A stretch of DNA of 37,375 nucleotides, from the NCBI GenBank assembly GCA_030066775.1, contig JASJAY010000056.1, forward strand, positions 1 to 37,375, read 5' to 3'. The notes beneath the pieces were generated by a model. The model saw nothing but the letters and a program-made list of their open reading frames with translations. It was not told where the DNA came from and made no database searches. This stretch comes from Planctomycetota bacterium (lineage in GTDB: Bacteria > Planctomycetota > PLA2 > JAEUHO01). The position numbers and the translations under genes were made by a program. Positions 1 to 37,375 of the stretch are shown here, piece by piece (within the stretch, counting starts at the first letter, position 1; each line of letters opens with the position of its first letter).

Positions 1-45
1 CGTTAGACGCTGGCATTCTCGCGCCCGTTTCTTCCCAATAGTCCC

Positions 46-74
46 GGGAGGAGCAGGCTCGCGGTCCTCCTCCC
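46..74. other. Perfect 8-bp inverted repeat upstream of the first lipoprotein
   Basis: Positions 46-53 (GGGAGGAG) are the exact reverse complement of 67-74 (CTCCTCCC), with a 13-nt loop. No T-run follows, so it is a poor intrinsic terminator. It ends about 20 nt before the GGAGG ribosome site of the lipoprotein gene, so it may be a leader hairpin or the end of an upstream unit outside the window. Confidence 0.35.
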
Positions 75-104
75 ATTGCATCCCACGTGCGTTTCGGAGG
101 CGGC

Positions 105-2993
105 ATGTCGAACGCAGCGCAGCGCGTCGAGGGGGGTGCCCGACTGCGGCACACCCTCGTGGTCCTGGCCCTGGCCGTGGCTCTCTGCGGCATGACCTCG
201 TGCGGAGGTGGGAAGGGAGGCCCCGGACCCGGCGGCGACGGCCAGGGCCTCGTGCTGCTCAGCTTCCTGCAAGCCAACGTCGACAACGTCGCGCTCAACA
301 CCATCCTGCAGTGGCGCTTCAGCGAGCCGGTCAACGCCGCCACCGTGACGTCCGCGTCGATCCAGATCCGCGAGGGCCCCTCGTTCGGGCGGAACGTGCC
401 GGGCACCTTCATCGTGAGCGGGGACGTCGTCACCTTCGAGCCCCGTCTCGCCAGCCTCTGCGATCTCTCCGACGGCGCCTTCGACGCCGACACCGACTAT
501 CGCGTGCAGCTGATCGGCTGGCCGGAGGAGTTCGCCATCCAGAACACGTCGGGCCAGAAGCTCGACACGACGACCACGTGGCAGTTCCACACGCGCAGCG
601 AGACCGATCCGGCCAAGTTCACCGACCAGGTGGCGGGCACCACCCCGACCGTCACCGGGATGACGCCGTCGACCGGCGCGGAGGCGACCGACGTGGGCAG
701 TGCGGGCAATCGCCAGCGCATCGTCGTGACGCTGAGCGAGAACGTGGACCCGTGCACGGTGTCCAGCGCGACCGTGATCGTCGAGGTCCCCGAGGTCGGC
801 GGGACCTACGGACAGTCGGTGCCCGTTCCCGGCGGCAACCTGTCGGGCTTCGTCACGGGCGGCGCCGACACGTCGGACCGTGCGCCGACGGACCACTACA
901 GCTGGGGCTCGGATACCGGCTCGGCATGGCCGGGCGGCGTCCAGCGTCTACCGGCGAGCGTGCACCTCGTGCAGGACTTCAACCAGACGCAGATCGTGAT
1001 CTCACCCTTGCACGGCCAGGATCCGCTTCAGCCCGAGCTCGGCGGCATCCTGCCGGAGAACGCGCTCCTCGTCGTGCGCCTGACGACCAACATCGCGGAC
1101 TTCGGGGGCCAGTTCCTGTCGCCCTTCATCGGGTCCTTCACCACGCAGAACCTCGACAACCCCCCGGGACAGATCACGATCGAGAACGAGGGCGAGACGC
1201 CGTACAACGAATCCTCCACGACGGCGGACGTGAACTCCGCGCGCTCACCGAGCCTCGTGCAGGGGTTCCTGCTCTTCGCCGGCGACGGCGACAACGGCCC
1301 GATCCTCGACCAGCCTTCGCTGCCGGAGTCGGATGCCTCCGGGTGCACGGCGCCGTTCCAGCTCAACGACACGGCGCGGGACATGTTCGATCCGAGCGGC
1401 AACATCAACCTCGACACGGGCGCCTCGAACTCGTGCGTGAACAGCACCGATGGCTCCACGGCCGTGATCTGGGAGTTCGCAACCCTGCGCGTGCGCAGCG
1501 GCGTCACCGTGCGCATCGTCGGCTCGAATCCGGCGATCCTGCTCGTGAGCGGCGATGCCGTCGTCGAGGCCGGCGGACGCATCCTGGGCCGCGGCGACCA
1601 GGCCAACGGCGCGCCCCAGGGACGCGGCCAGGCCGGCGCGTCCACGACCACCTCCGGCTCGACCGGCGGCACCGGCGTCGCAGGCGGCGGCAACGGCGGC
1701 TCGTGCTTGTCAGGCAACGGCACCAGCGTCCCCGCGCGCTACTCCGGCAGCGGCCTCCAGGGCTACTACATGACCGGCAGCAACGTGAATCCGTCCGTCG
1801 GCACCGACACGGGCCCCGGCTGCGGCCACGGCAACTCGTCCGTGCGCTGGGGCGCGCAGACGAACCCCAACAACCGCAACTCCCCGGGGGGCGGCGGCGG
1901 CGGTCATGCGTCGGCAGGAACCGATGGGCAGACCCTCGGCTCGGGCTCCGCCCCCACGACCCTGGACCTGGCCGCCGACGGCCTCGGCGGCGGGGAGTAC
2001 GGCAACAGCAACGACACGCTGCGCAAGGCCGAGGCCGGCAGCGGCGGCGGCGCGGGCGGTGAGATCCGTCCCTTCACCGGCAACGCCGGGCGCGGCACGG
2101 GCGGCGCAGGCGGGGCCGGCGGCGGCTTCCTCGACATCACGGCCGGGGGCGACATCAGCATCTTCGGCACGATCGACGTCGCCGGATCGCCCGGCGGCAG
2201 TGGGGCCACGCAGCCGTTCAACCCGAACTACACGTGGCAGCCCGGTACGGGCGGCGGTGGTGGCGGAAGCGGCGGGGGACTACGCCTGCTCACGCCCAAC
2301 GACATCACGTTGGGTCCGCTGGCCGTGGTGACGGCCGCCGGCGGGCCGGGCGGGGCCGGCGGGCAGTCCCAGGGTAACCAGCCTCCCGTCAACGCGGGTG
2401 GCAACGGGGGCCTCGGGCGGCTTGTCTTCGAGGACGGCGACTCGATCATCAGCGGCTACAACAGCGGCGCCGTCGTCGTCCCGGCCGAAGGCGAGTCGGG
2501 CTTCCATCGCGGCGTGTTCGACGCCACGCGCTTCAGCGGTGGCGGGCTCACGCCGTTCGCGACGACCGAGCCCTTCCAGGTGGGCCCCTTCGACCCGACG
2601 TTCGCGGAGCCCAACCAGTCCCACTTCGTCGCGGGCGCCCCTGCGATCACCAGCCCGGGCGTCGGCGGCGTGGTGCTGTTGATCGAGGCCCAGAGCTACG
2701 GGATGGAGCTGGACGGCACGCGCGAGCTGACCGGCAACGGTTGGCGCACGATCGGCTACTTCACCGACTCCGGCATCGAGACGGCCCCGGACTGGAACGC
2801 CGGGCACCCGGGCAGCGTGACGCGGGCGCCGGACAATGTCGGCAATCCCGGCATCGACAACATGGCCAGCCTGAACGGCGACGAGTTCGTGCAGTTCCGC
2901 TTCACGGTCTTCCTGAACCCCGTCGGTGTTGGTGCGCTAGATCCGGGCGCCTATCTCGACAGCTGGCTGATCGGCTACAACAGCGACAACTGA
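105..2993 (+). CDS. Large lipoprotein with Ig-like (Big_5-type) domains and a glycine-rich C-terminal half
   Basis: The protein is 962 aa from the ATG at 105, which has GGAGG at 96-100 four bases upstream. An in-frame GTG at 87 has no such site. Residues 1-33 form a lipoprotein signal ending in a lipobox (Met-Thr-Ser-Cys, C33), so it should be lipid-anchored outside the inner membrane. Two segments (about 45-165 and 195-350) read like the SbsA/Big_5 Ig-like fold, with patterns such as 'LQWRFSEPVNAATV' and 'RIVVTLSENVDPCTV'. About residues 490-790 are dominated by glycine with runs such as SPGGGGGGHAS. The C-terminal 130 residues are ordinary again. A surface or cell-envelope structural role is inferred; no catalytic motif was seen. 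Confidence 0.8.
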   Translation: MSNAAQRVEGGARLRHTLVVLALAVALCGMTSCGGGKGGPGPGGDGQGLVLLSFLQANVDNVALNTILQWRFSEPVNAATVTSASIQIREGPSFGRNVPGTFIVSGDVVTFEPRLASLCDLSDGAFDADTDYRVQLIGWPEEFAIQNTSGQKLDTTTTWQFHTRSETDPAKFTDQVAGTTPTVTGMTPSTGAEATDVGSAGNRQRIVVTLSENVDPCTVSSATVIVEVPEVGGTYGQSVPVPGGNLSGFVTGGADTSDRAPTDHYSWGSDTGSAWPGGVQRLPASVHLVQDFNQTQIVISPLHGQDPLQPELGGILPENALLVVRLTTNIADFGGQFLSPFIGSFTTQNLDNPPGQITIENEGETPYNESSTTADVNSARSPSLVQGFLLFAGDGDNGPILDQPSLPESDASGCTAPFQLNDTARDMFDPSGNINLDTGASNSCVNSTDGSTAVIWEFATLRVRSGVTVRIVGSNPAILLVSGDAVVEAGGRILGRGDQANGAPQGRGQAGASTTTSGSTGGTGVAGGGNGGSCLSGNGTSVPARYSGSGLQGYYMTGSNVNPSVGTDTGPGCGHGNSSVRWGAQTNPNNRNSPGGGGGGHASAGTDGQTLGSGSAPTTLDLAADGLGGGEYGNSNDTLRKAEAGSGGGAGGEIRPFTGNAGRGTGGAGGAGGGFLDITAGGDISIFGTIDVAGSPGGSGATQPFNPNYTWQPGTGGGGGGSGGGLRLLTPNDITLGPLAVVTAAGGPGGAGGQSQGNQPPVNAGGNGGLGRLVFEDGDSIISGYNSGAVVVPAEGESGFHRGVFDATRFSGGGLTPFATTEPFQVGPFDPTFAEPNQSHFVAGAPAITSPGVGGVVLLIEAQSYGMELDGTRELTGNGWRTIGYFTDSGIETAPDWNAGHPGSVTRAPDNVGNPGIDNMASLNGDEFVQFRFTVFLNPVGVGALDPGAYLDSWLIGYNSDN

Positions 2994-3083
2994 TCGCTTT
3001 CGCGGCGCATCGCTGCGATGCCGCGCCATCGATCCGTACTCCAGGGTGAATGGGCCCCACTGGCCCCCACCTGGAGACGACCC

Positions 3084-3302
3084 ATGCGCCGCATCGCCCT
3101 TGCTTTCGCCTTCGCCACGTTCCTCGGCGCCACCGAGGCCAGCGCCTGCACGACGCCGGGCGCCTCGGCGGTCGCGCCCACGCAGCTCCAGCCGGAGGCA
3201 GAGCTCCTCGTCGTGCCCGAGACGCCGGCGGATGACGGCGCGTGGATCGTCGAGCCGGCGCGGCCCCTCAGCGGCCGCACGCCCGGCGCGCAGCCCGCGT
3301 GA
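3084..3302 (+). CDS. Small exported protein, function unknown
   Basis: The protein is 72 aa. The ATG at 3084 follows GGAGA at 3073-3077. The N-terminus (MRRIALAFAFATFLGATEASA) is a plausible Sec signal peptide with AxA cleavage near residue 21. The mature part is about 50 residues, proline- and alanine-rich with one early cysteine and acidic stretches. It lies 90 nt after the large lipoprotein and 15 nt from the end of the convergent FKBP gene. I recognise no family. Its reality rests on the signal peptide, the ribosome site and the fit between neighbours. Confidence 0.5.
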   Translation: MRRIALAFAFATFLGATEASACTTPGASAVAPTQLQPEAELLVVPETPADDGAWIVEPARPLSGRTPGAQPA

Positions 3303-3317
3303 ACCTCTGCGCTGCGC

Positions 3318-4538
3318 CTATTTGACGTTGATGAGCTCGACGTCGAAGACGAGCGTGGCGTTCTTGGCGATCCCCGAGCCGGGCGGCGGATTGGCGCCGT
3401 AGCCCAGGTTCGGCGGGATCACGAAGATCGCGCGTCCCCCCTCCTTCAGCAGCTGGAGGCCTTCGCGGAAGCCGGGTACGACGCCCGAGACGGGAAACCC
3501 CTGGCTCCGCCCGCGATGCAGCGAGGAGTCGAAGCGCTTCCCGCTCTCGCTCCATCCCTGGTAGTGCACCTCGACCAGGTTGTTGCGCGCGGGGCTGCGC
3601 CCCGTCCCGTCCGCAAGGACCCGATACTTCAGCCCGCTCTTCGTGGTCGTGAACTTGGCGAGGTCCGGCTTCTGGAACGTCGGGATCTCGGAGACCTCGT
3701 CGAGGGCGAGGTCCCACCAGGTCGTCGAACCCGGGGGAAAGCGTCGGTCGGGCGACTGATTACCCCACGCGAGGTCCGCGGGGACCTCGAAGAGACAGCG
3801 CATGCCGGGCGTCATGAGCACCGCGGCCTCCTTCAGGAAGGCCTCGCCCTTCTGGAAGATCACTGCGCCGCGCGGGGTGCGCCGCGGCGTCACGAAGCGC
3901 AGCTCCGCGGCCTGGCCGTCGAGCCAGTGCTCGTCCGCGGCGGTCGAGTGCACGAGCGCCTTGCTCTGGTTCCAGATGGAGTAGGTCATCCGCACGCGCT
4001 GCGTGGGCTGCGCGGGCAGCCCCTGGCCGCGCTTCAGGATCCAGTACTTGAGCCCGCTCTGGGTCGTCTCGGCCGCGGCGGCCTCCACCTCGGGGAAGCG
4101 CGGCTTGCGCAGGATGCGCCGCACCGTGATCTCGTAGACGAGGTCCGTGTCGGGCGGCACGACCATCGGCTTGCCCTTCGTGCGCGAGGGCTTACCGCGC
4201 GTTCCGTACGCAAGCGCGCTGGGAATCTGCACGCGTGCCTTGTCGCCGACCCGGAGCCGACGCAGCGCGCGCAGCATGCCCTCGATCGCGGCGCCGTCCC
4301 CGAGCAGCAGCTCGAACGGCCGCCCTCGCGCGAGGGTGCTGCCGATCTCGGTGCCGTCCGCGAGCGACATCACGTAGTCGATCGTGACGCGATCGCCGTC
4401 GGCTGCCGGCTCGCCCTCCCCCTCTTCAAGCAGGGTGATCTCGACGTCGGGGGCGGCCGGCTTGTCTTCGTCGGCGTGGGCGTGGACCCCCGCGAACGAA
4501 AGCAGGACGAGGAGCACGAGAAGGCCGGTTCGGCGCAT
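3318..4538 (-). CDS. Exported protein with three tandem FKBP-type prolyl isomerase domains
   Basis: The protein is 406 aa from the ATG at 4538, which is preceded by GGAGA; upstream in-frame codons have no signal peptide. Residues 1-22 are a signal peptide, so it should fold proteins in the periplasm. FKBP-like domains lie at about 31-143, 160-285 and 299-406. The third is the most canonical ('VEVHYQGW', 'VVPGFREGLQLL', 'IPPNLGYG', final strand 'TLVFDVELI'). The first keeps 'AIEGMLRALRRLRVGDKARVQIP' in outline with 'ALAYG'. The second is degenerate and may only bind clients. Typical secreted FKBPs such as FkpA or Mip have one catalytic domain, so three in one chain is unusual. It follows the receiver-domain gene on the same strand by 109 nt. 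Confidence 0.88.
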   Translation of the reverse strand: MRRTGLLVLLVLLSFAGVHAHADEDKPAAPDVEITLLEEGEGEPAADGDRVTIDYVMSLADGTEIGSTLARGRPFELLLGDGAAIEGMLRALRRLRVGDKARVQIPSALAYGTRGKPSRTKGKPMVVPPDTDLVYEITVRRILRKPRFPEVEAAAAETTQSGLKYWILKRGQGLPAQPTQRVRMTYSIWNQSKALVHSTAADEHWLDGQAAELRFVTPRRTPRGAVIFQKGEAFLKEAAVLMTPGMRCLFEVPADLAWGNQSPDRRFPPGSTTWWDLALDEVSEIPTFQKPDLAKFTTTKSGLKYRVLADGTGRSPARNNLVEVHYQGWSESGKRFDSSLHRGRSQGFPVSGVVPGFREGLQLLKEGGRAIFVIPPNLGYGANPPPGSGIAKNATLVFDVELINVK

Positions 4539-4647
4539 GCGGAGGGTCTCCAGGCGACGCACCAGCATAGACAGCAGGCGGCACGTCACCGGGGGCAACG
4601 CATCCCGGTCATCACGATTCCTTGGCGGCGCCGAGCCTGAGGGTCGG

Positions 4648-5268
4648 CTACGCCGCCTTGCGGCCGAAGAGCCCCTTGAGCAGCCCCAGGAGCCCGCCGC
4701 CGGAAGGCGCCTGCGTCTCCGCGGAGGCGTCGGCACCCGGCGCATTCACGGACACGACGCCGGCGCGCTTCTTGAGCGCGATCTTGCCGGACAAGGGCAC
4801 GTTCTGCGGCACCTTCTCCTTGGGCACCGGCTGCTCTTTGAGCACTTCCTTGGGCACCGGGGCGCCCTTGGCGCGGTACGGTCCGAGCCGCTGCAACCAC
4901 TCGCGTCGCTGGGCCAGCGCGTCGCCGATGATGCGCTCGGCGCGCTCCGGGTCGCACGGCTTCAGCAGGTAGTCGAAGGCGCCGGCAAAGATCGCCGCTT
5001 GCACGCCCTCCTCGTCGTCCATCGAGCTCAGGATGAGCATCGGCGTGCGCTCTTGGAGGTGCGGCAGCGCCCGCTCCAGGAGCTGGAAGCCGTTCATCCT
5101 GGGCATCATCACGTCCGTCAGGACGAGGTCGAAGTCGCGCTCCGTGAGGCGCGTCAGCGCGTCGAGACCGTCCGCCGCCTCGGTCACGGTGTGTCCGAGA
5201 TTCTGGAGGAACGCGGCCAAGGGCTCGCGGATCGTGGCCTCGTCGTCGACGACCAGGATGTCGGCCAT
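4648..5268 (-). CDS. Single receiver-domain response regulator with a long C-terminal extension
   Basis: The protein is 206 aa. Residues 1-120 are a complete receiver domain: acidic pair D8/D9, phospho-acceptor D52 ('LVLTDVMMP'), S81 at the switch Ser/Thr position and K103 in 'LLKPCD'. No DNA-binding or enzymatic output domain follows. Instead there is a charged, proline- and lysine-rich linker, then a hydrophobic glycine/leucine/phenylalanine tail (about 191-206, 'GGGLLGLLKGLFGRKAA') that may be an amphipathic helix binding membrane or partner. No sensor kinase is adjacent. It is divergent from the methyltransferase gene, sharing a 128-nt region. Confidence 0.85.
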   Translation of the reverse strand: MADILVVDDEATIREPLAAFLQNLGHTVTEAADGLDALTRLTERDFDLVLTDVMMPRMNGFQLLERALPHLQERTPMLILSSMDDEEGVQAAIFAGAFDYLLKPCDPERAERIIGDALAQRREWLQRLGPYRAKGAPVPKEVLKEQPVPKEKVPQNVPLSGKIALKKRAGVVSVNAPGADASAETQAPSGGGLLGLLKGLFGRKAA

Positions 5269-5396
5269 AGGTGGTTCGGCTCCCTGAGGGCGGGGACTGC
5301 CGATCCTATCGACAGGCTTCCGCAGCCCCCGAACGCCACGGGTCCGGGTGCCAATGTTTCCTTCATGAATCCGCCTCCTGCAAGTACGCCGGGTGC

Positions 5397-6299
5397 ATGC
5401 ACCCCGTTCGCCAGGGCTTCGAGGCCATGCTCGCGGACGCGCCCCTGCTGCTCTCGGGCGCTGTGGGGACGGAGCTCCTTCGGCGCGGCGTGGCGACCCC
5501 GCTGCCCCTCTGGGCGACAGCGGCGATGCTGGAGGCGCCGGAGGTCGTGCGCAGCATCCACGCCGACTACGTCAGTGCGGGCGCCCGGATCGTGACGGCG
5601 AACACCTTCCGCACCGACCGCACGACGCTCAGCAAGGTCGGCCTCGCCACCCGAACGCGCGAGCTGAACAAGCTCGCCGTGCGCCTCGCACGCGAGGGCG
5701 TGGCCGCCGCACGGCCCACCGCCCCCATCCTCGTCGCGGGTTCGGTCGCCCCTGTCGAGGACTGCTACGAGCCCGACCTCGTGCCCGACGACCGCACGCT
5801 GACGCTCGAGCACGGCGTACGCATCGGCCACCTCGTCGCCGCAGGTGCCGCGTGCGCGTTGATCGAGACGATGAACACGATCCGCGAGGCGCGCGTTGCG
5901 CTCGAGGCCGCCAATGCGGGCAACCTGCCTGCGTTCGTCAGCTTCACGTGCGCACCGGGCGCACGCCTACTGTCAGGTGAGCCGGTCGCCGAGGCGGTGG
6001 CGGCCGTCGAGCCGTTGGCGCCGCTGGGGATCCTCGTCAACTGCTGCGCCCCCGACGTGGCGACCGAGGCGCTGGCCCAGGTGGTCGAAGCGACGGCGAT
6101 CCCTGCCGGCGTGTACGCCAACGGGCGCGGCCGCGCCCACGACGAGACAGGCTGGGTCTTCAAGGGCGGCGTGTCGAACCGCGCCTACGTGAAGGAGGCG
6201 CGCCGCTGGCTCGACCTCGGCGCGCGCCTGATCGGCGGCTGCTGCGGGACGACCCCACGGACCATCCGCGCCCTCGCCCGCCTGCTCGCGAAGCGCTGA
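5397..6299 (+). CDS. Homocysteine S-methyltransferase family protein
   Basis: The protein is 300 aa from the ATG at 5397; an ATG at 5427 is a weaker alternative. The family transfers a methyl group to the thiol of homocysteine (MmuM, the MetH N-terminal domain, BHMT). Residues 17-70 carry the entry signature ('LLSGAVGTELLRRG', 'ANTFRTDR'). The zinc-ligand cysteines are present as 'VNCC' (C216/C217) and 'GGCCGT' (C282/C283). The methyl donor (S-methylmethionine, betaine or another) cannot be read from the sequence, and the cobalamin and folate domains of MetH are absent. It stands alone: a receiver gene lies divergently upstream and a tautomerase gene converges 19 nt downstream. Confidence 0.85.
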   Translation: MHPVRQGFEAMLADAPLLLSGAVGTELLRRGVATPLPLWATAAMLEAPEVVRSIHADYVSAGARIVTANTFRTDRTTLSKVGLATRTRELNKLAVRLAREGVAAARPTAPILVAGSVAPVEDCYEPDLVPDDRTLTLEHGVRIGHLVAAGAACALIETMNTIREARVALEAANAGNLPAFVSFTCAPGARLLSGEPVAEAVAAVEPLAPLGILVNCCAPDVATEALAQVVEATAIPAGVYANGRGRAHDETGWVFKGGVSNRAYVKEARRWLDLGARLIGGCCGTTPRTIRALARLLAKR

Positions 6300-6318
6300 G
6301 CAGCGGCTGCGAGGCCCG

Positions 6319-6747
6319 CTACGGTGCGGCGTCTCGCGTGGGGTAGTAGAACGGCCGGTTGGCCAGCTCGGGGTACGTGTCGCTCAACAGCGCTCCGTTC
6401 ACCACGACGTTCTCGTATGGGTGCTCGCAGATGTGGATCACCGGCTTCCAGCTCGATCGACCGGTTGCCTGCACGAACGCGTCGGTCAGGGAGCGCGCCA
6501 CGTCGCCCTTCGCTGTGCGGGTCAGGCGCGGCGTGTAGAGCACCATGTGCAGATAGGGGTTCGTATACGCACGGTCGATCAGCTGCCCCCCTTGAGCAGC
6601 CCGGCCTGGTTCGTACTCGAAGAACCGGATCCCGAAGATCTCCGCTGCATGCCCCGTGCTCTCGGTGAATGCCTGCGTGAGCGCTTCCGCCAGGGCCATG
6701 CGAACGCCGTCGGGAACTTCGGGCAGCGAGACTTCGAGGGAGGGCAT
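6319..6747 (-). CDS. Tautomerase-superfamily-like protein
   Basis: The protein is 142 aa, starting Met-Pro, so removal of Met would expose the N-terminal proline that is the catalytic base of 4-oxalocrotonate tautomerase relatives. A GAGGA lies ahead of the start. Two similar beta-alpha-beta halves can be seen: residues 2-64 ('SLEVSLPEVPDGVRMALAEA', then a strand near 39-45) and 66-118 ('LHMVLYTPRLTRTAKGDVA'). This fits the double-unit (MIF/MSAD/CHMI-like) architecture rather than the 60-residue 4-OT form. The substrate is unknown. Its gene is divergent from hrpB with 193 nt between, in which I see no clear element. Confidence 0.65.
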   Translation of the reverse strand: MPSLEVSLPEVPDGVRMALAEALTQAFTESTGHAAEIFGIRFFEYEPGRAAQGGQLIDRAYTNPYLHMVLYTPRLTRTAKGDVARSLTDAFVQATGRSSWKPVIHICEHPYENVVVNGALLSDTYPELANRPFYYPTRDAAP

Positions 6748-6940
6748 GGATGGTCCTCATGGGGCGTGGAGCGACACGCGCGTACCTGCGCCAGACGCCG
6801 CATGCTAGATCGGGAGTGGCGCCCTGAACGCGGCCCATCCACGGAAGAGCGCACCGTTCCGGACGACGTGCGCCCACGCTGTCCTGCGGGGAGGGCCATT
6901 CCCCCTCTCTCGTTGCGCGGCCTGCGCCTACCCTCGGCCC

Positions 6941-9466
6941 GTGCGCCGCGAGCCGCTTCCCGTCGATGCCGTCCTGCCCGAGCTCGTGGACGCACTGCGT
7001 GGAGCGGGGTCGGTCGTGCTGAAGGCCCCCACCGGATCCGGCAAGACCACACGCGTCCCGCCGGCCCTGCTCGAGGCGGTCGAGGGCGAGGTGGTGGTGC
7101 TCGAACCTCGGCGTGTCGCGGCGCGCGCGGCCGCGCGGCGGATCGCCGCCGAGCGGGGCACACCGCTGGGCGGGGAGGTGGGCTACCAGGTGCGCTTCGA
7201 GCGCAAGGCCGGCCGCGATACGCGGCTGCTTGTCATCACGGAGGGCATCCTCCTGCGTCGGCTGCAGGACGATCCGTTGCTGGAAGGCGTCGGCGCCGTT
7301 GTGTTCGACGAGTTCCACGAGCGCAGCCTCGCCTCGGACCTGGCCCTGGCGCTCGCACAGCGCGTGCGCACCGAGGTGCGCGAGGACCTGTGGCTCGTCG
7401 TGATGTCCGCCACGCTGGACCCCGCCCCCGTCGCCGCGTTCCTGGGCGACGCGCCGACGATCGAGACGTCGGGCCGGACCTTCCCCGTGGAGATCGAGCA
7501 CCGTGCTACGGCACCCGACGCGCGGCTCGAGCGCGAGGTGCGCGCCGCCTTGATCGATGCGCTGCCGCGCACGGAGGGCGACGCGCTCGTGTTCCTGCCG
7601 GGGGTCGGCGAGATCACGCGGACGGAGCAGCTGCTCACCCGCGAGCCGGTGCGCGCCGAGGTGGACATCCGGACGCTGCACGGGGAGCTCGATGCGCGTC
7701 GGCAGGACGCCGCGCTCGAGTCGGGTCCGCGGCGTCGCGTGATCCTCGCCACCAACGTCGCGGAGACCTCACTGACGGTGCCCGGCGTCCGGCTCGTGAT
7801 CGACAGCGGGCTCGAGCGCCTGCCGCGTGTGGACCCCTCCGTGGGGCTCGAACGGCTCGAGACCGTGCGCATCGCGCGCGAGTCCGCCGACCAGCGCGCG
7901 GGCCGCGCAGGACGCACCGGGCCGGGGACGTGCGTACGTCTCTGGAGCAAGCCCGAGGACGCGCGCCTCGATGCGCGTCGTGCACCCGAGATCGCGCGCG
8001 CGGACCTCGCCGGCGCCGTGCTCCAGCTCTTGTCCTTCGGCGAGACCGACATCGAGGGCTTCCCTTGGTTCGAGGCGCCCCCGGCTCACGCCCTCGACGC
8101 GGCGACGACCCTGCTCGCCCGGCTCGAGGCGATGCAGGACGGTCGCTTGACGCCGACGGGCGCGGCCATGGCGCGCCTGCCCGTGCACCCGCGTCTCGCC
8201 CGCATGCTGGTGGAGGCGGAACGCGTGGGTCATGGCCGGCGCATCGCGCTTGCTGCGGCGTCGCTCTCCGACCGCGACCCCTTCGTGCGCCTGCCCCGCG
8301 GCGTGCACGTGGACCACGTCGGTCCGTCCGACGTGCTGGACGCGGTGGAGGCCCTGGAGGCGTTCGCGCAGCACCGCCGACTCGATGCAGGCCCCCGTGA
8401 GCTGCGGCGCGGTCCCGCGCGCCAAGCGCTACGCGCGCAGGGTCAGCTCGCGCGACTGCTCGGTCGTACGCACGAGAAAGGCGACGCCGACGAGGCCGTC
8501 CTGCGCGCGGTGCTCGCCGCCTACCCCGACCGCGTCGCGCGCCGGCGAGAGCAGAAGAGCGAACGTGCCGTGATGCGCGGCGGCCGCGGGCTCAGGCTGG
8601 ATCCGGCCTCGGCCGTGCGCGAAGCGGAGCTGTTCGTCGCGGTGGACGTGGATGCAGGACGACGCGGCGAGCGGGCCGAGGCCTGGGTGCGGCGCGCGTC
8701 GATGATCGAACGCGATTGGCTCCCACCGGAGCGCGTGCGCACGGCGGAGGTGGCCGCCTTCGATCCCGAGTCGGAGAGCGTGCGCGGCACGCGTCGCGTG
8801 TGCTACGACGACCTCGTGCTCGAGGAGGTGGCGGTCCAGGTCGCGCGCGGCCCGCTCGTCGAGACCGCCTTGGTCGAAGCGGCCACCGCCAACCTCTCGG
8901 CGGCCTTGCCTCTCGACGACGACGTCGTGGCGTCGCTGCGAACGCGCGTTGCCTGCCTGCGCGCGTGGCGACCTGAGCTCGACCTGCCTGCACTCGATGA
9001 CGACGCGCTGCGCGATCTCCTACCCGACCTTGCGCGGGGCCTACGCTCCTTCGCGGAGCTACGGAAGGCCCCCTTGCTCGATCACCTGCGGGGACGATTG
9101 ACCTGGGAGCAGATGCAGCGGCTGGATCGCGAGGCCCCGGAGCGGATCGAGGTGCCCAGCGGCAGCCGCATCCGCCTTCGCTACGAAGTCGGGAGTCCGC
9201 CCGTGCTCGCCGTGCGGATCCAGGAGGTGTTCGGCCTGCTCGAGACCCCGTGCGTGGCGGGCGGTCGCGTGAAGGTGTTGATGCACCTGCTCGCGCCCAA
9301 CCACCGGCCGCAGCAGATCACCGACGACATGCCGTCGTTCTGGAAGAACACGTACGCCGGCGTACGCGCCGAGCTGCGCCGCCGCTATCCGAAGCACGCG
9401 TGGCCCGAGGACCCCTTCACGGCAAGGGCCGAAAGGCGGCCCTCCCGGCGCCGCCGGCCGTCCTAA
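6941..9466 (+). CDS. hrpB: ATP-dependent helicase HrpB
   Basis: The protein is 841 aa from a GTG start, close to the usual length for this DEAH-box family. Motifs in order: Walker A 'APTGSGKTT' (29-37), motif Ia 'EPRRVAARA' (55-63), the DExH box as DEFH (123-126), motif III SAT (156-158), motif V 'ILATNVAETSLTVPGV' and motif VI 'QRAGRAGRTGPG'. A helicase-associated region and the long HrpB-specific C-terminal domain follow to the end. The family unwinds RNA or DNA duplexes, but HrpB's cellular role is poorly defined. The last residues are arginine-rich. The gene appears monocistronic. Confidence 0.95.
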   Translation: MRREPLPVDAVLPELVDALRGAGSVVLKAPTGSGKTTRVPPALLEAVEGEVVVLEPRRVAARAAARRIAAERGTPLGGEVGYQVRFERKAGRDTRLLVITEGILLRRLQDDPLLEGVGAVVFDEFHERSLASDLALALAQRVRTEVREDLWLVVMSATLDPAPVAAFLGDAPTIETSGRTFPVEIEHRATAPDARLEREVRAALIDALPRTEGDALVFLPGVGEITRTEQLLTREPVRAEVDIRTLHGELDARRQDAALESGPRRRVILATNVAETSLTVPGVRLVIDSGLERLPRVDPSVGLERLETVRIARESADQRAGRAGRTGPGTCVRLWSKPEDARLDARRAPEIARADLAGAVLQLLSFGETDIEGFPWFEAPPAHALDAATTLLARLEAMQDGRLTPTGAAMARLPVHPRLARMLVEAERVGHGRRIALAAASLSDRDPFVRLPRGVHVDHVGPSDVLDAVEALEAFAQHRRLDAGPRELRRGPARQALRAQGQLARLLGRTHEKGDADEAVLRAVLAAYPDRVARRREQKSERAVMRGGRGLRLDPASAVREAELFVAVDVDAGRRGERAEAWVRRASMIERDWLPPERVRTAEVAAFDPESESVRGTRRVCYDDLVLEEVAVQVARGPLVETALVEAATANLSAALPLDDDVVASLRTRVACLRAWRPELDLPALDDDALRDLLPDLARGLRSFAELRKAPLLDHLRGRLTWEQMQRLDREAPERIEVPSGSRIRLRYEVGSPPVLAVRIQEVFGLLETPCVAGGRVKVLMHLLAPNHRPQQITDDMPSFWKNTYAGVRAELRRRYPKHAWPEDPFTARAERRPSRRRRPS

Positions 9467-9563
9467 CTCGCTTTCGCATAACGACCTGGGACGTTTCCGA
9501 CTTCGCATGTCGCGAATCCACCGCGGTCCACCGTTCTGGGGGCACACCGAACGGAGTGATCCC

Positions 9564-10184
9564 ATGCGTCTCACGACCCTCGCCCTCATCCTCTCGAGCA
9601 TCCTCGTCCTGCCCGCCTGCGGCGGCGGAGGCAGTGGCGGTCCCGCCACCGCCGAGCTGCGCATCTACGGCGCCACCCCCGTCGCCGGCGGTGAGCTCAC
9701 CGCCGGCCACGTCGCGGCCGGACTCACCCACCCCTTCCTCCTGACCGGCGTCATGGACAGGGGCAACCCGCTCGGCATGAAGGGCCTGCTGCGCTTCCGT
9801 CTGGAGATCCCGGCCGGCGCCGAGATCGTCGAGGCCACCGTCGAGCTGTCCCAGAACGAGGTGGTCGGCTCGCCATTCACGCGCTTCGGCGACATCCTCC
9901 TCAACCACGTTCGCTACGGCGCGACCGTCACGGAGGCCGGGTACCACGCCTCGCCGTTGAGCTCGCAGGTGCTGAGCAATGATCCGGCCCTCGGCCCGCG
10001 CATCGTCCAGGTCCGCGACCAGGTCCTGAGCGAGCTCGCGCGCGGCGCGACGACCATCGACTTCCAGGTGGCCTTCCCCGCCATCGCGGTTGCTAGCGGT
10101 ACGGACTTCGTGCGCCTTGGCGACTTCTCCGCCGGCATCACCGACGGCACGCCGTGGCTGCGGATCGTGTACCGCATGCCGTAG
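9564..10184 (+). CDS. Small lipoprotein with a beta-sandwich-like domain
   Basis: The protein is 206 aa from the ATG at 9564, with GGAG about 8 nt upstream. The signal ends in lipobox Leu-Pro-Ala-Cys (C19), followed by a glycine/serine linker. The mature part has alternating hydrophobic strands; 'GLLRFRLEIPAGAEIVEATVEL' read in outline, and the closing 'PWLRIVYRMP', recall the DNRLRE/CBM96-type sandwich common in extracellular proteins of these bacteria. That assignment is a weak resemblance. No catalytic residues are evident. A strong hairpin lies 31 nt beyond the stop. Confidence 0.75.
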   Translation: MRLTTLALILSSILVLPACGGGGSGGPATAELRIYGATPVAGGELTAGHVAAGLTHPFLLTGVMDRGNPLGMKGLLRFRLEIPAGAEIVEATVELSQNEVVGSPFTRFGDILLNHVRYGATVTEAGYHASPLSSQVLSNDPALGPRIVQVRDQVLSELARGATTIDFQVAFPAIAVASGTDFVRLGDFSAGITDGTPWLRIVYRMP

Positions 10185-10214
10185 GCGCCCGTTCTCAGCA
10201 AGACCCCTTCGCTC

Positions 10215-10241
10215 GACGGCGGTGCGTGACGCACCGCCGTC
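10215..10241. terminator. Perfect 12-bp hairpin between convergent genes
   Basis: Positions 10215-10226 (GACGGCGGTGCG) are perfectly complementary to 10230-10241, with the loop TGA. It lies between the convergent lipoprotein and GAF genes, and its right arm overlaps the first two bases read here of the GAF gene's stop codon (10240-10242). There is no T-run on either side. It is probably a bidirectional hairpin terminator or a barrier to 3' exonucleases. Confidence 0.7.
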
Positions 10242-12597
10242 AGTCGAGCACGATCGGAGCCCGAAGCGCGCGAAGCCCGCTGACGCCCTGCAGGTCGTGG
10301 AGCTCGACTTGCTCGACATCGGCGGTGAGGTAGCCCTTTCCGGCCAGGTACTCGAAGTAGCGCGCGTACTCCTCGCCCTCCGTGTCCTGGGTGTAGATCA
10401 CGGCCAGGTGGCCGGGCTGGGTGAGTCGCTCATCCGTTCCCCGGATGGTCGACTTGTCGATGCGCTTCTTGATGATCTCGTAGCGGATGTTGTAGGAGCC
10501 CTCGACGACGAACTGCTTCTCCTCCGGGCTGAACTGGAGGGTCAGCGGCGCGGACTGGACGAGGACCAGCGGCGTCGTGCGCAGCGGCACCTCCATGTCG
10601 GCCACGAGCTGCTCCGCCAGACGCGCGGTGTCGCACATGAGCGTCAGCTGCCAGAGGCGCAGGTTCTTCAGCTGGATCTCGCTGAAGTCCTGGGAGCCCG
10701 CCATGGACGCGCCGACGTAGATGCTGTGCTCGACGCCGTCCGTCTTGAACTTCTCGAAGTAGTGCGGGTAGATCGCCTGCGCCTTCTCCTGCTCACGGTC
10801 GAGGAACGCGGCGAGCGTGTCGTTGATGAGCGCAACGGAGTCCTCGTAGCGCTTGCGCTGCTTGTAGAGGATGCCGATCGACGCGTCCATCTGCGCGTAG
10901 TAGCGATCGACTGCCGTCTTCGCGTCGGCGTCCGTGGGCAGCGTGACGCTGCCGCGGAGGTAGTCGAGGAACGGCTCGATACGGGAGTGCAGGAACTCGA
11001 TCACGCTGAGCTCGTCGCCGGAGCTCAACCCGTCGGCCACCGAGGTCTCGAAGTCGGCCAGCGCCGAGTCGTAGTAGTCCGCCAGCGGCATCGGGTGGGC
11101 CGCGTGGATCTCCGTGAGCGTGCGTCGGGCGAGCGCCAGGTGCTCGAGCAGGTCGCGCTGGATGGCTCGGTTGCGGCTGTCCGAGGACCCGCGGATGTCC
11201 ATGGCCCCGTAGAGCGGGTGGACGCTCTCGAAGACGATCGGTTCGAAGGTGGCGTTCGGATTCTCGGCAAGCGCCTTCGTGTACGCGTAGGCCGCCTCTT
11301 CGAAGCGCCACTCGACGCTCGGATGGATGGCGGTGCAGTGCGTCTTGATCGTGCGCGCAATCGTGGAGTTGACCTCGTCCATCTCGCGTCGCGCGGCGAC
11401 GGAGAGCGGCGCCAGGAGGTCGGCGAGCTTGCGGGTCGCGGCCGGCGTGATGCGCTCGGGGGTCTTGGATCCGAGCTCGAGCAACGCGATGACCTCGTCC
11501 TGCTCCTTGAGCGGGATCAGGCCCACGCTGCGGAACCCACGCGAGCGCAGCAGGTCCACGACGGGCGAGTCGCACTCGACCTCGTCGAGATCGGGGACGA
11601 AGACCGGCTCGCCCGTGGCGAGCACCTGCTCGTAGACCGAGCCGTCGACGGTCGCCATGCATCCCTCGAAAGCGCTCAGCAGACTACGGTTGTTGCACAG
11701 CCGCAGATCGTTACGGGACTCGTAGCGGAGCACCCACCCGGCCTCGAGGTCGTCGTAGCCCAGGATCGAGCGGAGTCGCGACTGGATGCGCTCGGACTGC
11801 TGTAGCGCATTCGGCACGACCAGCTCGGACTTGAGCAGCGAGACGTTGTGGAGCTCGGTGATCTCGACGTAGCGGATGTACATGAAGCCGGAGTAGGTCA
11901 CGCCCTCGAGGGGCAGCCGGCGCTGGAGCTCTTCGAGATCCTCCATCTCGAGCAGCCGCGCATACTCCTGCTGCGGGGGGATCGCCTTGGCGCCGGCGTC
12001 CACGCGGGCAAAGCGGATGCTGCCCTCGTTCATGAAGAACCGGTCGAGGCCCGTGTCCGTGTCGCGGATCTGCTTCACGAACGCCCGGTGTCGGCCGTGG
12101 ACACCGTAGTGATGCATGAACAGGATCCGGTAGGCGAACAACATGTTCTCGCGGAAGTACTGGCGGTTGGCCATGCCGTTCGCCTGCGAGATCTGGACCC
12201 CTTCGGCGCCGAAGACCTCGCGGTACCGCTCCGTCGTGAAGAAGGCACCCGGCGCGAACGGCCAGTACGCACGGACCAGTGCCTCGTCCTCCATGAGCTC
12301 GGGAAACACGAAGCCCATGAGCTGCCGCACGGCGTCGGCATGTGCCTCGAGCACGGAGGGATCCTTGATCGCGCCGCGGAGGGCCGGGACCGATCCCAAG
12401 CTCTCGATGAGGGCGCGGGCCTCGGCGCGTCGCTCTCCCGTCGCATCACGGCCGAGCCGCTCGATCTCCTCGAAGAGGGGCTCGAAGCTCAGATGCGCGT
12501 CGAAGGGCAGCCGGGACAGGGCCTCTTCGAGGCGATCCTGGGTCCCCGTGGGGATCGGCAACGGGTCGGACCGGGGGGTCGTCGCTGTCTTGCTCAT
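10240..12597 (-). CDS. Large GAF-domain-containing protein
   Basis: The protein is 785 aa from the ATG at 12597, with GGGAGG 12 nt upstream. A longer reading from 12732 would run into the HxlR gene. Residues 1-270 are mostly helical and unassigned. About 275-405 look like a GAF small-molecule-sensor domain: 'LLSAFEGCMATVDGSVYEQV', 'GEPVFVPDLDE', 'RSVGLIPLKEQDEVIALLEL'. A helical region follows (410-660) and then a basic, strand-rich C-terminus ('FVVEGSYNIRYEIIKKRIDK'). No kinase, cyclase, phosphodiesterase or DNA-binding domain is recognisable, so its output is unknown. The GAF call is moderate; the rest is undescribed to me. Confidence 0.75.
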   Translation of the reverse strand: MSKTATTPRSDPLPIPTGTQDRLEEALSRLPFDAHLSFEPLFEEIERLGRDATGERRAEARALIESLGSVPALRGAIKDPSVLEAHADAVRQLMGFVFPELMEDEALVRAYWPFAPGAFFTTERYREVFGAEGVQISQANGMANRQYFRENMLFAYRILFMHHYGVHGRHRAFVKQIRDTDTGLDRFFMNEGSIRFARVDAGAKAIPPQQEYARLLEMEDLEELQRRLPLEGVTYSGFMYIRYVEITELHNVSLLKSELVVPNALQQSERIQSRLRSILGYDDLEAGWVLRYESRNDLRLCNNRSLLSAFEGCMATVDGSVYEQVLATGEPVFVPDLDEVECDSPVVDLLRSRGFRSVGLIPLKEQDEVIALLELGSKTPERITPAATRKLADLLAPLSVAARREMDEVNSTIARTIKTHCTAIHPSVEWRFEEAAYAYTKALAENPNATFEPIVFESVHPLYGAMDIRGSSDSRNRAIQRDLLEHLALARRTLTEIHAAHPMPLADYYDSALADFETSVADGLSSGDELSVIEFLHSRIEPFLDYLRGSVTLPTDADAKTAVDRYYAQMDASIGILYKQRKRYEDSVALINDTLAAFLDREQEKAQAIYPHYFEKFKTDGVEHSIYVGASMAGSQDFSEIQLKNLRLWQLTLMCDTARLAEQLVADMEVPLRTTPLVLVQSAPLTLQFSPEEKQFVVEGSYNIRYEIIKKRIDKSTIRGTDERLTQPGHLAVIYTQDTEGEEYARYFEYLAGKGYLTADVEQVELHDLQGVSGLRALRAPIVLD

Positions 12598-12659
12598 CGG
12601 TGTCACTCGCCTCCCATGGGCGTCGAAATCCCAAGGTTCGATGGGTCCTACGTTCGCCG

Positions 12660-13028
12660 TCAGGCGATGGTTGCGGTCTCGCCGTCTTTCGCCTCTGCCT
12701 CGAGCATGCGAGCCTTGAATGCGCTCCCCCATTCCTGCATGACGGTGAGGATGGGCTCGAGCGAGCGGCCGAAGTCCGTGACGTCGTACTCGACGCGCGG
12801 CGGGACCTCGGCGTAGACGTGGCGCGAGACGACGCCGTCCGCCTCCAGCTCGCGGAGCTGGAGCGTGATCATGCGCTCGGTCGCGTTCTCGACCAGGCGC
12901 CGGAGCTCGCCGAAGCGCTTGCGGCCGTGGAGCAGGTGGCAGACGAGCACCGGCTTCCAGCGGCCGCCAATCACGCTGAGCGTCGCCTCGACGTCGCAGC
13001 CGGTCTTCCAGCAGTACTTGCGTGCCAT
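12660..13028 (-). CDS. HxlR/YodB-family winged-helix transcriptional regulator
   Basis: The protein is 122 aa from the ATG at 13028, with GGGAGGG just upstream. The family core is clear: N-terminal 'CWKTGCDVEATLSVIGGRW', then 'LVCHLLHGRKRFGELRRL', the recognition region 'ERMITLQLRELEADGVVSR' and the wing 'VEYDVTDFGRSLEPIL'. HxlR proteins bind as dimers, and some (YodB, HypR) sense electrophiles or oxidants through an N-terminal cysteine; C6 and C11 here could serve that purpose. The target is not evident. It lies upstream of the GAF gene (62-nt gap), and a candidate operator sits in the divergent region. Confidence 0.92.
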   Translation of the reverse strand: MARKYCWKTGCDVEATLSVIGGRWKPVLVCHLLHGRKRFGELRRLVENATERMITLQLRELEADGVVSRHVYAEVPPRVEYDVTDFGRSLEPILTVMQEWGSAFKARMLEAEAKDGETATIA

Positions 13029-13059
13029 CGTCGGCCCTCCCGCCTCCGTGAACACCCCT

Positions 13060-13079
13060 TACCTACGAAAAAGTGGGTA
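13060..13079. promoter_or_regulatory. Candidate operator in the HxlR/SEC-C divergent region
   Basis: TACCTAC-N6-GTGGGTA: 13060-13066 and 13073-13079 are inverted repeats matching at 6 of 7 positions around an A-rich spacer (GAAAAA), 31 nt upstream of the HxlR start. Its size and symmetry suit a winged-helix dimer, so it may mediate autoregulation or control of the divergent gene. This is inferred from position and symmetry only. Confidence 0.4.
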
Positions 13080-13159
13080 CCTGTCAATATTGCTGCTGCC
13101 CGCGGTTAGCACTTCCGTCCAGCGGGCGCGAGGGGATGGCGAGGGGTACAACCGGGCGC

Positions 13160-13645
13160 ATGCACGACCACGGCCCGCTGCCCCCCCACCTCCAGGAGAC
13201 GATCGAGCTCTGGGTCTCGGACTTCCTGGAGCGCCCGGCAGCGGCCGAGCCGGCGGGCCGCGTGGGAACGAACGCCGGTCCCGTGCTCGTCGCGTTCTTC
13301 GAGGGCGCCTGCCACGGCGGCACCCCGCCGGCCGACATCGAGGGGCACGACGTGGCGCACGCGATGTTCGACCACGTCGCCGCGTTGCAACTGCCGCTGC
13401 CGGTCCACGACGCGGTGCCCGCGCTTGTCTCCGCGTTCCTGATCGACCTGGAGGAGGTCGGCCGCCTCGCAGGCGGACGTGAGCTCGCCTCCCAGGTGCG
13501 CGCCTCGACGCCCGCCTACAAGGACCGCGCGGCGGGCCGCGTCGTGCAGGACGTGCGCCCGGCCGCCAAGATCGGGCGCAACGACCCGTGTCCCTGCGGC
13601 TCCGGCACGAAGTACAAGCGCTGTTGCATGAACACGCTCGGTTAG
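13160..13645 (+). CDS. SEC-C motif protein
   Basis: The protein is 161 aa from the ATG at 13160 (GAGGGG at 13141-13146). An in-frame ATG at 13136 is possible. The N-terminal 130 residues are helical and match no family I can name. The C-terminus carries a canonical SEC-C zinc motif, '[17 protein letters not shown]', with ligands C144, C146, C155 and C156, as at the end of SecA and in many small UPF0149-like proteins. The motif typically mediates metal-dependent binding to ribosomes or partners; the role here is unknown. Its stop codon overlaps that of the convergent gene (13642-13645). Confidence 0.8.
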
Positions 13646-14598
13646 GGCAGGCGCCAGGGCGCCTGCTTCCAGCGCAGGAACGACAACCCCAGTTCGGTGA
13701 ACGTGACGAAGCGGTAGTGGAAGAGGCGCTTCGAGCTGCGTGCCTGGGGCGACAGCACACCTGCGAGGCAGCCGTAGAAGCCGAGCTTGTGCATGCGCTG
13801 GATCGTGTCGCCGTAGTCGAGGATGACGTCGTTCCAGAGACGGCGGCCGGCGACCTTGACCGTCGCGCCGGCGCCGGCGAGTCCGCCGATGACGACGTTG
13901 CCGACGGTGCGCATCGAGCCGACGGCGACGCCCGACGTGGTCTCGAGCAGCGAGCGGTGCTCCTTCTGGGCGAGGCCCATCAGGTCCACGGCCAGGCCGT
14001 CGAGGTCGACGGCGCGCGTCATCGTGGTCGCGCTCACGTCCTTCAGATCGTCGCGGACGGCGGCCACCGTCGCCTTCATGTCCTCGACGGAGAGCGGCGG
14101 GGTGTCGAGGGTGCCGGCCATGCGATCGGAGAGGCGGCCGAGCCCCGCCAGGACGTCATCGACGGAGTCGAGGCGCGAGCCCTCCTCCAAGACACCGGCT
14201 TCCTTGAGCTCGCCGGCGATCTCCTCGGTGAACTTCGCGGCGCCCTTGCTGAGGTCCGTGGCGGCGAGCAGGATCCAGATCGGCGACGCGTGCAGGCCGA
14301 GGATGAGCAGGTTGTCGACCGCGCCCCCCACCGCCATGCGCGTCGCGTACTCACCGGAGAGCGCCGCTTGGCCGGGGAAGAGGCCTGCCTGGGCGACGTC
14401 GTCCGTGAGCATCTTGATGTTGCGCTCCACGGCGAGGCGATAGAACTTCCCCTCGCGGACGGGACGCGGCAGCAGCCGGGCGAGCAGGAACAGAAGGCTG
14501 CCGACGAGCCCGGCCAGGAAGCGCAGCAGGCGCTCCGGCAGCGAGAGCACGTAGGCCAGCAGGTGATGGGGTGTACGCGGGCGGGGCGAAACCGTCAT
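13642..14598 (-). CDS. Unknown protein, probably membrane-associated
   Basis: The protein is 318 aa. Its ATG overlaps the stop of the RNA methylase gene (ATGA, 14595-14598), so translation is probably coupled. There are hydrophobic stretches near residues 20-43 ('[20 protein letters not shown]') and 86-113, and a glycine/alanine-rich one near 228-247. Between them are long charged helices (about 115-220). The C-terminus is basic and aromatic. I do not recognise the family; no catalytic motif stands out. It is the last gene of the HlyD / QW-repeat / TrmH operon, and its stop overlaps the convergent SEC-C gene. Confidence 0.7.
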
Positions 14599-15428
14599 GG
14601 GCGGGTCGACTCGGCGTCGCCGGGGTTGCCCAGACGGTACAGCGCGATGGCGGCTGCCGCAGCCACATTGAGGGAGTCGAGCGCACGGTCCATGGGAATG
14701 CGGACGCGTAGGTCGGCCGCGTCGAGGGCGGCGGCCGACAGGCCTTCCCCCTCGGAGCCGAGGAGCAGCGCGCGCGGTCCTGGCTCCTGACGCACGGCTT
14801 CGATCGAGCGACCGCTCTCGTCAGGCGCGAGGGCGAGCACGCGCACCCCGGCGCCTGACAGCGCCTCGATGTGGTCGAGCATGCGTCCGCCGTGATGGAA
14901 GGGCAGCCGGATCACGGCCCCCATCGAGGTGCGCACGGCCTTGCGATAGAGCGGGCTCGCGCTGGCCTCGTCGAGCACGACGCCCGCGGCGCCGAAGGCG
15001 GCGGCCGTCCGGAAGATCGCGCCCACGTTGTCGGGATTGCTCACGGCTTCGAGCAGGACCAGCGGGCCGGCGCACTGGCGGACCCGTTCGATCAGGGCAT
15101 CGAGTGGCGTGGGCGCCGGTACGTCGACGGCGGCGAGACAGCCTTGGTGGAACCGGAAGCCCGAGCCTGTGGTCAGGGCCTCGCTCGCGATGTGGAAGAA
15201 GGGCACGCCCTCGGGAAGGGCCACGGCCTCACGTTCCATCCACGTCCGTGTCGCGGAGGTGCCCAGGACGGAGCGCACGCGATAGCCCGGTGTCGTGAGC
15301 AGGAGCGAGAGCACGTGCCGGCCCTCACCCAGGAACGCGCCGCGGGACTTCAACCGCACCGGATCCCGGACGCCCGCGTAGTCCGCCAGCCGTTCGTCGT
15401 CGAACGTCTCGACGCGCACGACCTGCAT
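14595..15428 (-). CDS. TrmH/SpoU-family RNA 2'-O-methyltransferase
   Basis: The protein is 277 aa from the ATG at 15428, which overlaps the previous gene's stop (TGATG). A longer open frame upstream is the antisense-like shadow of the QW-repeat gene and was ignored. All three SPOUT motifs are visible: motif 1 'NPDNVGAIFRTA' (131-142), motif 2 'LLLGSEGEGLS' (221-231) and motif 3 'RIPMDRALDSLNVAAAAAI' (243-261), which form the knotted SAM site. Residues 1-120 form the N-terminal RNA-recognition part. It should methylate a ribose 2'-OH in rRNA or tRNA; the exact site cannot be told. Confidence 0.93.
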   Translation of the reverse strand: MQVVRVETFDDERLADYAGVRDPVRLKSRGAFLGEGRHVLSLLLTTPGYRVRSVLGTSATRTWMEREAVALPEGVPFFHIASEALTTGSGFRFHQGCLAAVDVPAPTPLDALIERVRQCAGPLVLLEAVSNPDNVGAIFRTAAAFGAAGVVLDEASASPLYRKAVRTSMGAVIRLPFHHGGRMLDHIEALSGAGVRVLALAPDESGRSIEAVRQEPGPRALLLGSEGEGLSAAALDAADLRVRIPMDRALDSLNVAAAAAIALYRLGNPGDAESTRP

Positions 15429-16609
15429 CACTTCGGCTTCTTCGCCATCGCCTTCCGGCAGCGATCGAGCGTCATCACGACGTACCCGGTGCCGTAGTAC
15501 TTGTGGAACTGGAAGAGCTGGTAGTCCCAGAACGAGCCGTCGGGCTCCTGCAGCGGCGCAAGGCGCGCGACGATCTGCTTCGCGTAGACGGCTGCCTTGT
15601 CGGCCGGCACGTCGTCGAACATCAGCGCGGCGTAGTAGTAGCCGTAGAACACGAAGTAGCCCGAGTTCTGGTACCAGGACTCGTGCGGCCGCGGGTACTT
15701 GCGCGCGATCATCAGGAAGTGGCCGTACTTCTCGAGGTCCTCGAACGCCTTGATCGTGAACTTGGGCTTCAGCTTCTTGAGCTCGGCCTCGTCCTTCGAC
15801 CAGCGCAGCGTGGCCTCGAGGCAGGCCGGCGTGCGTGCCAGGCTGCCCTTGATCTGGTTCACGTTGACCTGCGGTGCGTAGCGGAAGCGCAGGGAGTAGA
15901 GGTAGCTGTTGTCGGGCTTGCGCGAGTCGCGGATGACCGTCAAGCCGCGCTTGATCAGGCGCTCGGGCACCTTCACGCCCTGCTCCGCCGCCATGTGCAG
16001 CGCCGTCAGGCCGGTCGCCGTCGTGAACGCCGTCGAGCCGGGGCCTGGATCGCGCCCCTTCACGCCGAAGTTGTAGTAGCCCCAGCCGCCCTCGACGAAC
16101 TCGAAGTTCGCGAGCCGCTTCACATCGATCGCCGCCTCGGCGCGCAGCTTCGCCTTGCGCTCCGGGTCCTTCTCGCGCGCGATCAGCCGCGCGAACGTCG
16201 CCAACGAGTAGGCGTGGGCCCACGTGTTGTAGAGCGTGTTCGGCGAGACGCGGCGAACGCCGTGGTTCTTCACCAGCCAGGCGGCACCGCGCTCGATCGC
16301 CTTCTCGACCTTGGGATCCGTCCCCCCCGCCTCGATCAGCGCGGCGAGGGCGAGCGCGGACGAGGCGACCTGGAAGGCCTGCTGGCTGCCCGGTACCGGC
16401 GCATAGATGTCGTACAGGTTGCTCGCGGGCGAACCCCAGGACCCGTCCCGATTCTGGGAGGTCACGAGGAACTGGACGCCCTTCTGGATGGTCTCCTCCA
16501 GCGTGGGCGGCTTCTTCGCGGGCTCGGGCTCCGCCGCGGCGGGCGCGTGGGCGCCCAGGACGCAGAGGCAAACGAGCAGCAGCAGGCGAGCGCGGCGGAT
16601 CACGGGCAT
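15428..16609 (-). CDS. Secreted protein with prenyltransferase/squalene-oxidase (QW) repeats
   Basis: The protein is 393 aa. A signal peptide (residues 1-26, ending AHAPAAA) is followed by an alpha-toroid type protein. QW-like motifs occur at 52-59 ('QNRDGSWG'), near 'EGGWGYYNF' and near the end ('QEPDGSFWDYQLF'), with a regular array of helices between them ('AFQVASSALALAALIEAGG', 'ATGLTALHMAAEQG'). Squalene/oxidosqualene cyclases and prenyltransferases share this fold, but the catalytic DxDD motif is absent and the protein is exported. It is more likely a binding or scaffold protein of the type abundant in Planctomycetota. The gene starts 4 nt after the HlyD-like gene ends. Confidence 0.85.
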   Translation of the reverse strand: MPVIRRARLLLLVCLCVLGAHAPAAAEPEPAKKPPTLEETIQKGVQFLVTSQNRDGSWGSPASNLYDIYAPVPGSQQAFQVASSALALAALIEAGGTDPKVEKAIERGAAWLVKNHGVRRVSPNTLYNTWAHAYSLATFARLIAREKDPERKAKLRAEAAIDVKRLANFEFVEGGWGYYNFGVKGRDPGPGSTAFTTATGLTALHMAAEQGVKVPERLIKRGLTVIRDSRKPDNSYLYSLRFRYAPQVNVNQIKGSLARTPACLEATLRWSKDEAELKKLKPKFTIKAFEDLEKYGHFLMIARKYPRPHESWYQNSGYFVFYGYYYAALMFDDVPADKAAVYAKQIVARLAPLQEPDGSFWDYQLFQFHKYYGTGYVVMTLDRCRKAMAKKPK

Positions 16610-16613
16610 CAGC

Positions 16614-18083
16614 CTACTTGTCGTCCTCGGACTTCTCGTCCGACTTTGCGTCGTCCTTGTCCTTCGCGTCCGGCTTCGGGGCCTCGACCAGGACCTTCTC
16701 GCCTTCCTTCAGGCCCTTGGCAACGCTCACGAGCCCCGCGCGCGCCTTGCCGGGCACGATCGCGACGGGCTTCGGGCCGTCGTTCCCCACCACGTAGACG
16801 ACCGTGTTGCCGTCGACGTTCGCGATCGCCGTCGCGGGCACGACGAGCGCCGGCTCGCTGGTCGTTACCATGATCGAGATCTCGCAGGCCATGCCCGGGA
16901 AGATGCGCTCGTCCGTTTCTTCGACGGCGAGCTTGACCGCGAACTTGCCCTTCGCGCTGATGCGCGAGACCTTCGCGACCTTCGCGCGCAGCGTCGTGCT
17001 CTTGTCGGCCAGGGGCGTGATGCCCGCACCGAGTCCGGCCTTGACCTGCAGCACGTCCTTCTCGGCGACGCTCGTCTCCACGTGCATCGGGCCGGCGGTG
17101 AGGATCGTCATCAGCGGCGAGCCGGACTTGACGCGCTCGCCGGCCTCGAGCTTCTCCGCCATCGCGTCGTAGCCCTTCCAGCCGCTGCTCCAGGCGCCCG
17201 GATGCAGCACGCCCTGGACGGGTGCGCGCAGCTCGAGCTGGGCCTCGTCCTTCTTCAGCTTCTCGAGCTTCTCCTCCACGTCGCGCAGACCCATGCGGGC
17301 CTTCTTCAGCTCGAGGTAGGCCTTCTCGAGCTCGGCGTCCGAGGAGTCCATCACCTTCTCGTAGGAGAGCTTGGCCTGCTCGAGCTTGAGCTGGCGATCT
17401 TCGCGATCCCGGCCCCTCGTCTTCTTCAGCCAGCGCTCGTGGCGGCGCTCGCTGAACTTCATGCTCTTCTCCGACCGCTTGAGCGAGCGACGGGCGCGCT
17501 TGAGCACGATCTCCTCGGTCTCCTCCGTCAGGTCGTCCGAGGTGTACATCTTCTCGAGCTGGGCGTACTCCTCGCGCTGGTTCTCGAGGCGGTCGCGGCG
17601 CGACTGCATGCTCTGCTCGCGCTCCTCGAAGCGCATCGTCTCGTCCTCGGCCGCGAAGAAGGCGAAGTCGTCCTGGGCCCGCTTGTACTTGCGCTCGGCG
17701 TCGATCTTCGCGAGGCGCAGCGAGACCTGGCGGCGCCGGAACGACTTCTCCTGCAGCTCGAACTTCAGGCGCGAGAGCTCGGCGTCGATCTGGGCGCGCT
17801 CCATCTGGCGCTCGTACCACTTGCGCTTGAAGCGGATCAGCGGCTGGCCCTCCTCGACGGGCCCGAACGGCGCGACCTCCTCGATCTCGAACGGGCCGCC
17901 GTAGGCCTCGACGTCGATCTCGATGGCGTGTGCGTCGGCCGGCACGAAGGTGCCCTTGGCCTCGACCACATCGCCGAAGGGAATGCGCTTGACCTCGACC
18001 GTCTTGGGCTCTTCGGCCGTGGCCGGAGCACAGACGAGGCAGACGACGAACAGGAGCGCGAGAGAGCGGATGGGCCGGGGCAT
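16614..18083 (-). CDS. HlyD-family periplasmic adaptor (membrane fusion protein)
   Basis: The protein is 489 aa from the ATG at 18083, with GGAGG five bases upstream. Residues 1-25 are a signal peptide. About 85-280 form a very long, highly charged coiled coil (rich in K, R, E and 'LEKLKK'-type heptads), longer than in most RND adaptors. 'ELRAPVQGVLHPG' marks the return of the lipoyl/barrel-sandwich part, followed by a beta-barrel ('FPGMACEISIMV') and the membrane-proximal domain ('ALVVPATAIANVDGNTVVYVV'). The tail is lysine/aspartate-rich. The family bridges an inner-membrane transporter to an outer-membrane channel, yet neither partner is in this operon. It is first in an operon with the QW-repeat, TrmH and unknown genes. 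Confidence 0.88.
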   Translation of the reverse strand: MPRPIRSLALLFVVCLVCAPATAEEPKTVEVKRIPFGDVVEAKGTFVPADAHAIEIDVEAYGGPFEIEEVAPFGPVEEGQPLIRFKRKWYERQMERAQIDAELSRLKFELQEKSFRRRQVSLRLAKIDAERKYKRAQDDFAFFAAEDETMRFEEREQSMQSRRDRLENQREEYAQLEKMYTSDDLTEETEEIVLKRARRSLKRSEKSMKFSERRHERWLKKTRGRDREDRQLKLEQAKLSYEKVMDSSDAELEKAYLELKKARMGLRDVEEKLEKLKKDEAQLELRAPVQGVLHPGAWSSGWKGYDAMAEKLEAGERVKSGSPLMTILTAGPMHVETSVAEKDVLQVKAGLGAGITPLADKSTTLRAKVAKVSRISAKGKFAVKLAVEETDERIFPGMACEISIMVTTSEPALVVPATAIANVDGNTVVYVVGNDGPKPVAIVPGKARAGLVSVAKGLKEGEKVLVEAPKPDAKDKDDAKSDEKSEDDK

Positions 18084-18127
18084 GCACACCTCCAGGAAGC
18101 GGGACGGGCCGCCACCGTAGGGGCTTG

Positions 18128-18216
18128 GGGACGGCTGCGCAATGGATGGGACGGCTGCCTCCCATCGCTACGCCCAGGCACGGTCCTTCGGGCCCGCGGC
18201 GGATACCCTCGGGCCC
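18128..18216. repeat. Two pairs of direct repeats in a divergent intergenic region
   Basis: GGGACGGCTGC occurs at 18128-18138 and again at 18148-18158 (period 20). TCGGGCCC occurs at 18188-18195 and 18209-18216 (period 21). Both periods are about two helical turns, so each pair would face one side of the DNA. They lie between the HlyD gene and the monooxygenase/reductase gene. A regulatory role is inferred only. Confidence 0.35.
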
Positions 18217-18264
18217 AAGGTCATCGCCCCGCGTAGCGCGCGGCGGCATGGCAGCGGAGAGCCC

Positions 18265-20586
18265 ATGCGAATCCTCGGCGTCGGCGCGGGACCCGGCAAC
18301 CTCTACTTCAGCATCCTGATGAAGAAGGCCTTCCCGGAGGCCGAGATCCGACTCATGGAGCGCAACTCCCCGGACGCCACCTTCGGCTGGGGCGTGGTGT
18401 TCTCCGACGAGACCCTGGGCCACTTCGAGGTCGCCGATCCGGAGTCGTACGCGCGGATCACCGAGGAGTTCGCGTACTGGACGGACATCGACAACTTCCA
18501 CCAGGACGTCTGCGTCCGCAGCACGGGCCACGGGTTCTGCGGCATGTCGCGCAAGCGGCTGCTGCAGATCTTCCACGCGCGCTGCGAGGAGCTCGGCGTC
18601 GCCATCGAATTCGAGCGCGACGTGGAGGACATCGACGCGGTCAAGGCCGACTGCGACCTCCTGCTGGGCGGCGACGGCGTGAAGAGCCTGATCCGCGACC
18701 AATACGCCGAGACGTTCCAGCCGTCGCTCGACTGGCGTAAGTGCAAGTTCACGTGGCTCGGTACGGACAAGCCGCTCGAGGCGTTCACGTTCATCTTCCG
18801 CGCGAACGAGGCCGGCCTGTTCCAGGTCCACGCCTACCCCTTCGAGCCCAACCTCTCGACGTTCATCGTCGAGTGCCACGAAGACGTCTGGAAGCGCGCC
18901 GGCCTCGACCAGGCGAGCGAAGAGGAGACGATCGCGTACTTCGAGGCGCTCTTCGCCGATCACCTCGAGGGCGGCTATCGCCTGCTGGGCAACAAGAGCA
19001 TCTGGCGCACGTTCCCCACCGTACGCAACGCGTGCTGGCACCACGAGAACGTCGTGCTGCTCGGCGACGCGGCGCACACGGCCCACTTCTCCATCGGCTC
19101 GGGCACGAAGCTGGCCATGGAGGACGCGATCTCCTTGGTCGAGGCGTTCAAGGTCCACGGCACCGACGACGTGCCGAAGGTGCTCGCGGCGTACGAGGCG
19201 AGCCGGCGGCTGGAGGAGATCAAGATCCAGAAGGCCGCGCAGCCGAGCCTCGAGTGGTTCGAGCACACGGCGCGCTACATGGACCAGGACCCGATCCAGT
19301 TCACCTTCAACCTGATGACGCGCTCGAAGCGCATCACGTACGACAACCTGGCCGTTCGCGATCCCGAGTTCATCGAGCGCGTCGCGGCGAACCACGCCGA
19401 GAACCTCGGCATCACCACCACGCCGCCGCCGGCGCCGATGTTCACGCCGTTCACCGCCGGCAACATGGAGCTCGCCAACCGCGTGGTCGTCTCGCCGATG
19501 TGCATGTACTCGGCTGTCGACGGCACGCCGAACGACTGGCACCTCGTCCACCTGGGCGCGCTCGCCGTCGGCGGCGCGGGACTCGTGATCACGGAGATGA
19601 CGAACGTCTCCGCCGAAGGACGGATCACGCACGGCTGCGCAGGCATCTACTCCGACGAGAACGAGGCGGGCTGGAAGCGCGTCGTCGACTTCGTCCACGA
19701 GCAGTCTGCGGCGAAGATCGGCATGCAGCTCGGGCACGCGGGACGCAAGGCCTCCTGCAACCTGCCCTGGGAAGGCGACGACCCGTTGCGGGACGACACC
19801 GCCTGGACCCCGCTGGGCCCCTCGGCCACGCCGTTCGACGCGGACTGGCCCACGCCGCACGAGATGTCGCGCGAGGACATGGATCGCGTGACGGCGGAGT
19901 ACGTCGAGGCGACGCAGCGCGCGGCGCGGGCCGGGTTCGACATGGTCGAGCTGCACATGGCCCACGGCTACCTGCTCTCGACCTTCATCTCGCCCCTCTC
20001 CAATCGTCGTACCGACGACTACGGCGGCTCGCTCGGCAACCGCGCGCGCTTCCCGCTGGAGGTGCTGCGGGCGGTACGCGAGGCGTGGCCGGCGGAGAAG
20101 CCGGTGTTCGTGCGCATCTCGGCCACGGACTGGCTCGACGACGAAGGCGGCCTCACGATCGACGAGTCGGTCGAGCTCGCGCGCATGCTCAAGGCAAACG
20201 GCTGCGCGGTCGTGGACGTCTCGACCGCGGGCAACGTGCCGGAGTCGGCGCCCGAGTACGGGCGGATGTACCAGGTGCCGTTCGCCGAGCGCATCCGCTA
20301 CGAGGCCGAGGTGCCCGTGATGGCCGTCGGGGCCATCCTGGGTGCCGACCACGTGAACACGATCGTGGCCGCCGGTCGTGCGGACCTCTGCGCGCTCGCG
20401 CGTCCGCACCTGATCAACCCGCACCTCACGATGCAGGCCGCGGGCCGCTACTTCGCCGACGACCAGCCGTGGCCTCGGCAGTACCTGCCCGCGCGTCCCA
20501 AGCGCAAGCAGGAGCCGCCCTCGTTCCTGGAGCGGCTCGGTCGCCAAGGGCCGCGCATCCGGCACGCACCGCGGCGCGACGCCTGA
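18265..20586 (+). CDS. Bifunctional flavin monooxygenase / OYE-type reductase (2-aminobenzoyl-CoA or salicylyl-CoA type)
   Basis: The protein is 773 aa from the ATG at 18265 (GGAGA four bases ahead). Residues 1-375 are an FAD monooxygenase: 'GVGAGPGNLYFS' for the ADP-binding loop and 'LLGDAAHTAHFSIGSGTKLAMED' in outline for the GD motif (267-287). Residues 390-735 are an Old Yellow Enzyme domain of the YqjM class: C413 in 'SPMCMYS', 'QLGHAGRKAS' (488-497), and H564/H567/Y569 in 'HMAHGY', matching the YqjM substrate-binding set. This fusion is the architecture of 2-aminobenzoyl-CoA monooxygenase/reductase and of annotated salicylyl-CoA 5-hydroxylases, which hydroxylate and then partly reduce the ring. 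No CoA ligase, thioesterase or beta-oxidation gene is adjacent, so the substrate is open. Confidence 0.9.
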   Translation: MRILGVGAGPGNLYFSILMKKAFPEAEIRLMERNSPDATFGWGVVFSDETLGHFEVADPESYARITEEFAYWTDIDNFHQDVCVRSTGHGFCGMSRKRLLQIFHARCEELGVAIEFERDVEDIDAVKADCDLLLGGDGVKSLIRDQYAETFQPSLDWRKCKFTWLGTDKPLEAFTFIFRANEAGLFQVHAYPFEPNLSTFIVECHEDVWKRAGLDQASEEETIAYFEALFADHLEGGYRLLGNKSIWRTFPTVRNACWHHENVVLLGDAAHTAHFSIGSGTKLAMEDAISLVEAFKVHGTDDVPKVLAAYEASRRLEEIKIQKAAQPSLEWFEHTARYMDQDPIQFTFNLMTRSKRITYDNLAVRDPEFIERVAANHAENLGITTTPPPAPMFTPFTAGNMELANRVVVSPMCMYSAVDGTPNDWHLVHLGALAVGGAGLVITEMTNVSAEGRITHGCAGIYSDENEAGWKRVVDFVHEQSAAKIGMQLGHAGRKASCNLPWEGDDPLRDDTAWTPLGPSATPFDADWPTPHEMSREDMDRVTAEYVEATQRAARAGFDMVELHMAHGYLLSTFISPLSNRRTDDYGGSLGNRARFPLEVLRAVREAWPAEKPVFVRISATDWLDDEGGLTIDESVELARMLKANGCAVVDVSTAGNVPESAPEYGRMYQVPFAERIRYEAEVPVMAVGAILGADHVNTIVAAGRADLCALARPHLINPHLTMQAAGRYFADDQPWPRQYLPARPKRKQEPPSFLERLGRQGPRIRHAPRRDA

Positions 20587-20590
20587 GCCG

Positions 20591-21457
20591 TCACGCCGCG
20601 CCGAGCGGGCCGCGCAGGGCGCCGATCGCGTCCTCGAGCGCATCGCGCTCGGGGTCGCCGTCGAGCTCGCCACGCCGCAGCAGCCAGTCGAGGATCACGA
20701 GCGCGACGTTCGTCTTGAACGCGCGCGTCGTGCGCAGCGTGTCGATGACGCGCGCGAGGGGCCACAGCTCGAACGCGTCGACCTCGCCGTCCTGCGGGCG
20801 CGGGCGAAAGTCGCTCGGCAGCGCCAGATCGAACACGAAGGTCGTGTCGTCGTGGAAGCCGTACTCGTCCTCGAAGCGGTACGTGAGGCGATGGATGGGC
20901 GTCAGCCCGCCGAGCAGCGTGTCGGGAAGGCCGGCCTCCTCCGCGCACTCCTTGCGCAGGTTCGCCTCGACCCCGAGCCCGAGAGGCTGCCCGCCGCCCA
21001 CGAGGTGATCCAGGCGACCGGGGAAGGTGGGCTTCGCCGCGGCCCGCCGCGCGATCCACAGCCGGGGGCCCGCGGCGCCATCCACGAAGCCGTTGAGGTG
21101 CACGCCGAACGCGGGCGTGCCGAACGCCCCGACGGCGCCGCGCTCGAGGGCGAACGCGGGTGCGTCATCGAAGCGCCGGCTGACGGGGTAGAGCTCGCCG
21201 CGCCGCGCGCCGAAGAGCCCCCGCGGGTAGAGCGCGTCCACGACGGCCCCCACGGCCTGCGTGCGCAACGCAGCGGTGTGCAGATCGGGATGGAGCGCGA
21301 GCCCGTCTCCGGCGGGCACGAAGACGTCCGGAAAGCCCGTGAGCGCCTCGGCCAAGGCCGGCGTCAGGCGGCCCCGCACGGCGCCCTCGACGCGCAGCGG
21401 GACGCGCCCTCCCGGGTCGTGGCGGGTGCAGGCGTGGACCCGATCGAGAAGGCTCAT
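20591..21457 (-). CDS. Nudix hydrolase of the DUF4743 type
   Basis: The protein is 288 aa. An N-terminal domain of about 110 residues (the DUF4743-like part found with eukaryotic and bacterial thiamine-diphosphate-related Nudix enzymes) precedes a Nudix domain (about 115-255). The Nudix box at 154-176 reads 'GGQPLGLGVEANLRKECAEEAGL' in outline: it keeps the final KE-x2-EE-x-GL metal-binding core (K169, E170, E173, E174) but has leucine where the classical first Glu sits, as is usual in this subgroup. It probably cleaves a nucleoside or thiamine diphosphate derivative. It converges 4 nt from the monooxygenase stop and is divergent from the DUF455 gene. Confidence 0.85.
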   Translation of the reverse strand: MSLLDRVHACTRHDPGGRVPLRVEGAVRGRLTPALAEALTGFPDVFVPAGDGLALHPDLHTAALRTQAVGAVVDALYPRGLFGARRGELYPVSRRFDDAPAFALERGAVGAFGTPAFGVHLNGFVDGAAGPRLWIARRAAAKPTFPGRLDHLVGGGQPLGLGVEANLRKECAEEAGLPDTLLGGLTPIHRLTYRFEDEYGFHDDTTFVFDLALPSDFRPRPQDGEVDAFELWPLARVIDTLRTTRAFKTNVALVILDWLLRRGELDGDPERDALEDAIGALRGPLGAA

Positions 21458-21519
21458 CCGGCCCCTACAGCGACGAAAACGAATCTCGCCAATCCGGCGT
21501 CTTCGGATCTACTGATGCC

Positions 21520-22326
21520 ATGGAACTGCGGGAACACGCCTGGGACATCCTCCGCGCGCGGACCCTGCGCGCGAAGCTCGAACCGCCGCCCCCCGGTCTC
21601 ACTGACGAGAAACCGCGTCCGGGCTACCGCCTGACCGCGCCCGTGCGCCCGGCCAGCCTCGCGATGGAGATGCATCGCCAGGCGAAGGTGCCGCCGGCGG
21701 ACGCGATGCACGATCCCGCCCAGAAGATCCGCATCCTGCACGCGCTCGCCAATCACGAGCTGCAGGCGGCCGAGCTCTTCGCCTGGGCCATCCTCGCGTT
21801 CCCCGACGCGCCCGCGGAGTTCCGCCAGGGCCTGATCAAGATCATGACGGACGAGCAGCGCCACTGCGCCATGTACGTGCGGCGCATCCACGGCCTCGGC
21901 GGCCGCTTTGGCGCGTTCCCCGTTTCGTCCCAGTTCTGGAAGGCGATCCAGGAGGTCGAGACCCCGCTGCAGTTCATCTGCACCATGGGCCTCACGTTCG
22001 AGAACGCCAACCTCGACTTCGCCGTCGAGTACATCGACGCGGCGCGCGCAATCGGCGACACCGAGACGGCGCGCATCCTCGAGATGGTGCACGGCGACGA
22101 GATCGGTCATGTCGCGTTCGCCTGGTTCTGGCTCGAGCGCTGGAAGCCGGCGGGCATCGACGCGTGGGCCACGTACTGCGCGAACGTGAAGCCGCCGCTC
22201 GGGCCCGAGCGCGCACGCGGTGCGACCTTCGACACGCGCAGCCGCCAGGAGGCGGGCTTCGACGACGCGTTCATCGACAACCTGCGGGCGACCGACCCCA
22301 CGAAGCCCGGGGGCGCCCCGCGGTGA
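21520..22326 (+). CDS. DUF455 ferritin-like diiron protein
   Basis: The protein is 268 aa. The helical core holds a full ferritin-like carboxylate-bridged metal set: E80 or E85 in 'NHELQAAELFAWAI', E112-x2-H115 in 'DEQRH', E161 in 'FENANLDF' and E194-x2-H197 in 'DEIGH'. This is the E...ExxH...E...ExxH pattern of diiron oxidases and rubrerythrin/MiaE-like enzymes. DUF455 has no settled function that I know of. The stop codon overlaps the GTG start of the ATP-grasp gene (GTGA), so the two are probably translationally coupled and may act together. Confidence 0.88.
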   Translation: MELREHAWDILRARTLRAKLEPPPPGLTDEKPRPGYRLTAPVRPASLAMEMHRQAKVPPADAMHDPAQKIRILHALANHELQAAELFAWAILAFPDAPAEFRQGLIKIMTDEQRHCAMYVRRIHGLGGRFGAFPVSSQFWKAIQEVETPLQFICTMGLTFENANLDFAVEYIDAARAIGDTETARILEMVHGDEIGHVAFAWFWLERWKPAGIDAWATYCANVKPPLGPERARGATFDTRSRQEAGFDDAFIDNLRATDPTKPGGAPR

Positions 22327-23324
22327 CCGGTGGCGGCGGGTGCTTCGCCGCGAACCTCGACGTGGAGCAGACCTGGGCCCGCCGTGCGGGCCTCGCGCCC
22401 AAGCCCCTCTCGGCCCCCGCTCGGGAGCGGGCGTCGCGCTTGGGGCTGTTGTGCGCCGTGCTGTGGCCCGAGGCGGACGCCCTGTGGACTCTGGCACCCG
22501 TGGATGCCGCCTGCCGGCGTGACGCGCGGCTTCCCGCGCCGCGGCTCGTGTCGGGTCCCCCACCGACAGACGCCGTCGCCAGCTGGGGCGACGTCTCCAC
22601 CTGGCGGATCGGTCACCGGCGCTGGGCGTTCGAGCACTGGCAGGCGTGGGATACGGTCGTCCCGGAGGCAGGCTTCGTCTCGTCCCTGGACGCGGCGCAG
22701 GCCGCGCCGGCGTGGAACGGCGCGTGGGTGCTGAAGGCGCCGTTCGCGGCGGCGGGTCGCGATCGAATCACCGGCGACGGGCGTACAGCGGTGCGCGTGA
22801 AGCAGGCGGGGATCGAGCGGCTGCTCTCGACGTACGGCGAGCTCCTGCTGGAGCCCTGGATGGACCGGCTCGAGGACTACGGGTGCGTCGTCCACGGCGA
22901 CACCGTGCACGTCCATCGGCTCGAGGTCGACGGACGCGGGCGGTTCGAGGGCATCCGGACGGACGTGGGCGAAGGACTCGATGCGGCAGCGCTCGAGCGG
23001 CTGCACGCACTCGCTGGCATCGTGCGCCGGGACCTTGCGCAGGACGGCTACGCCGGCCCCTTCGGCTTCGACGCCTATCGCTACCGCGATCCGGACGGGG
23101 GCGAGTCGCTGCGCGCGCTGTGCGAGGTGAACCCGCGCTACACCTTCGGCCACGTCGCCACCGCCCTGCGTCCCCTGGCAGAGGACGCCTGGGGCCCCGG
23201 GGTGGACTATGCCCTGCGCGTGGGTGATCGCCCCGAAACCGAGCTCGAAGAGCGCGCGCTCTCGCTCGTGGGATCGCCGGATGGGGACCGATCCCATGCG
23301 TGGCTCACGCCATGCAGTGAGTAG
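22323..23324 (+). CDS. ATP-grasp domain protein
   Basis: The protein is 333 aa from a GTG at 22323 that overlaps the DUF455 stop. The reading frame is open further upstream, but that would lie inside DUF455. The ATP-grasp signature can be followed: K138 in 'WVLKAPF', glycine loop 'AAAGRDR' (142-148), 'ELLLEPWMDRLEDYG' (173-187) with E177, D250 in 'GFDAYRY', and metal/ATP ligands 'CEVNPRYTFG' (267-276; E268, N270). Residues 1-90 are a family-specific N-terminal region. Such enzymes usually join a carboxylate to an amine or thiol through an acyl-phosphate. The substrate is unknown; coupling to the diiron protein is the main clue. Confidence 0.8.
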   Translation: MTGGGGCFAANLDVEQTWARRAGLAPKPLSAPARERASRLGLLCAVLWPEADALWTLAPVDAACRRDARLPAPRLVSGPPPTDAVASWGDVSTWRIGHRRWAFEHWQAWDTVVPEAGFVSSLDAAQAAPAWNGAWVLKAPFAAAGRDRITGDGRTAVRVKQAGIERLLSTYGELLLEPWMDRLEDYGCVVHGDTVHVHRLEVDGRGRFEGIRTDVGEGLDAAALERLHALAGIVRRDLAQDGYAGPFGFDAYRYRDPDGGESLRALCEVNPRYTFGHVATALRPLAEDAWGPGVDYALRVGDRPETELEERALSLVGSPDGDRSHAWLTPCSE

Positions 23325-23333
23325 CATCCCCAT

Positions 23334-24470
23334 ATGGACGATCGGATCCGCCAGCTGCAGACGTACCCGATGGTCGAGCTCGCGCGCCGCAAGGCGGAGC
23401 TCGTGGCGAAGGGCATCGACGTGCTGGACTTCGGCACGGGCGATCCGGTGGAGCCGACGGCGCCCGTCATCCGCCAGGCGTTGATCGATTCGGTGCCGGA
23501 GATCTCGCAGTACCCCACGATCAAGGGGCTGCCTGCGCTGCGCGAGGCCTTCTCCGACTGGTACGAAGCGCGCTTCGACGTGTCGTTGGATCCCGAGACG
23601 GAGGTGCTGCCGAGTCGCGGCAGCAAGGAGGCCATCTTCCACCTGCCGCTGGTGCTCGTGGACATCGGGAGCCCGAAGAACGCGATCGTCTATCCCGAGC
23701 CCGGCTATCCGGTGATGGAGATCGGCACGCTCTACGCGACGGCCCACCGGGTGCCGCACGCCCTGACCGCCGAGAATCAGTACCTCATGCGGCCCGAGGA
23801 CGTGCCCGAAGCCGAGCTCGAGCGCGCGCGCATCGTCTGGATCAACTACCCGCACAACCCGACCGGCACCGACATGCCGGCGGAGCTGTTCGAAGCCTGG
23901 GTGGCCGCACGCGACGCGTACGGCTTCGTGCTCTGCTCCGACGAGTGCTACACGGAGATCTACTTCGGTGAGAAGCCACGCAGCCTGCTCGAGTTCGGGC
24001 GCGAAGGCTGCCTCGTCTTCCACAGCCTGTCGAAGCGCTCGGGCATGACCGGCTACCGCTCCGGCATCATCGCCGGCGACCCGGAGCTCTTGGCGTTCTA
24101 CCGCGCGCAGCGTGCCGCCATGGGCCAGGCGAACACGGAGTTCGTGCAACGCGCGAGCGTCGCGGCGTGGCGCGACGAGGCGCACGTCGAAGAACGCCGC
24201 CGCATCTTCGGCGCGAAGCGCGACGTGATGCGGGCGGGGCTCGAGTCCCTCGGGCTGTCGGTCTATCCCACGTCCTCGACCTTTTACATGTGGATCGGTG
24301 TGCCCGAGGGCGAGACCGACGCCTCCTACGCGGCGCGCCTCATGGACGCGGGCATCGTCGTCTCGCCGGGCTCGTTCTTCGGCCGCGGCAACGAGCGGTT
24401 CTTCCGCGCGGCCCTGGTTCCCAGCGTGGCCGGGTGCGAAGAGGCGCTCACACGCTGGGCCCGGCTATAG
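23334..24470 (+). CDS. dapC: Probable N-succinyldiaminopimelate aminotransferase
   Basis: The protein is 378 aa, a PLP-dependent class I/II aminotransferase. Visible residues: 'NYPHNPTG' with N175, D203 in 'CSDECYTE', and the Schiff-base lysine K234 in 'FHSLSKRSGMTGYRSG'. A C-terminal arginine that would bind the substrate carboxylate lies in 'NERFFRAAL'. By fold alone it could be any of several aminotransferases, but dapD follows 26 nt later on the same strand, which supports the DapC step of the succinylase lysine/diaminopimelate pathway: amination of N-succinyl-2-amino-6-ketopimelate using glutamate. It starts 9 nt after the ATP-grasp stop. Confidence 0.88.
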   Translation: MDDRIRQLQTYPMVELARRKAELVAKGIDVLDFGTGDPVEPTAPVIRQALIDSVPEISQYPTIKGLPALREAFSDWYEARFDVSLDPETEVLPSRGSKEAIFHLPLVLVDIGSPKNAIVYPEPGYPVMEIGTLYATAHRVPHALTAENQYLMRPEDVPEAELERARIVWINYPHNPTGTDMPAELFEAWVAARDAYGFVLCSDECYTEIYFGEKPRSLLEFGREGCLVFHSLSKRSGMTGYRSGIIAGDPELLAFYRAQRAAMGQANTEFVQRASVAAWRDEAHVEERRRIFGAKRDVMRAGLESLGLSVYPTSSTFYMWIGVPEGETDASYAARLMDAGIVVSPGSFFGRGNERFFRAALVPSVAGCEEALTRWARL

Positions 24471-24496
24471 TCGCGCGCCCCCGTGGAGCGCACCGC

Positions 24497-25324
24497 ATGA
24501 GCACCGCCACCGATCCCCGCGCCGACCTCGTCCAGGCGGCGTTCGACGACCGCGCCCTGCTCGAGGATGCGGCGCATCGCGAGGCCGCCCTTAGCGCAGT
24601 GGCCGATCTCGACGCCGGCACGCTTCGCGTTGCGACCCAGGACGACGACGGCGCCTGGACCGTGCACGGCTGGCTGCAGCAGGCGGTCAACCTCTACTTC
24701 GCCCTCGCCCCGATGGCGGAGATGCCGGCCGGGCCCTTCCTCTACTACGACAAGGTGCCCCTGAAGCAGAACCTCGCGGACGCCGGCGTCCGGGTCGTGC
24801 CCGGTGGCGTCGTGCGCTACGGCTCGTTCCTGGAGCGCGGCGTCGTCGTCATGCCGGGCTTCGTCAACATCGGCGCCTGGGTCGGCGGCGGCACGATGGT
24901 CGACACGTGGGCCACCGTCGGCTCGTGCGCGCAGATCGGCCGCGGCGTCCACCTCTCCGGCGGCGTGGGCATCGGCGGCGTCCTCGAGCCGCCCGGCGCG
25001 CGTCCCGTGATCATCGAGGACGACTGCTTCATCGGCTCACGCTGCGTCGTGGTCGAGGGCATGCACATCGGCCGCGGCGCCGTGCTGGGCTCGGGCGTCG
25101 TGCTCACGGCGAGCACGCACATCATCGACGTGCGCGGCGACGAGCCGGTCACGCTGCGCGGCCAGGTGCCGCCCGGCGCCGTGGTGATCCCGGGCACGCG
25201 CACGAAGACCTTCCCCGCGGGCGACTACGAGCTGCCGTGCGCGTTGATCATCGGCGAGCGCAAGGCCTCCACGGACAAGAAGACGTCGCTCAACGCGACG
25301 CTGCGTGAGTTCGCGCTCGGCTAG
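24497..25324 (+). CDS. dapD: 2,3,4,5-tetrahydropyridine-2,6-dicarboxylate N-succinyltransferase
   Basis: The protein is 275 aa from the ATG at 24497 (GGAG nine bases upstream), almost the length of E. coli DapD. The N-terminal helical domain ends with 'GWLQQAVNLYFAL'. A left-handed beta-helix of hexapeptide repeats follows ('VVMPGFVNIGAWVGGGTMVDTW', shown here in outline, then 'VGSCAQIGRGVHLSGGVG' and 'GSRCVVVEGMHIGRGAV'). The C-terminus 'KKTSLNATLRE' is typical of the family. It transfers succinyl from succinyl-CoA to tetrahydrodipicolinate, so this organism should make diaminopimelate by the succinylase route. Confidence 0.95.
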   Translation: MSTATDPRADLVQAAFDDRALLEDAAHREAALSAVADLDAGTLRVATQDDDGAWTVHGWLQQAVNLYFALAPMAEMPAGPFLYYDKVPLKQNLADAGVRVVPGGVVRYGSFLERGVVVMPGFVNIGAWVGGGTMVDTWATVGSCAQIGRGVHLSGGVGIGGVLEPPGARPVIIEDDCFIGSRCVVVEGMHIGRGAVLGSGVVLTASTHIIDVRGDEPVTLRGQVPPGAVVIPGTRTKTFPAGDYELPCALIIGERKASTDKKTSLNATLREFALG

Positions 25325-25701
25325 TGACGGCGGGCCTCCGTGCGTGCCACGAGAACGCGCTCGACACACGACTCGGTGCATCACGACACCGCCAGTTGCT
25401 CCCGTGTCGCAAGCGAAGCCGTAGCGTGGGTCGAGCGTTCGCTCGTTCTCGAGCTCGTCCGATTGCACGACGCGGATGGGATGGACAACGTCGCAACGCG
25501 GCCATTCAACCTGTCTCCGTTCGTGGAACACGCTGCGCGCGTTACACGCCGGTAACGGCTCCGCAAACGGCTAGTTCTTGCCTCCGGCGCGCCGTTCGCC
25601 GCGATGGCATGCCCTCTCCGAGGCCGCGGAATGCATGTTGCGCCGCGTTCGGCATGGCGTGGTCCGGGACGCCAACCGCATCCCTTGTCTCGGAGAATCC
25701 C
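25325..25701. other. 377-nt intergenic region between dapD and the PASTA gene
   Basis: I see no convincing gene here; short frames on both strands lack a ribosome site and family features. The sequence is visibly less GC-rich than its surroundings. It holds a CGTTAC-N6-GTAACG inverted repeat at 25540-25557 and a tight CGAGCG-TT-CGCTCG palindrome at 25432-25445. The region probably carries the promoter and leader of the PASTA gene. A T-rich intrinsic terminator after dapD was not found. Confidence 0.4.
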
Positions 25702-26766
25702 ATGCGACGTCTCACCCTTCGCTCCCCCATTCGCTCTCGCGCCGCACGTGCGGCCGCCACCGTTCTCGGCGCGCTCCTGCTCGTTCTCACGGGTCCCGCA
25801 CCGGACGCCCATGCCGATCGCCATGAACACGACCGACGACGTCACGGCGGTGTGCATGCCTTCGAGCTGCCCGATGTCGCGAACCGCCGCGAAGCCGCGG
25901 CCATCCGCGAGCTGGAAGCGCTCGGTCTGCGCTGTCGCACCGAACACGTCGCGAGCGACCGCGTCGGCCGCGTGCTGAGCACGGTCCCCGCCGCCGGCGC
26001 GTGGATCGATCGCAGTCACGAGATCGTGATCCACGTCGGCATTCCGATCCGCGTCCAGACGATCGTGCCCACGATCCGACGCCAGCAGGCCGACGCCGTC
26101 ATCGAGTCGCTCCAGGACATCTACGCCATCGCCATCGATGCCGTGCGCGGACCGGCGCACCTCGAGGGCCGCGTGATCGGCCAGCACCCGCGTGCCGGTG
26201 CCACGCTTCCGTTCCGCGGGCTGCTGCGCCTGCGCGTGGTCGACAACCGCACGACCGTGCCGCACGTCGAGGGCCTGCGCCTGAGGCGCGCCCTGAGGCA
26301 GCTCGAGCGGGCCGGACTCCGAGCCGACGTGCACGAGGTGCCGCAGCACGGCATCGACCGCCCCACCGTCATCCGCCAGCGGCCCCGGGCCGGCCGTCGC
26401 GTGCCGTACGACACGGCCATCCGTCTCCGCGTCGCGGTGCCGGCCTTCACCCACGGCCGGGACGGACGCCACGGCTACGACCGGGACCGCGACCGCAACC
26501 GCTTCCCGGATCGGATCGACCGCGATCGCCGCGGCATCACGACCGTCCCCGACGTGCGGGGGCTGGACGCGGAAGCCGCCGTCCGGCTGCTTCGACGCCT
26601 CGGCTTCCAGGTGGACCTCTCGCGCCGCGGTCGTCACGCCGAAGGGATCGTCGGATCGCAAAGCCCGCAGGCCGGGAGCCGCGTGGCGCCCGGTAGCACG
26701 GTGACCCTGATGCTGACCCACGCCTGGATCCCCGGACAGCGGCGATTCGGCATGCGCATCCGCTGA
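25702..26766 (+). CDS. Exported protein with four PASTA-type repeats
   Basis: The protein is 354 aa from the ATG at 25702 (CGGAGA at 25691-25696). A signal peptide or N-terminal anchor spans about 1-38 ('ATVLGALLLVLTGPAPDAHA'). Four PASTA-like units follow at about 53-112, 118-181, 184-246 and 279-339. The first, third and fourth show the V-P-x-V/L-x-G/N start and a 'Q.P.AG..V..G' end (for example 'TVPDVRGLDAEAAVRLLRRLG' in outline and 'GSQSPQAGSRVAPGSTVTLML'). The second is divergent. An Arg/Asp-rich linker lies at 252-278. PASTA domains bind peptidoglycan or muropeptides on Ser/Thr kinases and PBPs; neither domain is present here, so a cell-wall-binding or sensing role is inferred. Confidence 0.82.
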   Translation: MRRLTLRSPIRSRAARAAATVLGALLLVLTGPAPDAHADRHEHDRRRHGGVHAFELPDVANRREAAAIRELEALGLRCRTEHVASDRVGRVLSTVPAAGAWIDRSHEIVIHVGIPIRVQTIVPTIRRQQADAVIESLQDIYAIAIDAVRGPAHLEGRVIGQHPRAGATLPFRGLLRLRVVDNRTTVPHVEGLRLRRALRQLERAGLRADVHEVPQHGIDRPTVIRQRPRAGRRVPYDTAIRLRVAVPAFTHGRDGRHGYDRDRDRNRFPDRIDRDRRGITTVPDVRGLDAEAAVRLLRRLGFQVDLSRRGRHAEGIVGSQSPQAGSRVAPGSTVTLMLTHAWIPGQRRFGMRIR

Positions 26767-26777
26767 GCGCATTTCCT

Positions 26778-26801
26778 GGCCCGTCGCTCCGGCGACGGGC
26801 C
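26778..26801. terminator. Perfect 10-bp hairpin between convergent genes
   Basis: GGCCCGTCGC (26778-26787) pairs perfectly with 26792-26801 around a TCCG tetraloop. It lies 12 nt after the PASTA stop and 12 nt before the convergent VOC gene's stop. No T-run is present, so it is a likely bidirectional hairpin terminator without the usual tract. Confidence 0.65.
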
Positions 26802-26812
26802 GGGGCTCTTCC

Positions 26813-27163
26813 TCAGGCCTCGCTGACAACCTCGAGCGTGTTGCCGTCGGGATCGCGCAGGGCGCCCTGGACGCGCCCGGCCTCACGGACGAGCTCGCCT
26901 TCCAGGCGGCCCCCGTGCTTCGTCGCCAACGCGACCACGCGATCGACATCGTCGACGCGGAAGCCGAGCTGGTGCGAGGGGAAGCCCTCGAAGTCAGCCG
27001 CCGCGCGCAGGGGCACGAACTTGAGCAGGAGGTCGCCCACGCGCCCGAACTGGGAGGCGAGGCCCATCGTGTCCACGGGCTCGAAGACGGCCCCGAACGC
27101 CTCGGCGTAGAACGCCGTCATCCGCTCCATGTCATGCACTTGTACGGCGACGCTCGTGAGCAT
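26813..27163 (-). CDS. VOC superfamily (glyoxalase/dioxygenase-like) protein
   Basis: The protein is 116 aa from the ATG at 27163, with GGGAGG just upstream; an earlier in-frame ATG at 27211 lacks that site. Two beta-alpha-beta-beta-beta halves are visible: 'SVAVQVHDMERMTAFYAEAFG' in outline, then 'SHQLGFRVDDVDRVVALATKHGG', closing with 'ALRDPDGNTLEVVSE'. Possible metal ligands are the His in 'SHQLGF' and the Glu in 'NTLEV'. The members differ widely (glyoxalase I, fosfomycin resistance, extradiol dioxygenase), so the substrate is unknown. It lies 58 nt downstream of cheB on the same strand and could be co-transcribed. Confidence 0.88.
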   Translation of the reverse strand: MLTSVAVQVHDMERMTAFYAEAFGAVFEPVDTMGLASQFGRVGDLLLKFVPLRAAADFEGFPSHQLGFRVDDVDRVVALATKHGGRLEGELVREAGRVQGALRDPDGNTLEVVSEA

Positions 27164-27221
27164 GCGCACCTCCCGTTCGCCGCACTGTAGGGAGGGCGGA
27201 GGGCTCGTCAACGCGGCCGGG

Positions 27222-28727
27222 TCAGGCGCGACGCCGACGCGCGGCCGACTTGGCGACGAGCTTCACGAGGGCGCGCGGGATGCGCTCGAGCGGCAGCACG
27301 TGTTCCGCCGCCCCGATCTCGAAGGCCACCCGCGGCATGCCGTAGACGAGGGAGGTCTTCTCGTCCTGCGCAATGGTGCTCCCGCCCGCCGCGCGGATCG
27401 CGCCGAGCCCGCGCGCACCGTCCGCGCCCATGCCCGTGAGCAACGCCGCGACACCATGGCGCCCGTAGACCTCGGCCACGCTGTCGAAGAGCACGTCTAC
27501 CGAGGGCCGGTGGTGGTTCACGGGCGGCCCGTCGTCCAGGACGAGGACCGGACCGAGTGCCGAGAGCTCCACGCGCAGGTGCGCGATGCCCGGCGCGATG
27601 AACACCATGCCACGCCGCGGCGCCTCGCCCCCTTCGGCCTCGCGCACCGTGAGGTCGCACTGGCCGTCGAGTCGATCGGCGAAGGAGCGCGTGAACGTGC
27701 CGGGCATGTGCTGGGTCACGAGGATCGGGGGGAAGTCGGAGGGCAAGGCCTGGAGCAGACCGCCGAGTGCCTTGGGACCGCCCGTCGAGGCCCCGAGGGC
27801 CACGCACGCTTGCCCGACGCGCGGGAAGCCGTCCGCCGTCGCGCGGGCGATGGGACGCGCGGGCGCGACCGGCAGGCGTGCGCGGGAAGCCACCTTCACC
27901 TTGCTCACGATCTCGTCGGCGAGGGCAGCGGTGCCCGCCTTCACGTCGACCTTGGGCTTGCAGACGAAGTCGATCGCGCCGAGCTCGAGGGCGCGCATCG
28001 TGGCGCTGCTGCCCTTCTCCGTGAGCGACGAGACCATGATCACCGGCATGGGCCGGATGCGCATGAGCCGCTCGAGGAAGGTCAGCCCGTCCATGCCGGG
28101 CATCTCCACGTCGAGCGTGATCACATCGGGCTTCAGCGACTGGATGCGCTGCCAGGCTCGGTTCGCATCGCGGGCCGTTCCCACGACCTCGATCTCCGGG
28201 TCGGCCGAGAGCATCTGGCTGAGCAGCTCCCGCACGAGCGCCGAGTCGTCCACGACCAGCACGCGCGTGCGGTTGCCGAAGGCGCGCGGCGATGCCTCCG
28301 CGATCGGGGCCGTGGGTCGCGACCGTCGACGTGTCCGCACGTGCTTGCGCAAGACGCGCCTGAGCTTCTGCAGATCGGGCGGCTTGCCGAGCACGGCGGA
28401 GGCGCCGGCGGCCTGTGCGCGCTCGGCGATCTCGTCGTGCTCGAGCCCGGTCAGCATGATCGCGGGCAGCCTCGCCGCGCCGGGCAGCCGACGGATCACC
28501 TTCAAGGCCTCCACGCCGTTCATGTCGGGCATGACCACGTCGAGCAGCACGACGTCCGGCAGCTCCTCCCGGCAAGCGGCGATCGCTTCGGGTCCGCTCG
28601 CGGCCTGACGGCACGCGTAGCCGAGGCGCGCGAGCTGCGCTTCCAGGACCATGCGGTTCACGCGCATGTCGTCCACGATCAGCGCCGTCGGGCGTCGCTT
28701 CCGCGGAGAGCGCGTCGCGCGTGTCAT
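27222..28727 (-). CDS. cheB: CheB-type protein-glutamate methylesterase/deamidase with two receiver domains (REC-REC-CheB)
   Basis: The protein is 501 aa from the ATG at 28727 (GGAGG upstream), about 150 residues longer than E. coli CheB. The first receiver (about 14-130) has D19/D20, acceptor D63 ('LLDVVMPDMNG'), T93 and K115. The second (about 154-275), the normal CheB receiver, has D160/D161, D206 ('TLDVEMPGMDG'), S233 and K257. The methylesterase domain (305-495) keeps the triad S314 ('GASTGG'), H340 ('TQHMPG') and D436 ('TGMGADGA'), with the same spacings as Salmonella CheB S164/H190/D286. It removes methyl groups from, and deamidates, MCP glutamates when phosphorylated by CheA. The extra receiver is complete and potentially phosphorylatable. 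It lies 19 nt after the DxxxQ gene. Confidence 0.95.
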   Translation of the reverse strand: MTRATRSPRKRRPTALIVDDMRVNRMVLEAQLARLGYACRQAASGPEAIAACREELPDVVLLDVVMPDMNGVEALKVIRRLPGAARLPAIMLTGLEHDEIAERAQAAGASAVLGKPPDLQKLRRVLRKHVRTRRRSRPTAPIAEASPRAFGNRTRVLVVDDSALVRELLSQMLSADPEIEVVGTARDANRAWQRIQSLKPDVITLDVEMPGMDGLTFLERLMRIRPMPVIMVSSLTEKGSSATMRALELGAIDFVCKPKVDVKAGTAALADEIVSKVKVASRARLPVAPARPIARATADGFPRVGQACVALGASTGGPKALGGLLQALPSDFPPILVTQHMPGTFTRSFADRLDGQCDLTVREAEGGEAPRRGMVFIAPGIAHLRVELSALGPVLVLDDGPPVNHHRPSVDVLFDSVAEVYGRHGVAALLTGMGADGARGLGAIRAAGGSTIAQDEKTSLVYGMPRVAFEIGAAEHVLPLERIPRALVKLVAKSAARRRRA

Positions 28728-28746
28728 GGGGACCTCCGACTGATCG

Positions 28747-29289
28747 CTAGAAGAGCTCGACGGAGCCCGGGTCCATGGATCGCTGCTTGATGCAGCGCTC
28801 GGCGCCCTCGTCGACGTCCTCTCGAACGCGCTCGAGCTCGGCCCGCACCTCCTCCAGCGCACCGACGTGATCGGCGTCTTCCTGCATCTCCTGCACGGAG
28901 CGCAGCACGCTGTCCACGAGCGTCGTGGGCAGCGGCCGGAACCGATCGCAGCGCTGACGCAGCCGCTGGAGCAGCTGCGTGAGCACGTCCTCGAACTGCA
29001 GCGCCGTGAGCGCCGCCGAGGTGCCTGCCTGGGCGACCCCGGTCTCGTCCCCCTCTTCCTCGTCATCCTCCCGGCTGCCGCGCATGACCTCGTAGCCGAT
29101 CTTGGCCTGCGCTTGGAGGATGTGATACGCGGACACGAGCTTGCCGATGGCGTCCTCGACGAGCTCGCGCATCTGCTCGACGTCATCGCGGAAGCTCGCG
29201 TAGTGACGACGGATGGTCTCGACCAGGTCGGTGCCCAGCTGATCCCACTCCGGCGCGCCGGCCTCGTCCCTTGTCTTCAGATCACTCAT
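28747..29289 (-). CDS. Small chemotaxis-operon protein, candidate CheZ-like CheY phosphatase
   Basis: The protein is 180 aa and mostly helical. It starts inside the end of cheR::cheD (8-nt overlap, 29282-29289). The central motif 'ALQFEDVLTQLLQRL' (96-110) contains D101 and Q105, reproducing the D-x3-Q spacing and hydrophobic context of the CheZ active site ('FQDLTGQ', D143/Q147 in E. coli). A disordered acidic patch (70-85) lies before it. The chain ends 'SMDPGSVELF', a short acidic-hydrophobic tail like the CheY-binding C-terminus of CheZ. No CheC, CheX or standard CheZ is in the cluster, which favours a phosphatase role. This is inference: overall similarity to CheZ is low by eye. Confidence 0.6.
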   Translation of the reverse strand: MSDLKTRDEAGAPEWDQLGTDLVETIRRHYASFRDDVEQMRELVEDAIGKLVSAYHILQAQAKIGYEVMRGSREDDEEEGDETGVAQAGTSAALTALQFEDVLTQLLQRLRQRCDRFRPLPTTLVDSVLRSVQEMQEDADHVGALEEVRAELERVREDVDEGAERCIKQRSMDPGSVELF

Positions 29290-30796
29290 GGCTGTCCTCG
29301 AACAGGATGTCGTCGGTCTGCGCCGTGCTCTTGTCGAACATGGTCGTTTCGGGGCTCGCCTTGCCCGCCGCGATCTCGGAGATCTGGCGGAAGTACTCGG
29401 CTTCCACGCTCGCGGTCGCGCGGCGGCGGTCGCTGCCGGCGTCGCGGACGAAGGCGCGTCCCGTATGCGTCTCGAAGCGCACGTCGAGCGGGCGTTCGCC
29501 GCCCAGCTTGTGCGCCACGAGCTCGATCCCCTCGGCCTCCAGGTAGCCGCGGGCAAAGGCCTGGTTGCGCTCGGCGACGGCCCGGCCGCCTGCGAAGTCG
29601 GTCAGCACCGAGGCCGCTCCGAAGAGCTTGGCCTTGAGGCGCCGGCGCTCGCCGCCGCGCTGCATGATCTCGTTGACCAGCGTCTCCATCGCGTGAACGC
29701 CGTACGCCAACGCGCGCCCCGCACCTTCCAGACGGCCCTCGGGCAGCAGGAAGTGGTTCATGCCGCCGATGCGCGCCTTCGGGTCGTAGAGGCACGCCGC
29801 CACGCAGGAGCCGAGCAGCGTGCGCACGACGGCCGGGCGGCCGCTGCAGAACATGCCGCCGGCGTACACGCGCGCCTCGAAGGGACGCTCCTTGAGCTGC
29901 GGTCGCTTGGTCACGGCAGCCGCGTGGCCGCCGGTGCGCCGTTCGAACGTCGTCTGCCCGACCTGCACCAGCTCGGGAACGTCGCCGAGCATGTTCTCGG
30001 AGTGACCGAGAAAGAGCGTGCCGCCCTCGCGCAACGAGCGTGCGAGCCGTCGCACGACCTTCTGCTGCGTCGGCCGATCGAAGTAGATCAGCGTGTTGCG
30101 GCAGAACACGACGTCGAAGGACCCACGGTCCGGCCAGCGGTCCGACGTCAGGTTGTGTTGCTCGAACGCGATCAAGCGCCGTAGTTGCTCGCGCGCCTTC
30201 ACCGTTCCGTCGTGGCGACCGGTGCCGCGCAGGAACCAGGGCTGCCAGCGGTCGACCGGTACGCCGCGGAATCGACCCTGGGGATAGACCCCCTCGGCCG
30301 CCCGCAGCAGCACTTGCGTGTCGATATCCGTGGCCCGGATCAGGGGCTCGCGCCGCTCGCTCGCGGGGAGCATGGAGGCCAGTTCCATGGCGATCGAGTA
30401 CGGCTCCTCTCCCGTCGAGCAGCCGGCGCTCCAGATCCGCGGCGCGCCCTCGCCCGCACGCACGAGTCGATCCAGGACTTCGTCGCGCAGGTGCCGGAAG
30501 TGATGCGACTCGCGGAAGAAGTCGGTCTTGTTCGTGGTGATGCGATTCACCATCTCCTGGAACTCGCCGGCGGGATCCTCGTCGGCGAGCACGAGCTCGA
30601 GATAGCTCTCGAAGTCGGCGCACCCCCGTGCACGCAGGCGCTTGGCGAGCCGCGAGATCAGGAGCTGGCGCTTCGGCGCCCCCAGGAAGATCCCGACCCG
30701 CTCCCGGAGCAGCTCCTGGAACCGCCGGAAGGTCTCGGGACGCAGCTCGGGCATGGAGCTCGAGCGGCGCGGGGTGGTGAGCGGCTTGCCGATCAT
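29282..30796 (-). CDS. CheR::CheD fusion: MCP methyltransferase joined to receptor glutamine deamidase
   Basis: The protein is 504 aa. The start is the ATG at 30796; ATG 30754 is an alternative and neither has a strong ribosome site. CheR spans about 18-288: 'TTNKTDFFRE' (87-96), SAM loop 'SAGCSTGEEPYS' (123-134), 'FCRNTLIYFD' (231-240) and 'GHSENML' (264-270). After a linker of about 20 residues comes CheD (about 304-460): T326 and catalytic C331 in 'TLLGSCVAACLYD', and H348 in 'GGMNHFLLPEG', with the Cys-His spacing of 17 seen in Thermotoga CheD (C27/H44). A 45-residue tail ends '...TDDILFEDSHE'. CheR adds and CheD unmasks methylation sites on the same MCP, so fusion puts both on one chain. 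The frame is continuous with no stop at the junction. Confidence 0.93.
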   Translation of the reverse strand: MIGKPLTTPRRSSSMPELRPETFRRFQELLRERVGIFLGAPKRQLLISRLAKRLRARGCADFESYLELVLADEDPAGEFQEMVNRITTNKTDFFRESHHFRHLRDEVLDRLVRAGEGAPRIWSAGCSTGEEPYSIAMELASMLPASERREPLIRATDIDTQVLLRAAEGVYPQGRFRGVPVDRWQPWFLRGTGRHDGTVKAREQLRRLIAFEQHNLTSDRWPDRGSFDVVFCRNTLIYFDRPTQQKVVRRLARSLREGGTLFLGHSENMLGDVPELVQVGQTTFERRTGGHAAAVTKRPQLKERPFEARVYAGGMFCSGRPAVVRTLLGSCVAACLYDPKARIGGMNHFLLPEGRLEGAGRALAYGVHAMETLVNEIMQRGGERRRLKAKLFGAASVLTDFAGGRAVAERNQAFARGYLEAEGIELVAHKLGGERPLDVRFETHTGRAFVRDAGSDRRRATASVEAEYFRQISEIAAGKASPETTMFDKSTAQTDDILFEDSHE

Positions 30797-30833
30797 GCGG
30801 GGCGGACCGTGGCGAGGGGGTGCACCTCCCGGC

Positions 30834-32504
30834 CTAGAACTCCTCGTAGCCGTCGGTTCCCGTGGGCGCGAGCGGCGTCGAGGTCGACGGCCCGGGCGTG
30901 GGGCTCGGGTGCAGGCTCAGCACGGGAGCGCTGGGCCGACCGCTCTGCGGGATCGACGCTTCGCCGTGCTCGACCTTGAATCGGCTGACGAGCGAGAGCA
31001 GCTGCTGGCTGTTGGCCGCCAGCGACTCCGCGCTGCCCGAGAGCTCCTCCGTCTGTGCGGCGTTGCCCTGCGTCACCCGGTCCGCCTGCATGACGGCCGT
31101 GTTGACGTGGTCGACGCCGATCGACTGCTCCTTGCTCGCGGCCGCGATCTCGCCGACGAGGTCCGTGACCCGCTTGACCGAGTCGACGATCGTCTCGAGG
31201 CTCTCGCCGGACTCGTTGACGAGTCGCGAGCCGTTCTCGACCCGCGAGACGCTGTCCTGGATCAGCTCCTTGATCTCCTTGGCGGCGCTCGCACTGCGCT
31301 GCGCGAGGTTGCGGACCTCGGAGGCGACGACCGCGAACCCGCGGCCCTGCTCTCCGGCCCGCGCCGCCTCGACCGCGGCGTTGAGCGCGAGCAGATTCGT
31401 CTGGAACGCGATCTCGTCGATCGTGCCGATGATCTGCGCGATGCGCTGCGAGGCCTCGTTCGCGCCGTCCATGGCCTCGACGGCCTCCGACACGATCCGT
31501 CCGCCGTGCTCGGCGGTCTCGCGCGAGGCCACGGAGACCTCGTTGGCGCGCTGCGCGCCGTCCGCGTTCTGGCGGATGGCCTCGGCCATCTCCTCGAGGC
31601 TGGCGGCGGCCTCCTCGAGACCCGACGCCTGCTCCTGGGAGCCGCTGCTGATGTCCTGGGCAGCCGCCTGGAGCTGTCCCGCCGTGCCGGCGACGTTCAT
31701 CGCCGCGCCGCGCACCTCCGTGAGCGCGTCGCGCATGCTCCCGAGCGCCGCGTTGAGGGCGTTCGCCATCTGCCCGAGCTCGTCCTTGCGATCGAGCTCC
31801 AGAGAGGACGTGAGGTCGCCTGCCGCGACGTCCTCGAGGACGTCCACGCTCTCGCGCAGCGGCACGGAGATCGAGCGGGCAACGATGTATGCCGCACCGA
31901 ACCCGAGGATCACGGCCGCAGCGATGAATAGGAACATGAACCGCTTCGACTGGTCGTGGATCGCGGCGGCCTGTGCGTCTTCGTGCCGCGCACGCTCCAA
32001 GCGGTGGTCGGTCAGCTCATGGGTGAGGCGATCGAGCTTCTCCTCGCTCTGGATCAGCTTCTTCTCGGCCGCTTGCGCGGCCTCGATGTCATTGGCCGCG
32101 ATCTTGTTCAGCACCTCGTCCGCGAGTCCGAGGAAGAGGGGCATCTCGGCGCGCACCTCCTTCTCTTCCTTGTCGGCGGCTTCCGTGCCGTTGCTCTCGG
32201 CGAGCTGCTCGAGCGAGCGCTGGATCCCGCGGGTGTGCTCCGCGATCTTCGTCCGCATCTCGCTGAGGGTCTCCGGATGCGCCAGCGCGTGCTCGACCCG
32301 GTCGAGCACCTTGAGGACACCGATGTCGACCTCCTGCGCCGCTGCGACGCCGAGCACCTCGTGGTGGTACATCGTGTCGGCGATGTCGCGCATGTCGGAC
32401 ACCTCCGTCACGCCGACCAGGCCGACGGCGATGACGATGACGCACATCAGGGCCGCGGCCAGCATGAGCTTGGCCATCACCCGCATGTCGTGGAGTACCT
32501 GCAT
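30834..32504 (-). CDS. Methyl-accepting chemotaxis protein with C-terminal pentapeptide
   Basis: The protein is 556 aa (AGGAGG ahead of the ATG). TM1 lies at about 11-33, a helical periplasmic domain at 34-188 (four-helix-bundle type, no recognisable PAS or Cache), TM2 at 189-210 and HAMP at 211-264. The cytoplasmic signalling coiled coil runs from 270 to 510, with its hairpin tip '[20 protein letters not shown]' at 364-383. A Pro/Ser/Thr-rich flexible linker (about 513-551) leads to the terminal 'GYEEF', which resembles the NWETF tether of E. coli Tar/Tsr that binds CheR and CheB. It lies 9 nt after cheW and 37 nt before cheR::cheD. The ligand is unknown. Confidence 0.95.
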
Positions 32505-32513
32505 GACTGCCTC

Positions 32514-33005
32514 CTAGGCTGCGCTCGCGGCGTCAGCCAATCCCTCGGATCCGACGATGGCGTCCACGCACAGCGTGAGGACGACGTCGTCGTCGATCGT
32601 GGCCATTCCGGCCAAGTAGCTCTGGTCGATCGTCTCGCCCAGCTCGGGCACCGGACCGATCGCGTCCGATGCGATGTCGAGCACGTCCGCGACGGCGTCG
32701 ACGACGGCGCCTACGACACGGGTCGCCAGCTGGATGAGCACGATGACGGTGAACCGGTCGCGTGCCTTCGTCTCGATGCCGAAGCGCGCGCGCAGGTCCA
32801 TGACGGGGATCACCTGCCCGCGCAGGTTCATGACGCCCAGGACGTAGTCGGCGGCGCCCGGCACCGGGGTCACGTCCGTGTAGCCGCGGATCTCCTTCAC
32901 CGCCTCGACCGGCAGTGCGTACGTGACGTCCTTCAGGGCGAACGTCAGATACTGGCTCGTCTCCGAGGCGGGCGCGGTCGTCGGTACGGAGTCGGGATCG
33001 GACAT
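32514..33005 (-). CDS. cheW: Chemotaxis coupling protein CheW
   Basis: The protein is 163 aa, a single CheW domain at about 17-150: 'QYLTFALKDVTYALPVEAVKEI' in outline, 'YVLGVMNLRGQVIPVMDLRARF' with the conserved Asn-Leu-Arg-Gly turn (60-63), and 'GAVVDAVADVLDI'. It forms the link between MCP tips and the CheA P5 domain. The first 16 residues are Ser/Thr/Pro-rich. The gene begins 9 nt after cheA ends and ends 9 nt before the MCP. Confidence 0.95.
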   Translation of the reverse strand: MSDPDSVPTTAPASETSQYLTFALKDVTYALPVEAVKEIRGYTDVTPVPGAADYVLGVMNLRGQVIPVMDLRARFGIETKARDRFTVIVLIQLATRVVGAVVDAVADVLDIASDAIGPVPELGETIDQSYLAGMATIDDDVVLTLCVDAIVGSEGLADAASAA

Positions 33006-33014
33006 GGTGGCTCC

Positions 33015-35024
33015 TCAGATGCCGCTCGGCGACTCGGACTCGGGTGTGGCCAGCGCCGGCGTGCGTCGCAAGGCGAGGTGGACACGCACCACCCCCGCCA
33101 GGTCGAGAATGAAGGCGATCGACCCGTCGCCCTGGATGCTCCCGCCGAGGATGGCGGGGCTGGTCTTGACGCTCTCGTCGAGGCCCTTGATGACCACGTT
33201 GGTCTGCCCCTCCAGGTCGTCGACGAGCAGACCGAAGCGCTCGCCCTGGACCTCGACCACGACGATGAGCCCCTCCGCGTCGTCGAGCGCGGGCGGATGG
33301 CCCAGCACGTCGCGCATGCGCACCAGGCGCATGACGTCGCCACGGACCGAGACGAGCTCGCCGCGATCGAGCACGGTGGAGAAGTCCTCGCGGGCGGGCT
33401 TGACGACCTCGAGTACCGAGAGCAGCGGCACCACGTAGGTCTGGCGGCCGACCATGAGCGCGAAGCCGTCCAGGATCGCCAGGGTGAGCGGCAGGGTGAC
33501 GCAAACGGTGGTGCCGCGACCGGGCTCCGAGCGCACGTGCAGCGTGCCGCTGAGGTCCTCGATGGCGCTACGCGCCGCGTCCATGCCGACGCCGCGGCCC
33601 GAGACGTCGCTGACGCTCGCGGCCGTGGAGAACCCGGGCTCGAAGATCATCGCGTGCAGCCGGTCGCTGCCGACGGTCTCGTTCGGTCCGACGAGGCCGG
33701 CCGCCCGCGCCTTCTCGAGGATGCGCTGGGTGTCGAGCCCGCGACCGTCGTCGGACAGCTCGATCACGACCGAGCCGTGTTCCTGTCGTGCGGCGAGCTG
33801 GATCGAGCCCGTCGCGGGCTTGCCCGCGGCCTCGCGCGCCTCGGGCGTCTCGAGGCCGTGGTCCATCGCGTTGCGCACGAGATGGGTCAAGGGCCCCGCG
33901 AGGCCCTCGATCACGCCCTTGTCGAGCTCGGTCTCGCCGCCGACGACCTCGAGCTGGACCTGCTTGCCGAGCTCGGCGGCCAGGTCGCGCACGAGACGCG
34001 GGAAGCGGAAGAAGACGGTGGACAGCGGGATCGTCCGCACCGAGAGCGCGCACTGCTGCAGCTCACGCAGGCGCCGCCCCATGCGCTCGATCGACTCGGC
34101 GATCGCTTCGTCCGCCTCGAGCCCGCCGGCGGTCTGCGCCAGGCTCGCCTGCGCGATCACGAGCTCGCCCACGAGGTTGATCATCTCGTCGATGCGCTCG
34201 GTCGCGACGCGCAAGGTGGCCTTCTCGCCGGCGGTGCGGTCGAGACCGGCGCTCTTCTGGATCAGCGCCTCGGCCGTCTCGTCGGCGCTTGACGCGGCCG
34301 GCGCCTTCGCCTCGATGGGTGCGAGGGTGACGTGGCAGGTGTCCTCGACGAACTCGAAGATCTCGCGCACCGCCTCGGGGCCGTCCTCGAGATCGACGAC
34401 ACCGGACCAGGCGAGGTAGCAGCGCTCGGGCTCCAGCGCGTCGAGATCGGGGACACGGCTCACGTCGGCCTCGAGAGACTCGACCTCCGCGACCTCGTAG
34501 AGCTCGCGCAGGAGCGGCAGCGGATCGAGGCCCTCGGTGAGCAGGTTCGGCTCACAGCGGATCTCGAGCGCCATGCGCCCGTCGCCCCTCAGCGTGCCCT
34601 GGTCCTCTCCATGGGACACCTCCGCCGGCGCGTCATCCTGCACGCGTACGTGGGCAGCGAGCTTGTGGACGAGCGGCTCCATGCCGGGCGGGGGTTCCTG
34701 CCCCTCCCGCGCGCGTTGCAGCAGGTCGCCCAGCATGTCGCTCGACGCCAGGAGCAGCTCGATCAGCTCGGCCGAGACGGCGACGCTGCGCTCGCGCATG
34801 TGGTCGAGGAGGTTCTCGAGCACGTGCGTGAACGCCGCCACGTCGTTGACGCCCAGCGTCGAGCTGCAGCCCTTGAGCGAGTGCGCCGCGCGGAACATCT
34901 CCTGGACGGACGCCTTGTCGCTCGGGTCCTTCTCCAGCTGCAGCACGGCCTGCTCGAAGGCCGCGACGTAGTCGCGCGCCTCCTCGAAGAACATGCCGCG
35001 GAACTGGCTGACGTCGATCGGCAC
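33015..35024 (-). CDS. cheA: Chemotaxis histidine kinase CheA
   Basis: The protein is 669 aa from a GTG at 35024, giving VPIDVSQFRGMFFEEAR, a typical CheA N-terminus; GGGGAG lies 12 nt upstream and upstream codons enter cheY. P1/Hpt (1-105) has phosphorylated H48 in 'FRAAHSLKG'. A P2-like CheY/CheB-docking domain lies at about 152-236 and P3 dimerisation at 268-335. The P4 ATP-binding domain (336-512) has N-box 'HLVRNAMDHGLE' (381-392), G1 'DDGRGLD' (425-431) and G2 'GRGVGMD' (476-482). P5/CheW-like is at 514-655. It should pass phosphate to CheY, to the CheB receivers and possibly to the extra CheB receiver. Confidence 0.96.
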   Translation of the reverse strand: MPIDVSQFRGMFFEEARDYVAAFEQAVLQLEKDPSDKASVQEMFRAAHSLKGCSSTLGVNDVAAFTHVLENLLDHMRERSVAVSAELIELLLASSDMLGDLLQRAREGQEPPPGMEPLVHKLAAHVRVQDDAPAEVSHGEDQGTLRGDGRMALEIRCEPNLLTEGLDPLPLLRELYEVAEVESLEADVSRVPDLDALEPERCYLAWSGVVDLEDGPEAVREIFEFVEDTCHVTLAPIEAKAPAASSADETAEALIQKSAGLDRTAGEKATLRVATERIDEMINLVGELVIAQASLAQTAGGLEADEAIAESIERMGRRLRELQQCALSVRTIPLSTVFFRFPRLVRDLAAELGKQVQLEVVGGETELDKGVIEGLAGPLTHLVRNAMDHGLETPEAREAAGKPATGSIQLAARQEHGSVVIELSDDGRGLDTQRILEKARAAGLVGPNETVGSDRLHAMIFEPGFSTAASVSDVSGRGVGMDAARSAIEDLSGTLHVRSEPGRGTTVCVTLPLTLAILDGFALMVGRQTYVVPLLSVLEVVKPAREDFSTVLDRGELVSVRGDVMRLVRMRDVLGHPPALDDAEGLIVVVEVQGERFGLLVDDLEGQTNVVIKGLDESVKTSPAILGGSIQGDGSIAFILDLAGVVRVHLALRRTPALATPESESPSGI

Positions 35025-35041
35025 CTTGGCGCTCGTCTCCC

Positions 35042-35407
35042 CTACGCAACCACGCGGTGGACGACGCGCACGAGGCGCGACGGGTCGAAGGGCTTCACGA
35101 TCCAACCCGTCGCACCCGCCTCCTTGCCCTCGAGCTTGCGGTCGATGCCGCCCTCGGTCGTGAGGATCAGGATCGGCGTGAACCGGTGGACCGGCTGGGA
35201 GCGGACATGTCGGATGAACGTCATGCCGTCCATCACCGGCATGTTGAGGTCGGTGATGATCACGTCGACCTCGCTGCCGTTCAGCTGTTCGAGCGCGTCT
35301 GCGCCGTCGACGCCCTGCATCACCTCGAAGCCCTGCTCCTCGAGCGTGAGCGAGATCATCTGCCGCATGGTGGCGGAGTCGTCCACCACGAGTGCTTTGC
35401 GAGTCAT
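35042..35407 (-). CDS. cheY: Chemotaxis response regulator CheY
   Basis: The protein is 121 aa, a stand-alone receiver: D9/D10, phospho-acceptor D53 ('IITDLNMPVMDG'), T83 and K105 ('VKPFDP'), with W102 where many CheYs have the switch aromatic. Its ATG overlaps the stop of the STAS gene (ATGA, 35404-35407), and its stop is 17 nt before cheA. It should carry CheA's signal to a flagellar motor or to another output; no motor gene is in the window. Confidence 0.95.
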   Translation of the reverse strand: MTRKALVVDDSATMRQMISLTLEEQGFEVMQGVDGADALEQLNGSEVDVIITDLNMPVMDGMTFIRHVRSQPVHRFTPILILTTEGGIDRKLEGKEAGATGWIVKPFDPSRLVRVVHRVVA

Positions 35408-35754
35408 CGGCTGTCCTCCTCCACGGCTCCGGTCGTCGCCGCCTCGACCCCGAGGGGTGCGAGCAACGCGGAGATCGCCAGGAACCGCTGAACGCGTTCC
35501 GGGACGTTCGCCAGCGTGAGCGTTCGCGAGCTGCCGGTGAGCGTTCGACGGAGCGCGAGCAGCACCTGCAGGCCGGCGGTGTCGATGTGCTCGACCCCCC
35601 CGAGATCCACCGTCACGTTGCCGTGCCCGGCCGCCTCCCGGGCGGCCGTGAGCAGCTCATCCGCAACGAGGATCGTGACGTCGCCTTCGAGGGTGAGGAT
35701 GGCCCCCTCCCCCGCACCGCGCGCCACGGTGGCAACGGATCCGTCCTGCCGCAC
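35404..35754 (-). CDS. STAS-domain protein (anti-sigma-factor-antagonist type)
   Basis: The protein is 116 aa from a GTG at 35754, preceded by GGAGG. An in-frame GTG at 35835 would add 27 residues, but those codons (GTT, TTT, GAT, AAA, TGT) are unlike this genome's usage, so I prefer the short form. It is a single STAS domain with 'GNVTVDLGGVEHIDTAGLQVL' in outline; T59, in 'IDTAGL', sits where SpoIIAA-type antagonists are phosphorylated on Ser. No partner kinase is present. STAS genes often sit ahead of cheY-cheA in bacterial chemosensory operons, and the ATGA overlap with cheY argues for a joint role. Confidence 0.85.
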   Translation of the reverse strand: MRQDGSVATVARGAGEGAILTLEGDVTILVADELLTAAREAAGHGNVTVDLGGVEHIDTAGLQVLLALRRTLTGSSRTLTLANVPERVQRFLAISALLAPLGVEAATTGAVEEDSR

Positions 35755-35764
35755 GTGCAGCTCG

Positions 35765-35769
35765 CCTCC
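35765..35769 (-). promoter_or_regulatory. Ribosome binding site deciding the STAS start
   Basis: GGAGG on the minus strand, 10 nt before the GTG at 35754. The longer alternative start at 35835 has no comparable site. Confidence 0.5.
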
Positions 35770-35897
35770 ACAAGTCCGCAGCCCGCTCCCCGCGGCCTGC
35801 ACTGCCGTTTTCGTCGCATCGCGAAACGCAACCACAGCGACGGCCGATCCGATTCACGGGCCGTTCACAGCCGTTAAGGCCAGATGAGCGAGGGGCG

Positions 35898-36395
35898 CTA
35901 GGAGGTCACCCGAACGAGGGTGCGGAAGGCGAGGCGGCCGCCGTCGTGCTCGCGGCGATGGACCTCGCGCCACGCCTCGGCGTCGAGCTCGGGAAAGAAG
36001 GTGTCGCCCTCGACGTCGAGCGCGAGCTCGGTGATCTCGAGGCGCGTCACGCGCGGGAGGGCGAGGGCGTAGATCTGCGCCCCGCCGATGACGAACGGGC
36101 AGGCGTCCTCCGACCAGGCCGCCTCGAGCGCCGCTTCGAGCGTGGGGAACACCTCGCAGCCGGGCGCCTCGTAGTCGGGGTTGCGGGTGACCACGAGGTT
36201 CCGCCGTCCGGGCAGCGCCCGGCCGATGGACGCGTGCGAGACGCGGCCCATCACGATCGCGTGCCCCATGGTGACGCGCTTGAAGTGCCGGAGGTCCTCC
36301 GGTTCCCGCCAGGGCAGCCCGCCGGCCCGGCCGATCACCCGATTCCGGGCGTAGGCGACGATCAGGCCGAGGTGCGGCCCTCGCGGAAGGGCCAC
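35898..36395 (-). CDS. folA: Dihydrofolate reductase
   Basis: The protein is 165 aa from a GTG one base after the thyA stop. DHFR features: 'GLIVAYARNRVIGRAGGLPW' (10-29), the active-site acid D34 in 'EPEDLRHFKRVT', NADPH-binding 'VMGRVSHASIGRALPGR' and 'VTRN', and 'FVIGGAQIYALALP'. The usual GRxTxES element reads GRVSHAS, so the conserved Thr is Ser and the Glu is Ala. It reduces the dihydrofolate produced by ThyA, its partner in the operon. A 62-nt gap then separates folA from the longest possible reading of the STAS gene. Confidence 0.94.
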   Translation of the reverse strand: MALPRGPHLGLIVAYARNRVIGRAGGLPWREPEDLRHFKRVTMGHAIVMGRVSHASIGRALPGRRNLVVTRNPDYEAPGCEVFPTLEAALEAAWSEDACPFVIGGAQIYALALPRVTRLEITELALDVEGDTFFPELDAEAWREVHRREHDGGRLAFRTLVRVTS

Positions 36396-36396
36396 G

Positions 36397-37245
36397 TCAG
36401 ACGGACACCGGGGCGCGGATCAGGGGCGCCGGGTCGTAGCCCTCGAGGGTGAAGTCCTCGTACTTGAAGGCGAAGAGATCCTCGACCTCCGGATTCAGGC
36501 GCATGATCGGCTGCGGCCGCGGCTCGCGCGCGAGCTGCTCCCGGGCCTGCTCGAAGTGGTTCGCGTAGAGGTGCACGTCGCCGAAGGTGTGCACGAACGC
36601 CCCGGGCTTCAGGCCCGTGACCTGGGCGATCATCATGGTCAGCAGGCTGTAGCTGGCGATGTTGAACGGCACCCCGAGGAAGAAGTCGGCCGAGCGCTGG
36701 TAGAGCTGACAGGAGAGCTCGCCGGCGCCCTCGTTCACGTAGAACTGGAACAGGGTGTGGCAGGGCGGCAGCGCCACCTGGTCGGCCTCCTTGGGGTTCC
36801 AGCCGGAGACGAGCATGCGGCGGCACGTGGGATCGGTCCGGATCTGCTCCACGATGCGCTGGATCTGGTCCACGCCGTCGTTCCGGTAGGCACCGGTCTC
36901 GTCTTGGGTGGCGCCGAAGTTGCGCCACTGGTGGCCGTACACCGGCCCGAGATCGCCCGCCTCTCGACCGAAGCGGGCGCACTGCTCCTCCGTCGCCCAC
37001 TCGTTCCAGATGCGCACGCCGTTCTGCTGCAGGTAGTCGACGTGGGTGTCGCCGGAGAGGAACCACAGGAGCTCGTGGATGATCGACTTGAGGTGGACCT
37101 TCTTGGTCGTGAGCAACGGGAAGCTGGTACGCAGGTCGAAGTGCATCTGGCGCCCGAAGAGGCTGCGGGTGCCCGTCCCCGTGCGATCGCCGCCGTCCTG
37201 TCCGGTCTCGAGGATCTCCCGCATCAGGTCGAGGTACTGGCGCAC
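36397..37245 (-). CDS. thyA: Thymidylate synthase
   Basis: The protein is 282 aa from the GTG at 37245, which has AGGAGG eight bases upstream and gives [15 protein letters not shown], aligning with the E. coli N-terminus MKQYLELMQKVLDEG. A GTG at 37269 would add 8 residues without a proper site. Key parts: 'DRTGTGT' for the phosphate loop, '[11 protein letters not shown]', '[10 protein letters not shown]', catalytic C162 in '[13 protein letters not shown]', '[16 protein letters not shown]' and 'HLYANH'. It is longer than E. coli ThyA (264 aa) because of an insert near residues 85-130. It methylates dUMP with methylene-tetrahydrofolate; folA follows immediately. Confidence 0.96.
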
Positions 37246-37253
37246 GACGTCTG

Positions 37254-37259
37254 CCTCCT
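37254..37259 (-). promoter_or_regulatory. Ribosome binding site deciding the thyA start
   Basis: AGGAGG on the minus strand, 8 nt ahead of the GTG at 37245. It supports that start over the GTG at 37269, which would place this site inside the gene. Confidence 0.65.
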
Positions 37260-37364
37260 GCTCGCTCACGTCCTTTGGCCCCGCGAGTCTACGCCTCCCG
37301 GGTGACGCAGGGCGGTCCGCCCGCGTAGGATCCGGGCACCGGCCGGAGTCCGCAGGCGAGCCCC

Positions 37365-37375
37365 ATGACGACGAT
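37365..37375 (+). CDS. Possible start of a gene running off the right edge
   Basis: An ATG at 37365 (Met-Thr-Thr) follows a purine-rich GGCGAG by 4 nt and is divergent from thyA, with 119 nt between the two starts. Only 11 bases are present, so nothing can be said of the product. Confidence 0.3.

Follow-up and report, generated by a model that had tools for sequence, protein, structure and literature searches.

The locus described here raises the question of what a protein of 180 residues, encoded between a CheR-CheD fusion and a CheB fusion, does in a chemotaxis (che) operon that has no CheZ, CheC or CheX. The window, by which we mean the whole stretch of 37,375 nucleotides that was analysed, comes from a planctomycete and carries the operon on its minus strand, in the following order.

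35404..35835, minus strand: STAS-domain protein, the operon's first gene, as in F7 clusters
35042..35407, minus strand: single-domain CheY with an intact site, presumably the likeliest substrate
33015..35105, minus strand: CheA, listed from an upstream TTG, with the true start probably slightly downstream
32514..33005, minus strand: CheW
30834..32504, minus strand: MCP, ending in GYEEF, a CheR-type pentapeptide
29282..30796, minus strand: CheR-CheD fusion, whose C-terminus (TDDILFEDSHE) is a divergent form of the tail on McpA-like proteins and CheD
28747..29289, minus strand: stand-alone DxxxQ protein (180 aa), ATG at 29289 and stop at 28747
27222..28727, minus strand: REC-REC-CheB fusion (501 aa), with the phosphorylation-site residues kept in both REC domains

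This gene order (STAS-cheY-cheA-cheW-MCP-cheRD-ORF-cheB) agrees with that of F7 clusters, for which an ancestral arrangement of STAS, cheY, cheA, two cheW, aer2, cheR, cheD, cheB, mcpA-like, STAS and serine phosphatase has been described (Ortega et al. 2020, PMC7184735). In a midpoint-rooted tree, which does not settle the branching order among F7-like CheAs, the window CheA groups with other planctomycete CheAs (support 96/98), of which three belong to operons with a DxxxQ receptor, and both F6 CheAs and those of operons with CheC or CheX lie apart from this clade. The lack of CheC, CheX and a canonical CheZ in the operon, noted when it was first read, was borne out and now extends to the genome as a whole, in which none of the three was found at a completeness of 93.87%; with all of them missing from a genome that is 94% complete, a CheY-P phosphatase role would fit the 180-residue protein. 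FliM and FlhA were likewise not found in this genome, which carries a full che operon, so that the operon's output is probably not the flagellar switch. The extra N-terminal REC of the window CheB may serve as a further substrate or as a sink for phosphate. Elsewhere in the window (18142-20586, plus strand) lies a long ORF resembling an FAD monooxygenase fused to an oxidoreductase of the old-yellow-enzyme type, in the manner of salicylyl-CoA 5-hydroxylase.

Codon-position GC of the DxxxQ ORF (0.76/0.39/0.89) is similar to that of the neighbouring genes, and the ORF is therefore coding. An overlap of 8 nt (ATGAGTGA) joins its start codon to the end of the cheR-cheD frame, as the translational coupling proposed earlier would have it, and the gene to its 3' side begins some 19 nt further on, preceded by GGAGG. 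Direct reading of the minus strand confirmed the frame, the D101/Q105 pair, the GSVELF C-terminus and the place in the operon; the slot 'between cheD and cheB' also stands, albeit with fusions as neighbours (CheR-CheD and REC-REC-CheB) rather than plain genes. The protein has no obvious hydrophobic stretch and no evident transmembrane segment. Annotation offered little: no Pfam family scored above its cut-off, with the matches below it (DUF4611 and others) being to coil or acidic runs, NCBIfam gave no match, a PDB sequence search gave nothing meaningful, and searches with the single sequence returned only coil noise.

Relatives were found by reading the cheR-cheD neighbourhoods of genomes from the same phylum, where soluble MCP-like proteins of about 400 residues match the 180-residue protein in two separate pieces (phmmer, with proteins of loci L037 and L045), the first piece and the junction lying as follows.

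29047..29271, minus strand: N-terminal helix (about residues 7-81), with homology to the part of McpA-like proteins that precedes the hairpin
29032..29046, minus strand: junction, about residues 82-86, the place of the relatives' MCP signalling hairpin, which the window protein lacks

Residues 87-180, in turn, match the region that comes after the relatives' MCP signalling hairpin. Against HMMs of the N and C regions, made from about 38 relatives with the window protein left out, the protein scores 24.6 and 51.2 bits, respectively, where the best of 2000 shuffles reaches 11.2 and 12.1 bits; in the relatives PF00015 sits between both pieces, and the window protein has no match to it. When named genomes were scanned with a pattern, 38 loci emerged, the majority from Chromatiaceae, Thioalkalivibrio and Methylomonas and the others from Planctomycetota and one acidobacterium. 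At the Imhoffiella locus (L087) the order is cheY-cheA-cheW-cheR-cheD-[MCP-DxxxQ]-cheB-STAS-RsbU, such that a family member occupies the slot of the window ORF, and a protein of Vibrio sp. THAF191c (L141), found via CheD and bearing the motif LQFTDIIVQ, corresponds by position to VCA1088.

Because these loci share the published F7 gene order and tail, we take the relatives to be the 'McpA-like' receptors of F7 clusters. On this reading, members of that family (P. aeruginosa McpA/CttP PA0180, V. cholerae VCA1088) have operon context, N and C regions and the LQFxD...Q motif in common with the window protein, and both end in Q..M..G.[IV]ELF with no CheR pentapeptide; the difference is one of size and content, the receptors having about 400 residues with an MCP hairpin and the window protein 180 without it. 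Judged by these matches, the window protein derives from the known McpA-like family and stands alone, the MCP signalling hairpin having been lost. The suggestion of a distinct CheZ branch outside Proteobacteria fails on the same grounds, as the relatives are McpA-like receptors, most of them found in Gammaproteobacteria. Two further leads were discarded: tblastn of plasmids with an McpA-like C region found nothing, and strong PDB profile matches to Tako8 are an artefact, a short LQF.D match repeated eight times.

A second stand-alone DxxxQ protein was found in a gammaproteobacterium (G436; L175:6566-7030, minus strand); it has 155 residues, the motif MQFADMVDQ, the tail GDIELF and no MCP domain, and is not encoded in a che operon. 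No close relative of the window's own stand-alone form was found, no other genome among 17 of the window's class has a match, and the window genome holds no further member. In another locus, a short tail-only ORF (L176:6541-6741, minus strand; DEGEVELF) was observed next to genes for STAS, REC and CheC proteins and may be an McpA-like gene that has decayed within a CheC-bearing operon; a tail-only match in genome G467 was rejected, there being no corresponding gene at the locus.

The motif that gave rise to the phosphatase proposal, and the tail, lie in the C region.

28975..29001, minus strand: LQFEDVLTQ, residues 97-105, the putative active site, with D101 at 28987-28989 and Q105 at 28975-28977
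28750..28785, minus strand: C-terminal tail QRSMDPGSVELF, residues 169-180, with the pattern of McpA-like and CheD tails

That D101 and Q105 have the spacing of CheZ D143/Q147 had been offered as evidence, but alone it carries no weight: a bare D...Q is present in 72.5% of composition-preserving shuffles of the protein, which has a second such pair itself (D35/Q39), whereas Q[FY][EQD]D...Q arises in only 0.1% of them. Nor are the first 38 loci proof of conservation, because the pattern used to find them contained the motif. We therefore turn to a motif-free search, with a profile (A4) built from the sequence that follows the motif, of 229 genomes of Imhoffiella's class (G392), 46 of which carry the McpA-like family; in the 30 loci retrieved the motif was located by a matrix masking D and Q. 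Among these homologues, chosen without the motif, D is present in 30/30 and Q in 29/30, the sole loss of Q being LQSEDVVRR in L178, so that the conservation on which the phosphatase proposal depended is indeed seen. Furthermore, counted from where the hairpin-tip marker begins, the motif starts 99 residues on in 61 of 61 proteins, a constant distance that indicates a motif fixed in place on the receptor's descending helix. In two loci (L061 and L062, from G239 and G195), proteins of 615-634 residues carry LQFHDITRQ mid-protein, followed by another MCP-like stretch, and the L061 protein ends, on direct reading, in DNIELF.

The acidic-hydrophobic tail had been likened to the CheY-binding peptide of CheZ; it is certainly present, but is not specifically CheZ-like, the same tail being common to CheD. 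An [IV]E[LF]F ending is found on CheD in 27 of 29 loci where it stands beside a DxxxQ protein, versus none of the 5 where it stands beside CheC or CheX, and CheD C-termini with G-x-[IV]-E-L-F occur in L085, L087, L091, L100, L106, L117, L121, L141 and others. Nor is the tail confined to the CheD/DxxxQ pair, since 11 loci (several of them short) have a tailed CheD with no DxxxQ protein in view. Orphan Azospirillum CheDs (L142, L144) carry the same tail or a near variant, and in S. meliloti CheD ends in PIEFF and CheT in GDFEAF. Among open-access papers we found no mention of this tail on CheD. The McpA-like C-terminus has been described as strikingly conserved but of unclear role, with a valine at position 2 of the would-be pentapeptide (PMC7184735). 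We rejected a CheR-binding pentapeptide as the explanation of the window tail: the residue at position 2 of SVELF is not aromatic, and the McpA tail reportedly does not bind CheR.

Among loci with CheD, 29 hold a DxxxQ protein only and 5 hold CheC/CheX only, with no instance of both together. CheC and CheX are unrelated to DxxxQ proteins in fold and motif; their operon role, CheY dephosphorylation, is probably the same. The best, that is the nearest, experimentally studied analogue of the window protein appears to be S. meliloti CheT, reported to carry a DXXXQ motif, to resemble CheZ in its AlphaFold model and to accelerate the dephosphorylation of one of the organism's two CheYs (PMC12654446). 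Like the window ORF, CheT is a small free-standing protein whose gene adjoins cheD; the CheT cluster is of class F7 and includes a STAS gene, and the CheT motif (LQGIDLAVQ, as LQxxD[LI]) and tail (GDFEAF) resemble the layout of those in the window protein. The two differ in length (124 against 180 residues) and in that CheT has been studied biochemically whereas the window protein is known here from its sequence; with a score of 2.9 bits for CheT against the family C-region HMM, below the best shuffle of 12.1, homology is not detectable.

In view of the observed McpA-like kinship, the near-invariant D and Q, the constant place of the motif, the tail in common with CheD and the absence of CheZ, CheC, CheX and FliM, we lean, on balance, towards the window protein being the operon's CheY-P phosphatase, where both the catalysis and the substrate are what we infer. 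We suggest that the LQFED...Q helix would dock on a phosphorylated REC domain, with D101 touching the conserved lysine and Q105 placing the attacking water, as in CheZ. The tail may serve to tether the protein to a partner that is also bound by CheD, either CheY or a component of the array, and loss of the hairpin would free the DxxxQ module from its placement in the receptor array. Against a phosphatase stand the 17 of 20 genomes with an McpA-like protein that also have CheZ at another locus, the loss of Q in L178, and a reported association of P. aeruginosa McpA with the array of the F6 system (PMC7184735). In the same paper cheZ is described as confined to F6 clusters.

We rank the phosphatase above a docking role, in which the protein would be a non-catalytic adaptor whose helix and tail bind CheY, CheR, CheA or the array, and which might compete with CheD or recruit it. 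Such a role seems to us rather unlikely; in its favour, the tail is common to CheD in 27/29 operons with a DxxxQ protein, the conserved stretch covers the whole of LQFED..RQ and not D and Q only, and CheT is also reported to bind CheR (PMC12654446), so that DxxxQ proteins may have other roles. However, docking alone leaves unexplained why D and Q are constant while their neighbours vary (LQFTDIIVQ, MQFADMVDQ, LQFHDITRQ), and the P. aeruginosa McpA tail is reported to bind none of four CheR proteins (PMC7184735).

It is improbable that the protein is a non-functional McpA-like remnant left by an internal deletion. It does correspond exactly to the family minus the signalling domain, and is the single such case seen in the window's phylum, but the frame is intact, its start overlaps the upstream stop, its codon-position GC is genome-like, both motif and tail are kept, and an independent stand-alone form with both exists in the gammaproteobacterium described above (L175:6566-7030).

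As for structure, an AF2 model of the window protein was made with 30 C-region homologues, using only C-region rows (N rows being misaligned in the mixed alignment). The predicted monomer has helices at 15-76, 83-134 (with a one-residue break at 118) and 141-167, followed by a disordered tail (pLDDT 78, pTM 0.55); a single-sequence model has a pLDDT of 65. The long helical hairpin anticipated by the sequence-only reading is thus present in the AF2 monomer, albeit such folds are common. Foldseek with both models gave nothing significant. Descent from CheZ, as a true but strongly diverged member, is the least probable of the alternatives and is not supported: both do have D and Q at a four-residue spacing on a long helix, a similar motif layout (QFEDVLTQ, DFQDLTGQ) and an acidic-hydrophobic C-terminal peptide, and hhalign of the family against 17 CheZ sequences superposes the two motifs in its best alignment, but its E value of 0.056 is within that of reversed and column-shuffled controls, the Pfam CheZ model (PF04344) does not match the window protein, CheZ is not among the top Foldseek matches listed, no significant similarity of sequence or fold joins the two, gene context differs, and the strong kinship is instead with chemoreceptors.

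Returning to the phosphatase, we speculate, tentatively and with rather less conviction than for the window protein itself, that DxxxQ may have been the original CheY phosphatase of F7 systems, built into the McpA-like receptor in Gammaproteobacteria and free in the planctomycete and (as CheT) in rhizobia, and that it was lost when enteric F7 took on the flagellar motor and the CheZ of F6; the same tail on CheD might then couple termination and deamidation through one partner.

F7 systems of stages 1-2 have CheY and lack CheZ, and the McpA-like DxxxQ is a candidate for the missing activity. Were this true, a part of the chemoreceptor array itself would be the phosphatase of its response regulator, and the arrival of CheZ in enteric F7 clusters would be a replacement rather than a first acquisition. 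With a free-standing form, a near-invariant motif fixed in position and a tail shared with CheD, the role of the McpA-like C-terminus becomes testable with a few purified proteins.
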